The position numbers and the translations under genes are program-made. From assembly GCA_012719455.1 (NCBI GenBank), contig JAAYAJ010000003.1, forward strand, positions 1-58,828: a DNA stretch of 58,828 nucleotides, in the 5' to 3' direction. The stretch comes from Acidobacteriota bacterium. Lineage in GTDB: Bacteria; Acidobacteriota; UBA6911. Below are positions 1 to 58,828 of this stretch, one piece after another; position 1 is the stretch's first letter; the number at the start of each line of letters is the position of its first letter. Under the pieces are notes generated by a model. The model saw nothing but the letters and a program-made list of their open reading frames with translations, was not told the origin of the DNA and did no database searches.

Positions 1-125
1 ACGAGGCGCTGGCGACGGCTGCGGGCGAGGCGGCGGTCGGCGACGCGCGTCCGCTGGCGGCTGCCAAGTACAAGGTCCAGATCGCCAAAACGCTGGTGAA
101 GCGGGCGCTGCTCGCCACGGTGTAA
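1..125 (+). CDS. Xanthine dehydrogenase/CO dehydrogenase-type FAD-binding subunit, C-terminal end (partial)
   Basis: Only the last 40 or so codons are inside the window; the frame enters at base 3 and stops with TAA at 123-125. The visible tail contains VGDARPLAAAKYKVQIAKTL, followed by VKRALLATV. This is the typical end of the medium (FAD) subunit of molybdenum hydroxylases, the CO_deh_flav_C domain, where a conserved YK(V/I)xxA helix closes the protein. In that family the subunit passes electrons from the Mo/FeS subunits to an acceptor. The Mo and 2Fe-2S subunits are not visible and would have to lie upstream. The assignment rests on a short fragment, so the exact substrate cannot be named. 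Confidence 0.7.
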   Translation, partial: EALATAAGEAAVGDARPLAAAKYKVQIAKTLVKRALLATV

Positions 126-243
126 GCGGAGAGATTGAGAAGGACAGCGCCACGGGTTTCACGATCCGGCATCGTGGAACCCGTGGCGTTCTTTTTGGCT
201 GCGGGCGCCATCCGGCGCGCGCTTCCTTATGAATGGAGATGCC

Positions 244-612
244 ATGGCCAGAAACAGATTCAGAGCTTGTATCCTGTGGACGGGGATCATCTTCAGCATG
301 CTGATCCTGTCGGGTTGCGAACAGAAGACCATCAACCAAATCCTGGCGGACCCCAGCCAGTACGCCAACAAGGAAGTGGCCGTGGCGGGGACGGTGACCT
401 GGAGTACCTCGCTCCTCGGCAACGGCGTTTACGAAATCGAGGACGGCACCGGGAAATTGCTGGTGGTCTCCACCTCGGGGGTGCCGCGCAAGGGGGCGCA
501 GGTGGTCGTCAAGGGGAAGGTCCGGGAAGGGTTCGATCTCTCGATGTTCAATCTGCCCGATCCGATCGCCTCGGGCCTGGTCCTGATGGCAAGTTCCCAC
601 AAGGCGCGCTGA
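244..612 (+). CDS. Small lipoprotein with predicted OB-fold-like domain
   Basis: This encodes about 122 residues. The N-terminus is a signal peptide ending in a lipobox (ILSGC, Cys25), so the protein should be lipidated and anchored in the membrane. The rest is a short beta-rich domain (VAVAGTVTWS..., YEIEDGTGKLLVV, VVVKGKVREGF) with the alternating pattern of small bacterial OB-fold lipoproteins that follow a pattern of a tag such as DPSQYANKEV. The ATG at 244 is preferred over the in-frame ATG at 229 because GGAG lies at 235-238, five bases ahead of it. The function is unknown. It sits 118 bp after the molybdenum hydroxylase subunit and may or may not share its transcript. Confidence 0.7.
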   Translation: MARNRFRACILWTGIIFSMLILSGCEQKTINQILADPSQYANKEVAVAGTVTWSTSLLGNGVYEIEDGTGKLLVVSTSGVPRKGAQVVVKGKVREGFDLSMFNLPDPIASGLVLMASSHKAR

Positions 613-1026
613 CCCCCCAAGTCACGGCCATTGGGTAGTCCTCCGGCTCATCGGGTCGCTGCGCAGGTGGAATAGGGCTTCCGATCGCGCCGGGAGTTTT
701 TACACAGAAATCGTTATAGTAGGCGTAATTTGTAAATTATTTTTACACTTGATGGAAATGTCGATTGCGCCCGTTCCGGGAGGATGGAAAGGCAAGCCCG
801 GGAAGACGATGGAGCGTTAATTTGTTGACATAGTGAGTTTTAACGGTTCGCGGCACGCCGGTGTCTCGAGTCCTGCCTCTGTGCCCCTTGTCGAGATCTC
901 TTACACTCCCGGTTTTCCATTTATTTGATAATATCAATTAAATCAATGATTTGCGAAGTGGAACGCAGATTGCATATAATTAGGGTGAGCAGATCGATAT
1001 TGGACCTGTTCGGAAAGGAGTAAGAA
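613..1026. other. Intergenic region, AT-rich in its second half
   Basis: About 410 bases lie between the lipoprotein and the PEP-CTERM gene. The part from about 690 to 1000 is clearly richer in A+T than its surroundings. I see no convincing gene here; the short open frames on the minus strand (for example 743-937) have no family-like sequence. The only supported element is the promoter region at 951-980, described separately. I see no terminator hairpin with a T-run after the lipoprotein. Confidence 0.6.
959..974 (+). promoter_or_regulatory. Sigma-54-type (-24/-12) promoter of the PEP-CTERM gene
   Basis: The sequence TGGAACGCAGATTGCA matches the sigma-54 consensus TGGCACGRNNNTTGCW at almost every defined position. 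The essential GG (960-961) and GC (972-973) are separated by exactly 10 bases. Transcription would start near 985, giving a leader of about 42 bases before the GTG at 1027. An overlapping sigma-70 reading is possible (TTGCGA at 951-956, 18-base spacer, TATAAT at 975-980). PEP-CTERM genes in other bacteria are known to be under sigma-54 control through PrsK/PrsR, which favours the first reading. Confidence 0.65.
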
Positions 1027-1446
1027 GTGGCCAGAAAAACATTCATGGTGGCTTTCTTTTCCATCTGTTTGATGATGGCTATCCCCGCCGGGTGGGCCAA
1101 TCCCGGGAGCACTTCTGAATCCCCTCAGAATAATACTGCCGTTAAAGGCGATCCCGGGTATATCGAGGGCTTTACCGGCGAAACCATCGAAGCGGTGCTG
1201 GACATGTTATCTGCCAGGACGCCGATGCCGAGTTTCCCTGAAGCAAAGAGCCTGGACATGCCCAAGGGTTTCTATCTCCCTCCCGCCGATGGAGGCGATG
1301 TGGTTGGTAAGGAAGCGCCGCTCAGGGCTATGGCTTTGCGGCAGGAGCCTGTTGGGGCTGCCGTCCCTGAACCGGGTACGCTCATGCTTCTGGGGTCAGG
1401 CATCCTGGGACTGGCTGTTTTGGGAAGGCGTAAGCTTCATAAATAA
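1027..1446 (+). CDS. PEP-CTERM sorting-domain protein
   Basis: This encodes 139 residues. The N-terminus is a signal peptide (MARKTFMVAFF... to about residue 24). The C-terminus has the three parts of a PEP-CTERM signal: VPEPGT, then a hydrophobic helix (LMLLGSGILGLAVLG), then a basic end (RRKLHK). Such proteins are processed by an exosortase and linked to exopolysaccharide or biofilm matrix production. The middle is short, proline- and glycine-rich and has no recognisable domain. The GTG start is supported by GGAAAGGAG at 1012-1020. No exosortase or PrsK/PrsR gene is in the window, so this is an orphan substrate. Its base composition is lower in GC than its neighbours. Confidence 0.85.
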   Translation: MARKTFMVAFFSICLMMAIPAGWANPGSTSESPQNNTAVKGDPGYIEGFTGETIEAVLDMLSARTPMPSFPEAKSLDMPKGFYLPPADGGDVVGKEAPLRAMALRQEPVGAAVPEPGTLMLLGSGILGLAVLGRRKLHK

Positions 1447-1470
1447 TCGAAGATACATAAATGCGGCAAG

Positions 1471-1508
1471 GGGGGGTGAAGCACGCACGCTTCACCCCCC
1501 TTTTTTTT
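1471..1508 (+). terminator. Strong intrinsic terminator after the PEP-CTERM gene
   Basis: A perfect 12-bp stem (GGGGGGTGAAGC at 1471-1482 pairing with 1489-1500) closes a 6-base loop and is followed directly by eight T residues (1501-1508). This is a textbook rho-independent terminator on the plus strand, 24 bases after the stop codon. It also separates this gene from the convergent barrel gene. Confidence 0.95.
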
Positions 1509-1531
1509 GGGTGCGGCGGGGTTGCACCGGC

Positions 1532-2187
1532 TTACTGCCCGATGCGGAAGACCACGCCGAAAGCGAGGTTCATGTTGTTCATACTGTCCCCCTCGTGGCG
1601 CGTCAGGTAGTAGTCGGCCTGGATCAGGCGGATGGCAACGCTTTCGCTGAGGTTGACGTCGAGCCCGCCCCCCAGGGCGAACCCGAGACCGTTGTTGGTG
1701 TTGCGCATGAGTTCACCCTCACCTTCCGCTTCGCCCGAGAGCCTGATGTGGTCGAGCCCGATCAGGGCGTGGGCGAAGGGGGTGACCCGTTCATTCCCCC
1801 TGTAGGAGAAGCGCGGGCCCGCCATCAGTGACAGGTTCCGCACCTTGACGTTCCCGTTGACGCTGTCAAGCCCGTCGGAGACGGTGAAATCAACGATATT
1901 GTTCTGGTTGTAGCGGAAATCGGCCACGACGCCGAAGACGGGGTTGACGTTGAACGCGACCGAGCCGGTAACCCCTTTTTCATGAACTTTGAGGTGCTGG
2001 CGCTCACGCTGGTCCCCGGGGGTGCCATATCCTCGATGTCGTTGGCGAGGGAATTGAGATTGAGGTCGCTGATCCCAAGCTTCATCATGGAATACCCGGC
2101 GAACACCTCCGCCCGCGGGAAGTCCTGGGCTACGGCCGCGCCCGATAACAGCAGGGCCAGAACAGCTGCAAACATGACTTTTTTCAT
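1532..2187 (-). pseudogene. Outer-membrane beta-barrel protein gene, frameshifted (about 218 codons in total)
   Basis: The ATG at 2187 follows a GAGGAGA ribosome site and opens a signal peptide (MKKVMFAAVLALLLSGAAVA) and the start of a barrel (FPRAEVFAGYSMMKLG). The frame runs smoothly to FMKKG near 1972, then turns into unrelated sequence. The other frame continues the barrel (GVTGSVAFNVNPVFGVVADF, later MAGPRFSY and FALGGGLDVNL) to a natural C-terminus ending VVFRIGQ at 1532. The break falls in a run AAAAAGGGG on the coding strand, where one missing G would restore one continuous barrel protein. It may be a sequencing error, a real null mutation or a -1 recoding site (A-AAG-GGG). The function is probably structural or adhesion-like, as in OmpA-type barrels. 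Confidence 0.75.
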
Positions 2188-2365
2188 CTTTCTCCTCACA
2201 TCCTTAAACGGGGACCCTGGGCCCGTCCCGCTGTAGGAACCTCCACGCGAAAACAGGGTGCCGGCGGTTCCAGAATCCACGAGTAATGCACGTGCCGGTC
2301 TTCTTCTGTTTCTGTAGTGCTAGGGTACTCATCGGCCCAGCGCTCTTCCGGAATGAGGAATATAT

Positions 2366-2454
2366 GCGGATCCCGCGCGCAGGGGGATTTTGCATCTCCC
2401 GGGCGATGGCGTGAAAGATGCCGTCCGCGGATCCCGCGCGCAGGGGGGATTTTG
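2366..2454. repeat. Pair of 27-28 bp direct repeats
   Basis: Two copies of GCGGATCCCGCGCGCAGGGG followed by GATTTTG lie at 2366-2392 and 2427-2454. They are spaced 61 bases apart and differ by one G in the G-run. An inverted pair GCATCT/AGATGC (2392-2397 and 2416-2421) lies between them. They occupy the 324-base gap between the barrel gene and the M48 protease, which holds no gene that I can see. The look is that of a REP-like intergenic element. The end of the second copy supplies a possible -35 box for the protease gene. Confidence 0.6.
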
Positions 2455-2483
2455 TCCGGCCGTTCAACCTTTCGTAGTAAAAT
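2452..2483 (+). promoter_or_regulatory. Probable promoter of the M48 protease gene
   Basis: TTGTCC at 2452-2457 is followed after 17 bases by TAGTAA (2475-2480), overlapping TAAAAT at 2478-2483. Transcription would start about 20-25 bases before the ATG at 2512. The match is moderate. Confidence 0.4.
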
Positions 2484-2511
2484 CGGATCATATCGGTAGG
2501 AGGCAAAAACC

Positions 2512-3978
2512 ATGAAGATGCTGCCGCAGGTCCGGATCATTCTGCTTGCTGTCCTGATGTCATCTCTGTGTTTCACGGCGTGCGTGAAGAACCCGGTGAC
2601 TGGGAAACGCCAGTTCGTCATGTTGACCGAAGGCCAGGAGATCGCCATGGGAGCCGAATCGCACCCGGAGGTGCTGGCGCAGTTCGGGGTGGTGGAGGAC
2701 GCGGCGCTGCAGGAGTACTTCGCCGGGGTCGGGAGAGAATTGGGGCGCGTGTCCCACCGTCCGAACCTCGATTGGCATTTCACCATTGTGGACTCCCCCG
2801 TGGTCAACGCCTTCGCCGTTCCCGGCGGCTACATTTACCTCACCCGCGGAATTCTGGAGCACATGAACAACGAGGCCGAAATGGCTTCCGTCCTGGGGCA
2901 CGAGATCGGCCACATCACCGCACGCCACTCCGTGACCCAGCTCTCCCAAGGGCAGCTGATGAATATCGGCCTGGGGCTCGGGTCCATTTTTTCCCCCCAT
3001 TTCCAGCAGCTCAGCGGCCTGGCCCAGATGGGGCTCGAGGTCCTGATGCTCAAGTACAGCCGGGATCACGAGCGCGAGGCGGATCAGTTGGGGCTGGAGT
3101 ACATGGCCAAGGCGGGCTACGATCCGGAACAGATGAGCCGGTTTTTCCAGGTCTTCACTGACATGAGCGAGGAAGAACCGGGGGCGATCCCCAACTGGCT
3201 CTCGACCCACCCCTCCCCGCCCGACCGGCTCCGGGATACCCAACTCGAGGGGGCCCGGCTGAAGCGGAGCGCGCCCGGGCGCACGTTCAAAGTCGGCGCG
3301 GACGCCTTTGTCCCCAGGCTGGCCAAATTGGTCTACGGTGACAACCCCAGGGAAGGGTTCGAGGAAAACGGCCGGTTCGTTCACCCCGACTTGCGCTTCC
3401 AGTTCGACCTTCCCCCGGGGTGGAAGGTGGAGAATACCAGGAGGGCGGTTTTCATCTCCGAGCCCAAGGGGGGGGCGGTGGTCCAGCTTTCCATGGTCCC
3501 GCCACGGGCCGGAAGATCACCTGTGGAGATCGGGCGCATGATGGGGAGCCAGCAGGGGCATCAGCTGGTATCGGGGCGGGAAGAGCGGATCAACGGCAAG
3601 GCGGCCTTTTCCGGAATCTACCGCGTGCAGAGCGACGGCGGCATCCTGGGGGTCACGGCCGCCTTCATCAGTCACGGGGGGAACATCTACCAGATCGCCG
3701 GGCTGGCGCCGGAGTCGGTGTTTTCGAGGTATCGGCGCCAGATGGATTCGTCGCTGCGGAGCTTCCGCGAACTGACCGACTCTCGTCTGCTCTCGGTGCA
3801 GCCGGACCGGATGAAGCCGGTGCGGGCGCGCAGGGGGGATACGCTGCGGCGGCTGGCCGGTTCCTCCGCCCAGGGCAGGATCAAGATCGAGGACCTGGCT
3901 CGGCTCAACCGGCTGAACCCCGACCAGGCGTTGGAGGCGAACAGCTGGGTGAAACTGGTCGAGCCGGGGAGACGCTGA
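2512..3978 (+). CDS. M48 family metalloprotease, probable lipoprotein, with LysM-like C-terminal region
   Basis: This encodes 488 residues. A signal peptide ends at a lipobox-like FTAC (Cys24), pointing to a periplasmic, membrane-anchored protein. The zinc motif HEIGH is at about residues 130-134 and the third ligand is in SRDHEREAD, as in BepA/YfgC-type M48 peptidases that control outer-membrane protein assembly. The segment STHPSPPDR after the protease domain is also typical. Residues 280-420 form a second domain of unknown role, and the last 55 residues (RARRGDTLRRLAG...LNPDQALEANSWVKLVEPG) resemble a LysM domain, which would bind peptidoglycan. The gene stands alone between two opposed genes. 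Confidence 0.88.
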   Translation: MKMLPQVRIILLAVLMSSLCFTACVKNPVTGKRQFVMLTEGQEIAMGAESHPEVLAQFGVVEDAALQEYFAGVGRELGRVSHRPNLDWHFTIVDSPVVNAFAVPGGYIYLTRGILEHMNNEAEMASVLGHEIGHITARHSVTQLSQGQLMNIGLGLGSIFSPHFQQLSGLAQMGLEVLMLKYSRDHEREADQLGLEYMAKAGYDPEQMSRFFQVFTDMSEEEPGAIPNWLSTHPSPPDRLRDTQLEGARLKRSAPGRTFKVGADAFVPRLAKLVYGDNPREGFEENGRFVHPDLRFQFDLPPGWKVENTRRAVFISEPKGGAVVQLSMVPPRAGRSPVEIGRMMGSQQGHQLVSGREERINGKAAFSGIYRVQSDGGILGVTAAFISHGGNIYQIAGLAPESVFSRYRRQMDSSLRSFRELTDSRLLSVQPDRMKPVRARRGDTLRRLAGSSAQGRIKIEDLARLNRLNPDQALEANSWVKLVEPGRR

Positions 3979-4033
3979 TGGGCCGCCCTGGAGAAAATCC
4001 CGGTCTGGACAGAAAGCGTCCGATCTTTTGGGC

Positions 4034-4067
4034 AAAAAAAGACGGGAGCGGCTTTGCCGCTCCCGTC
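4034..4067 (-). terminator. Intrinsic terminator for the AOR operon (minus strand)
   Basis: A perfect 12-bp stem GACGGGAGCGGC/GCCGCTCCCGTC (4041-4052 and 4056-4067) closes a TTT loop. On the minus strand it is followed by seven T residues (complement of 4034-4040). It lies 29 bases beyond the stop codon of the AOR-type gene and may also stop readthrough from the convergent M48 gene. Confidence 0.9.
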
Positions 4068-4095
4068 CGATTTGGATGGGGTGAGGGGACGGTCT

Positions 4096-6156
4096 TCAGC
4101 TTCCCAGTTTTCCCCGTTCAGCCATGATGTCGGCCACCCGCTTCAGGCCGTAGCTCTCCAGGGTCCGGCGCGTCGGCCATCCATTCTCCTTGTCCCACCC
4201 TTCCAGTTGGTAATAGTGGGTCTTGAAATCCTCGACCCCCTGCTTGTCCAGGTACATGTCCGGGGCCTCGTCGTGGCGCCACTTGCCGTTTTCATAGATC
4301 GGCACGCCTCCCCAGAAGGTCATGCCGGAGGCGCCGGGACGGTACATGAACGGCGCGAAGACCTCCGCCTTCCGGTCGCGGCCGTGCATGACGCGGATGG
4401 CCCGTTCCAGGGTCCAGGTCTTCTGCCCGATCCGCATGGTGTCGGCGAAGGTGTCCTTCTTTCCGGTCACCGCGGTGTAGTACTTCATCTCGATTTCGGG
4501 ACTGATCGTTTCGAGGTTGGGGAGGAACATCTCGCAGAAAGCCATCGATTCATTCCAGAACGTGGCGTAATGGCGGCTCCACGCGACCTCCTTGGCCTTG
4601 TGGGGCGAATAGAGACCCGTCTTCCAGGCTTCCTCCCCCTTCCAGGCGTAATTGAACATGAAGATGTCGTTCTCGTAGGGAACCATCTTCTTCGCCAGCT
4701 CAATCAGGGCCTCCTCCGTCGTCTTCCCGCGCGGCTTGCCCACGGCGGTCACCAGGCCGTGCCAGCTCGGGTCGCCCGCGCCGAGCAGGTAGTTGTATGC
4801 CCATTCGGCGCTCGGCAGGGTCCAGTGCCCGGTAGCTCCCCACGCCGGGAAGCGGAGCGCGCCGCTCTCCAGGTCCTGTTCGAGCCGTCCCCACCTCTGG
4901 GCGGCGCGCATGCACCCTTCGGCCAGGGCGTCGCCGATTCCCACGCGCTTGGAGATCGCGTCGAGGAAAGCCAGGCGGAAGCTCAGTTCCCCCCACTGCT
5001 CCATCGGCAGCGGGGCGGAATCGATCCTCTTGCCCGGTCCCAGTTCGCCGATCCGGTAGAGGTAGCGGATATACCACCCGATCCCGGTCTCCACCGGCAC
5101 CTTCTTGTTGAAGAAATCGGGGGCGCCGGGGATGTCGGATATGAACAGGCCCAGGAAATGGGCCGACCAGCCGCTGGCGCCGTATTTCATCAGGGCCTGT
5201 GAGGCCAGTTCCGCCTCGGAGGCCGCCTGGGCCGACTGCGCTCCCCTCAGAGACTGCTCCTCGGGGTTGGCCAGCCAGTGCTGGTCCACGCACATGGTTT
5301 CCCCTGCATGGTAGACATTCCGGCGCCGGTCGGCCCGCAGGCAAGGGTGGCACGATCCCGATCCCGCGCTGGCCGGGGCGAAGCTCCCGGTCACGAGGCC
5401 GCCGCCCGTCATCTGCCAGATCCGGGCGTCCAGGAGGGCCTTGGCGTCGGCCATCTTCACCGTGCCCGATCCGAGCACGCTGACGGCCTTGAGGTTCTTG
5501 GCGCCGAAGACGGCGCCGAATCCACCGATGCGCCCGCTGACGCCGCTCCCCGTGATCAGGGCGGCCAGTCTCGAGCGGGCTTCCCCGACGGGGCCGATGC
5601 AGACGATCTGCGGGATCCCGGTGGTGTAGGTGTCCCCCAGTTGCATCCACTCCTCGCCGAAGCGGACCCTTCCTCCGACCATGTTGGCGATGCGACCCTG
5701 GGTTTCCCAGGTGTCCCGGCCCCAGAGATCCGCTGCGCTTTCAATTTTAACCTGGTCGTTGATGATGTTGATCCATACCGGCTGGTCGGCTTTCCCCTCC
5801 ACGACCACGCCGTCCCAGCCGGCCAGTTTCATCATGGTTCCGAACCGTCCGCCGAAATTGGTCCGCCAGAACTCGCATGTAGGGAAAGTCTCGGGTGATA
5901 TCCCGCAGACGCTCGTCCGGCCCGCGCCGGGCACCCCGGTGCCGGCCAGGGGGCCGACCATGATCGGGAGGACGTTCCGGGGATCGAAGGCATCCTTGAG
6001 GTCCCATTCGCCCGGGGCGACGGCGAGGTCCCAGAAGATGGCGGCCCCCATGCCGTAGCCCCCGCCGAATTCCTCGTACCGGGCGGTCTCTATTGTGGTG
6101 ACCTCCTTCGTCGACAGATTGACGCGCGCGATCTTTCCTGCGTATCCGTAACTCAT
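4096..6156 (-). CDS. Aldehyde:ferredoxin oxidoreductase family protein (tungsten/molybdenum bis-pterin enzyme, YdhV-like)
   Basis: This encodes 686 residues. Family hallmarks include GPLAGTGVPGAGR (about 68-80), FGGRFG (about 101-106) and GRIGGFGAVFGAKNLKAV (about 209-226). A CHPC motif at 269-272 probably supplies [4Fe-4S] ligands. AOR enzymes use a tungsto- or molybdo-bispterin cofactor to oxidise aldehydes or reduce carboxylic acids with ferredoxin. There is no signal peptide. The gene lies 16 bases after a four-cluster ferredoxin-like gene, the same pairing as ydhY-ydhV in enterobacteria, so electrons most likely pass to that partner. The substrate cannot be read from the sequence. Final Cys ligands are less certain; candidates are Cys in AEGCMRAA or MAFCEMF. 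Confidence 0.9.
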   Translation of the reverse strand: MSYGYAGKIARVNLSTKEVTTIETARYEEFGGGYGMGAAIFWDLAVAPGEWDLKDAFDPRNVLPIMVGPLAGTGVPGAGRTSVCGISPETFPTCEFWRTNFGGRFGTMMKLAGWDGVVVEGKADQPVWINIINDQVKIESAADLWGRDTWETQGRIANMVGGRVRFGEEWMQLGDTYTTGIPQIVCIGPVGEARSRLAALITGSGVSGRIGGFGAVFGAKNLKAVSVLGSGTVKMADAKALLDARIWQMTGGGLVTGSFAPASAGSGSCHPCLRADRRRNVYHAGETMCVDQHWLANPEEQSLRGAQSAQAASEAELASQALMKYGASGWSAHFLGLFISDIPGAPDFFNKKVPVETGIGWYIRYLYRIGELGPGKRIDSAPLPMEQWGELSFRLAFLDAISKRVGIGDALAEGCMRAAQRWGRLEQDLESGALRFPAWGATGHWTLPSAEWAYNYLLGAGDPSWHGLVTAVGKPRGKTTEEALIELAKKMVPYENDIFMFNYAWKGEEAWKTGLYSPHKAKEVAWSRHYATFWNESMAFCEMFLPNLETISPEIEMKYYTAVTGKKDTFADTMRIGQKTWTLERAIRVMHGRDRKAEVFAPFMYRPGASGMTFWGGVPIYENGKWRHDEAPDMYLDKQGVEDFKTHYYQLEGWDKENGWPTRRTLESYGLKRVADIMAERGKLGS

Positions 6157-6172
6157 TTCTTTCTCCTCTCCC

Positions 6173-6910
6173 TTACGATTTGGGTGCCGGTTGTTTCGCG
6201 GCGGGCGTGGGTGTTTTGCCGGACGGCATCTTCGGCCGGGGAGGCACCAGGTTGACGTCGTACCCCGCCACGTCTTCCTGGGGAGGGGTTTCCCTGACTA
6301 GTTTGAGCGCCTTGGCGGGACATCCGGTGACGCAGGCCGGTTCGCCGCCGGGGCCTCCTTCGCGGCTCCAGAAGGGAGTGTCAAGGCAGAGGTCGCACTT
6401 GGTTGATTTTTTCTTGTATGGGTTCCAGACTGTCCGCCGCGGGTTCTGGGGACACATCTGGAGGCACCGCTTGCAGCCGATGCACTTCCCCTCGTCGATC
6501 ACGCGCACGTTCCCATGCTCCGTGTCGACGTGGGCGGCCCCCGTCGGGCAGTTCTGCACGCAGAGGGGGGTGACGCACTGGCGGCAGGGGGCCATGACCA
6601 CGTCAAGAGGGTACTTGGTGAAGGACGGGGCATCGCGGATGATCTGGATCCGGGACAGCGAAGGGTTCGATTCCCCGTAATGGGCCACGGAGCAATTGAA
6701 CATGCAGCTCTGGCAGCCCCAGCAGAGGCGGCTGTCATAGACGATATACCCGGTCGATGAAGGGTAGGACGCCTTGGCGGCGGCCGGCTGGGCGGCGGAT
6801 CCGGGGATCTGCGCCGCGAAGGCGCCCGCGGCCAGCGCAGCCCCTCCTCCGACCAGGAATTTGCGCCGAGGCACTTTTCCCTGGGTCACGGATTTTTCCG
6901 ATTCAGCCAT
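6173..6910 (-). CDS. Tat-signal 4Fe-4S dicluster-type ferredoxin subunit (YdhY/DmsB-like) partner of the AOR
   Basis: This encodes 245 residues. The N-terminus has a twin-arginine signal (PRRKFLVGGGAALAAGAFA) after MAESEKSVTQGKV. It is followed by four cysteine clusters: CWGCQSCMFNC, CRQCVTPLCVQNCP, CIGCKRCLQMCP, and a split set CDLCLDT...CVTGCP. These would hold four [4Fe-4S] clusters, as in electron-transfer subunits of Mo/W oxidoreductases. The C-terminal tail is proline-rich (PRPKMPSGKTP). The start at 6910 is preferred over upstream codons because GGAGA stands ten bases ahead. It is the first gene of a two-gene operon with the AOR-type enzyme. Confidence 0.9.
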   Translation of the reverse strand: MAESEKSVTQGKVPRRKFLVGGGAALAAGAFAAQIPGSAAQPAAAKASYPSSTGYIVYDSRLCWGCQSCMFNCSVAHYGESNPSLSRIQIIRDAPSFTKYPLDVVMAPCRQCVTPLCVQNCPTGAAHVDTEHGNVRVIDEGKCIGCKRCLQMCPQNPRRTVWNPYKKKSTKCDLCLDTPFWSREGGPGGEPACVTGCPAKALKLVRETPPQEDVAGYDVNLVPPRPKMPSGKTPTPAAKQPAPKS

Positions 6911-7000
6911 AAAGCGGTCTTCTCCTTTTGATAAGGCAATGCCACGGGGAGGTGAACGCCGTCTGCCCCCCCAGGGCAGCGCACCATTCATCTGGGAATA

Positions 7001-7020
7001 ATATTACAAAATATTACAAA
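7001..7020. repeat. Perfect tandem 10-bp repeat in the AOR operon promoter region
   Basis: ATATTACAAA occurs twice head to tail at 7001-7010 and 7011-7020, in a sharply AT-rich patch upstream of the ferredoxin start. The 10-base period equals about one turn of the helix, which would place two copies on the same face, as expected for an operator or activator site. Read on the minus strand it gives TTTGTAATAT units that could also include a -10 box. The binding protein is unknown. Confidence 0.5.
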
Positions 7021-7083
7021 AGATACCCAAATAAGAATAGAAAGGAGAAAAGTAGACTTTATGGGGGCAAAGGTCTCCCCGGG

Positions 7084-7108
7084 GTCGACGGCAGCGGGCG
7101 CCGTCGAC
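7084..7108 (-). terminator. GC-rich stem-loop after the DUF481 gene (weak terminator)
   Basis: GTCGACGGC (7084-7092) pairs with GCCGTCGAC (7100-7108) around a 7-base loop. It lies 27 bases beyond the DUF481 stop on the minus strand. There is no T-run on either side, so termination, if any, would be rho-assisted. Confidence 0.4.
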
Positions 7109-7134
7109 TGGGGGGACTGAGGACGGAAGAGGGG

Positions 7135-8196
7135 TCAGTTGGCGAAGGAGATCCCCAGGCCGGTGGTGTACATGAAATCATTGCTCTGCCTGCCGGGGGC
7201 AGGGTCGCTCAGGTAGCGGTCGCTGATCGACACGTTCCAGGTCAGCCATTTCAGCAGCTTGGTATTGAGTCCAAGGTCGAAGTTGACACGGTACATCCCC
7301 GAGTTGGTCATGTCGTTGAACATCCGGTAGCTCTGGACCAGGCTCGCGGCGGAGGTGAGCTTGATCGAGAGTTGGTTCCCCCAGTAGATCTCGCCCGATT
7401 CCCTGATAAGGGGGATGCTGAAGCTCGAACGGTTGTAGTTGCCGCCTCCCAGGAGATCGAGCCGGACCCGGTCGTTGGCGATGGCGTGGTACCCCAGGCC
7501 GCCGCCGAGGACGAAGCGCAGGTCGAGGGCTTGGAAGAGGTCATATTCGTAGTCGTTGAAGGCGCTGAAGAAGAGGCGCGGGGTGATGTCGCGCCCGTAG
7601 CTGATCCCTCCGCGGACGGCCTCGGCTGTGTCTTCGCTGACATTGTCGACGCGGGCGGAGGCCTTGATGAGGCTGAAGTAGATGGAGGTCTTGTCGCTGC
7701 GCGTCCTCCGGTCGGCGTTGATCCCGGTGGAGAACGTCAGGGTCTCGGCGTTCCCCGATGTGCCGGCGAAGCCGACGGTCCCGGTCCCGGTCCACAGCTG
7801 GAGCCATCCCGGGTTGAGAAGCCGCTGATGGGCCTTCTCTTCGGCATCGTCGCGGATGGCGCTGATGTCTCCGAAGGCCAGTTCCTGCACGGCGCCGGCC
7901 GTTTTTACCTCGGCCTTGTCCCCCTTGAGGGTCAAGGTGCCGTGAAGGGTCGGGCCTGCGGCGGGGACGACGTAGACCGGGGTGTCGGCCGCTACCGATT
8001 CCACCTGGTCCCAGGGAACGGTGACAGTCCCCATCTGTTCCGTCTTGATGATGAGACCGGCTTCCTGCTTTTTGACGATGGCGCCACTGAGTCGGTCGCC
8101 GTTTTTGAGCACCACCTGGTCCGCCCGGGCCGCGGTCGCGGCCAGGAGAAACGACAGGCAGAGGACCGATATGCGAAAATTCCGGGTATTACGCAT
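7135..8196 (-). CDS. DUF481 family outer-membrane protein (YdiY-like)
   Basis: This encodes 353 residues from the ATG at 8196, preceded by AGGGGG. A signal peptide (MRNTRNFRISV...AARA) is followed by a small beta domain beginning DQVVLKNGDRLSGAIVKKQE (about 26-100), found at the front of many such proteins. Then comes a barrel-type DUF481 region (about 140-353) with the family-like stretches GFAGTSGNAETLTFSTGINA and FSAFNDYEYDLFQALDLRF. Such proteins are outer-membrane or salt-induced proteins of unknown function. It lies 75 bases downstream of resB on the same strand and could be the last gene of that transcript. Confidence 0.85.
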   Translation of the reverse strand: MRNTRNFRISVLCLSFLLAATAARADQVVLKNGDRLSGAIVKKQEAGLIIKTEQMGTVTVPWDQVESVAADTPVYVVPAAGPTLHGTLTLKGDKAEVKTAGAVQELAFGDISAIRDDAEEKAHQRLLNPGWLQLWTGTGTVGFAGTSGNAETLTFSTGINADRRTRSDKTSIYFSLIKASARVDNVSEDTAEAVRGGISYGRDITPRLFFSAFNDYEYDLFQALDLRFVLGGGLGYHAIANDRVRLDLLGGGNYNRSSFSIPLIRESGEIYWGNQLSIKLTSAASLVQSYRMFNDMTNSGMYRVNFDLGLNTKLLKWLTWNVSISDRYLSDPAPGRQSNDFMYTTGLGISFAN

Positions 8197-8271
8197 GTTC
8201 CCCCTTCCCTCAAGAATGCCGAATCCCGACATGGATGCGGACAATATTTATATGTCAGGGCTTCCCCGCAT

Positions 8272-9096
8272 TCAAGGCCGGGTGTCGGAGGGGGGTTCTC
8301 CTGTCCCGGCGCCGGTCGTCATTCGGTGGCTCTTTCCCGCCCCGTAGTAAAAGAGTGTGAGCAGGATGAGGATGAAAAAGCAGGCCATGATCAGGCCCAG
8401 CCCCGGATCGCTCTTGACCAGGAGTTCGAATTGGGGTGTGACGTAAGGGGCGGTCTTTCCGGGGGAGCCCGCCTGCATCATGTAGATCTGAAACCCGTTC
8501 GAGTGGAGCGGCCGCCCGATTTCGATCTGCCGGCGCTCCCCGGTGCCGAAAACGATGTCGGCGCGGCACTGCCGGATGCTCCCGGCAAAGGGGCCCGGGA
8601 AGAACTCGCACTGGGGTTCCCCCACCGCCATTTCCAGGCCGCCCGGAAGGGTGTAGTGTGTGGTTTCGCCCGGACGGCTCACGAATTCCATGCTTCGGCT
8701 CCGGAACCCGACGCACATGGAGGCGAAATGGCCCGCGAGGATGATGCCGAAACAGGCATGGATGAGGGTGGGGGTGACCCTGACCAGAAACGTGCGGGTC
8801 CCCGTGCTGTTGCGGCGGTTCCAGTGATAAGCCAGGCGGTCGAGGATGCAGCAGGCCGTGTTGATCCCGAGCAGGAAGAGGACGAGGGCGAGCAGCAGCA
8901 GCCACCAGGTCTTGTCAAGGTTTCCGGCTCCCCACTCCCGCAGCCAGTCCTGGAGCAGCATCCGGTTGAGGGGGTCGAACACGGCCTTGTTCGCCTTGAC
9001 GCCGAGGCCCCCGACCAGCATCAGCGCGATGGCGGCCCAGAGCAGCCAGAGGGTCAGGTTGACCCCGGCCAGGAATTTCCAGATTCTATTCCCCAT
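8272..9096 (-). CDS. ResB-like cytochrome c biogenesis protein
   Basis: This encodes 274 residues. The N-terminal IWKFLAGVNLTLWLLWAAIA helix, the following WLREWGAGNLDKTWWLLLLALVLFLLG region, a third helix near HACFGIILAGHFASMCVG and a C-terminal helix (LIMACFFILILLTLFYYG) give the layout of short ResB proteins. A soluble domain (about 140-235) would lie outside the cytoplasmic membrane. ResB works with a CcsA/ResC partner to deliver heme to apocytochromes c in system II. That partner is the gene just upstream, with a 10-base gap. The protein is shorter than Bacillus ResB but matches the short acidobacterial and deltaproteobacterial type. Confidence 0.78.
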   Translation of the reverse strand: MGNRIWKFLAGVNLTLWLLWAAIALMLVGGLGVKANKAVFDPLNRMLLQDWLREWGAGNLDKTWWLLLLALVLFLLGINTACCILDRLAYHWNRRNSTGTRTFLVRVTPTLIHACFGIILAGHFASMCVGFRSRSMEFVSRPGETTHYTLPGGLEMAVGEPQCEFFPGPFAGSIRQCRADIVFGTGERRQIEIGRPLHSNGFQIYMMQAGSPGKTAPYVTPQFELLVKSDPGLGLIMACFFILILLTLFYYGAGKSHRMTTGAGTGEPPSDTRP

Positions 9097-9106
9097 GGCG
9101 GTTTTC

Positions 9107-9880
9107 CTATGAAGTCACCTTGCCCAGGAAATAGGCAAGGTAGCGAAAGTAAAGGACAGGGATGAAAGCGATGGCGACCAGGCGCGCGCGCCGTGGGGCG
9201 GGCCACCCGGGGAGGAACTTGAGGTGAAGGTAGAGGGCGAGGAAGAGCCAGAAGGCGGCCGAGTTGTAGTGCCGGTCGGAGGAGAGGTGGAAGGGGACGG
9301 ACCACCCCAGGTAGCTCCAGATCGCGCCCAAGACCTGTGAGAGGCTGAAGAGGACAAAACTCAGGATGAGGAAGTTGTGAAAAACGTTCGCCGTGTCGCG
9401 CCGGCGGAGGTGCGCAAGTGCGAACCAGCAGGCCAGGAAGAAGGCGGCGTACGCCATGCTCTCGGTGAAGAAGAAGGACGTGACCCAGCCGACAGGGTGC
9501 ATCGGCCCCGGCGGATAGACCAGCGACCCCTGCGCCGCCAGTACCCGGGTCTGGAGCGAGGTGAGGATGGCGACGGCGAAGATGAGGATGACGGCGGTGT
9601 GGGCTGTTTCCTTGCGGTCCGAAACGGCCCGGTGCAGCAGCACCAGCGCGGCAAGCGCCCAGGGGAGGAACACTTCGAGCGACACGATGGTGTTGGGCAG
9701 GAACATGCCGCTCAAGCGGCCCAGGCCCAGGAGAAACCAGCTCTGCAGGAGAAAGCCCGCCAGGAGAAAGAAGGGGCCCGCGGCTTTCAGCCTGCCCGGC
9801 CGGCAGGCGAGGGCCGAGAGGCCGAAGGCTGCCACGGCCGCGTACTGCGCCCAGTAAGGTATGGTGTTCGGTTCAGTCAT
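9107..9880 (-). CDS. CcsA/ResC-like cytochrome c assembly membrane protein, atypical
   Basis: This encodes 257 residues with about eight hydrophobic helices. The segment LGAIWSYLGW...AFWLFLALYLHLKFL aligns by eye with the tail of the CcsA/CcmC heme-handling region. However, the usual tryptophan-rich WWD motif (WGxxWxWD) is not present; only AIWSYLGW is left. The two histidines SSDRH and HLKFL are in plausible positions. Being 10 bases ahead of resB supports a role in system II heme delivery. Because the key motif is degraded, an alternative membrane role cannot be ruled out. Confidence 0.65.
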   Translation of the reverse strand: MTEPNTIPYWAQYAAVAAFGLSALACRPGRLKAAGPFFLLAGFLLQSWFLLGLGRLSGMFLPNTIVSLEVFLPWALAALVLLHRAVSDRKETAHTAVILIFAVAILTSLQTRVLAAQGSLVYPPGPMHPVGWVTSFFFTESMAYAAFFLACWFALAHLRRRDTANVFHNFLILSFVLFSLSQVLGAIWSYLGWSVPFHLSSDRHYNSAAFWLFLALYLHLKFLPGWPAPRRARLVAIAFIPVLYFRYLAYFLGKVTS

Positions 9881-9907
9881 GGTCTTTTCCTTTGCGCGTG
9901 AGGGCGC

Positions 9908-9955
9908 ATTATAGGGGAAGGGGGAGGGCCTTTAAAAGACTTAAGTTAACGTTAA
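9908..9955 (-). promoter_or_regulatory. Promoter and palindrome upstream of ccsA-resB
   Basis: On the minus strand TTTAAA (complement of 9931-9936) and a perfect TATAAT (complement of 9908-9913) are separated by 17 bases, giving a start about 20 bases before the ATG at 9880. A perfect 10-bp palindrome TTAACGTTAA lies at 9946-9955, ten bases upstream of the -35 box, where an activator could bind. Confidence 0.6.
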
Positions 9956-10011
9956 ATGACAAAAAATGGCCCATGAGGAGAAGGTGCATTTTTCCGGATG
10001 ACCCATGCAGG

Positions 10012-10030
10012 GGGGGAATTTTCTTCCCCC
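10012..10030 (+). other. Hairpin in the leader of the glucuronoyl-esterase-like gene
   Basis: GGGGGAA (10012-10018) pairs with TTCCCCC (10024-10030) around TTTTC, and a second small hairpin CGGCAT-AAA-ATGCCG follows within the next 35 bases. These lie before the start codon at 10110. They may be a leader structure or a leftover intergenic element; no known riboswitch is recognised. Confidence 0.35.
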
Positions 10031-10109
10031 TTCCGGGGCCGGCGGCATAAAATGCCGATGCCGGCGGCGGGCGGACCTGGGCCGCCCGGACGGCCGCGAG
10101 GGGGTGACG

Positions 10110-11552
10110 ATGCGAGCGACTTTAATTGGAATGCTTTTGTGCCTGTGCGCCGCTCTCCTGCAGATTGAGCCGGCCGCGGCGCAGTTCAAGATGGACCCCG
10201 CCGAGGCGAAACGCCTGGCCGAGGAGACCCAAGAGGACCACGAAAACATGATGCGGCAGCTGGGCATCCGGAAGCTGCGCCCGGGACCGAGCGCGAACGA
10301 GAAGGACCCGAACCATGCCAACTACGATGAGGCGCTGGCCAACCCGTTCCCCGATCTCCCCGATCTCCTGACGACGAAGAACGGCCGGAAGGTGACCTCG
10401 GCCGGGATGTGGTGGGACGTGCGGCGTCCTGAAATCGTCGAGGATTTCGAGCGCGAGGTCCTGGGGCGCGTCCCCCCGAATGTGCCCGCGGTGAAGTGGA
10501 CGGTGGTCAAGACGACGCGCGACAAGGTGGGGCCGCATCCCGTCGTCGGGAAAAGACTGGCGGGGCGGGTGGACAACGCCTCGTTCCCCTCGATCAGCGT
10601 CGAGATCGACATGATCCTGGTCACCCCCGCCGAGGCCGCGGGTCCCGTCCCGGTCATGATGATGTTCGGGTTCGGGACCCTTCCGGGGGAGCCGGTCCCC
10701 GAGGGCCCCTGGGGACGCATGTTCACTGCCCCTCCCGGCAGCGACCCGCCCGCCACGGAACAGCTGGTCGCCGCCGGTTGGGGCTACGCCTACATCAACC
10801 CGGGGAGCATCCAGGCCGACAACGGCGCCGGGCTCCGCAAGGGGATCATCGGCCTGGTGAACAAGGGGCAATTCCGCAAGCCCGACGACTGGGGCGCGCT
10901 GCGTGCCTGGGCCTGGGGCGCAGGGCGCGGGCTGGATTATCTCGAAACGGATCCGGCGGTGGATGCCGCGCGCGTGGGGATCGAAGGGGTGTCGCGCTAC
11001 GGCAAGGCCGCGCTCGTAACCATGGCCATGGACCGTCGGTTCGCCCTGGTGCTGGTCGGGTCCTCGGGGGCGGGGGGGGCCAAGCTGCACCGCCGGAACT
11101 TTGGGGAAGCAGTGGAGAACCTGACCGGTTCGGGCGAATATCACTGGATGGCGGGCAATTTCCTGAAATACGGTGCGGCCGAGGCCGACTTCGGCAGCCG
11201 CAACGCCGGGGACATTCCCGTCGACTCCCACATGCTGATCGCCCTGTGCGCCCCGCGCCTCACCTTCATCAGTTACGGCATCCCGGAGCAGGGGGACGCG
11301 CACTGGCTGGACCAGAAGGGGAGCTTCATGGCCGCCGTCGCCGCGGGCCCCGTCTTCCGCCTGCTCGGCGCGAAGGACCTGGGGGTCGGCGACGACTACA
11401 AAAAAGTTATTCTACCGGCGGTCAACGCCGGTTTGCTCGACGGCCGGTTGGCCTGGCGGCAGCACGACGGCGGGCACACGGACGGCCCGAACTGGAAACA
11501 CTTCATCCCCTGGGCGGACAAGTTCCTGAAACCCGGGGCCGTGCGCCGGTAG
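10110..11552 (+). CDS. Glucuronoyl-esterase-like (CE15-type) secreted hydrolase
   Basis: This encodes 480 residues. The signal peptide ends near PAAAQ. The nucleophile motif GVSRYGKAAL (Ser295) matches the CE15 pattern G-x-S-R-x-G-K, which normally begins GCSR or GHSR. A histidine in QHDGGHTDGPNWKHF near the C-terminus is the likely catalytic base. The long insertion typical of this family, with FGFGTLPGEP and WGYAYINPGSIQADNGAG, is also present. CE15 enzymes cut the ester between 4-O-methyl-glucuronic acid in xylan and lignin. The start at 10110 is chosen for the ribosome site GAGGGGG and the signal peptide. An SGNH esterase gene follows after 16 bases, so the pair probably acts on decorated plant or microbial polysaccharide. 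Confidence 0.85.
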   Translation: MRATLIGMLLCLCAALLQIEPAAAQFKMDPAEAKRLAEETQEDHENMMRQLGIRKLRPGPSANEKDPNHANYDEALANPFPDLPDLLTTKNGRKVTSAGMWWDVRRPEIVEDFEREVLGRVPPNVPAVKWTVVKTTRDKVGPHPVVGKRLAGRVDNASFPSISVEIDMILVTPAEAAGPVPVMMMFGFGTLPGEPVPEGPWGRMFTAPPGSDPPATEQLVAAGWGYAYINPGSIQADNGAGLRKGIIGLVNKGQFRKPDDWGALRAWAWGAGRGLDYLETDPAVDAARVGIEGVSRYGKAALVTMAMDRRFALVLVGSSGAGGAKLHRRNFGEAVENLTGSGEYHWMAGNFLKYGAAEADFGSRNAGDIPVDSHMLIALCAPRLTFISYGIPEQGDAHWLDQKGSFMAAVAAGPVFRLLGAKDLGVGDDYKKVILPAVNAGLLDGRLAWRQHDGGHTDGPNWKHFIPWADKFLKPGAVRR

Positions 11553-11568
11553 CCCACGGGAGGGGAAG

Positions 11569-12381
11569 ATGAGAGCGTTGCTGCTGACGCTGCTCGTGAT
11601 GGTCCTCGCCGGCGCTCCGGCCGGGGCCGCCGGCGAGGACCGGGGGCCGTCCCGCGTGCCGGCGGACCAGCCCGTGCCCCGGACCGATCCCAATTCCAGG
11701 ACCGCCCACCGGCAGCTCCTGGAAAAGGCGAAACAGGGGAGGGTCGACGTCTACTTCGCCGGGGATTCCATCACCCGCCGCTGGGGGGCCACCGACTACC
11801 CCGAGTTCCTGGAGCATTGGAAGCAGAGCTTTTTCGGCTGGAACGCGGCCAACTTCGCCTGGGGGGGGGACACCACCCGGAATATCCTTTGGCGCCTCCT
11901 CGACGGCGAACTGGACGGGGTGCACCCCAAGGTTATCGTGCTCCAGGCGGGAACCAACAACATTGAGACCTGGGACGGGGCCGGGGAGGCGCAGGAGCAA
12001 GCGGAGGAGATCACCCGGGGGCTAGCGGCCATCCTGAAGGTCATGAGGGAGAAGGCGCCCGGGGCGACCATCGTCCTCGTGGGGATCTTTCCGCGCAACG
12101 ACAACATGGCCGCGCTCCCCGTCATCGACCGGGTCAACCGGAAACTGGCGGCCATGGCCGACGGCGACCGGATCCGCTTCCTGAATATCAACGGGAAGCT
12201 CGCGGACGCGAACGGGGTGCTTTACGAGGGGATGACGGTGCCCGACCGGCTCCATCTCGCCCTGGAGGGGTACCGGGTCTGGGCGGATGCGCTCAAGCCG
12301 GTCCTTTGCGAGATCCTGGGCCCGCCGGCGGCGGAGGATTTCGCCCCGCCGCCCACCGGCGACCCGTCCGCCGCCCGTTAG
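11569..12381 (+). CDS. SGNH/GDSL-family secreted esterase
   Basis: This encodes 270 residues with an N-terminal signal peptide (MRALLLTLLVMVLAGAPAGA). The four SGNH blocks are visible: GDSIT (Ser67), the Gly in FAWGGDT, GTNN, and DRLH near the C-terminus that supplies Asp and His. The overall size and ADGD...FLNINGKL pattern resemble the platelet-activating-factor acetylhydrolase-like group often used as carbohydrate deacetylases. It follows the CE15-like gene by 16 bases, so a role in removing acetyl groups from polysaccharide is a reasonable inference. The TAG stop falls inside a palindromic element described separately. Confidence 0.85.
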   Translation: MRALLLTLLVMVLAGAPAGAAGEDRGPSRVPADQPVPRTDPNSRTAHRQLLEKAKQGRVDVYFAGDSITRRWGATDYPEFLEHWKQSFFGWNAANFAWGGDTTRNILWRLLDGELDGVHPKVIVLQAGTNNIETWDGAGEAQEQAEEITRGLAAILKVMREKAPGATIVLVGIFPRNDNMAALPVIDRVNRKLAAMADGDRIRFLNINGKLADANGVLYEGMTVPDRLHLALEGYRVWADALKPVLCEILGPPAAEDFAPPPTGDPSAAR

Positions 12382-12455
12382 GAGCCTGGCGCCGTGCCCT
12401 CGGCGCGCAACGCCCATGTGCGCGGCGCACCCTGATTCCTGGACAGGCTCCTAAC
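12377..12455. repeat. Cloverleaf-like palindromic element
   Basis: A 12-bp perfect outer inverted repeat (GTTAGGAGCCTG at 12377-12388 and its complement at 12444-12455) encloses two inner hairpins: GCGCCG-TGCCCT-CGGCGC and a GTGCGC/GCGCAC pair. The folded form would be a three-arm cruciform. It lies between the SGNH gene and the convergent hydrolase, so it could terminate both. It could also be a small mobile palindromic element, since the outer arms have the form of terminal repeats. The stop codon of the SGNH gene is within the left arm. Confidence 0.6.
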
Positions 12456-12458
12456 CCG

Positions 12459-13463
12459 TTAGCTCCCGGCAGCGGTCGCGGCGGGCCGGGGATCGGTTAC
12501 GTCGACATCGGCGAACTTCCGGCGCCGGGAGGAGACTTCGTCAAAACCCTTGAGGATGGCTTCGTAGACGATGTCGCCGACGCCGGGCTCGACCACCACC
12601 CGGTGCTGGGCGTTCGAGAGCACGACCAGGTCGGCCTGGGGATTACTCCGGGCGATGAGCACGCCGTTTTCGACGTCGACGACGCTGTCCTTTCCCCCGA
12701 AGACATAGGTGACGGGAACCATCGTGTTGCGCGCGATCCAGCGGGTGACGAGCTGAAATGGGACCAGGGTGGAGCCCCCGACCAGCGATACCCTTTCAAA
12801 ATGCGGCGCTTTAACCTCCCTGCCGTCGCGGACCAGGGTTGGGGCCTCGCCGAGGCTGAGGGTGGCGCCCTGCAGCGCCCGCGCCGCGACACCGATGCCC
12901 AGGAGCGATCCTGCGGCCAGGGCAAGGGCTCGGCGGCCGGAGTACTCCCCGCTCCGGTACTTGGCCAAGATGAGGCCGAACCCGCCGGCGGCCGCCATCG
13001 GCAGCCCGAGGTAGTACAGCCCCGCGATCCCGTAGCTCGCCGCCCGGGTGGTACGGCGCCGGGCGCGCAGGTAGGGGCTGAGGAGCACGATCCCCGCGAC
13101 CTTGCTCGGGTGGCGCGCCGCGATCGTCAGCACCACGTTGGCCCCCGTGGAGTAACCGACCAGTGCCACCGGCCGTTCGTACTCCCGCCAGAAATCGAGG
13201 AAGAGCTGTTCCGCCTCGCGCCAGTAATGCCAGGCGCGGCTCCGGAGGAACTGCCCCTCGTCCCCGCTGTGCCGCGGCAGGCCGTGCATTAGGACGGTGG
13301 CCGGCAGGCGCTCGTGCATGGCGGTGCCGAGATCGCGCAGCACTTCGGGACTGCTGGCGAACCCGGCGAACATCATCACCCGCTGCGCCGATTCCGGGGG
13401 TGCGACCTTGGCGTCCAGCCTGATTTCGGTGATCCAGTCCAGTTCCTTTGGTCGTTCTTCCAT
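12459..13463 (-). CDS. Alpha/beta-hydrolase (S33/lysophospholipase-like), possibly membrane-associated
   Basis: This encodes 334 residues. The nucleophile elbow GYSTG (Ser105) is followed by an acidic residue in GGKDSVVDV and a histidine in NAQHRVVVEPG, completing a catalytic triad in the order of alpha/beta-hydrolases. A hydrophobic insertion of about 50 residues (AASYGIAGLYYLGLPMAAAG and after) stands in the lid position and may touch membrane. There is no signal peptide, so it is probably cytoplasmic. The substrate is unknown. The gene is convergent to the SGNH gene and reads away from the symporter gene. Confidence 0.8.
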   Translation of the reverse strand: MEERPKELDWITEIRLDAKVAPPESAQRVMMFAGFASSPEVLRDLGTAMHERLPATVLMHGLPRHSGDEGQFLRSRAWHYWREAEQLFLDFWREYERPVALVGYSTGANVVLTIAARHPSKVAGIVLLSPYLRARRRTTRAASYGIAGLYYLGLPMAAAGGFGLILAKYRSGEYSGRRALALAAGSLLGIGVAARALQGATLSLGEAPTLVRDGREVKAPHFERVSLVGGSTLVPFQLVTRWIARNTMVPVTYVFGGKDSVVDVENGVLIARSNPQADLVVLSNAQHRVVVEPGVGDIVYEAILKGFDEVSSRRRKFADVDVTDPRPAATAAGS

Positions 13464-13645
13464 GTCGACAATCGGTCCTCCATCTTGCGTTGTTTGGGCA
13501 GATACTCCATTCTACTCCCAAAACCTGGGAAAGCGTACCCGGCGGCATCCAACCCCCGCTCCATCTGCAAAACCCGCTTTCTTTTCGGAGCGACAGCTGA
13601 TACAAAAGGGGGCCGACGGGCTGCGGCCCCATTCGAGGAGCCCCC

Positions 13646-15022
13646 ATGACCAAAAAACTGCGCAAATCCCTGCTGTACACCTACGGAACGGCCGACCTCT
13701 TCTTTTCGCTCATGATCAGCATGGAGCTCTACTTCTTCGCCCGGTTCCTCACTGATTATGCCCGGATGTCGCTGGGCCTGGCGGGCAAGATCCTGGGAAT
13801 TACCAGCCTGATCGATATCTTCTGCGCCCTGGCGGGAGGCTTGGTCCTTCAGAAGGTGACGCTCCGGTACGGGGGCAAATACCGGTCCTGGTTCCTGGTC
13901 GGGCCTCCCCTGATTGCACCCCTGTTCATCCTGCAGTTCACCCGGATCGGCAGCGACGCCGTCGCCGCCGTCATCGTAGTATCGGGCTTTCTCCTCAGCC
14001 ACCTCCTGTTCAACGTGGTGTTTGCGGCCAACGGCGCGATGGTCGGCCGGCTGACCCCCCTGCCCGAAGAACGGACCATCCTGTCCGCGAGCCGGTCCCA
14101 GGGGATGTCCGTGGCCGGTTTGATCTTCTCCTTCACTGCGGCGCCCATGATCGCCCTGTTCACCTCCCTGACCGACGGGACGCTGGGCTTCACCCTGACC
14201 GTTTCCGTGTATGCCTTGCTGATGATCCTCGGGTACTGGTACCTCTACCGGATTACCGCGGGATACGATCCCTACGACGAGGACGCCGGGGGGCAATCGG
14301 CGGAAAGATCCGGGCTCTCTCTGGCCGAAATCGTCGGCCTGGTGTTTTACAACCGGCCGCTCCTGCTGCTGATCGTCGCCCAGGTATTCAGCAACGCGAG
14401 CTATATCCTCATCACGACGATGGCGACCTACTATTTCACCTACTCGGCGAAGCGGCCGGGAATTCTCTCGGTTTTCATCTTCTCCATCAGCGTTTTCCGG
14501 CTGCTTGGAGCGCTTGCCGCGCCGTGGATCGGGGTGCGGATCGGCAAGCGGACGTCCTACTGGGCCTTCTGCGTCCTGGCGGCCGCCGGGTTTGCCTCGG
14601 CGCGCCTGGCCGGGGAGATGCTCTGGCTGTTCCTGTCCCTCTTCTGCGTTTCCATTTTCTTCATGTCCGTCGCCACGTCCATGACTACGGCCCTGTTTGC
14701 CGACACGGTGACCTACGGGGAATGGAAAACGGGGAAAAGCATCCGCGCCTTCACCATGGCCCTGATGAATGTTTCCATCAAGGTGGGGATCCTGATCCGC
14801 AGCGTCGTGGTGGCGGGCGGACTGATGCTGATCGGCTTCGTGGCCAACGCGGATCCCACTCCCAAGGTGGCGGACGGCATCCATTCGATGATGACGCTCT
14901 GGCCTGCCGCCGGGTATGCCGTTGCCGCGGCGATCTTCTACTTCGGCTACCGGCTCGAGGACGGGCGGGTTGTTTCGATGCAGGCGGAAATCGAGGCCAG
15001 GCGGGCGGCCGCGGGCGACTGA
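13646..15022 (+). CDS. GPH-type (MelB-like) sugar:cation symporter
   Basis: This encodes 458 residues with about 12 hydrophobic helices. ADTVTYGEWKTGKS near residue 355 is the classic marker of the glycoside-pentoside-hexuronide:cation symporter family. The N-terminal YGTADLFFSLM and RYGGKYRSW loop are also family-like. These carriers couple sugar uptake to Na+ or H+. Neighbouring esterases suggest that the substrate may be an oligosaccharide or hexuronide freed from polysaccharide, which is an inference. The ATG is 9 bases after GAGGAG. Confidence 0.88.
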   Translation: MTKKLRKSLLYTYGTADLFFSLMISMELYFFARFLTDYARMSLGLAGKILGITSLIDIFCALAGGLVLQKVTLRYGGKYRSWFLVGPPLIAPLFILQFTRIGSDAVAAVIVVSGFLLSHLLFNVVFAANGAMVGRLTPLPEERTILSASRSQGMSVAGLIFSFTAAPMIALFTSLTDGTLGFTLTVSVYALLMILGYWYLYRITAGYDPYDEDAGGQSAERSGLSLAEIVGLVFYNRPLLLLIVAQVFSNASYILITTMATYYFTYSAKRPGILSVFIFSISVFRLLGALAAPWIGVRIGKRTSYWAFCVLAAAGFASARLAGEMLWLFLSLFCVSIFFMSVATSMTTALFADTVTYGEWKTGKSIRAFTMALMNVSIKVGILIRSVVVAGGLMLIGFVANADPTPKVADGIHSMMTLWPAAGYAVAAAIFYFGYRLEDGRVVSMQAEIEARRAAAGD

Positions 15023-15043
15023 GCGTCCGAAGGCGGGAGCGGG

Positions 15044-16450
15044 TCAGTCCAGCGACACCGTCTGCCCGTAGTGGGGCACGACGACCGACAGGCTCTTTTC
15101 CTCCTTGAGGAAGCGCGCGAACTTCTTCACCGCGTTCTCCTCGCCGTGCATCACGAAAATGCGCCTGGGGTTCGGGGTGATCGTGGAGAGCCAGCGGACG
15201 AGGTCGTTGCGGTCCGCATGGGCTGAAAACCCGCCGATCTGGGCAATGCGCGCGCGCACCGAGTGGAACACCCCGAGGATCCGCACGCTCTTGGCCCCGT
15301 CGACGATCTGGCGGCCGAGGGTGCCGATGGCCTGGTAGCCGATGAAGAGAATGGTCGCTTCCGGGCGGCTGATATTGTTGACAAGGTGATGCTTGATGCG
15401 ACCGCCGGTGCACATGCCCGACCCGGCGATGATCATGGCGGTCCCTTTCAGGTAATTCAGCTGCTTGGACTCGCCACTGGTCTGCACCATGTGCAGGCCG
15501 GGGAAGTCGAACGGGGAGCGGCCGTTTTTGAGGAAATCCTTCATTTCCGGGTCGAAGAGTTTTTCGTGCCGCTTGAAGACCTCGGTGACACGGATGGCCA
15601 TGGGGCTGTCGAGATACACTGGGATGGATGGGATCCGTTTGGCCAGGATCAGTTCGTTGAGGTAGTAGAGCATTTCCTGGGCCCGCTGCAGGGCGAAGCT
15701 CGGGACGATGATGTGTCCCCCTGCGGCGACGGCGTCGTTGACGACGGCGGCGAGATCCTCCTTGATGTCCTGCCGGTCGTCATGGTTACGGTCTCCGTAG
15801 GTGGATTCCATGACTACGTAGTCCGGATTATGGAAGGTGTGGGGGTCTTCCAGCATTACGCGGTCCCAGCGGCCGATATCGCCTGAAAAGACGATGCTCC
15901 GCTCCTCGGCCCCGTCCCGGACGAGGATCTTGATCATGGCGGAACCGAGCACGTGCCCCGCGTCGTAGTAGGTTGCGGTGACGCCCGGGGCTACCTCGAC
16001 CGGCTCCTCGTATTCGACGGTCCGGAAGAGGGGGAGGGTGCGCTCGACGTCTGCGGCTGTATACAGGGGGATCACAGGGAAGGGCCCGCGGCGTCCTTCC
16101 CTCTGGTGCCTTTTCTTCTTGTAGGCCGCATCTTCTTCCTGGAGCCTGGCGGCATCCTGGAGGATGATCTTCGCGATCTCGGCCGTCGCCCGCGTACCGA
16201 TGATGGCTCCTTCGAATCCCTCGGCGACCAACTTGGGGAGCAGCCCGCAGTGGTCGAGATGGGCGTGGGTCAGGAGAACGGCTTTGAGTTCCCGAGGGGG
16301 GATGCGGAACGGTTCCCAGTTGCGGGACAGGAATTCCCTTTCCTGGTGCATGCCGCAATCGACGAGAAAGCGCGCTGTCGGGGTTTCGATGAGGGTTCTG
16401 GATCCGGTGACGTTGCGGGCGGCCCCGCAAAAGGTAAGGCTCATGTTCAT
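15044..16450 (-). CDS. Beta-CASP metallo-beta-lactamase RNA-processing nuclease (CPSF/Ysh1-like)
   Basis: This encodes 468 residues. The MBL signature HAHLDH is at 62-67 and further metal ligands are visible (DAGHVLGSAM, then GDIGRWD). The beta-CASP part carries IVPSFALQRAQEML and FIGYQAIGTLGRQIVDGAK, and the C-terminus PRRIFVMHGEE is the final histidine block. Such proteins are endo- or exonucleases that process RNA. Start: the ATG at 16450 has GGAGG nine bases upstream; an ATG two codons later is possible. The stop lies 22 bases from the end of the convergent symporter gene. Confidence 0.9.
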   Translation of the reverse strand: MNMSLTFCGAARNVTGSRTLIETPTARFLVDCGMHQEREFLSRNWEPFRIPPRELKAVLLTHAHLDHCGLLPKLVAEGFEGAIIGTRATAEIAKIILQDAARLQEEDAAYKKKRHQREGRRGPFPVIPLYTAADVERTLPLFRTVEYEEPVEVAPGVTATYYDAGHVLGSAMIKILVRDGAEERSIVFSGDIGRWDRVMLEDPHTFHNPDYVVMESTYGDRNHDDRQDIKEDLAAVVNDAVAAGGHIIVPSFALQRAQEMLYYLNELILAKRIPSIPVYLDSPMAIRVTEVFKRHEKLFDPEMKDFLKNGRSPFDFPGLHMVQTSGESKQLNYLKGTAMIIAGSGMCTGGRIKHHLVNNISRPEATILFIGYQAIGTLGRQIVDGAKSVRILGVFHSVRARIAQIGGFSAHADRNDLVRWLSTITPNPRRIFVMHGEENAVKKFARFLKEEKSLSVVVPHYGQTVSLD

Positions 16451-16590
16451 TCCTGTTTCCTCCAGGGGAGCCATCATAGCATGGCGGTGTGCGGCGGGAC
16501 GACGGGAGAATGCCGCTGTACCGGAACGGGGCAAAAACGTGGCCCGCTCCCGGTTACACTGATACTATTTCCGGTATTGGGAGATTGCCC

Positions 16591-18447
16591 ATGACCGTTG
16601 CCGCAACCACCGATTACTCGTCAGGGAAGACCAAAAGCCGCCTCTTTTGGAAAATCGCCGTCGTCTGTCTCTGCCTGCTCCTGCTCATGCTCGTCGTCCT
16701 CGACCTCTTCGTGGCCCGGGGCATCCGAAACGAGCTCCAGGACAGTGCCTTTTCCCACCTGGAGGAGCTCGCGCGGGTGGCTGTCCTGAAACCTCCGCCA
16801 TCCCTTCGTCCCCCGTCGGCCCAGGAGTGGATCAATTGGATTGCGAGCGGCGGGGTGCGGGCGACCTTGATCGGCTCGGGGGGGGAGGTGCTGGCCGACA
16901 GCGAAGGGGACGCCTCCGGCATGGAGAACCACCGCGATCGCCCGGAAATCAGGCAGGCGCTCCTGACCGGCTCCGGGCGTGCGACGCGGACCAGCGGCAC
17001 CCTGGGTCAGGACCTGGTCTACCTGGCCGTGCGCTTCGACGCTGCGGGGGGGGCGTTGGTCCTTAGGCTTTCAGTCCCTCTCGAGCGTCTGGACGGGGCG
17101 GTGCGGGACTTCCGTCGCAGGCTGTGGGGGACGTCATCCCTGATGCTGGTCCTGACCGGGGGGATCGCCCTCCTCCTGTTCCGCAGGACGAGCAACCGCA
17201 TCGGGAGGCTGAAGGATTTCTCCCGCAGGGTGGCCGAAGGGGATTTCCGCCCCATGCCGATGGAGCGGAGCAACGACGAACTGGCGGAGCTTTCGGAATC
17301 CCTGAACCGGACGGCCGCGCGGCTGGACGGGACGATCCGGACCCTGACGGCGGAGCGCAACCAGTCATCCGCCATCCTTGCCAGCATGGAGGAAGGGGTC
17401 GCCGTCATCGATTCCGCCCAGCGCGTGGTCTTCTGCAACCGGGCGTTTTTCAGAGCCGCCGGCATCAAGCCGGGGGACGGCGGGACCGGGGACTCCGCCT
17501 GCCGCGAACGTCCGATCGTGGAACTGCTGCACGCTCCCGGCTTGCTCTCGCTCTTCCAGCGGGCCCTGACCGGGGGAGAAACGGTCCGGGGCGAGGTGGT
17601 GACCGGTTCGGTCGAGACCCGGTTCTACGCCGTGACCGCGGCGCCGGTCCGTTCGGGATCGGCGATTTCGGGCGCGGTCATGGTACTGCACGACATCACC
17701 GAGATCCGCCGCCTGGAACGGGCGCGCCGCGATTTCGTCGCCAATGTCTCCCACGAATTCCGCACCCCGCTCGCGGCCATCCAGGGATTCGCCGAAACCC
17801 TGCTCGAGGGCGCGTTCGAGGACCGGGAGAACGGTCCGCGCTTCGTCCGCATCATCCACGAGCACGCCCTGCGGCTCGGCCGACTGACCGAGGACCTGCT
17901 CAAGCTGGCCCGCATCGAGGCGGGGCAGCTGTCGCTGGAAACGGGGCCGGTGGACATCTCCCTCGTCATCGATCCCTGCGTGGAAACGACCCGCCTGGAG
18001 GTGGAGCGGAAGGGGATCGCTCTGGATGCCGGGCGCGCCCCGGATCTCCCGCCGGTCCAGGGGGACGTCCGGCTGCTTCAGGAGGTGGTCCAGAACCTCC
18101 TGGACAATGCCGTCCGCTACACCCCCGCGGGTGGCCGGATCCAGGTGCACGCCGAGGCCGCCGGGGGGAAGATGCTGCTGTCGGTCTCCGACACGGGGAT
18201 CGGGATCCCACGCGCCGACCAACACAGGGTGTTTGAAAGGTTCTACCGGGCGGACGCCGCGCGTTCGAGGGAATCGGGGGGGACGGGCCTGGGTCTTGCC
18301 ATCGCCAAGCACCTGGTGGAAGCCCACGGGGGCCGTATCCGGGTGGAGAGCGAACTGGGCCGGGGCTCCACCTTCACGGTGTCGCTGCCGCTGGCGTCGG
18401 GGGACGGGACGGCGCTGGGGGGAGAGATCAGGTTCCCGGCTCCCTGA
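16591..18447 (+). CDS. PhoR-like membrane sensor histidine kinase
   Basis: This encodes 618 residues. The order is one transmembrane helix (about 20-45), an extracytoplasmic sensor domain with a dCache-like look, a second helix ([13 protein letters not shown]), HAMP, PAS, HisKA with [15 protein letters not shown] (His388) and HATPase with DNAVRYTP and [14 protein letters not shown]. That architecture is typical of PhoR, which senses phosphate status and phosphorylates PhoB. Start at 16591 is taken for the ribosome site GGGAG upstream. Its 3' end overlaps the convergent PhoB-like gene by 20 bases, whereas these genes are usually in one operon. No phosphate transport genes are visible. Confidence 0.88.
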
Positions 18448-19126
18448 ACCGATAACCGAAGCCGCGTACGGTCTCGATCAGGTCCCCGCACCCCGCCATC
18501 TTCCTGCGCAGCCCGGTGATATGGACGTCAATGGTCCGGTCGACGACGGCCACCTCCCGCCCCAGGACCGCATTGATCAGTTCCGCCCGGGAAAACACCC
18601 TCCCGGGGTGAAGGCTGAGCAGGTGCAGCAGCCGAAATTCCGTTGCCGTGAGCGCGAGCGGCTTTCCCCCCCGGCGCGCTTCCCTGCGCCCCGGGTCGAT
18701 CACCAGGTCCCCGCGGCGGACGATCTCCCCCTCGGGTTCCACGCCGCGGGTCCCGGCGCGCCTCAACACCGCCCGGATCCGGGCGGCGAGTTCGCGCGGG
18801 CTGAACGGCTTGGCGACGTAATCATCCGCCCCAAGCTCGAGGCCCACCACGCGGTCGGCTTCGGCCGATTTCGCCGTCAGCATGATGATGGGGATCGAAG
18901 CGGTCCCGGCATCGGCGCGCAGGCGCCGGCATACTTCCAGCCCGTCCATCCCGGGCAGCATCAGGTCGACGAGCACGAGGTCCGGGCGCAAGCGTGCGGC
19001 CGCGGCCAGGCCCGTTTCCCCGTCCGGCATCCCCTCTACCCGGAACCCTTCCTTTTCGAGGTTGTAGCGGAGCAGTTCGATCAGGTCTTTTTCGTCGTCG
19101 ATGACGAGTACCGATTCCTTTGCCAT
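18428..19126 (-). CDS. PhoB/OmpR-type response regulator
   Basis: This encodes 232 residues. The receiver has acidic pocket DDE (Asp10-Asp11), phosphoacceptor Asp54 in LVDLMLPG, and MLTAKS with the conserved lysine. The C-terminal winged helix contains [30 protein letters not shown] and [17 protein letters not shown], typical of PhoB-like DNA-binding domains. The start at 19126 has AGGAAGG ahead. It likely partners the PAS-HAMP kinase that points at it from the other strand. Confidence 0.9.
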
Positions 19127-19285
19127 GCCTTCCTTTCCAGTGACCGTACTATCCCACAATCCTCGGGGGCTTTGCCACCCTAACCGGCCGCCGCAAGGGG
19201 GCGCCGCTTCGAGCCGCTTTCCTTGCGACCGTATCCCGGGCATAATGGGCGCGGCCGGGCCTGGACCCGGCGGGGGGCGGCTTTG

Positions 19286-20149
19286 GTGTACCTGATCCTG
19301 GTCTCGGTGATTTGGGGGTTTTCGTTCGTCGTCATCAAGGGGGTGCTCTCCAGCCTCGATTCCGGCTTCGTCTCCATGGCCCGGATGCTCCTCTCGCTGG
19401 CGCTCTTCCTCCCCTTCATATGCGTGTCGGGAATCGGGGGGCGCGACCGGGTCCGTTTCATGCTGATCGGGGGGGTCCAGTTCGGCCTGATGTACGTCGC
19501 CTATATTGCGTCCTTCCGCTACCTGCCGGCCCACATGATCGCACTTCTGACCACTACCACCCCCCTGTTCGTCGCCCTCATCGGCGACGGCGGCCACAGG
19601 AGACGGCGTCGCCGGCTGGTCGCGGCCGCGCTCCTGGCCGTCGCCGGGGGCGCGGTCATGATGTATCCGGACCGGGACCTGTCCGCCAGCCTCTACGGCG
19701 TGCTCCTGCTGCAGCTCTCCAACGCCGCCTTCGCCTACGGCCAGATCGCCTACCGTAACCGGATGCGGGCGCTCACCGGGGTGCGCGACCGGGACGCCGT
19801 CGGGTTCATGTACTGCGGTGCGGCCCTGGTGACCGTGATCTTTTCGGCGGCGACCACCGACTGGGCGCACCTGGAGGTGAGCCCCGGACAGTGGGTCGCT
19901 CTCTTTTACCTTGGGATCGTCGCCTCGGGTTTCTGTTTCTTTCTCTGGAACCTGGGGGCACGCCGGGTCGGGGAAGGAACCCTGGCCGTGATGAACAACC
20001 TCAAGATCCCGGTAGGCATTGTCGCCAGCCTCCTCCTGCTCGGGGAACCGACCGACCCCGCCCGACTCGTGTCCGGCTGCGTTCTGTTCGGCGCGGCGCT
20101 GTGGGTGAACGGGCGGGGGCGCGGGGAGCCGGAGGGCCGGACGGGATGA
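19286..20149 (+). CDS. EamA/DMT-family transporter
   Basis: This encodes about 287 residues with ten hydrophobic helices in two EamA repeats. The first repeat opens LILVSVIWGFSFVVIKGVLS and the second contains VALFYLGIVASGFCFFLWNLGARR, a familiar DMT stretch. These carriers export metabolites, but the substrate is unknown. The start is uncertain: GTG at 19286 follows a G-rich ribosome site, while an in-frame TTG at 19223 would add 21 residues of non-membrane sequence. Confidence 0.82.
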   Translation: MYLILVSVIWGFSFVVIKGVLSSLDSGFVSMARMLLSLALFLPFICVSGIGGRDRVRFMLIGGVQFGLMYVAYIASFRYLPAHMIALLTTTTPLFVALIGDGGHRRRRRRLVAAALLAVAGGAVMMYPDRDLSASLYGVLLLQLSNAAFAYGQIAYRNRMRALTGVRDRDAVGFMYCGAALVTVIFSAATTDWAHLEVSPGQWVALFYLGIVASGFCFFLWNLGARRVGEGTLAVMNNLKIPVGIVASLLLLGEPTDPARLVSGCVLFGAALWVNGRGRGEPEGRTG

Positions 20150-20159
20150 CGGGGAGCGA

Positions 20160-20954
20160 TCAGAGCGGGTAGGGGATGCGGGTGCGCCGCTCGAACCGGA
20201 CCAGTTCGGTGTACCCGGCATCGGCGGCCAGGAGACGAGCCCGGTCGAAGTGGCGCGCGATGTCGCCGGCTTCGTGGGCATCGGCGGTGATGACGAGGGG
20301 GATTTCGCGCCGGCGCGCCTCCCTGATGTAGAGGGGGGCGGGGTACGCCTCCTTCACCGGTTTGTCCCACCCGGAACAGTTGATTTCGATGGCCATGCCG
20401 GCGGCGGCGACGGCGTCGAGCGCCGCCAGGGCCTCGGCGGTCAGGTCGGCCGAAGGATAGTAGTTGAACTTCTTCGGCAGGTCGAAGTGCCCGATGATGT
20501 CCCCCAGCCCCGTTGCGGCCGCCGCGCGCAGGTATTCCCAATATACGCGCCACACGCGGTCCCGTTCCTCCTGCGGGAGGCCTTCCCAGGGGCCGGCGTT
20601 CAGGTCGATGGCGAAGCCGTCGACGAAATGGACCGAGTGGATGAGGAAATCGAAGGGGTAGGGCTCGAGCAACTCTGCGACCCGGTCGGCCATGCCCGGA
20701 AAATAATCGATTTCCAGTCCCAGCCGGATGGTGATTCCCCCGCTGTCCTGCCGCGCGCGCAGGATCTCGTCCACGTACCCCTCCAGGGATTCAGGCGAGA
20801 GGGCCCAGGGGAAGCGCCGGCCGTCGGCCGCGAGCACGAAGTGGTCCGAGATCCCGATTTCCTCGAGGCCGGCCCGCCGGGCGGCTGCGATCATTTCCTC
20901 GACCGTGGCCCTGCCGTCGCTGTAGAGGGTATGGTTGTGATAACTGGTGCGCAT
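20160..20954 (-). CDS. PHP-domain phosphoesterase (histidinol-phosphatase HisJ-like)
   Basis: This encodes 264 residues. Metal-binding motifs of the PHP fold are visible in order: HNH (His6/His8), SDG, a glutamate in GLEIDYF, HSVH, GHFD and ADAHEAGD. The size and the order fit the K-type histidinol-phosphatase family, but many relatives act on other phosphate esters. It lies three bases downstream of the ROK kinase gene, so the two are probably co-transcribed. This pairing suggests handling of a phosphorylated sugar rather than histidine synthesis, and no his genes are near. Confidence 0.82.
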   Translation of the reverse strand: MRTSYHNHTLYSDGRATVEEMIAAARRAGLEEIGISDHFVLAADGRRFPWALSPESLEGYVDEILRARQDSGGITIRLGLEIDYFPGMADRVAELLEPYPFDFLIHSVHFVDGFAIDLNAGPWEGLPQEERDRVWRVYWEYLRAAAATGLGDIIGHFDLPKKFNYYPSADLTAEALAALDAVAAAGMAIEINCSGWDKPVKEAYPAPLYIREARRREIPLVITADAHEAGDIARHFDRARLLAADAGYTELVRFERRTRIPYPL

Positions 20955-20957
20955 TTC

Positions 20958-21950
20958 CTACGTCTCCCCCAGCATGTTCCATATCAGCGCGCCCGCCCCG
21001 AGCACGGCTGTATTGGTCCCTCCCAGCCCGGAGGGGAGGAGCTTCACCTTGTCCCGGTAGATCGGGAACAGGTACTTCTCCATCGCCACCCTGGTCGGCC
21101 GGAGGATCAGGTCTCCCGCGGCCGCCATGCCGCCGCACAGGATGATGGCTTCGGGACCGACGTGGGCGACGGCATCGGCGAGCTTCAGCCCGAGCGTGTC
21201 CCCGCATGATTCGAAGGCCGCAAGCGCGAGCGGATCCCCCCGCCCGGCCGCCTCGGACACTCTCCGGGCGGTCAGGTCGCGGTAGCTGCAGGAGCGGAGT
21301 TCGCTCTCCAGCGTGGTGTCGCAGATCAGTTCCTGCACGGTCCGGCACAGGCCGGTGGCGCTACAGTAGGTTTCGAGGCACCCGCGTCTTCCGCATGCGC
21401 ACACCCTCCCCGCCGGGTCGACGATGGTGTGCCCGATCTCGCCCGCGAACCCGTCCGCCCCGTAGACCAGCGACCCGTTGGCCACGATCCCGCTGCCGAG
21501 GCCGGTTCCGAGGGTGATGACGATGAAGTCCCTCATCCCCCGGGCCGCGCCGAACATCATCTCTCCCAGCGCGGCGGCGTTGGCGTCGTTGGTCACGGCG
21601 ACGGGGACCTCCAGGTGCCTGCCGATCTCCGCACGCACGTCGACGTAGTCCCAGCCGAGGTTGGGAGAGCGCTCGATGGTGCCGGTGTAGAAATTGGCGT
21701 TGGCGGCGCCGATGCCAACTCCCGCGAGGATTCGCCCCGGCGCGGACTCCTCCCGCAACCACCGGGCGGCTGTGCAGAGGTTTTCGAAAAAGGTCCCGGG
21801 GGGGCGCCCCGCCCCGGTGGGGATGGCGCCGCTGCACAGGCAACTCCCCCCGCGGTCCACCAGGCCGAACTCGGCGCTCGTGCCGCCGATGTCGACACCC
21901 AGGACCACTCTTTGGTCCGCCCCACTCCTGTTCAGGATTCCACTCTCCAT
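20958..21950 (-). CDS. ROK-family sugar kinase (glucokinase-like)
   Basis: This encodes 330 residues. DIGGTSAEFG (20-29) is the phosphate-binding motif, VTNDANAAALGE is the catalytic aspartate region and ITLGTGLGSGI is the second ATP motif. The zinc signature CACGRRGCLE is complete, which points to a kinase rather than a repressor because there is no helix-turn-helix. Substrate is most likely glucose or N-acetylated hexose. The start is set at 21950 by the ATG before the kinase core. It leads the operon with the PHP gene. Confidence 0.9.
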   Translation of the reverse strand: MESGILNRSGADQRVVLGVDIGGTSAEFGLVDRGGSCLCSGAIPTGAGRPPGTFFENLCTAARWLREESAPGRILAGVGIGAANANFYTGTIERSPNLGWDYVDVRAEIGRHLEVPVAVTNDANAAALGEMMFGAARGMRDFIVITLGTGLGSGIVANGSLVYGADGFAGEIGHTIVDPAGRVCACGRRGCLETYCSATGLCRTVQELICDTTLESELRSCSYRDLTARRVSEAAGRGDPLALAAFESCGDTLGLKLADAVAHVGPEAIILCGGMAAAGDLILRPTRVAMEKYLFPIYRDKVKLLPSGLGGTNTAVLGAGALIWNMLGET

Positions 21951-22226
21951 TTTCTCCGCCCCGGGCCAGGGCCCGTGAGGGCTTAGTATGGCATGTTTCA
22001 GTGCGCAGTCTCCAGTGGGATATGACCGGCCGCCCGTCCGAACCTCCTGCACAGGCATATGCCGGGGCTCGACGGCATCAACCTCCGCTGGAAGAGCAAG
22101 GCCCACCCCGTTCCCCGCGCGCAATTGTGCTTCGCCAAATTCCCGATTTCGTGCTAGACTGGGCTTCATCGGTGAAGGAAAGGTGAATATATGGAGATGA
22201 GGCCGGCCCGGCGAGGCAGGAGATTG

Positions 22227-24572
22227 ATGGAAGTGGGCGACATCGTCCGCCAACTGGCTCCGGAGGACGCCCCCAACGAGGTCGTTACGGCCATCGAGCA
22301 CTTTCCAGCGCGGGAAGCCGAGTGGGCTCCGATGCCCGCCTGGGTCCGCCCCGAACTTGTCGACGCCTACCGCGGTCGGGGAATCACAGAGCTCTTCTCC
22401 CACCAGGCCGAAGCGGTCGAGCGGATTCATCGCGGCGAGAACGTGGTGGTGGTGACCCCCACCGCGAGCGGGAAGACCCTTTGCTACAACCTCCCGGTTC
22501 TCAACGCCATCCTGGACAACCCCGACACCCGCGCCCTCTACCTCTTCCCGACCAAGGCGCTGGCCCAGGACCAGCTCGTCGAACTCCAGGACTTGGGGGG
22601 GAGGCTCGGGGACGCTTTCGGCGTGTTCACCTACGATGGAGACACGCCCGCGGACGCCCGGCGGGCCATCCGCCAACGCGGGCACATCGTGCTGACCAAT
22701 CCCGACATGCTGCACGCGGGGATCCTGCCGCACCACACGAAATGGACGCGGCTGTTCGAAAATCTCGAGTACATCGTGATCGACGAACTGCACACCTACC
22801 GCGGGGTCTTCGGCAGCCACCTGGCGAACGTGCTGCGCCGGCTCCGGCGCATCACCCGTTTTTACGGCCGCGATCCCCGGTTCATCTTCTCCTCCGCCAC
22901 CATCGCCAACCCCGGGGAGCTGGCCGCCCGCCTCGTCGAGGGGGACGTGGAGATCGTGGACAGGAACGGCGCGCCCTCGGGGGAAAAGGTCTTCCTGTTT
23001 TACAACCCCCCGATGGTAAACCGCTTCCTGGGCATCCGGCGCAGCTGCATCAACGAGACTTGGCGCATCGCGCGTGTGTTCGTGCACCACGGCCTGCAGA
23101 CAATGGTGTTTGCCAACAGCCGGCTTCACGCCGAGGTGCTGCTGACCTATCTCAAGCGGGACAACCCGCAGCCGCCGGGGGAGCCCGAGATCGTGAGAGG
23201 ATACCGCGGGGGCTACCTCCCCACCGAGCGGCGCGAGATCGAACGGGGGCTGCGCGAGGGGCGGATCCGGGCGGTGGTCTCCACCAACGCACTGGAGCTC
23301 GGGATCGATGTCGGTTCGCTCGACGTCGTCGTGATGGCGGGCTATCCCGGCACCATCGCCTCCACCTGGCAGCGCGCCGGGCGCTCGGGGAGACGCAAGG
23401 GAGGGGCGTGCGCCGTGCTGGTGGCTTCCTCGCGTCCGCTCGACCAGTTTATCGTCCGGCACCCCGAGTATTTCTTTTCCGGGTCGCCGGAGCACGCCTA
23501 CATCCAGCCGGACAACCTCGAAATACTGGTGAACCACCTCAAGTGCGCCGCATTCGAGCTTCCGCTCTCGTCGGGAGAGTCGTTCGGGGAGGCGGACCTG
23601 GAACTGCTGTGCGAGCGGCTGGCCGAATCGGGGTACCTTCACCCGAACGGCGGGTTCTGGTACTGGACCCAGGAATCGTATCCCGCCGATGCCATCAGTC
23701 TCCGTTCGGTGACGTCGGACAATTTCGTGATCGTCGACGAAACCGGCCCGCCGAAGATCATCGGCGAGGTCGATTTCACCAGTGCGCTCTCCACGGTGCA
23801 CCCCAAGGCCATCTACCTCCACGGCGCCCGCCAGTATCACGTGGAGCGGATGGATTTTGCCGAACGCAAGGCCTACGTGAAGCAGGTGGATGCGGACTAC
23901 TTCACGCAGGCCATCGTCTACACCGAGGTCGAGCGCCTCGCGGCGGACGAAAGCGCGCCGGTCGAGGGGCCCGCCGAGAAAACGCACGGGGACGTGCGGA
24001 TCCGCTCCCAGGTGGTCGGATTCAAGAAGATCAAATTCTACACGCTGGAAAACGTCGGTTCGGGGAACTTGGAACTTCCGGAAAACGAGATGCACACGAC
24101 GGCCTACTGGATCACCCTGCGGCGCGCCCTGATCGATACGCTCCCTTTCAGCGTCTCGGAGCGGCAGGACGGCCTGTTCGGACTCCTTTATGCCCTGGAA
24201 TCGGTAGCCTGCCTGCTGATGATGTGCGACCGCGTCGACCTGGGCTCCACGATCGGCGAAGGGGCGCCCGATATCGCCGGCCCCACCCGCTCCGCGGAGG
24301 GCGATCCCCAGGCCGGAGAATGGTTCGAACCGGCGCTCTACCTCTTCGACAACTACCCCGGCGGCATCGGCCAGAGCGAACCGCTCTACCGCCTCCACGA
24401 CTTGTTGCTCCGGCGGACGCTGGAGTTGATATCAGGGTGCGGGTGCGACCAGGGGTGTCCCTCTTGCGTGGGGCCCGCGGGCGAAACCGGGGAGCACGCC
24501 AAGGCCGTGGCCCTGGCCATCCTCGAGCGGCTGATCGGGGAACATGCCGGGGAGGCCCGGCGGCAGCCATGA
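22227..24572 (+). CDS. mrfA: DEAD/DEAH-box DNA helicase with Cys4 and DUF1998 end (MrfA/YprA-type)
   Basis: This encodes 781 residues. Walker A is TPTASGKT (78-85), Walker B region reads IVIDELH, motif III FSSATI, and the C-terminal helicase lobe has RAGRSGRRKGG. Near the end the cysteine set GCGCDQGCPSCVG gives a Cys4 metal site typical of the YprA/MrfA family with a DUF1998-type domain. In Bacillus subtilis MrfA repairs mitomycin-type DNA damage with an exonuclease partner. The next gene overlaps by four bases and is exactly that partner type. The ATG at 22227 is chosen because it has GGAG; another ATG at 22191 also has a fair site. Confidence 0.87.
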   Translation: MEVGDIVRQLAPEDAPNEVVTAIEHFPAREAEWAPMPAWVRPELVDAYRGRGITELFSHQAEAVERIHRGENVVVVTPTASGKTLCYNLPVLNAILDNPDTRALYLFPTKALAQDQLVELQDLGGRLGDAFGVFTYDGDTPADARRAIRQRGHIVLTNPDMLHAGILPHHTKWTRLFENLEYIVIDELHTYRGVFGSHLANVLRRLRRITRFYGRDPRFIFSSATIANPGELAARLVEGDVEIVDRNGAPSGEKVFLFYNPPMVNRFLGIRRSCINETWRIARVFVHHGLQTMVFANSRLHAEVLLTYLKRDNPQPPGEPEIVRGYRGGYLPTERREIERGLREGRIRAVVSTNALELGIDVGSLDVVVMAGYPGTIASTWQRAGRSGRRKGGACAVLVASSRPLDQFIVRHPEYFFSGSPEHAYIQPDNLEILVNHLKCAAFELPLSSGESFGEADLELLCERLAESGYLHPNGGFWYWTQESYPADAISLRSVTSDNFVIVDETGPPKIIGEVDFTSALSTVHPKAIYLHGARQYHVERMDFAERKAYVKQVDADYFTQAIVYTEVERLAADESAPVEGPAEKTHGDVRIRSQVVGFKKIKFYTLENVGSGNLELPENEMHTTAYWITLRRALIDTLPFSVSERQDGLFGLLYALESVACLLMMCDRVDLGSTIGEGAPDIAGPTRSAEGDPQAGEWFEPALYLFDNYPGGIGQSEPLYRLHDLLLRRTLELISGCGCDQGCPSCVGPAGETGEHAKAVALAILERLIGEHAGEARRQP

Positions 24573-25798
24573 CCTCGATGGTTGACGCCCTGTCCCACGT
24601 GGCGGCCTTGAGGCCGAAATCGGGCGCCCGCACCGGCCTCCGGCCGGACGGGGTGTCCCATGCGAGGGAGGAACTGGTTTCCCTGCTGGGGGGGAGGGAG
24701 GAGCGCAACGACCGCGGCAACCATTTCCAGGTGCGGCGCCGCTTCGCCGGGCCCGCACCGGAACCCCTGACTCCCCGGGCCTGGAACCTGGTCTTCCCCG
24801 GGGTCGCCCCGCTCCCCTGCGATCCCGCCGGCTGGCTGTTTCTCGATACCGAGACCACGGGCTTGTCCGGCGGCACGGGGACCTGCGCCTTCCTGGTGGG
24901 GGTTGGATGGTGGGAGGGGGACGGGTTCACGGTCGAACAGTATTTCATGCGCGACTACGGGGAGGAACCGTCGCTGCTCGAGGCGCTGGCCGAACGGTTG
25001 GACGCGCACCGGGTGCTGGTCACCTACAACGGTAAGAGTTTCGACTGGCCGCTGCTCGAGACCCGCTTCCGGATGGCACGCTTTGGCGCGGTGCCGCAAC
25101 CCTCGGTGCACCTGGACCTGCTCTATCCCGCCCGGCGCCTGTGGAGGTGGAGCCTGGAATCGGTCGCCCTGGCGGAAGTGGAGCGCCATGTCCTGGGATT
25201 CGACCGCGGGGGGGACATCCCCTCGGCCTCTATCCCCGGCCGGTACTTCGATTTTATCCGGGGCGGCGCGGCGGCGCCGATCGCGGAGGTTTTTCGCCAC
25301 AACCAGATGGACCTCCGCGGCCTGGCGGTGCTCGCCCTGCGCCTCGACCGGATCCTCGGGGACCCCGAGCACAGCGGTTGTGCCGGCGGTGAGCTCCTCG
25401 GCATCGCCCGGATGCTGCAAAAATCGGGCGAGGGGGCGCGCGCCCGGAGGTTGTTCCGGAAATCGCTTGAGGAGGGCCTCCCTCCGGGGGGCCGGCTCTG
25501 CGCCGAGCGCGAACTGGCCCTGATGGCCAAGCGGGAGCGTGACTTCACGGTCTCGAACAGGTTATGGGAACGGCTCCTCTCCGGGTCCCCCGAAGGGCTC
25601 GAGGCGTACGAACAGCTGGCCATGTACCATGAACATCGCGCGCGGCATCCGGAAAAGGCACTGGACCTGGTTCGGGAGGCCCTCGGAAGGCTTCAGGATC
25701 GTTTCCGTTCGGGGGCGATGACCGAGGATCGGTACCGGAGGTGGCACGCGAGGCTCTGCCGGCGCCGCGAACGGCTCGAACGCAAATGCCTCCCGTGA
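24569..25798 (+). CDS. mrfB: RNase H-like 3'-5' exonuclease (MrfB/YprB-type) with TPR-like end
   Basis: This encodes 409 residues. The start ATGA overlaps the stop of the helicase gene, which indicates translational coupling. The exonuclease domain opens LFLDTETTGLSGGTGTCAFL (motif I DTETTG, 93-98), then VTYNGKSFDWPLLETRF (motif II region) and HNQMDLRGLAVLALRLD (motif III region). These are the DnaQ-like YprB blocks. The last 120 residues (LLGIARMLQKSGEGARARRL ... HPEKALDLVREALGRL) look like tetratricopeptide helices. It is likely to degrade DNA ends during interstrand-damage repair with MrfA. Confidence 0.88.
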   Translation: MTSMVDALSHVAALRPKSGARTGLRPDGVSHAREELVSLLGGREERNDRGNHFQVRRRFAGPAPEPLTPRAWNLVFPGVAPLPCDPAGWLFLDTETTGLSGGTGTCAFLVGVGWWEGDGFTVEQYFMRDYGEEPSLLEALAERLDAHRVLVTYNGKSFDWPLLETRFRMARFGAVPQPSVHLDLLYPARRLWRWSLESVALAEVERHVLGFDRGGDIPSASIPGRYFDFIRGGAAAPIAEVFRHNQMDLRGLAVLALRLDRILGDPEHSGCAGGELLGIARMLQKSGEGARARRLFRKSLEEGLPPGGRLCAERELALMAKRERDFTVSNRLWERLLSGSPEGLEAYEQLAMYHEHRARHPEKALDLVREALGRLQDRFRSGAMTEDRYRRWHARLCRRRERLERKCLP

Positions 25799-25965
25799 CC
25801 GGTTTCGATCCCCCTGCGCCCCGGGCGGGGTTGCGGCGGGTGAGAAGCGATCTTAATACATGCTTTAGAAAATGATGGTATGACGGGAAACAGGAATCCG
25901 CATTGCGACGGCCGCCCGGCGGCCGTTCCCGCCCCGATACCCGCAGCATGCTACCGCTAGAGCGC

Positions 25966-25995
25966 GGGGACCCGGGCCGTCAGGCCCGGGTCCCC
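25966..25995 (+). terminator. Perfect GC hairpin between convergent genes
   Basis: GGGGACCCGGGCC (25966-25978) pairs fully with 25983-25995 around GTCA: a 13-bp stem between the ends of mrfB and the DsbA-like gene. It has no T-run on either strand, so it is a possible but weak bidirectional terminator. The rest of the 25799-26024 gap holds no gene. Confidence 0.5.
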
Positions 25996-26024
25996 GAAAT
26001 ACCCGTGTAAAGACGCGCGCCCGG

Positions 26025-27080
26025 TTACTCCCCGGGGGCCAGTTCTTCGTCGATGATGGCGGTGACCTCGTCGAAAGAACGGACTCCCCCGAAATACCGG
26101 CCGTTGACGAACAGCGTCGGTGTTCCATCGACCCCCGCTGTCGAGCCCTCGCGGATGTCTTTTCGGACCCGGTCACGGTGGCGTCCGGAGCCGAGGCATG
26201 AACCGAAGGCCGCGCCGTCCAGTTCCAGGGAAGCGGCCATCGCTCTGATGGCCTCCTCCCCCAGCCCGTCCGGGGCGGCGAAGAGCAGGTCGTGCATTTC
26301 CCAGAAGCGATTCTGGTCGGCCGCGCAGAGAGAGGCTTCGGCCGCCCTTTCGGCGTTGGGGTGAAGGTTCCGGAGCGGAAACTGGCGGAAGACGAGGCGC
26401 ACCTGCCGGTCGTAGTGCGCTGCGATCTTTCGGAGCGTCTCGCCGTATTGCCGGCAGTAGGGGCACGCGAAATCGGAAAACAGCGTCAGGACCACCGGAG
26501 CGTCGGCGGGGCCGAGCGCAGGGTGGTCCGACGATTGCAGTTCGAATCGGAGCGGGGGGAGAGAGCGTTTCACCCTGTGCTCCCCTTCCAGCCTCTTCAG
26601 CAGCTTTGCCCGCGCGCGGTTCTCGCGCTCTGTGCGGAGGTGCCGTGCCACCAGCGGCAGCGCCGCTTCCCTGGATACGGTGATGCGCTCTTCGTTATCC
26701 CGGTAGAAGTCCTCGATCTCCTCGGCCGTCGGTTCAAACTCCGCGGGCGGGAGCTCTTTCGCGAGCAGCGCCTCCACGGCGATCCCCTGCCTGCCGGCTT
26801 CCGCCGCGAGCAGTCGCTCTTCGAGGAGGCGTTCGAGTGCCTCTTCGAGGATTTCATGCCGCCGGTGCGCGTGGGTGGCCTGGGCGCGCGCGGTTTTGAG
26901 CTCCAGCGCCTCCAGTTCAGCCTGCGCCGCGGCGCGGACCTCGGCTTCGCTGATAACGACGTCTCCGAGGGTGGCCAAAGGGGGGGCGCCCCCCCGCTCC
27001 TCCGCCAATGACGGGGGGCGGATGGGCCCCAGGCACAAAAGCAGCAGGCCCATGGCGATAGCGGTCCTGGTGCGTGACAT
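26025..27080 (-). CDS. Periplasmic SurA-N/thioredoxin-like (DsbA-type) fusion protein
   Basis: This encodes 351 residues with a signal peptide (MSRTRTAIAMGLLLLCLG). Residues about 35-170 are helical, rich in Glu, Ala and Arg, beginning with LATLGDVVISEAEVRAAA, the hallmark of SurA/PpiC-type chaperone N-domains. Residues about 190-350 form a DsbA-type domain with CPYC at 206-209 and the cis-proline in GTPTLFVNG. This layout suits a chaperone-linked thiol oxidoreductase that meets unfolded proteins in the periplasm. The ATG at 27080 has GGAGG ahead. The gene faces away from the kor operon. Confidence 0.85.
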   Translation of the reverse strand: MSRTRTAIAMGLLLLCLGPIRPPSLAEERGGAPPLATLGDVVISEAEVRAAAQAELEALELKTARAQATHAHRRHEILEEALERLLEERLLAAEAGRQGIAVEALLAKELPPAEFEPTAEEIEDFYRDNEERITVSREAALPLVARHLRTERENRARAKLLKRLEGEHRVKRSLPPLRFELQSSDHPALGPADAPVVLTLFSDFACPYCRQYGETLRKIAAHYDRQVRLVFRQFPLRNLHPNAERAAEASLCAADQNRFWEMHDLLFAAPDGLGEEAIRAMAASLELDGAAFGSCLGSGRHRDRVRKDIREGSTAGVDGTPTLFVNGRYFGGVRSFDEVTAIIDEELAPGE

Positions 27081-27273
27081 ATCGGCGCCTCCTGTTCCCG
27101 GAAAGAACCAGGCCGTCATGGTAACCGAGGCCCCCTCCCGGGCCAAGGGCGAAGATCGGAAATGAAGGCGTATTTCGTTAATTTGCCAACATTTGGATTG
27201 TAAAAGGGGATTTATTTATTGCCACGGGAATATCTGGACGGTAAGTTTAACGCGACAGGAGGGAGGACGTCTT

Positions 27274-27525
27274 ATGTCGGACGGTAAAAAAACCCGGGGA
27301 CCCCGGGGAACGGTGACCATCAATCCCGAACTCTGCAAAGGGTGCGGATTCTGCATCGAGTTCTGTCCTTCCGGAGTGCTGGCATTCAGCGACACCTTCA
27401 ACGACAAGGGGTACCACACCCCGCAGGCGGCCAGGCCCGAAGCCTGCACCGGCTGCGACCTGTGCGGCGCCTACTGTCCGGACTTCGCGATTTTCGGATC
27501 GCTGAAAGAAAAGGTGGTCGCTTGA
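27274..27525 (+). CDS. korD: 2-oxoacid:ferredoxin oxidoreductase, ferredoxin-like delta subunit
   Basis: This encodes 83 residues carrying two 4Fe-4S motifs, CKGCGFCIEFCP and CTGCDLCGAYCP. It is the electron-wire subunit of a KorDABC-type complex. The ATG follows GGAGGGAGGACG. It leads a tightly packed operon: 11 bases to korA, then four-base overlaps between the next genes. Confidence 0.9.
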   Translation: MSDGKKTRGPRGTVTINPELCKGCGFCIEFCPSGVLAFSDTFNDKGYHTPQAARPEACTGCDLCGAYCPDFAIFGSLKEKVVA

Positions 27526-27536
27526 AAGGAGAACGA

Positions 27537-28730
27537 GTGAAAGCCGATCCCAAAGGAGTCCTGACCGGGGCCCACTTTTTTGACGGGGACCATGCCTGTT
27601 GCGAGGGGGCGCTCTCGGCCGGGTGCCGCTTCGTGGCCGGGTACCCCATCACCCCCTCGACGGAGATCGTAGAGAGGATTGCTGCCCGTTTCCCCTCCGT
27701 CGGCGGGATGTTCATCCAGATGGAGGACGAGATCGCCTCCTCCATCGCGATCCAGGGCGCCGTCTGGGGGGGGGCCAAGGCGATGACCGTGACATCGGGT
27801 CCCGGGCTTTCCTTGATGATGGAACATATCGGGTTGGCCGCCATGCTGGAGACTCCGTGCGTGTTCGTGGACGTGCAGCGCAGCGGCCCCTCCACGGGGC
27901 TCCCGACCATGCCCGCGCAGGGGGACATGATGCAGGCGCGCTGGGGCAGCCACGGCGACTACGAGATCATCGCCCTCTGCCCCAACAGTCCCCAGGAGTG
28001 CTACGACCTGACCATCGAGGCCTTCAACCTGGCCGAGGAATACCGAGTTCCCGTCATGATGATGATGGACGAGTGCGTCGGCCACATGACCGAAAAGGTC
28101 ATCATTCCCAGGGCGGAGGAGATCGAGGTGACGCCCCGCCGCTTCACGACGCTGAAACCGGGGAAGTACCTCCCCTACCAGGCCAAGCGGAACGAGATTC
28201 CGCCCATGGTCAAGGCGGGGGATGGATACCGTTTTCACGTCACCGGCCTCACCCACGATGAGCGGGGTTATCCGGCGATGAACGCCGAGGCGCACGACCG
28301 CTGCGTGCGGCGGCTCGTGGAAAAGATCAGGAACAACGCGAGGCGGATCATCCGGATCGAGGAGACCGACACCGCGGACGCCGAGGTGGTGGTCGTCTCC
28401 TACGGTATCACGTCCCGGGTGGCGGGGAAGGCTATCCAGATGGCCAGGGCGGACGGGCTCAAGGTCGGCCACCTGCGCCTCATCACGGCCTGGCCCTTTC
28501 CCGAACGGCGGCTGCGCACGCTGGCCTCCCACGTGAAGGCCTTCGTCCTGCCGGAACTCAACTTCGGCCAGATGTTCTTCGAACTGCAGCGCGTCATCGA
28601 AGGGAAGGCCGCCTGCTACCCGGTCGCCCATGCCGGGGGGACCGTGCACGATCCCGAGGCCATCTATCGGCGGATCATGTATGCGGCCCGGCACGCGCGC
28701 ATGAGGGAAAAGAAGGAGGTGACCCGATGA
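27537..28730 (+). CDS. korA: 2-oxoacid:ferredoxin oxidoreductase alpha subunit (Kor/Vor type)
   Basis: This encodes 397 residues from GTG at 27537 (AAAGGAG upstream). The N-terminal CCEGALSAGCRFVAGYPITP is the pyruvate/ferredoxin-oxidoreductase domain I motif for the alpha subunit. The protein continues with the long PAQGDMMQARWG segment and a C-terminal domain (LRLITAWPFPERRL, VLPELNFGQM). The complex oxidises a 2-oxoacid such as 2-oxoglutarate to the acyl-CoA, with CO2 and reduced ferredoxin as products, and may run backwards in fixation. Which 2-oxoacid is used cannot be read with certainty. Confidence 0.9.
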   Translation: MKADPKGVLTGAHFFDGDHACCEGALSAGCRFVAGYPITPSTEIVERIAARFPSVGGMFIQMEDEIASSIAIQGAVWGGAKAMTVTSGPGLSLMMEHIGLAAMLETPCVFVDVQRSGPSTGLPTMPAQGDMMQARWGSHGDYEIIALCPNSPQECYDLTIEAFNLAEEYRVPVMMMMDECVGHMTEKVIIPRAEEIEVTPRRFTTLKPGKYLPYQAKRNEIPPMVKAGDGYRFHVTGLTHDERGYPAMNAEAHDRCVRRLVEKIRNNARRIIRIEETDTADAEVVVVSYGITSRVAGKAIQMARADGLKVGHLRLITAWPFPERRLRTLASHVKAFVLPELNFGQMFFELQRVIEGKAACYPVAHAGGTVHDPEAIYRRIMYAARHARMREKKEVTR

Positions 28731-29578
28731 GTCGCGTCAACCCCGTGAACCAATACCTGCGGATGGACCGCATGCCCCATATCTGGTGTTCCGGGTGCGG
28801 GCTCGGGACCACGGTCAACTGCTTCATCCGGGCCGTCAAGGATTGCGGATTCCCCCTGGACCAGGTGGCGGTGGTGTCGGGGATCGGCTGCGCCGGCCGG
28901 GTGGCCGGCTATCTCAAGTTGGACAGCTTTCACACGACCCACGGCCGCCCCATCCCCTTCGCTACCGGCCTCAAGCTGGCCAACCCGAAATTGAAGGTGG
29001 TCGTGATCAGCGGCGACGGCGACCTTTTCGCCATCGGCGGCAATCATTTCATCCACGCGGCCCGCAGGAACATGGACCTGACGGTCGTGTGCGTCAACAA
29101 TTTCACCTACGGCATGACGGGGGGGCAGCTGACGCCGACCACCCCGATCGACGCCATCTCGTCCACCTCCCCCTACGGCAATTTCGAGGAGCCGTTCAAC
29201 CTGCCGTTTCTGGCCGAGTCGGCCGGGGCGGTCTACGTTGCGCGCTGGACCACCTATCACGTCAAGCAGGCCGCCAAGTCGATCCGGGAAGCGATCCAGA
29301 AGAACGGGCTCAGCTTCGTGGAGATCATCAGCCCCTGCCCGACCCTCTACGGGAGAAGAAACAAGCTCGGGGACGGGCTGGCGATGATGAAGGCGTTCAA
29401 GGAGAACAGCTCCATCGTCAATGGGGCGGACACGCGCGGGGTCGGCATGGATTTCAAGGGGAAGATCGTCTGCGGCAAATTTATCGACCGCGAAAAGCCG
29501 TCCTTCCTCGATATGTACCACGCGACCATGTCGGAACGGTTCGGGCCCTTCTACGAATGCTACGAGGGAGTGCAATGA
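28727..29578 (+). CDS. korB: 2-oxoacid:ferredoxin oxidoreductase beta subunit (thiamine diphosphate binding)
   Basis: This encodes 283 residues; the ATG overlaps the TGA of korA. The N-terminal WCSGCGLGTTV and the thiamine diphosphate motif GDGDLFAIGGNHFIHAARRN, ending in NNFTYGMTGGQ, are exactly the KorB signatures. This is the catalytic subunit binding the thiamine cofactor. Confidence 0.92.
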   Translation: MSRVNPVNQYLRMDRMPHIWCSGCGLGTTVNCFIRAVKDCGFPLDQVAVVSGIGCAGRVAGYLKLDSFHTTHGRPIPFATGLKLANPKLKVVVISGDGDLFAIGGNHFIHAARRNMDLTVVCVNNFTYGMTGGQLTPTTPIDAISSTSPYGNFEEPFNLPFLAESAGAVYVARWTTYHVKQAAKSIREAIQKNGLSFVEIISPCPTLYGRRNKLGDGLAMMKAFKENSSIVNGADTRGVGMDFKGKIVCGKFIDREKPSFLDMYHATMSERFGPFYECYEGVQ

Positions 29579-30117
29579 GCACGACGGAGATCAAGTTCGC
29601 GGGTCTGGGGGGGCAGGGGGTCATCCTGGCCGGGATCATCATCGGCCGCGCCGCCAGCATCTATGACAACAAATACGCGACGCTCACGCAGAGCTTCGGG
29701 CCGGAAGCGCGCGGGAGCGCCTGCAGCGCCCAGGTCATCCTCTCGGACGAAAAGATCCTCTACCCCTACGTGACCCGGCCCGAGGTCCTGATGGCGCTGT
29801 CGCAGGAGGCGTTCAACAAGTTCCTCCCGGAAGCCAGGGACAACGCCACCATCATCATCGAGGAGGAACTGGTCCGTCCCAAGGGGCTCAAGCCGGGGAT
29901 GAAGGTCTTCGGCATCCCGGCCACCCGGCTGGCCGAGGAACTGGGGCGCAAGATGATCCTCAACATCGTCATGGTCGGGTTCTTCACCGCGGTGACGAAG
30001 CTGGTCAACTACGAAACCGTGCGGGAGGCCGTGAAGGCGTCCGTGCCCCACGGCACCGAACATATGAACCTGCGGGCCTACGACCGCGGCTACGAGTACG
30101 GCCAGGCCCTGCTGTGA
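29575..30117 (+). CDS. korC: 2-oxoacid:ferredoxin oxidoreductase gamma subunit
   Basis: This encodes 180 residues, with the ATG overlapping the korB stop. GLGGQGVILAGIIIGRAA at the N-terminus and FGPEARGSACSAQVILS are the family marks of the gamma domain that holds the acyl-CoA end. It closes the DABC gene order. Confidence 0.92.
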   Translation: MSTTEIKFAGLGGQGVILAGIIIGRAASIYDNKYATLTQSFGPEARGSACSAQVILSDEKILYPYVTRPEVLMALSQEAFNKFLPEARDNATIIIEEELVRPKGLKPGMKVFGIPATRLAEELGRKMILNIVMVGFFTAVTKLVNYETVREAVKASVPHGTEHMNLRAYDRGYEYGQALL

Positions 30118-30242
30118 TGGCGCGCCCCCTCATAATCCCGGGGCCGCGGTTGAAAAGGATTGACTGGCCCTGTTGCTGCCGGTAAATTACACGATTTTAA
30201 GCTGCTGTGCGCCCCGGCGCATGGAAGGAAAGGAACCAGACC

Positions 30243-30428
30243 ATGGCAGAGAAGAAAAAGATGTCCAAAACGGCGCGCGCCAGCCTCGGCAACAAGTCGG
30301 AGGCTTACGCGCAGGCTTGCCCGCAATGCGGCACCGCGATGGTGGCGACCAAGGTGATCAAATACGCGGGGATGCCGGGAGGCATGTTCTGGGTCTGCCC
30401 CAAGGACGAAAACCGGATCAAGATCTGA
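30243..30428 (+). CDS. Small zinc-ribbon-like protein
   Basis: This encodes 61 residues. After a basic, lysine-rich start (MAEKKKMSKTARA) comes CPQCGTAMV, then WVCPKDENR, so that only three cysteines are visible in a ribbon-like order. The ATG has AAGGAAAGG ahead. It lies 125 bases after korC and may be transcribed with it. The role is unknown. Confidence 0.65.
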   Translation: MAEKKKMSKTARASLGNKSEAYAQACPQCGTAMVATKVIKYAGMPGGMFWVCPKDENRIKI

Positions 30429-30450
30429 TCCCGCCATGCGGCCCCGGTAT

Positions 30451-30482
30451 AACGCCCACGGGCGTTTCCTCCCGTAGGAAAC
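30451..30482 (+). other. Two adjoining small hairpins after the zinc-ribbon gene
   Basis: AACGCC-CACG-GGCGTT (30451-30466) and GTTTCCT-CCCGT-AGGAAAC (30464-30482) share three bases, so only one can form fully at a time. There is no T-run. They may terminate the kor transcript weakly; an attenuator role is possible but not supported by other evidence. Confidence 0.4.
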
Positions 30483-30507
30483 CCGCGTTTCCCGCCCGGC
30501 CGCTGAA

Positions 30508-32142
30508 TCACTTCTCCCGGCTTACATAATAGGATCGAATCCATTCATCCAGGGCCGCCTTGGGATCGTGCACCACCTCGGGAGTGATTTCGAACCGGAT
30601 CCCTTCGGCCCCGCGGATCAGGTTCAGCCCGTGTTCGTAATCCCGGAAGATCCCGGCGAAGATCTCTTCCGGCCGCTCTCCGCTCTCGTAGGCCCTCCGG
30701 CTCAAGATTCGGGCCGCCTCGGGGTGCAGGCGGATCTCGATGTCGTTTTTCTGCGACCACTCCCCGGCGATCGAATCGAGGGCGGCTTCCAGTTCCCGGA
30801 GCCTGAGGGCCCGGGCGGACTGCAGGATCTCCTCGAGGACCTCGTCGGGATGATCCACCAGCCTCTCTGTCAGTTCCAGCCGCTTTACCGCGGAATGGGG
30901 GAGGTGGTACTTGTACTCACGAAAGATCCGCTCGCACACCCCGACCAGGCTTCGTGCTCCCGTATGCTCCTCGTAGGCCCGTTCGGCAATCCGGTAGAGG
31001 CCCGCGTCGGTGTACGACAGCTCGATCCCGTAGGCTTCAAATGCGTTGACGTACTGGCGCATGATGGAGCCTTCGGAATTTTTCATGATTTCGAACAGGT
31101 CGTCCACCCCGAGTTCATGGCAGGCCACCACCACCGGCAGGCGTCCCACGAATTCTGATTCGAACCCGTACTCGATGAAATCGACGCTCTTGACCTCCCG
31201 GAACCAGTCCTCGTCCTTCGGCGCCCGGCGCCCCTCGGCGTTGAACCCGATCGCTTTTCCTCCCAGGCGTTTGCTGATGATGTCCGGGAGCCGGTTGAAG
31301 GCGCCGCTGACGATGAAGAGGATGTGACGGGTGTTGATGACCTGCCGGGTGACCTTACCCTTGGACTGGAACTCCATGGCCGCCTGCAGCTGGGAGGTCA
31401 GGTCGAACGGGGTGCGCAGGCTGACCTCCGTCTCCTCCATGAGCTTGAGCAGGCCGCGCTGCACCCCTCCCCCGCTGACGTCCCTCCCCAGGATGTTCGC
31501 GGGGGTGGCGATCTTGTCTATTTCGTCGAGATAGATGATGCCGTACTCCGCCAGGCGCACGTTTCCGTCCGCCTTCTGCACCAGTTCCCGGACCAGATCC
31601 TCCACGTCCCCCCCGACATAACCCGTTTCGGAAAACTTGGTGGCGTCCGCTTTCACGAAAGGGACCCCGATGAGGTCGGCTATGGTCCGGACCAGGTAGG
31701 TTTTCCCCACCCCGGTGGGGCCGAGCATGATGATGTTCTGCTTGGAGTATTCCTTGCAGGGAACATTCGCGGAGCAGCGCCGGATGTGGTTGTAATGGTC
31801 GCAAATGGCTGTGGCCAGAACCTTTTTGGCATCTTCCTGCCGGACCACGAAACGGTCGAGGTATTTTTTGATGTCCCGGGGGAGGTAATCGAACTCGAGG
31901 TCAAGGGGGGATTCGGTGGTCTCGTCCCCCTCCTCGGCGGTCCTGGCCTCCTCCGGCCTGGAGCCGATAACCCCGAGCTTGATCTGGTTGCCGTACTTCT
32001 TGGAGAAAAACTCCTCCATGTCCTTGCGTAACTCATCCGGATTTGGCCATTTAGGGCCATTGCATTCAAACAAGACAGCCTCCCCGACCGCATGTGGACA
32101 GCAAACCCATCCGGGCGATCTACTTAAAGTATGGGTTCGCAT
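30508..32142 (-). CDS. ClpX-like AAA+ unfoldase without the classical zinc domain
   Basis: This encodes about 544 residues. The AAA+ module is close to ClpX: PRDIKKYLDRFVVRQEDAKK, Walker A LGPTGVGKTYLVRTIA, then FSETGYVGGDVED and Walker B IIYLDEIDKIA, and the SGGGVQRGLLKLME loop. Sequences after the AAA core (TGARSLVGVCERIFREY) are also ClpX-like. The pore loop differs from ClpX GYVG only slightly. The usual N-terminal C4 zinc domain is replaced by a short segment with two adjacent cysteines and another (VCCPHAVGEAVLFEC). The tail of about 130 residues is extra. The start is uncertain between 32142 and the ATG at 32019. It lies downstream of an unrecognised protein gene. Confidence 0.8.
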   Translation of the reverse strand: MRTHTLSRSPGWVCCPHAVGEAVLFECNGPKWPNPDELRKDMEEFFSKKYGNQIKLGVIGSRPEEARTAEEGDETTESPLDLEFDYLPRDIKKYLDRFVVRQEDAKKVLATAICDHYNHIRRCSANVPCKEYSKQNIIMLGPTGVGKTYLVRTIADLIGVPFVKADATKFSETGYVGGDVEDLVRELVQKADGNVRLAEYGIIYLDEIDKIATPANILGRDVSGGGVQRGLLKLMEETEVSLRTPFDLTSQLQAAMEFQSKGKVTRQVINTRHILFIVSGAFNRLPDIISKRLGGKAIGFNAEGRRAPKDEDWFREVKSVDFIEYGFESEFVGRLPVVVACHELGVDDLFEIMKNSEGSIMRQYVNAFEAYGIELSYTDAGLYRIAERAYEEHTGARSLVGVCERIFREYKYHLPHSAVKRLELTERLVDHPDEVLEEILQSARALRLRELEAALDSIAGEWSQKNDIEIRLHPEAARILSRRAYESGERPEEIFAGIFRDYEHGLNLIRGAEGIRFEITPEVVHDPKAALDEWIRSYYVSREK

Positions 32143-32201
32143 CCGCCAAAAATCAACCTGCGGCCCGGGAATTCGGGCGCCTTGCATGGTGGGGATGGTG
32201 C

Positions 32202-32885
32202 TTAGGAACGCGCGCGCCTGCGCGGCAGGTCGACCTTCTTGTCCGGGCTTTTCGGAGGATTACGGCGGGATTTTGTGGGGGACTTGCGGGCGGCTGCTGC
32301 CGGTTTCGGCTTGTTCTCCGCCGGTTTTCTTTTCTGCGCGTCGGGGCCGGCAAGAATCCGGTTGACCGGCGGCGGGGGCTCCTGGCGATCCTGGAGCTCT
32401 CTTTCAAAACCCTGCAGGAGGACGTTGGCGCGCTGGACCAGCAGCGGATCGCCGGCAAAGGACTTGGCGCCCCGCACAATCCGGGCCAGGTGGGCTTTCA
32501 CGAGGATGTAAAAATCGAGCGCCGCGCCGGCCCGGTTCTTGCGGAGGGCGCGGATGATCGGGACGTAGGTCTCGAGGATGAGCGGTTCCTCCGCCGCGAG
32601 CGCGATTTCGAAGGTGCTCTGGAGGGATGGAACGCCTTCTTTCTCAAGGGCATAATCTTTTTGGCCACCGGCAGCCGCCAAGTCCGGGGCGTCGTCCGCC
32701 TGCTTCAGCTGGCGCCAGAAGGCGGGGGGGAGCGCCTTGAGGTTCCGGATCTGATCCGCGACGTCACTCTCCATCGCGTTCCAGAAGGCAATGGTCAGGT
32801 TGTTTTTCGTAAATCTCTGCTTAAGGCTAAGATACAGCTTCAATAGGGTGTTCTGGCGTTCGTTGATGGAGCCTTGCAGGTTCAT
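32202..32885 (-). CDS. Unrecognised helical protein with strongly basic C-terminal tail
   Basis: This encodes 227 residues. Residues 1-160 appear all-helical with a ferritin-like or rubrerythrin-like rhythm (LTIAFWNAMESDVADQIRNL, then FEIALAAEEPLILETYVPII) but the full metal-ligand set is not obvious. The last 55 residues are Lys/Arg/Pro/Ala rich (AENKPKPAAAARKSP and RRNPPKSPDKKVDLPRRRAR), like nucleic-acid-binding histone-H1-type tails. There is no signal peptide. It is the gene before the ClpX-like gene on the same strand, with a gap of about 60 bases. I cannot assign a function. Confidence 0.6.
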   Translation of the reverse strand: MNLQGSINERQNTLLKLYLSLKQRFTKNNLTIAFWNAMESDVADQIRNLKALPPAFWRQLKQADDAPDLAAAGGQKDYALEKEGVPSLQSTFEIALAAEEPLILETYVPIIRALRKNRAGAALDFYILVKAHLARIVRGAKSFAGDPLLVQRANVLLQGFERELQDRQEPPPPVNRILAGPDAQKRKPAENKPKPAAAARKSPTKSRRNPPKSPDKKVDLPRRRARS

Positions 32886-33066
32886 GGGCCGCTCCCGTCC
32901 AACAACAGGTGACCAACCGCATTAAGAAGAGCCGGGTTTTCACTGTATCAGACCATCTCGGCAGCTGTAAAGCCCCTTGTTCATATTATTTTAAGGTCTT
33001 TTTCGCCCGGTTGCCGTGATAGGATGCGGCCCAGGGAAAACCGCTGCGGCAGGAGGAGACTGGGCC

Positions 33067-33675
33067 ATGTTGAACTACATCTGGCTTGCCATGGTTGTGC
33101 TGGCCGTTGTCCTGGGCGGGATCAACGGCAGAATTGAAGCGGTCACCAAGGCCGCTATCGATTCCGCCTCCGGCGCCGTGACCATCGCTCTTGGGCTGGT
33201 CGGCGTCATGGCCCTGTGGCTGGGGATCGTCAAGATCGCCGAGGACTCGGGCCTGATGGCGCTTCTGGCCCGGGCTATCGCGCCGGTGCTGAAATGGCTC
33301 TTCCCCGACGTTCCGAAGGGGCACCCGGCCATGGCCAGCATGACAATGAATATCGCCGCCAATATGCTGGGATTGAGCAACGCCGCGACCCCCCTGGGGA
33401 TCAAGGCCATGGAGGACCTGGAAACGCTCAATCCCAGGCCCGGGGTCGCTACCAACGCCATGTGCACCTTTTTGACCATCAATACCGCCAGCCTCCAGCT
33501 GATTCCCGCCACCATGATCGGCGTTATGGCTTCCGCCGGGTCGAGGGACCCCGCGGCCATCATCGGGACGACGATCGCGGCCACCTGCTGCGCCCTGACT
33601 GCGGGGATTGCGACGGTCAAGGTCCTGGAGCGGATCCCGTTCTTCGCCGCCGACCGTGGGGAGGGGGCGAGATGA
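33067..33675 (+). CDS. spmA: Nucleoside-recognition-domain membrane protein (SpmA-like)
   Basis: This encodes 202 residues with several transmembrane helices. LGLVGVMALWLGIVKIAEDSG, MNIAANMLGLSNAATPLGIKAM and MCTFLTINTASLQLIP are clear SpmA/Gate-domain motifs. SpmA and SpmB were named for spore maturation in Bacillus, but are found widely in Gram-negative bacteria without spores, with an unknown carrier-like role. Start: ATG at 33067, with AGGAGGA ahead. Confidence 0.88.
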   Translation: MLNYIWLAMVVLAVVLGGINGRIEAVTKAAIDSASGAVTIALGLVGVMALWLGIVKIAEDSGLMALLARAIAPVLKWLFPDVPKGHPAMASMTMNIAANMLGLSNAATPLGIKAMEDLETLNPRPGVATNAMCTFLTINTASLQLIPATMIGVMASAGSRDPAAIIGTTIAATCCALTAGIATVKVLERIPFFAADRGEGAR

Positions 33676-34208
33676 TGCAGCAGATCATTGGAACTCTTTC
33701 CGCCTGGGCGATCCCGCTCTTCCTGGTCGCCATTCCCCTGTACGGCGTCGCCAGGGGCGTCAAGGTCTACGAGAGTTTCGTGGAAGGGGCCAAGGGTGGA
33801 TTCCAGACGGCCATCCGCATCATCCCCTACCTGGTCGCCATCCTGGTCGCTGTGGGCATGCTGCGCGCGGCGGGGGCGATCGAAATGCTGTCACGGGGGC
33901 TCGATCCGCTCCTGGCCCGGCTCCATTTCCCGGCGGAGATTCTGCCGCTGGCCCTGATGCGGCCCCTGTCCGGGAGCGGGTCGCTCGGCATCGTCACGGA
34001 ATTGATCCAGGTGCATGGGCCGGACTCCCTCCTCGGTCGGCTGGCCGCCACCGCCTACGGGAGCACGGAGACCACCTTTTATGTCCTGGCCGTCTATTTC
34101 GGCGCGGTCGGCATCAAGAAGGTCCGGCATGCGGTTTTCGCGGGCCTCGTCGCCGATGTCGTCAGCATCGTTGCAGCCATCACCTTTTGTCGTCTTGCCT
34201 TTGCCTGA
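33672..34208 (+). CDS. spmB: Nucleoside-recognition-domain membrane protein (SpmB-like)
   Basis: This encodes 178 residues, with its ATG overlapping the spmA stop. GVKVYESFVEGAKGGFQTAIRIIPYLVA and RPLSGSGSLGIVTE with AYGSTETTFYVLAVYFGAVG are the SpmB family blocks. It pairs with SpmA as a coupled two-gene unit immediately upstream of the pyrophosphatase gene. Confidence 0.88.
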   Translation: MMQQIIGTLSAWAIPLFLVAIPLYGVARGVKVYESFVEGAKGGFQTAIRIIPYLVAILVAVGMLRAAGAIEMLSRGLDPLLARLHFPAEILPLALMRPLSGSGSLGIVTELIQVHGPDSLLGRLAATAYGSTETTFYVLAVYFGAVGIKKVRHAVFAGLVADVVSIVAAITFCRLAFA

Positions 34209-34250
34209 TTCCGCGCAGTCGGTCCCTCCCACTTTCCGGCTTTCCGCTGT

Positions 34251-34278
34251 TTGAAAATCGGGGGGCTGAGGTTATAAT
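34251..34278 (+). promoter_or_regulatory. Sigma-70-type promoter of the pyrophosphatase gene
   Basis: TTGAAA at 34251-34256 and a perfect TATAAT at 34273-34278 are separated by 16 bases. Transcription should start near 34285, leaving a leader of about 75 bases that contains the hairpin at 34302-34332. Confidence 0.75.
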
Positions 34279-34301
34279 CCCCCATCGGTCACGATTGAGA
34301 G

Positions 34302-34332
34302 GCTCAACTTTAGATCAAGATTAGAGTTGAGC
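34302..34332 (+). other. Hairpin in the leader of the pyrophosphatase mRNA
   Basis: GCTCAACT (34302-34309) pairs with AGTTGAGC (34325-34332); the stem can extend a few pairs with G-U wobble around the AT-rich loop. It ends 15 bases before the ribosome site, so it may affect translation or mRNA stability. No known riboswitch is recognised. Confidence 0.55.
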
Positions 34333-34359
34333 GCCCGTTACTTGTCAGGAGAATCCACG

Positions 34360-36834
<2,475 letters not shown>

Positions 36835-37058
36835 CGGGGCAGGAGCGCGTGCGGTTCGGCCGTACGCGCTCGCCGTACCCCCCGCGGGATGGTACAATGG
36901 CTCCAGGATTTCCTCTTGGGACTCAGGCCGGGCCAGGGGGCGGCTCCGGCGGACGGGACGGAGGATGAAAATGAGCCCCTCCTCCCGGATGCGCATCTAA
37001 TCCCTCGCGGGGCGGAAAGTGCGATTTATTGGAACCGGCCGCGACCCCGGAAAGTAAA

Positions 37059-38285
37059 ATGAATGAAACGGTGAAAGGGACCGGGGTCCCCGCCAATCCG
37101 ACGGAAGAGATGGAAATGAAGGAAGGCGACAACAAAATCCGAATCAAGCTTCCGACCCGGATCCGGACGCGGCCCTCGCTCTTTCATTACATCCGGGAAA
37201 CGCCGGAAGAGAGTGCCTTCCGGGATATCGACTGGAGCTTCCTCACCCACCCGGTCCGGAGTTTCCAGCAGTGGCGGAAGGAGCCGCGGACCGTCTCTTC
37301 CTTGTTCCATTACGCGGATGAGGATCCCAAGACCCCCTTCAGTTGGAAGGCATTCCTCGCCGATCTCTTCACCCGGGCCCACGGTCCCGCCTTCGTCACA
37401 TCGGTGTTCGCCCATCCAGAGGGATACGAGGAGGAGCATGCCCGGAGGCGCACCCGGAGGATGGAAGCGGGGATGCTTTCGCTCTTCATCCACGCGGCGG
37501 TGCTGGGACTCATCATGGTGGCGGTGAGCGAGGCGGAAGCCCCGGCCCCGGTCGACGACAACATCGTGTACGTCAGCAACCCGGTTTATCTCCCCTACGA
37601 GTTCGAGGGGGACGGCCGGGACGGCGGCGGCGGCGGGGGCGGCGGCAAAAACCAGCAGGAACCGGCGGCGACGGGTGAAATGCCGGAGACCACCCGGGTG
37701 CAGATGTTGGCGCCCGACCCTGACAATCCGCAACCCCTCCTCCCCGCGGAGGACCTGCTGGCCCAGGTGGCGAGCGTCCAAATGCCGATCGATCTCCCGC
37801 GCGACCTCTCCCTCCCGATCGGGGACATTTCGGCTCCTCCAAACTATTCCCGCTCCTCCGGCCCCGGCAGCGGCGGCGGCATCGGCACGGGGCGCGGGAC
37901 CGGGGTCGGGTCCGGCACCGGCGCCGGGGTGGGCCCCGGCAGCGGTGGGGGGATGGGGGGTGGCAGCGGCGGCGGCATCGGCAGCGGCGTGGGACCATAC
38001 GTGGCCGGCAGCGGTGTGAAGGACCCGGTGGCGGTGCTGCAGCCATTGCCCGCCTACACCGAGGACGCGCGCAAGGCCCGGATCGAGGGGGCCGTGCTTA
38101 TCCAGGCCATCATCCGCAAGGACGGCACTGTCGACAATTTCAAGGTGTTGCGTGGGCTGGGGCACGGTCTGGATGAATCGGCCATCAAGACGATCGCGTC
38201 CAAATGGCGCTTCCGCCCCGGCACCCTGAACGGCGTCCCGGTGGATGTCCAGGCGAACATCGAGGTTGTTTTCCGCCTGTATTAG
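37059..38285 (+). CDS. TonB-family protein with long cytoplasmic N-terminal segment
   Basis: This encodes 408 residues. The C-terminal 85 residues (LPAYTEDARKARIEGAVLIQ...FRPGTLNGVPVDVQANIEVVF) are a clean TonB C-terminal domain. A transmembrane helix lies at about 138-157 (GMLSLFIHAAVLGLIMVAV). A Gly-rich linker (GGGGGGGG and GSGGGIGTG stretches) fills residues 185-320. Unusually, some 135 residues precede the helix, containing repeated SLFHY segments (40-44 and 81-85) plus SVFAHP (115-120), maybe short interaction motifs. The gene is 26 bases before exbD. The role would be energising an outer-membrane transporter. Confidence 0.82.
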   Translation: MNETVKGTGVPANPTEEMEMKEGDNKIRIKLPTRIRTRPSLFHYIRETPEESAFRDIDWSFLTHPVRSFQQWRKEPRTVSSLFHYADEDPKTPFSWKAFLADLFTRAHGPAFVTSVFAHPEGYEEEHARRRTRRMEAGMLSLFIHAAVLGLIMVAVSEAEAPAPVDDNIVYVSNPVYLPYEFEGDGRDGGGGGGGGKNQQEPAATGEMPETTRVQMLAPDPDNPQPLLPAEDLLAQVASVQMPIDLPRDLSLPIGDISAPPNYSRSSGPGSGGGIGTGRGTGVGSGTGAGVGPGSGGGMGGGSGGGIGSGVGPYVAGSGVKDPVAVLQPLPAYTEDARKARIEGAVLIQAIIRKDGTVDNFKVLRGLGHGLDESAIKTIASKWRFRPGTLNGVPVDVQANIEVVFRLY

Positions 38286-38310
38286 GGGCAGCGGCGGAGG
38301 GTCTATTGTC

Positions 38311-38739
38311 ATGGCGATTAGTGCGCGGAAAAAGGGGTATAAGTCCGAAATCAACATCACCCCCTACATCGATATCCTCCTGGTCCTGCTGATCATCTTC
38401 ATGGTCGCCGCCCCCCTGAAGCAGCACGAGCACCCGGTGCGGGTGCCCCAGCCGGCGCCGGCGGACCAGCCCAAAAACGTCAAGCCCGATTCCATCATCG
38501 TCGAAATGGACAGCGATCACACGGTCCGGCTGAACCAGCGGCCCGTGACCCTGACCGAGTTGGAATCGACGCTGACGGAGGTGTTCGCCCGGCGCGCGGC
38601 CAAGAACATGTTCATCCGCGGGGATTCCTCGCTCCCATACGGCGACGTCTTCGTTTTGCTCGACATCGCCAGGCGGGCGGGGGTGGGCGATGTCGCCCTG
38701 CTGGAGAAATCGAGCTCCCCGGCCCCCGCCGCACACTAG
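38311..38739 (+). CDS. exbD: ExbD/TolR-family biopolymer transport protein
   Basis: This encodes 142 residues. The N-terminal basic stretch ARKKGYKSEINITPYIDILLVLLIIFMVAAP is a standard ExbD/TolR transmembrane helix with the conserved aspartate (D in YIDIL). The periplasmic domain follows (IVEMDSDHTVRLNQRPVTLTE). The start ATG has GGAGGG ten bases ahead. It follows the TonB gene and is followed by a sensor kinase; no exbB/tolQ gene is visible within the window. Confidence 0.85.
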   Translation: MAISARKKGYKSEINITPYIDILLVLLIIFMVAAPLKQHEHPVRVPQPAPADQPKNVKPDSIIVEMDSDHTVRLNQRPVTLTELESTLTEVFARRAAKNMFIRGDSSLPYGDVFVLLDIARRAGVGDVALLEKSSSPAPAAH

Positions 38740-38789
38740 AGGATTTTCCCTCCCGGGCGCCCGGCCGCAGGGTAAAATAGACAGCGGCC

Positions 38790-40391
38790 ATGAGAATCCC
38801 GTTCATCCACCACTCGCCCGTGATCTTCATCGCGATCGGCCTGATCGTCGTTTCGACCGTCGCGCTTGCGTTTGTCAGCTACCACTACACCGTCGGGCGC
38901 GAAAACCTGGCGGAGACCACGCTGGTGCAGAGCAACATCAAGCTGGCGCAGCAGTACGTGGACCGCATCGAGCAGCGGATCGTCGACAACGACCTCATCC
39001 TCAACGACATGATCGACGTGAATGAGCCCGGGCGGTGGCCCGAGATGGTGGCGGCGGTCAAGGAGGCGGACCTCAACGTGGATCAGGTGTACATCCTCAG
39101 CCCGGAGAGCAACTACCCGCTCTTCCCCCCCTACTCCCACGAAATCCGGAACCAGTGGGGCGCCTTCCGGGCCAGTTTCAACGTGCACGACCTGGATGTC
39201 GAGCGGCTGATTCTCGACCAGCCCCACCACCTCCACATGGAACGTCCCAACAACTACTTCTTCGCCTCCTATTTTCTGAAGGAAACACGCGCGGGGAAAC
39301 CGGTACTGGTTTGCTACCAGATGAACTTCGATGCCATCCTCAGCCTGCTCGACCGGAGGCTCCGGGACCTCGAGGACCGCTTCTACGTCAGCATCGTCGA
39401 TTTCGAGAACAACGTCATCTACGGCCAGCCCGTATCGCGCGCCTCGAAGTATTTCTTCGAGGCGCGCTTCCCCACGACGCTCTACAAATGGATCCTGCAG
39501 GTCGTGCCGCGCAATTACACCGAGCTGGAACGGGGAGTGAAGAACCAGCGGCGCACCAGCCTCGTTTTCATCATCCTGAGCATGCTGCTGATTTTTTTCA
39601 GCCTCGCCATCATCTACGTCGTCTGGAGGCACGACCGGCAGCTGCGCCAGCTGAAGGAGCACTTCATCGGCAACGTCAGCCACGAACTGAAAACTCCTCT
39701 CTCGCTGATCCGCATGTTCAGCGAAATGCTGGTGACGGGGCGGGTGCAGGGGGAGTCCAAGCGGGTCGAGTACACCCGGGTCATCCACAATGAAAGTGAG
39801 CGCATGTCGCGCCTCATCAATAACCTCCTCGATTTCTCCGGCCTGTCGCGCGGCGTCGAGCAGAAGCACCTCGAGCGGGTCAACCTCGGGACCCTCGTCG
39901 CCAACGCCGTGGAGGCTTACCGTTACGAGGCCGAAAAAGCCGGTTTCCGGATGGCGCTGCACGTCGATCCCGATATTCCCGATACCCTCGCCGACCCGAG
40001 CGCCGTGACGATGGCGCTGTTCAACCTGCTCGACAATTCCATCAAGTACTCCGGGGACCGGAAGGAGGTGGAGGTTAGGGTGACAAGGGGCGACGGGACC
40101 CTCAGCCTGGCGGTGATTGACAAAGGCCTGGGGATCCCCCATGCTGAGCAGGAAAAAATTTTTGATCAGTTCTATCGCGGCAGCGGGTCTTCCGTCAGCG
40201 GGGTGCGCGGCAGCGGGATCGGCTTGGCCATCACCCGCTATGTGGCCCGGATGCACGGGGGGGAGATTTCGGTGAAGAGTGAGCCGGGCGCGGGGAGCGT
40301 GTTCACGCTCGAGATCCCGATCCGGACGGCGCCGGAAGACTCCGGGCCCGGGGACGGGAGCCCGCGGCCCGGGCGGGCGGAGAATTGGTGA
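38790..40391 (+). CDS. Membrane sensor histidine kinase
   Basis: This encodes 533 residues. Two transmembrane helices (about 10-30 and 254-274) flank an extracytoplasmic sensor of about 220 residues of unknown fold. HisKA follows with GNVSHELKTPLSLIRMF (His298) and the ATPase domain ends with NLLDNSIKYSG, then GSGIGLAITRYVARMHGG. There is no HAMP or PAS domain that I can recognise. TGA overlaps the start of the regulator gene, so they are coupled. Confidence 0.88.
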   Translation: MRIPFIHHSPVIFIAIGLIVVSTVALAFVSYHYTVGRENLAETTLVQSNIKLAQQYVDRIEQRIVDNDLILNDMIDVNEPGRWPEMVAAVKEADLNVDQVYILSPESNYPLFPPYSHEIRNQWGAFRASFNVHDLDVERLILDQPHHLHMERPNNYFFASYFLKETRAGKPVLVCYQMNFDAILSLLDRRLRDLEDRFYVSIVDFENNVIYGQPVSRASKYFFEARFPTTLYKWILQVVPRNYTELERGVKNQRRTSLVFIILSMLLIFFSLAIIYVVWRHDRQLRQLKEHFIGNVSHELKTPLSLIRMFSEMLVTGRVQGESKRVEYTRVIHNESERMSRLINNLLDFSGLSRGVEQKHLERVNLGTLVANAVEAYRYEAEKAGFRMALHVDPDIPDTLADPSAVTMALFNLLDNSIKYSGDRKEVEVRVTRGDGTLSLAVIDKGLGIPHAEQEKIFDQFYRGSGSSVSGVRGSGIGLAITRYVARMHGGEISVKSEPGAGSVFTLEIPIRTAPEDSGPGDGSPRPGRAENW

Positions 40392-41071
40392 TGCAACGAA
40401 TTCTCGTGATCGAGGACGAAAAAGAGATGGTCCGGGGGCTCAGGGACATCCTCGAGTTCGAGGGCTATGAAGTCTCCTCGGCGGAAACGGGGAAAGAAGG
40501 GCTCGAGGCAATCGCCCGGAGGGAACCCGACTGCATCATCCTTGACCTGATGCTGCCCGATATGGGGGGGCTCGAGGTTTGCGAGCTGATCCGGGCCCGG
40601 GGTCTCGGCACCCCCATCCTGATGCTCACGGCCAAGGCTCAGGAATACGACAAGATCCGCGGCTTCAAGGCGGGGGCCGACGACTACCTCACGAAGCCGT
40701 TTGCCGTCGGGGAGCTGCTGGCCCGGGTAATGGCGCTCCTGCGGCGCCGGGGGGTGTATGGCAGGGACGAGGATGTCGTGCGGATCGGCCCGAGCCAGGT
40801 GGACGTGAAGCACTTTCTAGTGCGGCGGGGGAGGAAGGAGTATTCCCTATCCCACTACGAGGTGGAACTGTTCAAGCTGCTGTACGCCCGGGCTAACCAG
40901 CCGGTGTCGCGCGACGAGATCTTGGACCGGGTGTGGGGGACCGAAAGTTTTCCGACCAACCGTACCGTGGACAATTTCATCGTGAAGCTCCGGAAGAAGA
41001 TCGAGGAGGATTACCGGAACCCGCGCCACATCCTGACTATCTACGGGGTCGGGTACAAACTGAGCCCATGA
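40391..41071 (+). CDS. OmpR-family response regulator
   Basis: This encodes 226 residues. Receiver: EDE pocket, Asp52 in LDLMLPD and LTAKAQEYDK. DNA-binding domain: YSLSHYEVELFKLLYARANQ and RTVDNFIVKLRKKIEED, the winged helix of OmpR proteins. Its start overlaps the kinase stop and its stop overlaps the next gene by four bases, so all three are likely one transcript. Confidence 0.9.
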   Translation: MQRILVIEDEKEMVRGLRDILEFEGYEVSSAETGKEGLEAIARREPDCIILDLMLPDMGGLEVCELIRARGLGTPILMLTAKAQEYDKIRGFKAGADDYLTKPFAVGELLARVMALLRRRGVYGRDEDVVRIGPSQVDVKHFLVRRGRKEYSLSHYEVELFKLLYARANQPVSRDEILDRVWGTESFPTNRTVDNFIVKLRKKIEEDYRNPRHILTIYGVGYKLSP

Positions 41072-42270
41072 CATTTCTTGTGGATTTCCTCGGCGCCCTC
41101 GCGTTCAACGGCCGGGCCATCCGCGCCCTGGGGGCGCGGGGGATGGTCGGGGTGGGGGCGGCCTGTTATTGCGCCGGGGTGCTGGTGTACGGGTTGGTAC
41201 GCCGCGCGGTCTATGCCGACCTGCCGGAGGTGATTGGAAGTCCGTCCGGTATGACCGGCCTGTGGCACGATCTTGACCTGGTCCCGGCCCTGGCCTTCCT
41301 ACTCCTGGTTTACCTGCCCTCCGTCATTGCCCTGGCCAACCTCCTGGCGCGCGACGGGACCGGTTTTTCCTGCTCCCGCAAGGAGTGGCGTGCGCATGCG
41401 GCCGTGCTGCTCCCTCTCTGGGGCGCCGTTTGTTTCATCGCCGCCCCCGTGCAATGGCTGGTCCCCCATTTCCTGATCGCCGGTTACGTGGAGATCTCCT
41501 TCGGCGTGCTGGTCCGGTCGCTCCTGCTCGCCGTCACCACCTTCCGGGCGGTCGGGAGCCTTAACCGCCTGTCCCCCGGCGCGACCACCGGGACCCTCCT
41601 CCTGTCCGCGCTCACCCTCCCCGTGTATCTCCTGATGTCGTTGTATGCCCGGGTCCTCCTCTTTGTCCTGTTCGCGTCGGCGGCTGTTTGGGCGCTTGCG
41701 GCGTTCCGCGCCCGCCGGGTCCCGCGGGGCGCCGCACGGCGCTTCAGGAGAAACCTCGACGCCCTGACCGTCGACCCTGAAAACGTGGACGCCCACCTCG
41801 AGCTGGGGCTGGCCCACCTCGAGGGCCGGGATCCCGCCCGGGCCCGCGGCTATTTCGCCCGGGCGGTCGCGATCGCCCCGCAGGACCCCCGGTGCCACTA
41901 CCTGCTCGGCCGGGTCCTGGAAAGGGAGGGGGACTGGGAAGGGGCGCTCGGCCGGTACGAGGAGGTGCTGCGGCTCGACCCGGAACACGGGTCCGGCGCC
42001 GCGCTGCGGGAAGCGGGCAAGGCCCGCCTGCACTTGGGGAGGGTGGACGGGGCGATCGAATGCCTCGAGGCCTCTCTCCGGCTGCGCAACGACGATCCCG
42101 AGGCCCACTACTGGATGGCGCGGGCGGCGCGGGAAGCTGGGGACAGCGGGCGGATGAGGTTCCACCTCGATCTGATCGCGGACCGGGCGCGCTCGAGACC
42201 GGGAAGGGCAGGGAAGGGGGAACGGGAGTGGGTCCGCCGGGCCCGGGACCTGCGCCACGGCGGCGCCTGA
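41068..42270 (+). CDS. Membrane protein with Yip1-like helices and TPR region
   Basis: This encodes 400 residues. The first 210 residues are hydrophobic, about five helices, with features of Yip1/YIP-type domains (LPSVIALANLLARDGTGFSC is a loop). The cytoplasmic end from about residue 225 carries tetratricopeptide-like repeats (DAHLELGLAHLEGRDPARARG, PRCHYLLGRVLEREGDWEGAL, DPEAHYWMARAAREAGDS). It would be a membrane-anchored assembly or signalling adaptor. It begins with an overlapping ATGA at the regulator stop, so it may be regulated together with the two-component system. Confidence 0.7.
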   Translation: MTFLVDFLGALAFNGRAIRALGARGMVGVGAACYCAGVLVYGLVRRAVYADLPEVIGSPSGMTGLWHDLDLVPALAFLLLVYLPSVIALANLLARDGTGFSCSRKEWRAHAAVLLPLWGAVCFIAAPVQWLVPHFLIAGYVEISFGVLVRSLLLAVTTFRAVGSLNRLSPGATTGTLLLSALTLPVYLLMSLYARVLLFVLFASAAVWALAAFRARRVPRGAARRFRRNLDALTVDPENVDAHLELGLAHLEGRDPARARGYFARAVAIAPQDPRCHYLLGRVLEREGDWEGALGRYEEVLRLDPEHGSGAALREAGKARLHLGRVDGAIECLEASLRLRNDDPEAHYWMARAAREAGDSGRMRFHLDLIADRARSRPGRAGKGEREWVRRARDLRHGGA

Positions 42271-42313
42271 CCCGGGGCTCGAAACCGCCGCCGCTTTATG
42301 CTAGTTTGTGTCC

Positions 42314-42703
42314 ATGCGAATCTATACGGAAGAGCACGCCAAATCGGGGATCGACGCGCCCCTGCCGGAGATCGAGTGCTGGGAGAACCAATACCCGGGC
42401 TACGAGATCGAGATCATCCTTCCCGAGTACACGGCGATCTGCCCCAAGACCGGGCTCCCCGATTTCGGGACGCTGATCGTGACCTATGTCCCCGACGAGT
42501 GGTGCCTGGAGCTGAAATCGCTCAAAGAGTACGTCACGGCCTACCGCAACCTCGGCATCTTCTATGAAAACGCGGTCAACCGGATCCTTCGGGACCTGGT
42601 CCGGGCTTGCCGTCCCGTGTCTATGAGAGTCCGTGGGGAGTTCACCCCCCGCGGTGGGATCCAGAGTCGCATCGAGGCCCGCTACGCCCGACCGGAGGCG
42701 TAG
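42314..42703 (+). CDS. queF: NADPH-dependent 7-cyano-7-deazaguanine reductase (QueF, short type)
   Basis: This encodes 129 residues. The catalytic cysteine is in ICPKTGLPDFG (Cys43) with Asp50 following, and the nucleotide-binding ELKSLKEY motif is intact. QueF reduces preQ0 to preQ1 in queuosine tRNA modification. The short type fits the unimodular family. No other queuosine gene or preQ1 riboswitch is visible nearby. Start at ATG 42314; an in-frame GTG two codons earlier is possible. Confidence 0.95.
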   Translation: MRIYTEEHAKSGIDAPLPEIECWENQYPGYEIEIILPEYTAICPKTGLPDFGTLIVTYVPDEWCLELKSLKEYVTAYRNLGIFYENAVNRILRDLVRACRPVSMRVRGEFTPRGGIQSRIEARYARPEA

Positions 42704-42718
42704 AACCCGGGAGCGCGC

Positions 42719-43282
42719 CTACCAGCTGATGACGAAGCCGGCCGTGGTCTGGGTGAAATGGAGCGAGCCGTCCCGCGCGTTCGGGATTCGGTAGCCGCGC
42801 ACGTCGATGTTGAAGCCCAGGGGCCCCAGGAGGCGCCGCAGCTTGATCCCCACGCCGTAGTTGGCCGTGAATTTGGTGCCGAATCCGAAGGCGGCGGCCG
42901 CCAGGTCCTCCAGGCTCTCCTCCGGATCGGAATCGGGGCTCCAGGTCCGGATGAACCCAATGCCGGCCGTGGCATAGGGGGCGACCCGCCCCGGGACCTG
43001 TAGGATCAGGTTGCTGTCCATCTGGAACGCCTTGACCCCCTGCTTGGCGAACCTGGGGCTGAAGCTGATATTCTGTTCGAAGCCGAGGACGCTCCCCCCG
43101 GAGAAGCGGGCTCCCATCGTGGCTCCGAAATCCCCCTCCAGCAACTCTTGCGGCGCCTCGGAGGCGCCGTCGAAGGTGAGCTTGCCCGGCTTTTGGGCGC
43201 CCCCGTAAAAAACAGCCTCGCCCGCCGTCAGCAGCGATGCGGCGGACAGGACGAACACCAGCGTCATTACCAGGTTTTTCAT
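42719..43282 (-). CDS. Small outer-membrane beta-barrel protein
   Basis: This encodes 187 residues with a signal peptide (MKNLVMTLVFVLSAASLLTAGEA). The rest shows alternating beta strands (FGATMGARFSGGSVLGFEQNISFSP, APYATAGIGFIR, ANYGVGIKLRRLLGPLGFNIDVRGYR) that end in an aromatic residue (VISW), as expected for barrel proteins. It has an excellent ribosome site GGAGGATTC. The function is unknown, and the gene is convergent with queF. Confidence 0.82.
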   Translation of the reverse strand: MKNLVMTLVFVLSAASLLTAGEAVFYGGAQKPGKLTFDGASEAPQELLEGDFGATMGARFSGGSVLGFEQNISFSPRFAKQGVKAFQMDSNLILQVPGRVAPYATAGIGFIRTWSPDSDPEESLEDLAAAAFGFGTKFTANYGVGIKLRRLLGPLGFNIDVRGYRIPNARDGSLHFTQTTAGFVISW

Positions 43283-43651
43283 GAATCCTCCCTTGAAACG
43301 TATCGGACACCGGGCCGCGAATGTCCAGAAAAACCCTTTTATCCCCGTCGATCCCCCTGCCAAAGCGCCGGTGCGTTTCCCCGGGGCACTCATCCGGATC
43401 GCGGCCATCAGCGCGGCCCCGCAAGCCCGCCGACCGGCGCGGCCGGGCGGAAGGCGTCGCCGACCCCGTACCCGGTTGGCGGACCCCGGCCAACCCCGCC
43501 TGTCCCGTCGATCCCCCCGTTCCATCCTCGAGGCCGAGAAGGAAGTATACCCCAGCCCACGGGACAGGTGGGAATGGGAGGAAAAAGTATACTGGATATT
43601 TACGTTAAAGGAGGAAAGATGACATAATGCCCCTTTTTGGGAGGTGGTGAT
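43283..43651. other. Intergenic region between divergent genes, with regulatory-looking sequence near its right end
   Basis: About 370 bases separate the barrel gene and the tetrapyrrole-methylase-like gene. I see no full gene. Two AAGTATAC-like sites lie at 43543-43550 and 43585-43592. A perfect ribosome site AAAGGAGGAAAG is followed by ATG-ACA-TAA at 43619-43627, a two-codon frame. No cobalamin or molybdenum-cofactor riboswitch core was recognised in this stretch. Confidence 0.5.
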
Positions 43652-44509
43652 ATGCGTGGATGGGGGCCCCGGAAAGGGCCATGGATCTTTTTGCTTGCAG
43701 CCTGGATCTGCCCCGGGCTCCTTTTCGGAGGCGAGGGACGATTGTCGCTCGTGGGGATGGGACCGGGCGATCCCGACATGGCGACCGTCAGGGCCCTGGG
43801 CCGGGTGCGGGAAGCCGATATCATTTATACCCTGAGCCCCGATCTCCTGGAGCGCTTCAGGGTGGAATTGAAAGGGAAGGACGTCCGGGATCTTTCCGGT
43901 TCTGGTGTTACCCGATATCACGCCCGTTCGGACAGGAACGATGCCGGCGCCGGGAAGGCCGCGGCGCCGGATGAGGGGAAAAAGACCCGCGACGGACTCG
44001 TTGGCGATGTGAAACGCGCCCTGGGCGAGGGGAAGAAGGTCGTGTTCATAGACAGCGGAGACCCGCTGATCTACGGCCCCTGGGCGTGGCTGCTCGGGGA
44101 ATTCGGAGACTCCGGCATGGAGGTCGTTCCCGGCATCAGTTCCTTCAACGCGGGGCTCGCCGCCCTGCGGCGCGACCCCACCTGGTCCTCCGATACCCAC
44201 ACCATAATACTGACCACCGACCGGACGCGGGGCAGGGACAGGCTGGAGAACCTGGCTGCGCACCGGTGCAGCCTGGTCCTGTTTACCCACAAAACGGAAT
44301 TTCCTGAGATGATGCGCAAGCTCAGGACCCAGTATCCGGAGACGACTCCGGTCGCCGTGGTATTCTATGCCGGTTACGAAGGTCGGGAGTCGGTGGTGCG
44401 CGGTAACCTAGAGACCATCGTGCCGCTGATGGAGCACAGGGACCTGCCGCTCGAACATATCGTTTTCGTCGGGGATTTCCTCGGCTTCAGCCTGGAGGGG
44501 GAGAGATGA
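43652..44509 (+). CDS. Tetrapyrrole (precorrin-type) SAM-dependent methylase-like protein with signal peptide
   Basis: This encodes 285 residues. The N-terminus (MRGWGPRKGPWIFLLAAWIC..., to about residue 28) has the form of a secretion signal. The fold of the tetrapyrrole methylase family follows: GMGPGDPD (35-42) is the conserved N-terminal SAM loop, GKKVVFIDSGDPLIYGP is the second block, and GMEVVPGISSFNAGLAAL the third. These are the blocks found in corrin and siroheme methylases that are cytoplasmic in other bacteria. A ribosome site GGAGGTGGTGAT precedes the ATG. The stop overlaps the ATG of the FmdE/TupA-like gene. Since SAM is not present in the periplasm, the export signal implies a binding rather than methylating role, which is an inference. 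Confidence 0.75.
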   Translation: MRGWGPRKGPWIFLLAAWICPGLLFGGEGRLSLVGMGPGDPDMATVRALGRVREADIIYTLSPDLLERFRVELKGKDVRDLSGSGVTRYHARSDRNDAGAGKAAAPDEGKKTRDGLVGDVKRALGEGKKVVFIDSGDPLIYGPWAWLLGEFGDSGMEVVPGISSFNAGLAALRRDPTWSSDTHTIILTTDRTRGRDRLENLAAHRCSLVLFTHKTEFPEMMRKLRTQYPETTPVAVVFYAGYEGRESVVRGNLETIVPLMEHRDLPLEHIVFVGDFLGFSLEGER

Positions 44510-45963
44510 AGGGGAGAATGATCTCACTTGCCATCGTGGCGGCGCTGCTCGCGCTCGTGCCGGCCCGGGACGGATGGGGGTCGGAATGCGCTTCCTGCCA
44601 CCAGGCCCAGGGGGTACAAGAGCGGGTGCCCGACATCGATCCGATCCGGATACGGACGGACGAGGGGGTCCGGAGCATCACCATCGGTGAGGCCTACAAG
44701 TTCCACGGCCACTCCTGCCCCGGGCTGATCCTCACCTTCCGGGCGACACAGTACGGCATCCGCCTCCTGTTCGGCGAGGAGGTTCCTGACCGGAAGGACC
44801 TCGAGATACTGACCCGGGCGCCGCTGGCAGGGGGGGTCGATTTCCTCGATCTCTTCATGATCGGCGAGGGACGGAAAGCCCCGACGCGGCTCCCCGCGGG
44901 AATGGCGCGCGACCGGAACCTGATCTCCTTCACCTTCATCCGGAAATCGACCCGGATGGCGGTGGATGTCCGGATGAAGCCGGAACACTACCCGGAGGAT
45001 TTCTTCGCCTACAAGAAGAAGCAGTCTGACGGCACACTCACTCCCGCGGATTGGGAGGTGCTCCATGGTTATATCAAGGGGATGATACTCGCTTTTCCCA
45101 CCCTCTCCCTGGAACACCTCTTCGGCGAACCACGTCCCTACTCGCTCCTCACCTGGGGGCAGGCGCTCCCGGCCCACGAGCCGGCGGTTCCGTCGGCGCC
45201 GGAGTATGGGCAGATCGTGGTGGCCACGGGAAGCCCGTACGAACTGGGGCTGGTCGACGAACTCGCCCGCGAGTTTTCGACCAGGCACGGGGGGGTGATC
45301 CGGTGCATCAAGACCCCTACCGGGCCCGGTCTCGATCTGGGCCGGAACGGGATGGTCCACATCACGATCGGTCACGAAGCGGAGGCCACGGCCCGCTTCG
45401 CCGCGGAGGGACACGCGGCCCGGAGAGCTGACCTGATGCACAACTTCACCGTCATCGTCGGACCCCGGGCCGATCCGGCCGGGATCGACGGGGTCCGGGA
45501 ACTAGCGGAGGCACACCGGAGGATCTTCCGCGCCGGGTCCCCCTACCTGTCCCGTGGAGACGGCGGCGGCATGGACCTGCTGGAACGGAAGATCTGGGGA
45601 TCCCTGGGTCTCGACCCCGCGGGATCCGCCTGGTACACGACCAGCGGTCGGTTCATGCTCGATTCGCTCCTCGATGCCGATGCGCGCGGACAATACCACA
45701 TGCTCGATTCCTCGACCTGGGCGATGCACAAGGGGAAGACGAAAAACCTCAGGCTCTTCGTCATGGGACCTCCCAACCGCTACGAGATCTGCCTTGTGAG
45801 CGCGGAGCGGCACCCCCACCTCTCCTACAACGGGGAGGTGGCCGGAGCGTTCTACGATTTTCTCACCGGTGAGGAGGGGCAGCGCGTGATCGCCCGGTTC
45901 GGCGTGGGGCAGTACGGCGAACCTCTCTACCACCCTGCGCGCAACGGGGTGGGGGGGAAGTAG
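44506..45963 (+). CDS. Secreted FmdE-like/tungstate-binding (TupA-like) fusion with CxxCH motif
   Basis: This encodes 485 residues. A signal peptide of about 26 residues is followed directly by CASCH (28-32), a CxxCH heme c or metal motif. Residues about 55-225 are FmdE-like, with YKFHGHSCPGL (His/Cys metal motif at 67-73). From about 235 on, the sequence has the order of TupA tungstate-binding proteins: VVATGSPYELGLVDELAREFS, later MHNFTVIVGPRADPAGI, SPYLSRGDGGG, WYTTSGRFM and ISRFGV-like GVGQYGEPLYHP at the end. I do not know this fusion from characterised systems. Coupling with a methylase-like gene suggests joint binding of metal, oxyanion and possibly a tetrapyrrole. Confidence 0.8.
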   Translation: MKGRMISLAIVAALLALVPARDGWGSECASCHQAQGVQERVPDIDPIRIRTDEGVRSITIGEAYKFHGHSCPGLILTFRATQYGIRLLFGEEVPDRKDLEILTRAPLAGGVDFLDLFMIGEGRKAPTRLPAGMARDRNLISFTFIRKSTRMAVDVRMKPEHYPEDFFAYKKKQSDGTLTPADWEVLHGYIKGMILAFPTLSLEHLFGEPRPYSLLTWGQALPAHEPAVPSAPEYGQIVVATGSPYELGLVDELAREFSTRHGGVIRCIKTPTGPGLDLGRNGMVHITIGHEAEATARFAAEGHAARRADLMHNFTVIVGPRADPAGIDGVRELAEAHRRIFRAGSPYLSRGDGGGMDLLERKIWGSLGLDPAGSAWYTTSGRFMLDSLLDADARGQYHMLDSSTWAMHKGKTKNLRLFVMGPPNRYEICLVSAERHPHLSYNGEVAGAFYDFLTGEEGQRVIARFGVGQYGEPLYHPARNGVGGK

Positions 45964-45985
45964 AAGGTGTGTCCGGGCAAAGGCG

Positions 45986-46014
45986 TTGACGCGCGCCGCG
46001 CCGCGTCCTAATCT
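45986..46014 (+). promoter_or_regulatory. Promoter placing the start codon of the DUF255 gene at the transcript start
   Basis: TTGACG (45986-45991) and TAATCT (46009-46014) are 17 bases apart. The expected start is about seven bases after the -10 box, near 46020-46021, the A of the ATG at 46021. No ribosome site is visible before this ATG. The gene is therefore probably translated from a leaderless mRNA. Confidence 0.6.
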
Positions 46015-46020
46015 GGGATC

Positions 46021-48090
46021 ATGAGCGAACCCCGGCACACCAACGCCCTGATTCACGAGACCAGTCCCTACCTCCTGCAGCACGCCCACAACCCGGTGGA
46101 CTGGTACCCCTGGGGGCCGGAGGCCCTCCGGAAGGCGAAGGAGGCGGACAAGCCCATCCTCCTGAGCATCGGCTATTCCGCCTGTCACTGGTGCCACGTG
46201 ATGGCGCGGGAGTCGTTCGAAGACGAAGAGACCGCCCGGGTGATGAACTCCTGCTTCGTCAACATCAAGGTCGATCGGGAGGAGCGACCGGACTTGGATG
46301 CCATCTACATGACGGCGGTGCAGCTGATGACGGGGCGCGGCGGCTGGCCCATGACGGTCTTCCTGACGCCGGACCAGAAACCATTCTTTTGCGGCACCTA
46401 TTTCCCGAAGGAGGACCGGCACGGCCTCCCAAGCTTCCGCCGGGTGCTGGCCGGTGTCGCCAACGCCTACGAGGAGCGGCGGCACAAGGTCCTCGGCGAC
46501 GCGGACGCCGTCACCGCGGCGCTGTCGGCTTCGCTCCAGGGGGGCGGCGGGGAAAGGGGGGACGCTCCCGCCCTGGACGCCGCGCTCCTCGGGCGGGCGG
46601 CCGCCGCGATCGCCGGGGGCTACGACCCGGTCGACGGCGGGTTCGGCGGGGCTCCCAAGTTCCCCCCCTCCATGACCCTCGGCTTCCTGATGCGCGCGGC
46701 CGTGAGGGAGGGGAACCGCAACTATCTCGACATCGTCAGCCACACTCTCGCACGCATGGCTGCGGGCGGCATCTGCGACCAGCTTGGAGGAGGATTCCAC
46801 CGCTACTCGGTGGATGCCCGCTGGCTCGTTCCCCACTTCGAAAAGATGCTCTACGACAACGCCCTGATCGCCCGCGCCTACCTCGAGGCGTACCTGTTGA
46901 CGGGTGATCCCTTCTTTCAGAGGACTTGTGAAAAAACGCTCGATTACGTCCTCCGTGAGATGACCTCGCCCGAGGGGGGCTTTTATTCTTCCCAGGACGC
47001 CGACAGCGAAGGGGAGGAGGGGGCGTTCTTCGTATGGATGGAGGGGGAGATCCGGTCCCTGCTCGGGGAGGAGGACGCCCGGCTCTTCGGCGTGTACCAT
47101 GGGGTGACCCCGGGAGGCAATTTCGAAGGGAAGAACATCCTTCATGTCCCCCGGCCCGCGGAGGACGCGGCCCGGGAGGCCGGGGTTACAAAGGAGAGGT
47201 TGGAGGAGGCGGTCGGCAGGGGGCGGCGGCTGCTCTTCGCCGCGCGCCAAAGGCGCCCCCGGCCGGGACGCGATGAGAAGATCCTCACCGCCTGGAACGG
47301 GCTGATGCTGCGCACCTTCGCCGAAGCCGCCGCGGCCCTCGGGCGCGCGGATTACAGGCGGGCCGCCGAACGCAACGCCCGGTTCCTCCTTTCGACCCTG
47401 TGCGGGACAGGAGGGGTGCGGAGAAGCTACAAGGACGGCCGCGCGCGCTTCAACGGTTGTCTCGAGGATTACGCTTGCCTGGTGGACGGCCTGGTCTCGC
47501 TCTACGAAGCCACCTTCGATCCCGCCTGGATCCGGGAAGCTGCGCGGCTGGCGGGGGAGATGGCCGATCGCTTCTGGGATCCGGTTGCCGGCGGGTTTTT
47601 CTTCACGGCGCAGGACCACGAGACGCTGATCCACCGGCCGAAGGAGTTCTGGGACAACGCGACCCCTTCGGGCAATTCGGTCGCCGCCCTGGCGCTGCTC
47701 CGCCTCGGGACGCTGATGGGGGAAGAGCGCTGGAGAGGGTACGCGGAGGCCATCTTCGAAATCAACGCGGGGACGATCGCCCGGCACCCGGCCGCCTTCG
47801 GCTACCTGCTCGGCGCCCTCGATTTCAACCTCGGCCCGGTCCGGGAAATCGCCGTTGCAGGGGACCCGGAGGAGGCGTCCGCGCGGGGAATGCTACGGGA
47901 GATCTTCGGGCGCTATCTTCCCAACAAGGTGGTGGCCTGCGGGGCGCCCGGGGAGGTGGCGCTGCTCGAGGGGAGGCCCGGCATGCCGGGTGCGGCGACA
48001 GCCTGGGTTTGCGAGGGCTCGACCTGCCTCGAGCCGGCCGCCACGGCGCAGGAACTGGGGGAGCGGCTCGGGCCGCCGCCCCGATTTTGA
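46021..48090 (+). CDS. DUF255 thioredoxin-domain protein (YyaL/SSP411 family)
   Basis: This encodes 689 residues. The N-terminal domain is the family signature: [25 protein letters not shown], then [20 protein letters not shown] with the thioredoxin-like CHWC. Later come [23 protein letters not shown] and a (alpha/alpha)6-barrel-type region with [25 protein letters not shown] and [20 protein letters not shown]. The family function is unclear; sugar-epimerase-like and redox functions were proposed. The protein is complete and the gene is probably monocistronic. Confidence 0.93.
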
Positions 48091-48318
48091 CAAGATAACT
48101 CTTTCAACCTTTGTCGAAGCCTTTATAATTCATGGCGACAGGACGCGGAAGCGCGCCTGGACAAGCTGGAAGAACAGGAGGAGAGAATCCGGGACGTGGG
48201 GCTGCAGCTATGCCTGGGTGTGCAGATGCAGCTGGGTGTTCCCGGGATCGTGCCGGTGGTCCACGGCGGCGTGCCCCGCCGGGACCGTCGTTGCGGGGAT
48301 GCCCGGGATTGGTGCTGA
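48091..48318 (+). other. Coding-like open frame without a start codon (possible frameshifted small gene)
   Basis: In the frame directly after the DUF255 stop, 48091-48318 stays open and becomes coding-like from 48142: DAEARLDKLEEQEERIRDV, then GLQLCLGVQMQLG and VPGIVPVVHGG, ending with TGA at 48316-48318. Third codon positions there are almost all G or C, as in the true genes nearby. The frame has no ATG, GTG or TTG ahead of its coding-like part. The ATG at 48132 in another frame could reach it after removal of one base near 48141. It may be a small coiled-coil gene with an error, a remnant, or chance. Confidence 0.35.
48102..48129 (+). promoter_or_regulatory. Possible promoter after the DUF255 gene
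   Basis: TTTCAA (48102-48107) and TATAAT (48124-48129) with a 16-base spacer form a fair promoter just downstream of the DUF255 stop. It could drive a short coding-like frame or the DUF1844 gene; the start would be near 48136. Confidence 0.5.
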
Positions 48319-48349
48319 CGGCTTTCATGTGCTTTCATACGGGGATACG

Positions 48350-48772
48350 ATGACGAAGGAACAGGAAGAACAGGGTTTTAGGGTGACGGACCGGAGGAGT
48401 TTCCGGGAGGATGGCGAGCCGACGGCCGCAGCGGCCGAGGAATCGGAGAAGGCGCCGCGGCAGGCGGCGGAACCACCCCGGGCGGAGCCTGCGCCGGGGC
48501 CGGAGGGCGTACCGGGCCGGCTGATCGATTTCTCGTCCTATATCCTTTCCTACTACGCCCAGGGGATGGTGCTCATGGGGGAGGTGCCGAATCCCCACAC
48601 CAACAAGAAGGAAGAGGACATGAACGCCGCGCGGCACATGATCGACATCCTGACGATGCTCGAAGAGAAGACCCGGGGGAATCTCGCGGCGGAAGAGGTG
48701 AAACTGCTCGAATCGGTACTGTATGAACTCCGGATGAAGTTCATGGCCAAGACGAACCGAATCCAGCTGTAG
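48350..48772 (+). CDS. DUF1844 family protein
   Basis: This encodes 140 residues. The N-terminal half (MTKEQEEQGFRVTDRRSFRE..., then an Ala/Pro/Glu-rich stretch) is disordered-looking. The C-terminal half (IDFSSYILSYYAQGMVLMGE, NAARHMIDILTMLEEKTRGN, ESVLYELRMKFM) is the DUF1844 domain. Function is unknown. It lies eight bases before ribF, so it is likely co-transcribed with it. Confidence 0.85.
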   Translation: MTKEQEEQGFRVTDRRSFREDGEPTAAAAEESEKAPRQAAEPPRAEPAPGPEGVPGRLIDFSSYILSYYAQGMVLMGEVPNPHTNKKEEDMNAARHMIDILTMLEEKTRGNLAAEEVKLLESVLYELRMKFMAKTNRIQL

Positions 48773-48780
48773 CGGGTGCC

Positions 48781-49776
48781 ATGAAAGTCATCACGCGACT
48801 GGAGGACCTCGCCCCGGAATATGCCCTCCCGGTGGCCACCGTCGGGAATTTCGACGGCGTCCACCTGGGACACCAGAGCCTGATTCGGGACCTGGTGTCC
48901 CGCGCGGCTTCCCTGGGTGGCACCCCGGTGGTCCTCACCTTTCACCCTCACCCGCTCCAGGTGCTGGCCGCCAACAACGCCCCGCTGCAGATCCAGACCC
49001 TCCGCCAGCGGCTTGCCGTCATCGAGGCTCTGGGAATCCCCCTGACAGTGGTCATACCCTTCGACCTCGAGCTCGCCCAGAGGGAGGCGCGCGATTTTGC
49101 CCATGAGTTATGGGAAAGGCTGGTTTTCAGGGAAATCTACGTGGGGCCGAACTTCGCCTTCGGACACCGGCGGCAGGGGAGCTTCAACCTGCTCAAGGAA
49201 ATAGGGGAGGAAAAGGGCTTCCTCACCGGCAAGATCCACCAAGTGCAGTTCCGGGGAAGCCGCGTGTCGAGTACGGCCATCCGCCAGGCGCTCACGAGCG
49301 GCCATGTGGGCCTGGCGCGGCGCCTGCTGGCGCGCCCCTACGCGCTGGAGGGGCGGGTGGTCCACGGCAGGGGGCTGGGGTCGAAGCTGCGGATTCCCAC
49401 GGCCAACCTGGAGACCCCCAACGAACTGATCCCCCGGCGCGGGGTCTACGTGTCGCTCCTCGAGCTGGAGGGGTGCCGCTACCGGGGGGTGACCAATATA
49501 GGGTTCCGTCCCACCGTGACCCCCGGGGCGGGGGCGGCCCTGAGCATCGAGACCCACCTGCTCGATTTCGACCGGGACATCTACGGGGCGCCCGTGACGC
49601 TCGAGTTCCTCATGCGCTTGCGCGACGAGCGTCGTTTCGCGGGACTCCCGGAGCTGCAGGCCCAGATCGGCAAGGATGTCCGGGACGCGCGCCGCTATTT
49701 CCGCCGCCTGGGCAGCGGCGCTTCGGCTCCTGCCGGGGCGCTTCATAGGGAGGGAACGAGTGCCCATTACGCGTGA
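48781..49776 (+). CDS. ribF: Bifunctional riboflavin kinase/FAD synthetase
   Basis: This encodes 331 residues. The N-terminal FAD synthetase domain has VATVGNFDGVHLGHQSLIRD, the GxxxxxHxGH-type nucleotidyl transferase motif. YVGPNFAFGHRRQG and STAIRQAL follow, and the kinase domain has GRGLGSKLRIPTANLE and RRGVYVSL. These make FMN and FAD from riboflavin. It overlaps the next gene by 17 bases. Confidence 0.95.
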   Translation: MKVITRLEDLAPEYALPVATVGNFDGVHLGHQSLIRDLVSRAASLGGTPVVLTFHPHPLQVLAANNAPLQIQTLRQRLAVIEALGIPLTVVIPFDLELAQREARDFAHELWERLVFREIYVGPNFAFGHRRQGSFNLLKEIGEEKGFLTGKIHQVQFRGSRVSSTAIRQALTSGHVGLARRLLARPYALEGRVVHGRGLGSKLRIPTANLETPNELIPRRGVYVSLLELEGCRYRGVTNIGFRPTVTPGAGAALSIETHLLDFDRDIYGAPVTLEFLMRLRDERRFAGLPELQAQIGKDVRDARRYFRRLGSGASAPAGALHREGTSAHYA

Positions 49777-50056
49777 CGAAGTGCTGAAAATAGCCGACCT
49801 GGCGCGGCTTCGTTTCAGCGAGGAGGAACTGGACGGGTTCACCGCACAGTTCCAGGACATCCTCGATTACATCGAGCGGCTCAGGCAGGTGGATGTCGAG
49901 GGGGTCGAACCGACAATCCACGTGTCGCTGCCGGCCGACGGCGCCCCCCTGATGTTCCGGGAGGACGAACCCCGGGAATCCCTCCCGGTCGAAGAGGCCC
50001 TTGGCAATGCCCCGGACGCTGCCGCCGGTCATTTTCGTGTTCCCAAGGTGCTATAG
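49760..50056 (+). CDS. gatC: Asp-tRNA(Asn)/Glu-tRNA(Gln) amidotransferase subunit C
   Basis: This encodes 98 residues from GTG at 49760, inside the end of ribF. ITRDEVLKIADLARLRFSEE and FQDILDYIERLRQVDVEGVEP are the standard GatC helices. The C-terminal PRESLPVEEALGNAP is also typical. GatC stabilises GatA and GatB for the transamidation of misacylated tRNAs. Confidence 0.93.
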   Translation: MPITRDEVLKIADLARLRFSEEELDGFTAQFQDILDYIERLRQVDVEGVEPTIHVSLPADGAPLMFREDEPRESLPVEEALGNAPDAAAGHFRVPKVL

Positions 50057-50060
50057 GGTT

Positions 50061-51509
50061 ATGGATATTAGAGACGCCCACGCCATTCAGGGTTTCGTCA
50101 ATTCCCGGGAGATTTCCGCGCGGGAGGTGGCCGAGCTCTCGCTCGCGCGGATCGCGGAAGCCGACCCCGGCCTCGGGGCCTTTCTCGCCTGCGATTCCCG
50201 CCGGGTGCTCGAGCGCGCCGAGGCTGTCGATCGCGCCGTGCGGGAACGCCCGCTGCCGCTCGCCGGAGTCCCCGTCGCCGTCAAGGACAACATCAGCACC
50301 CGGGGCATCTGCACTACCTGCGGTTCCCGGATGCTGGAGAGTTACATCCCCCCCTACAACGCCACGGTGGTCGAACGCCTGGAGGCGGCCGGCGCCGTGG
50401 TCGTGGGCAAGGTCAACTGCGACGAGTTCGCCATGGGGTCCTCCACCGAAAACTCCGCCTTCCAGGTCACGCGCAACCCCTACGACCTGGACCGGGTGCC
50501 GGGGGGGAGCAGCGGCGGCAGCGCGGTAGCCGTGGCCGCCGGCATGGCCGCGCTCGCCCTCGGGTCCGAGACCGGGGGATCGGTCCGCCAGCCGGCCAGT
50601 TTCTGCAACGTCGTCGGGCTCAAGCCGACCTACGGCCGGATCTCGCGCTACGGTCTGGCGGCCTTCGCCTCTTCGATCGACTGCATCGGGCCGCTGGGGA
50701 ACAGCCCCCGGGACATCGCCCTCCTCCTGGGCCAGATCGCCGGCCGGGACCCGATGGACGCCACGTCGGCGCCGGCCCCGGTCCCCGACTACGCGGCGGA
50801 ACTGGACCGGCCGCTGGGCCGGCTGCGCCTGGGCGTCCCGAAGGAGTACTTCGGGCAGGGGCTGGACCCGGAGGTGAAGGCGGCGGTCGAGGCGGGGATC
50901 CGCAACGCGGGCCGGCTTGGGTGCGACGTGGTCGAGGTGTCGCTGCCGCACACGCCGTTCGCGATCGCCGACTATTGCATCATCGCCTCGGCGGAGGCGA
51001 GCTCCAACCTGGCGCGCTATGACGGGGTGAAATACGGCTTCCGTGTCGAAGCGCCCGAAGACCTGATGGACATGTACCAGCACACCCGCACCCTCGGCTT
51101 CGGCCCCGAGGTCCGGCGCCGGATCATGATCGGCACCTACGTCCTTTCATCCGGTTGTTATGACGCCTATTATGTCCGCGCCATGAAAGTCAGGACGCTG
51201 ATCCGCCGCGACTTCGAGCGGGCCTTCGGGCGGGTGGACGCGCTTTTGGGGCCCGTCAGCCCTACCGCGGCGTTCAGGATCGGGGAAAAGGCCGAGGATC
51301 CGCTGGCGATGTACCATTCCGACATCTACACGGTGACGGCCGGCCTGGCTGGGATCCCCGCCGTCAGCATCCCCTGCGGTTTCACGGGCGGGGGGCTGCC
51401 GATCGGCATGCAGATCATGACAAACCTGTTCCAGGAGGGGCTGCTCCTCCGCCTGGCCCAAGCCTATACCCGGGAATTCCCCGTCGTCTCCCCCCCGCTG
51501 CGGGTGTGA
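50061..51509 (+). CDS. gatA: Asp-tRNA(Asn)/Glu-tRNA(Gln) amidotransferase subunit A
   Basis: This encodes 482 residues. The amidase signature is complete: catalytic lysine in VPVAVKDNIST, the Gly-Ser-rich GGSSGGSAVAVAAG and the Ser in SETGGSVRQPASF. It hydrolyses glutamine to supply ammonia to GatB. Gap to gatC is four bases. No gatB is in the window, so it must be elsewhere. Confidence 0.96.
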   Translation: MDIRDAHAIQGFVNSREISAREVAELSLARIAEADPGLGAFLACDSRRVLERAEAVDRAVRERPLPLAGVPVAVKDNISTRGICTTCGSRMLESYIPPYNATVVERLEAAGAVVVGKVNCDEFAMGSSTENSAFQVTRNPYDLDRVPGGSSGGSAVAVAAGMAALALGSETGGSVRQPASFCNVVGLKPTYGRISRYGLAAFASSIDCIGPLGNSPRDIALLLGQIAGRDPMDATSAPAPVPDYAAELDRPLGRLRLGVPKEYFGQGLDPEVKAAVEAGIRNAGRLGCDVVEVSLPHTPFAIADYCIIASAEASSNLARYDGVKYGFRVEAPEDLMDMYQHTRTLGFGPEVRRRIMIGTYVLSSGCYDAYYVRAMKVRTLIRRDFERAFGRVDALLGPVSPTAAFRIGEKAEDPLAMYHSDIYTVTAGLAGIPAVSIPCGFTGGGLPIGMQIMTNLFQEGLLLRLAQAYTREFPVVSPPLRV

Positions 51510-51558
51510 GTCCGGGCAGTTTTTTTCGCTCAAAAACGGGCGGGTTCATTAGTAAGGC

Positions 51559-52098
51559 ATGGACCTCTGCCAATGTTTTCGCCTGGTACTGCTGTTGGTC
51601 GCGGCGGCCCAGTCCCTTGCCGACGTCGCTGGCACCGAAGCGGAGCGCCGGGCGCTGGTGGACGCACAGGGGAGCGTCGTGAAGGTCATTGACGGGGAGC
51701 CCGGCGGATGGGCCCCGGACGCCAACCTGACCGGTGGGGTTCCGCCGCCCCCCTCCCCGGCCCCCGATCGCGCCCCGATGCGCAGGGAGGAATCCCAATC
51801 CCTCCGGCATTACCGGAACATGCTGCAGAAGCTGGACCAGGCGATCCGCAAGGAAGAACGGCAGTTGGCCCTGAAACGGGAGAAGCTGGAGGCCGGCCGG
51901 CGGACGCTCCCCGGCCCCGGGCCGCTCGACGCCCGGTCGGGGGGGTGGAAGAGGGAAGCCCGAGAGCGGCTCGAGGCCGAAATCAGGGAGATCGGGGAGA
52001 GGCTCGTTGAATTGCGCCGCGCGCGCGCCGATTGCTACGACGAGGGGCGCAAGGCGGGTTTTCTCCCCGGGGAACTCGACGGCAGAGGGATCAGGTGA
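51559..52098 (+). CDS. Secreted coiled-coil protein of unknown function
   Basis: This encodes 179 residues. The N-terminus looks like a signal peptide (MDLCQCFRLVLLLVAAAQSLA). A Pro/Gly-rich linker (about 45-75) leads to a charged helical coiled-coil region (RHYRNMLQKLDQAIRKEERQLALKREKLEAG and ERLEAEIREIGERLVELRRAR). The C-terminus has no clear domain. It is convergent with rsmI, overlapping by eight bases. I recognise no family. Confidence 0.6.
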   Translation: MDLCQCFRLVLLLVAAAQSLADVAGTEAERRALVDAQGSVVKVIDGEPGGWAPDANLTGGVPPPPSPAPDRAPMRREESQSLRHYRNMLQKLDQAIRKEERQLALKREKLEAGRRTLPGPGPLDARSGGWKREARERLEAEIREIGERLVELRRARADCYDEGRKAGFLPGELDGRGIR

Positions 52099-52930
52099 CC
52101 GTCTTCCGGGTGCCGATCAGGAGGTTGTAGGCTTCCTTCCGGGTGATGCCCCGCTGCCGGGCCACCGATTTCAGGGCCTCGTTGCGTGGCAGGCCGGACC
52201 GTTCCATCTCATCGGCGAGGTGCCGCTCGATTTCATCGGGGAAGGAGACGGGCGCAGCGGCGGCTTCCCCCCGGTCGACCACCAGGGTGATTTCCCCCTG
52301 GATCCTCGGCCTCCCGGCGATGATGGAGTGTAGTTCTGAGAGGGTGCCGGCTAGGAATTCCTCGTGGATCTTCGTCAATTCCCGCACCATGCACGCCTTT
52401 CGATCCCCCAGCACCTCGACCATGTCCCCGAGCGAGGCGAGCAGGCGGTGGGGGGCTTCGTAAAAGATCAGGGTGGCGGGCACCGGCGCCACTTCTTCGA
52501 GCCGGTTCCGGCGCGCGGAGGAGCGCGGGGGGAGGAACCCGGCGAAAAGGAAGGTGTCGGTTGGGAGCCCCGAGCCGACCAGTGCGGCGATGGCGGCCGA
52601 GGGTCCGGGGATCGGTGTGACGGGGATCCCCTCGCGCCGGCAGGCGGCCACCAGTGTGTACCCGGGGTCTGAGATCAGGGGTGTTCCGGAATCGCTGACC
52701 AGGGCGATCGTCTTCCCCTCGCGCAGAAGCTCCAGGAAGCGCCGGGTGCGGCTCTCCTCGTTGAACTTGTGATAGCTTTCCTTCGGCGTCGTGATCCCGT
52801 AGCGCGCGAGCAGCTTGGCGGTGTGCCGGGTGTCCTCGCAGGCGACCAGGTCCGCTTCCTTCAGGATGCGCAGAGCCCGCAGCGTGATGTCTTCCAGGTT
52901 CCCCAGGGGGGTGGCGACGAGGTAGAGCAC
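52091..52930 (-). CDS. rsmI: 16S rRNA (cytidine-1402-2'-O) methyltransferase
   Basis: This encodes 279 residues from GTG at 52930. LYLVATPLGNLEDITLRALR, CEDTRHTAKLL, ALVSDSGTPLISDPGY and PIPGPSAAIAAL are the RsmI signatures, all in the expected order. The enzyme methylates the 2'-O of C1402 in 16S rRNA with SAM. It lies seven bases after pdxJ, in an operon pdxJ-rsmI on the minus strand, probably also with gltX. Confidence 0.96.
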   Translation of the reverse strand: MLYLVATPLGNLEDITLRALRILKEADLVACEDTRHTAKLLARYGITTPKESYHKFNEESRTRRFLELLREGKTIALVSDSGTPLISDPGYTLVAACRREGIPVTPIPGPSAAIAALVGSGLPTDTFLFAGFLPPRSSARRNRLEEVAPVPATLIFYEAPHRLLASLGDMVEVLGDRKACMVRELTKIHEEFLAGTLSELHSIIAGRPRIQGEITLVVDRGEAAAAPVSFPDEIERHLADEMERSGLPRNEALKSVARQRGITRKEAYNLLIGTRKTVT

Positions 52931-52937
52931 GGGTCGC

Positions 52938-53678
52938 CTATTCGGCGCCGTTCATGGCCCGGAGCATTTCCCGGACGGCGCGCTCGAGCCCGACCAGCGC
53001 GGCGCGCGCGATGATGTTGTGGCCGATGTTGAGCTCCTCGATCTCGGGGACGGCCGATATTGGGCGGACGTTGCGGTAGGTCAGCCCGTGCCCCGCCAGG
53101 ACCTTGAGCCCCTTTCTCCTTCCCAGTTCCGCCGCCTGGACGACCTTGGTCAGCTCCCTCCGAAAGATGTCCCCCGCCAAGTCCGGGCTTTTCGGGGTGG
53201 CCTCGGAGTAGGCCCGAGTGTTGAGTTCGATCATGGAGGCGCCGAGATCGGCGGCGGCGGCGACCTGGTCGAGTTCCGGGTCGATGAAAAGGCTGACCTG
53301 GATCCGGGCGGCTTCGAGCTGCCGGATGGCCGCCGCGAGCGACTCGGGGTTGGCCAGGAGGTTGAGTCCCCCCTCGGTGGTGATTTCCTCCTCCCTTTCC
53401 GGGACCAGGGTCGCCTGGTCGGGATGAAAGTCGACGGCGAGGCGAAGCATTTCGGGAGTCGCCGCCATCTCGAGATTCAGTCGCGTCGTCACCGTCTCCC
53501 TCAGCCGGCGCACGTCGCTGTCCCGGATGTGGCGCCGGTCGGAGCGCAGGTGGACCGTGATGCCGTCCGCACCCGCGAGTTCGGCCAGGATCGCAGCGGC
53601 GACCGGGTCCGGCTCGAGCGCCCGGCGTGCCTGGCGAATGGTGGCGATGTGGTCGATGTTTACGCCCAGCTTGGTCAT
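52938..53678 (-). CDS. pdxJ: Pyridoxine 5'-phosphate synthase
   Basis: This encodes 246 residues. [43 protein letters not shown] and GHGLTYRNV with [10 protein letters not shown] are the PdxJ motifs. It condenses 3-amino-1-hydroxyacetone phosphate with deoxyxylulose phosphate in vitamin B6 synthesis. The start has GGGGGAG ahead; gap to gltX is 16 bases. Confidence 0.97.
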
Positions 53679-53694
53679 AGCTCCCCCGTTTCCT

Positions 53695-55140
53695 TCATTC
53701 ATTTTCGGTTTTCGCGCCCTGCAGCGCACGCGCGAGGCGGCCGAGGCGCTCGAGCGTCCGTTCCTTCCCCAGCGCGAGCATGACTTCGAACAGCCCGGGC
53801 GCCACCCCCTGTCCCGTGAGCCCCACCCGGGCGGCGTTGATCAGGAGCCCCGCCTTGACCCCGCGCTCCGAAGCCAGGGCGCGCAGCATCTCTTCAGTCG
53901 ATTCCAGGGTGAAACTTTCCGCGTCGCGGTAGCGGGCCTCGAGCTCCGCCACCAGCTCCCCCAGGACGGGGTCGGAGAGGAACTTCGCCGCCGCGGCCGG
54001 GTCGTAGGCGAAATCGTCGGTAAAAAAGGCCCGGAAGGTGCCGCTCCAGTCGCTCGCTTTGCGCACCCGGCTCTTCAGCAGTTCAAGGATGGCGTCGAGA
54101 GTTTCGGGGGGGTAGTCCGTGGGTGTTTCCCCCCACACCCCCGCCGCCTTCAGTTCCTCTTCGGCCAGGGCGCGCAGCCGCGCGGCGGGCAGGGCGCGCA
54201 GGTACTGGCCGTTGAACCAGTCCAGCTTGTCGGTCCCGAACACGGCGTTGGCCCGGCCGACCCCGGCCAGAGTGAACAGGGACACCAGTTCCCGGCGGTC
54301 GAGAATCTCCCGGTCGTCCCCGGGGGACCACCCCAGGAGTGAAAGAAAGTTGAAAAAGGCCTCCGGCAGGTAGCCCGCTTCCGCGTAGGCCATGACCGAG
54401 GTTGCCCCGTGCCGCTTGGAGAGCCGCTGCTTGTCCGGCCCCAAAATCAGCGGGAGGTGGGCGAAGACGGGGAGCGGACGCCCGGCGGCTTGGTAGAGCA
54501 GGATCTGCTTGGGGGTGTTGGAAATATGGTCCGCCCCACGGATCACGTGGGTGATGGCCATGTCGAGGTCGTCGACGACCACGCCGAGGTGGTAGGTGGG
54601 CACCCCGTCGGAACGCAGGAGGACGAAGTCCTCCAGGGTGGAGTGGTCGACCTCGATCCGCCCGAACACGCCGTCCTCGAACACTGTCCTGCCCGGCGGG
54701 ACGCCGAAGCGCAGGGCGCAGGGCTCCCCGGCTCCAGCCCGGCGGGCCGACTCCCCGGCGTCAAGGTGCGGACAGGAGTGGTCGGCGGCGCCCGCCGTTC
54801 CCTCGCGATAGTCGCGGTCCTCCCCGGCCGCGCTGCAGAAGCAGCGGTAGACTTTCCCCGCCGCGAGCAGGTCAGTGGCGAATTCCCGGTAGCGTTCGAG
54901 CCGGCGGGACTGGTAATGGGGGCCCTCGTCCCAATCAAGCCCCAGCCAGCGCATCCCCTCGAGGATCCCCTCCACCATCTCCTCCGACGAGCGGGAGAAA
55001 TCCGTGTCCTCGATGCGGAGTACCATGCGGCCGCCATAATGGCGGGCGAAGAGCCAGTTGAAGAGGGCGGTCCGTGCGCCTCCGACGTGGAGGTAGCCGG
55101 TGGGGCTGGGGGCGAAACGGACGCGGACCTGGCTGGGCAT
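53695..55140 (-). CDS. gltX: Glutamyl-tRNA synthetase
   Basis: This encodes 481 residues. HIGH-type motif in [18 protein letters not shown] and the KMSKS-type motif in [14 protein letters not shown] are both present, with zinc-type cysteines (YRCFCSA and HSCPH). Since gatCA is nearby, this enzyme may be non-discriminating and charge both tRNA-Glu and tRNA-Gln. That is an inference. It leads an operon with pdxJ and rsmI. Confidence 0.95.
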
Positions 55141-55243
55141 GGGGACTTACCTCGAAAAACATTAGCTTATCATGCCGCGCCCGGCGGCGAAAGGAGCGGG
55201 CCGAAATAGTGCCCCTTCGTGGTGGATTTTGCGGCCGAAATCC

Positions 55244-55249
55244 TATACT
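55244..55249 (+). promoter_or_regulatory. -10 box of the tRNA-Ser gene
   Basis: TATACT at 55244-55249 lies 37 bases before the tRNA 5' end. I see no clear -35 box at the standard distance, so the promoter call is modest. Confidence 0.4.
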
Positions 55250-55286
55250 ATTGCCATTCGACCCGCGGACCTTGCGCCCGCGATCC

Positions 55287-55379
55287 GGAGAGGTGCTGGA
55301 GTGGTTGAACAGGGCTGCCTGCTAAGCAGTTATACTGGCTAAACCGGTATCGAGGGTTCGAATCCCTCCCTCTCCGCCA
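55287..55379 (+). tRNA. tRNA-Ser (anticodon GCU)
   Basis: A 93-base tRNA with a long variable arm. The acceptor stem GGAGAGG pairs with CCTCTCC, and G-CCA is encoded at the 3' end. The anticodon loop CTGCTAA holds GCT, reading AGC/AGU codons. The T-arm GGGTTCGAATCCC is intact. It reads AGY serine. Confidence 0.97.
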
Positions 55380-55399
55380 CGCCCCTCCCGAGCAGCCTT

Positions 55400-55531
55400 T
55401 CTTTCCTCCGTATCCGTTATCCCCATGCCCGAAAGCTTCCGGATCAGCAGCCGGAAGAGGCTCCGGGAGATCTCGATGTTGTGCGACAGGAGGTCGAAGA
55501 AGTCCGGGGCTTTGGTTTTCAGAGCCGGCAC
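55400..55531 (-). pseudogene. Possible remnant of a DUF47/PhoU-like N-terminus
   Basis: The minus frame below 55531 reads LKTKAPDFFDLLSHNIEISR, then SLFRLLIRKLSGMGITDTEE, before it runs into the tRNA. FFDLL followed by amphipathic helix is the feel of the first helix of DUF47 (phosphate-transport regulator, PhoU-like) proteins. There is no sensible start, and the frame has no room for a full gene. It may be a decayed fragment or chance. The remaining bases between 55531 and the efflux gene hold nothing that I recognise. Confidence 0.3.
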
Positions 55532-55660
55532 CAGGTAGAGGGAACAGGAGCGGGAGGGCTTTCCCTCCCCCCCGCTGCACGCTCAGGGACCCGATCCGTT
55601 CCAGGGACATTTCGCGGCCGCCCGATACCCCGTCTTTGACTGCCGGAAATCCCGCCGGGA

Positions 55661-57067
55661 TTAAGCCCCTCCCCCCAGAACCTTGTACAGGGTGACCAGG
55701 TTGCTCCAGCGGGCCAGACGGAGCGACACGAGCTTCTGCCTGGCGGCGAATAGCTCGCGTTGGGCTACGAGGACGCCGAGGTAACCGTCGATCCCGCTTT
55801 CATACCGGGCTTGGGAAAGGCGGTGGGTGTCCTCGAGCGTGCTTACCAGCGATTCGAGCGCCCGCTGCTGGGCCAGGAGGGAATCCCTGCGGCTCAACGC
55901 GTCGCTCACCTCGCGGAACGCCGTCTGGATCGCCCGCTCATAATCGGCGACGGCGATGTCCCGGTCGATGCCGGCGGCGTCGTACTGCGCCCTCCGGGAG
56001 CCGGAATCGAAGATCGGCAGCGACACCTGCGGCACAAAACTCCAGGCGCCGGCCCCGGGCTTGAAGAGTTCGCCCAAGTCCCCGCTGGTGATTCCCCCGG
56101 CGGCCGTGAGGGTGATGCGGGGGAAAAAGGCGGCGCGCGCCGCCCCGATGTTGGCCTGAGCCGCCTTCAGTCGGTGCTCGGCCACGAGGATGTCGGGGCG
56201 CCGGAGCAGCACCTCGGACGACATTCCGGCGGAAATGTCCCCGAGCCGTGCGGCCGTGTCCAGGTCGCCGGTGACGAGCCCGGCGGCCACCGGGGCGCCC
56301 ACGACGAGGTCGAGGGCGTTTCGGTCGAGTTTCTCCTGGCCCGCGAAGCGGGCGATCTCCACCCGCGCGGCTTCGACCTGGCTCTCGGCCTGCCGGACTT
56401 CCAAGTCGTTGCCTATGCCGAGGTCGCGCGTCCGAGTGATCAGGTCGAGGACCTCCTGCTGGGTGGCGAGCGTGGAGCGGGCGAGTTCCAGGTTTTCCCG
56501 GTCCGCGGCCAGCGACAGGTAACCGTGGGCGACTGCGGCGACGAGCGAGATCTGGGTCGCCGCGCGCGCCTGCTCGCTTGCCAGGAACTGTTCCAGCGCC
56601 CGGCTCTCGAGGCTGCGGATGCGCCCGAAGAAATCGAGCTCCCATGCACTGGTCCCCAGCCCGACCGTGTAGACGGTGACGTTCTGCGCCCCGCCGCCGC
56701 CCGCAAGGCTCTCGGGGACCCGGTGGGCGTCGAGATTGGCGCTGGCGGCGATGGTGGGTCGGCGTTCGGCGCCCTGGATCCGGTACAGCGCCCGGAACTT
56801 CTCGATGGTGAGCGCCGCCGCGCGCAGGTCGCGGTTATTGTCGAGCGCCGTCTGGATCACGGTGCGCAGGTTCGGGTCCCCGAAGAACTGCTCCCAGTCG
56901 AGGTCGGCGGGGATGGGCGCTCCCGCGGCGCCTTGGCGCGTGGGGTCCGCCGCGGGCCACGACGTCGGGACCGGCGCCTCCGGGCGCGCGTATTTTCCGG
57001 GACGGGGACAGCCCGAGAGAAAGAGTGACAGTCCGACAAGCAGCAGCAAGATGCATTTATGCTTCAT
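55661..57067 (-). CDS. Outer-membrane efflux lipoprotein (NodT/OprM-like)
   Basis: This encodes 468 residues. The signal peptide ends in a lipobox (LFLSGC, Cys20). Two OEP repeats are seen: FGDPNLRTVIQTALDNNRDL and VRQAESQVEAARVEI, then LLRRPDILVAEHRLKAAQANIGAARAAFFPRI, a classic motif. A barrel trimer forms the exit duct of tripartite RND pumps. The start at 57067 overlaps the end of the RND gene by 11 bases. It is the last gene of this minus-strand operon. Confidence 0.93.
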   Translation of the reverse strand: MKHKCILLLLVGLSLFLSGCPRPGKYARPEAPVPTSWPAADPTRQGAAGAPIPADLDWEQFFGDPNLRTVIQTALDNNRDLRAAALTIEKFRALYRIQGAERRPTIAASANLDAHRVPESLAGGGGAQNVTVYTVGLGTSAWELDFFGRIRSLESRALEQFLASEQARAATQISLVAAVAHGYLSLAADRENLELARSTLATQQEVLDLITRTRDLGIGNDLEVRQAESQVEAARVEIARFAGQEKLDRNALDLVVGAPVAAGLVTGDLDTAARLGDISAGMSSEVLLRRPDILVAEHRLKAAQANIGAARAAFFPRITLTAAGGITSGDLGELFKPGAGAWSFVPQVSLPIFDSGSRRAQYDAAGIDRDIAVADYERAIQTAFREVSDALSRRDSLLAQQRALESLVSTLEDTHRLSQARYESGIDGYLGVLVAQRELFAARQKLVSLRLARWSNLVTLYKVLGGGA

Positions 57068-58828
57068 GAGGCGCCCTCTTTTTACGGCCAAAAAGCTGGC
57101 TCACGATGACGAAAAACAGGGGGATGAAGAAGATAGCCAGGAATGTGGCCGTGATCATCCCGCCGAGCACGCTGGTGCCGAGCGCCTTCTGGGCCCCGGC
57201 CCCGGCGCCGGAGGAGATGGCAAGCGGCAGTACGCCGAACCCGAAGGCCAGCGACGTCATCACGATGGGGCGGAGGCGCAGCCTGACCCCCTCCAGGGTG
57301 GCTTCGATCAGCCCCATGCCGTTTTCGACCCGGACTTTCGCGAACTGCACGATCAGGATGGCGTTCTTGGTCGTCAGTCCCAGTACCGTCAGGAGACCGA
57401 TCTGGAAATAGACGTCGTTGGGCAGGCCGCGCAAGGTGGATGCCAGCACCCCGCCGATCACCCCGAGGGGGAGGGTGAGGAGGATGGTCACGGGGATGGA
57501 CCAGCTCTCATAGAGCGCCGCCAGCACGAGGAAGATGGCGAGAACGGAGAAGGCGTAGAGCATCACGGTCTGCTGCGAGGATATCCGCTCCTGGTAGGAC
57601 AGGCCGGTCCATTCGTGGCCGAACCCCTGCGGGAGCCGTGACGCCAGTTCCTCCATGACTTTCATCGCCTCGCCCGAACTCCTGCCGGGAGCGGGCTCCC
57701 CCTGGAAGTTCAGGGATGGGAACCCGTTGAACCGCTCCAGCAGCGGCGAGTCGTAATACCAGTGGCTCGTGGCCAGGGCGGAGATCGGGACCATCCCGCC
57801 GGTCCGGTTGCGCACGTAGAAATGGTCGAGGTGCTCCGGGAGCATCCGGAATGGGGCGTCGGCCTGCACGTAGACGCGCTTGACGCGCCCCCCCTGGATG
57901 AAATCGTTCACGTAGGCGCTCCCGAACGCGACCGAGATAGCGTTCTGAACTTCGCTCACGGAAACCCCCATGGCCCCCGCCTTGTCCCAGTCGATGTCGA
58001 TTTTGTGTTGGGCCGTGTCCTCCATTCCGTTCGGGCGCACCGAGGCCAGGCGCGGGTCCTGCATGGCCATGCCCATGAGTTGCAACCGCGCCTGCATCAG
58101 CTTTTCGTGCCCCAGCCCGGCCCGGTCCTGCAGCATGAAGTCGAACCCCCTGGCCATGCCGAGTTCGACCACGGCAGGGGGGATGACCGGATAGATCCTG
58201 GCGTTGCGGATCGCGGCCAGGACGGGTATCGCCCGGCCGACGATCGCTTCGGCCTTCAGCTCCGGCGAGTTGCGCAGGTCCCAGTCCTTGAGCTTGATGT
58301 AGACCATCCCCTGGTCCTGCCCTCCCCCGGCCGAACTCACGCCGGCGACGGTCAGGCACTCTTGCACCGTCTCCTTTTCGTTGTTGAGGAAATGGTCCCG
58401 GATCTTCTCCAGGACCTCGACCGTCTGTTCCTGGGTGGAGCCGGGGGGGAGTTGGACGATCGTCAGCAGCGCCCCCTGGTCCTCGTCGGGAAGGTAACCG
58501 GTGGGCATCCTCATGAAAAAGAAGCCCGTCAGCGCGACGATCAGGACAAAGACGGCGACGTAGGGGAGCTTGAAGCCGAGGATATGCGCCACCGCCGAAC
58601 GGTAGCCGTCCCGCACCCGGTTGAACAGGCGGTTGAACCAGCGGAAGAAGGAGCGGAGGGGCCGGAACCTGGTCTCGGCGGCCTCGTGGTCCGGGGCCTC
58701 GGGCTTGAGCAGGTTGGCGCAGAGCACGGGAGTCAGGATCAGAGCCACCAGGACCGACAGGATCATCGAGGAGATGATGGTGATCGAAAACTGGCGGTAA
58801 ATGATGCCGGTGGACCCCCCGAAAAACA
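57057..58828 (-). CDS. RND multidrug efflux transporter permease, HAE1 family (partial, C-terminal ~590 residues)
   Basis: The gene enters from the right edge. The visible start FFGGSTGIIYRQFSITIISS is the helix-4 area of AcrB/MexB-like proteins, followed by MILSVLVALILTPVLCANLLKP. Porter-domain motifs and FSVLAIFLVLAALYESWSIP, then GLTTKNAILIVQFAK, are clear. These pumps use proton motive force to expel hydrophobic drugs. The end overlaps the outer-membrane factor gene. The membrane fusion protein must lie outside the window, to the right. Confidence 0.95.
   Translation of the reverse strand, partial: FFGGSTGIIYRQFSITIISSMILSVLVALILTPVLCANLLKPEAPDHEAAETRFRPLRSFFRWFNRLFNRVRDGYRSAVAHILGFKLPYVAVFVLIVALTGFFFMRMPTGYLPDEDQGALLTIVQLPPGSTQEQTVEVLEKIRDHFLNNEKETVQECLTVAGVSSAGGGQDQGMVYIKLKDWDLRNSPELKAEAIVGRAIPVLAAIRNARIYPVIPPAVVELGMARGFDFMLQDRAGLGHEKLMQARLQLMGMAMQDPRLASVRPNGMEDTAQHKIDIDWDKAGAMGVSVSEVQNAISVAFGSAYVNDFIQGGRVKRVYVQADAPFRMLPEHLDHFYVRNRTGGMVPISALATSHWYYDSPLLERFNGFPSLNFQGEPAPGRSSGEAMKVMEELASRLPQGFGHEWTGLSYQERISSQQTVMLYAFSVLAIFLVLAALYESWSIPVTILLTLPLGVIGGVLASTLRGLPNDVYFQIGLLTVLGLTTKNAILIVQFAKVRVENGMGLIEATLEGVRLRLRPIVMTSLAFGFGVLPLAISSGAGAGAQKALGTSVLGGMITATFLAIFFIPLFFVIVSQLFGRKKRAPHEA

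Follow-up and report, generated by a model that had tools for sequence, protein, structure and literature searches.

An exported tetrapyrrole-methylase-family protein and its CxxCH-FmdE-TupA-like partner in an Acidobacteriota bacterium, probably part of an undescribed envelope metal-scavenging system

A precedent for a tetrapyrrole protein of a biosynthesis fold outside the cytoplasm is found in CbiKP of Desulfovibrio, which is periplasmic, although its fold is that of a chelatase and not of a tetrapyrrole methylase (TPM). Among TPMs themselves, the closest described proteins to the one considered here are CbiF and CobM (PF00590, TIGR01465). With regard to nickel and cobalt, the nearest described system is the TonB-linked uptake system NikKMLQO, with its NikK/DUF4198 and NikL components (PMC545781, PMC2667541, PMC12537917). 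DUF4198 is secreted, binds Ni2+ with a Kd of 18 nM and has an N-terminal His (PMC12537917), and orphan NikK/NikL proteins have been noted as unexplained (PMC2667541). The pocket of TupA (5my5, 3lr1) is formed by H59, T9-11, S12, R118, T124 and D170 (PMC5517513), and FmdE domains (PF02663; 2glz, 2gvi) bind Ni/Zn, with His, His, Cys and a fourth ligand, Cys55, in the known structures (PMC2954224). No paper pairing a tetrapyrrole methylase with TonB-dependent receptors was found in the literature searched, nor was any described system of the shape set out below, in keeping with what a preliminary description of the locus had supposed.

The window, that is, the whole stretch of 58,828 nucleotides that was analysed, carries two overlapping genes, the first of which encodes a TPM-family protein. 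The coordinates, motifs and TGA/ATG overlap that had been given for both genes were exact on re-check. The features of the first gene are as follows.

43639..43649, + strand: Shine-Dalgarno-like stretch 5' of the TPM gene (from the sequence)
43652..44509, + strand: gene for the TPM-family protein, predicted to be exported, 285 aa (PF00590 match, predicted structure)
43652..43732, + strand: signal-peptide-like N-terminus, residues 1-27, a hydrophobic segment common to all exported relatives, with a lipobox in some
43754..43777, + strand: GMGPGDPD, SAM-site loop 1; G37 100% and D40 87% in 78 exported domains, the columns being kept in cytoplasmic enzymes also
44054..44077, + strand: SGDPLIYG, SAM-site loop 2; G136 100%, D137 97%, P138 95%
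44126..44152, + strand: VPGISSFNA, SAM-site loop 3; G161 100%, F165 92%, N166 86%, the F-N marking the exported clade

By both its full-length domain and its SAM-loop motifs the protein belongs to the PF00590 superfamily, the match covering residues 31-256 (E 1.9e-39; 136.3 bits against a gathering score of 27.8) and the PGISS block lying within 44126-44152. Ahead of the domain, R/K in the n-region is followed by a hydrophobic stretch, PWIFLLAAWICPGLLFG, such that the original reading of this gene as a signal-like N-terminus joined to TPM blocks stands. The export call for both window proteins is made from hydrophobicity and from lipoprotein-type signals in relatives, and for the TPM it is supported by the predicted signals of the window protein and of its nearest homologues. 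The AF2 model (pLDDT 90.5) has CbiF 2cbf as its best structural match (Z 23.8, 2.1 Å over 224 residues), and Pfam and NCBIfam likewise place CbiF/CobM nearest. Shared with CbiF/CobM are the fold, the SAM-loop motifs and the nearest tree position. Unlike them, the window protein appears to be exported, contains an insert between strands 2 and 3 as well as SFNA and AG signatures, lies outside cobalamin operons and falls below the cut-off of the CbiF/CobM equivalog TIGR01465 (105.7 of 259.65 bits). Since the SAM-pocket motifs are intact on alignment with exported and cytoplasmic domains, the protein may still bind SAM or a ligand resembling it.

A genome scan for TPM relatives gave 80 loci, in which domain starts and N-termini separate the exported TPMs from the cytoplasmic TPMs of cobalamin-type clusters; signal peptides are predicted in 60-odd exported TPMs, several of them lipoprotein-type, and most of the cytoplasmic controls start a few residues before the domain. 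A tree of 97 domains places the exported TPMs, from Acidobacteriota, Planctomycetota, Desulfobacterota, Geobacter and Spirochaetota, on one side of a branch with support 94/90, beside cytoplasmic CbiF/CobM/CobA-like rows, a placement that gives them a single origin. The SAM-loop columns are as well conserved in this clade as in the cytoplasmic enzymes (G37, G136 and G161 100%, D137 and P160 97%), and SFNA, K76 and AG (240-241) mark it out; many Desulfobacterota have two TPM domains per chain. The nearest homologues of the window protein are exported too and are not ordinary precorrin methylases placed in cobalamin operons, which agrees with the initial account of it as an exported protein. There are also exported proteins in which a TPM forms the C-terminal part, fused to an Oxidored_molyb-like region (L043:8583-10388; L047:6056-7819, with CxxCH; L114; L140).

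The second gene has the following features.

44506..45963, + strand: gene for a CxxCH-FmdE-TupA-like fusion, predicted to be exported, 485 aa, its start overlapping the TPM stop (ATGA)
44506..44580, + strand: signal-peptide-like N-terminus (from the sequence), with equivalents in L047, L048, L049, L064 and L101
44587..44601, + strand: CASCH, probable single heme c site as judged from sequence; CxxCH is present in all cassette members, Geobacter included
44701..44724, + strand: FHGHSCPG, FmdE metal motif (PF02663) with His, His and Cys as predicted ligands, from FmdE structures (PMC2954224)
44818..44841, + strand: APLAGGVD, the place where FmdE has its fourth ligand, Cys55, which the fusion has lost (comparison with FmdE relatives)
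45190..45930, + strand: TupA-like oxyanion-binding-protein domain (structure and sequence matches to 5my5 and 3lr1)
45223..45249, + strand: ATGSPYELG, replacing TupA TTTS (comparison with PMC5517513)
45547..45576, + strand: LSRGDGGGMD, replacing TupA SRGDxSGTH, with R118 kept and T124 changed to Met (comparison with PMC5517513)

The ATG at 44506 overlaps the TGA of the TPM gene at 44507-44509, and a Shine-Dalgarno-like GGAGG precedes both starts. Domain searches of the fusion return FmdE (PF02663, E 6.7e-7, 29.9 bits against 22.9) and PBP_like_2 (E 2.3e-13); the structure matches listed for the model all come from the TupA-like part, with none from the FmdE part. The fusion shares the FHGHxC metal motif with FmdE, but unlike FmdE it is predicted to be exported, bears an N-terminal CxxCH and has lost the fourth ligand. 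This Cys is present in FmdE relatives without CxxCH and absent from those with it, and its loss in exactly the CxxCH-bearing members points to a possible mutual dependence of heme site and FmdE metal site.

The sister species L045 and L046 keep the two-gene arrangement with both proteins at 83-87% identity. Moreover, dN/dS against the sister species G006 is 0.29 for the TPM and 0.27 for the fusion (0.18 for a neighbouring control gene), and purifying selection acts on both window genes; the pair is therefore not a product of chance. In L047, L048, L049 and the deltaproteobacterial MAG L064, each of the three modules (TupA-like, TPM and CxxCH-FmdE) has a gene of its own, the three genes being adjacent, from which it follows that the window gene is an FmdE-TupA gene fusion, and this fusion links the modules to one another. 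In other words, what had been described as a periplasmic pair is indeed two overlapping genes in the window, but is more properly a three-module cassette. In L047 and L049, TonB-dependent receptor genes and the cassette point away from each other; no such gene lies next to the window's own pair, and a receptor homologue of 55% identity is encoded on C102 of the host genome, away from the cassette.

The proposal that such genes should co-occur with TonB receptors is borne out in relatives, where 30 of 53 exported-TPM loci have a TonB-dependent receptor among their neighbours. DUF4198 is found at 23 of these loci, an amino-acid permease at 17, a NikL-like protein at 14 (assigned via NCBIfam NF058648 at scores below cut-off) and FmdE at 11. 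The same classes occur at 0/24 cytoplasmic-TPM loci, an imperfect control in that these are partly Gram-positive and thus without TonB receptors. A strict His-after-cleavage pattern is present in 18 of the 23 DUF4198 proteins. As in NikKMLQO, DUF4198, NikL-like proteins, TonB receptors and NikR-like operators occur among the relatives; unlike it, their constant element is the exported TPM, NikMQO is not seen near the exported TPMs, and the window cassette contains neither DUF4198 nor NikL, using FmdE and TupA-like modules instead.

The receptor region 3964-6105 of L098 and related TonB receptors linked with exported TPMs are near the FCYXU (Cys/selenocysteine) type, one of them reaching 719 bits against the NF049945 cut-off of 825. 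This type is a known selenoprotein family (PMC12013277, PMC13188914), and its link with exported TPMs is absent from those papers. A simple six-frame pattern for the Sec/Cys FCYXU motif returned nothing convincing, and solved TonB relatives gave no clear answer as to receptor substrate. Beside other TPM operons are encoded exported FmdE-like proteins whose N-terminal region is longer and which carry an HDHYCPG motif (L095:2534-4666, L079:10801-11949), and the TPM cluster of Desulfonema magnum (L106:4461-7891) contains three Acido-Lenti-1 RNA matches.

In terms of regulation, the published NikR consensus (PMC545781), which is deltaproteobacterial, was scored over 1.35 Mb of fetched sequence, with five motif models tried. 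A strict-pattern scan of the loci gave no match; sites appeared with the published consensus and mismatches allowed. At a threshold of at least 12/14 bases there are six NikR-like sites, five of which immediately precede exported-TPM operons (L074, L080, L081, L086, L089), in Planctomycetota and one spirochaete only; that of L089 lies inside an ORF whose start was probably called too early. The strict site is unique per genome in G245, G248 and G249, G247 has a second one before a DUF4198-like gene, and in G004 and G006 a NikR-like site falls between nikR and a TonB-type receptor gene. Across 19 genomes, a backward control pattern matched at three sites, where the real pattern matched at eight. 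A NikR gene is present in each of the four planctomycete genomes with sites and in the host genome, with no match in the spirochaete genome bin of L081. Upstream of the window pair no NikR-like site is present at 2 mismatches, and the Fur and Zur consensuses gave nothing above shuffles in relatives. The only riboswitch-linked operon is that of Dethiosulfatarculus, in which a cobalamin riboswitch (L098:3289-3476) lies 0.5 kb before the TonB receptor of the series TonB receptor-TPMx2-DUF4198-permease. No riboswitch was found in the window, L045, L047 or L049; the host genome contains six cobalamin riboswitches.

The exported TPMs are probably part of an undescribed envelope metal-scavenging system and not biosynthetic enzymes. 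The reading that we prefer, at a rough probability of 0.42, is that this system serves to capture a complex of nickel/cobalt, possibly a metal tetrapyrrole, and that the window cassette is its Acidobacteriota version. In this scheme, a complex of nickel or cobalt would cross the outer membrane through a TonB-dependent receptor and then be held by the exported TPM dimer, in its SAM pocket and ring trough. As ligand, the TPM fold would most naturally take a corrinoid or F430-like metal tetrapyrrole, or else a chelate that bears an adenosyl- or aminobutyrate-like group. The metal, or the whole complex, would next pass to partner proteins with His/Cys sites. In Desulfobacterota and Planctomycetota this partner would be the Ni-binding DUF4198, frequently accompanied by a NikL-like protein and a permease; in the window lineage it would be the fusion, whose putative heme could set the redox state, whose FmdE site could hold the metal and whose TupA-like cleft could hold an anionic group.

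Much of this develops the earlier suggestion that a methylase fold had been reused to bind a tetrapyrrole or other ligand while its partner held metal. Export and the metal theme fit that suggestion, but the SAM pocket is not visibly lost, making reuse one option. As to the metal, cobalt had been named for testing only, and the wider evidence points to nickel/cobalt. For the window we infer this theme from relatives, since the pair is flanked by no NikR-like site, no riboswitch and no TonB receptor, and its cassette is without DUF4198 and NikL. The preferred reading must also contend with SAM motifs that a pure binding protein does not need, with NikR-like sites limited to Planctomycetota and a single spirochaete whose own bin is without a NikR match, with a riboswitch seen once, and with control loci that, being partly Gram-positive, would have no TonB receptors in any case.

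The same intact residues (G37, G136, D137, P160 and G161, conserved as in cytoplasmic enzymes) raise the possibility, unlikely on balance, that the TPM is a periplasmic SAM-dependent methyltransferase acting on a non-cytoplasmic substrate, with SAM exported or taken from outside. In this regard, a second exported METHYLTRANSFERASE fold, that of class I methyltransferases with export signals, occurs in Acidobacteriota (L042:6457-7206, L166, L168 and L172, lipoprotein-type in the last three); that of the host, L042, follows an exported TPM and cytochrome c7. In G006 an exported ModA-like solute-binding domain is fused to a class I methyltransferase (L169:1501-2817; G006:C10, minus strand), with an AOR-family gene a few genes away. 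The common factor of two unrelated exported SAM folds with oxyanion-binding domains would be SAM binding, not tetrapyrrole binding, and because class I methyltransferases are also exported, one of them ModA-fused, a SAM or adenosyl ligand stays in contention. About as unlikely is the broader proposal that SAM or another adenosyl compound is used outside the cytoplasm: methyltransferase folds of class III (TPM) and class I, exported, with intact SAM motifs in both classes and linked to domains for oxyanions or for heme/metal, would serve methyl chemistry or ligand capture in the periplasm as a part of trace-metal acquisition. Against a periplasmic methyltransferase, no SAM pool is known in the periplasm, catalytic residues of the TPM fold vary between enzymes, and control by NikR-like sites and the presence of Ni-binding partners are more in line with uptake.

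Somewhat less likely again is the handling of an oxyanion, tungstate or other, which the TupA-like domain would bind and the FmdE-heme part would sense or reduce, with the TPM as an accessory. The TupA-like domain lies on TupA 5my5 with Z 29.1 (VIA) over 242 residues at 1.7 Å and matches 3lr1 at E 4.9e-32, and its equivalents of R118, S12, H59 and D170 are kept (PMC5517513). The claim of a full TupA-like domain alongside CASCH and FmdE thus holds for the domains and the fold, but not for the pocket: three of the seven TupA pocket residues are changed, T9, T11 and T124 becoming Ala, Gly and Met in all TupA-like members. The score against NCBIfam TupA (NF041772) is 63.6 of 400 bits, far below cut-off, in a comparison where the fusion architecture lowers no domain score. 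Also unlike TupA, the domain is fused to CxxCH-FmdE, and no tupBC lies next to the fusion gene; the TupA-like part is moreover missing from most exported TPM systems. Given the altered pocket and a canonical TupABC elsewhere in the host genome (L044), tungstate, the ligand at first envisaged, is doubtful. Tungsten-type AOR-family genes (PF01314) are abundant in the genus, with 8 matches in the host and 8 to 25 per genome across G000-G009, yet the co-occurrence check on them does not discriminate, as they are present in 9/9 genus genomes searched, cassette or not. One AOR-family match lies inside the window, at 4144-5028.

Improbable, too, is the uptake or storage of heme or another tetrapyrrole with no link to nickel or cobalt. 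A TPM fold with a CxxCH partner would suit such a role, and the Geobacter cluster receptors lean to heme/hemoglobin types (TIGR01785 4e-85, at 286.5 of 316.85 bits below the family cut-off; solved heme receptors 1e-27), but the other TonB receptors are near the FCYXU type or distant from any solved receptor, and NikR-like sites and DUF4198 point elsewhere.

The host genome has five PF00590 copies, namely four exported TPMs (the window copy, one on C6 and two on C13, one of these a fusion) and RsmI at 52331-52927; next to the C6 copy are encoded a cytochrome c7 with six CxxCH motifs and a secreted methyltransferase of class I. RsmI is the only cytosolic one, no cytosolic uroporphyrinogen or precorrin methylase being found in this genome (97% complete), which, as far as sequence goes, rules out an ordinary biosynthetic role for the window TPM. 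It is hardly credible, then, that the protein is a cytoplasmic precorrin methylase with a wrong start or a chance hydrophobic N-terminus: CbiF/CobM are its nearest families, but clade-wide export signals including lipoboxes, a context with no cobalamin operon and no other corrin methylases in the genome, and a score far under the CbiF cut-off refute this on the available sequence.

For the family as a whole, the annotation of an entire clade as ‘methyltransferases’ in public genomes is probably wrong, the members of this clade being exported and accompanied by TonB receptors, by Ni-binding DUF4198 and, in some, by NikR-like operators. The exported-TPM loci also give a context to the orphan NikK/NikL proteins and to the FCYXU-like (Cys/selenocysteine) TonB receptors. 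They raise the testable question of whether the bacterial periplasm is a place where nickel or cobalt is scavenged from tetrapyrroles, or where SAM is used.
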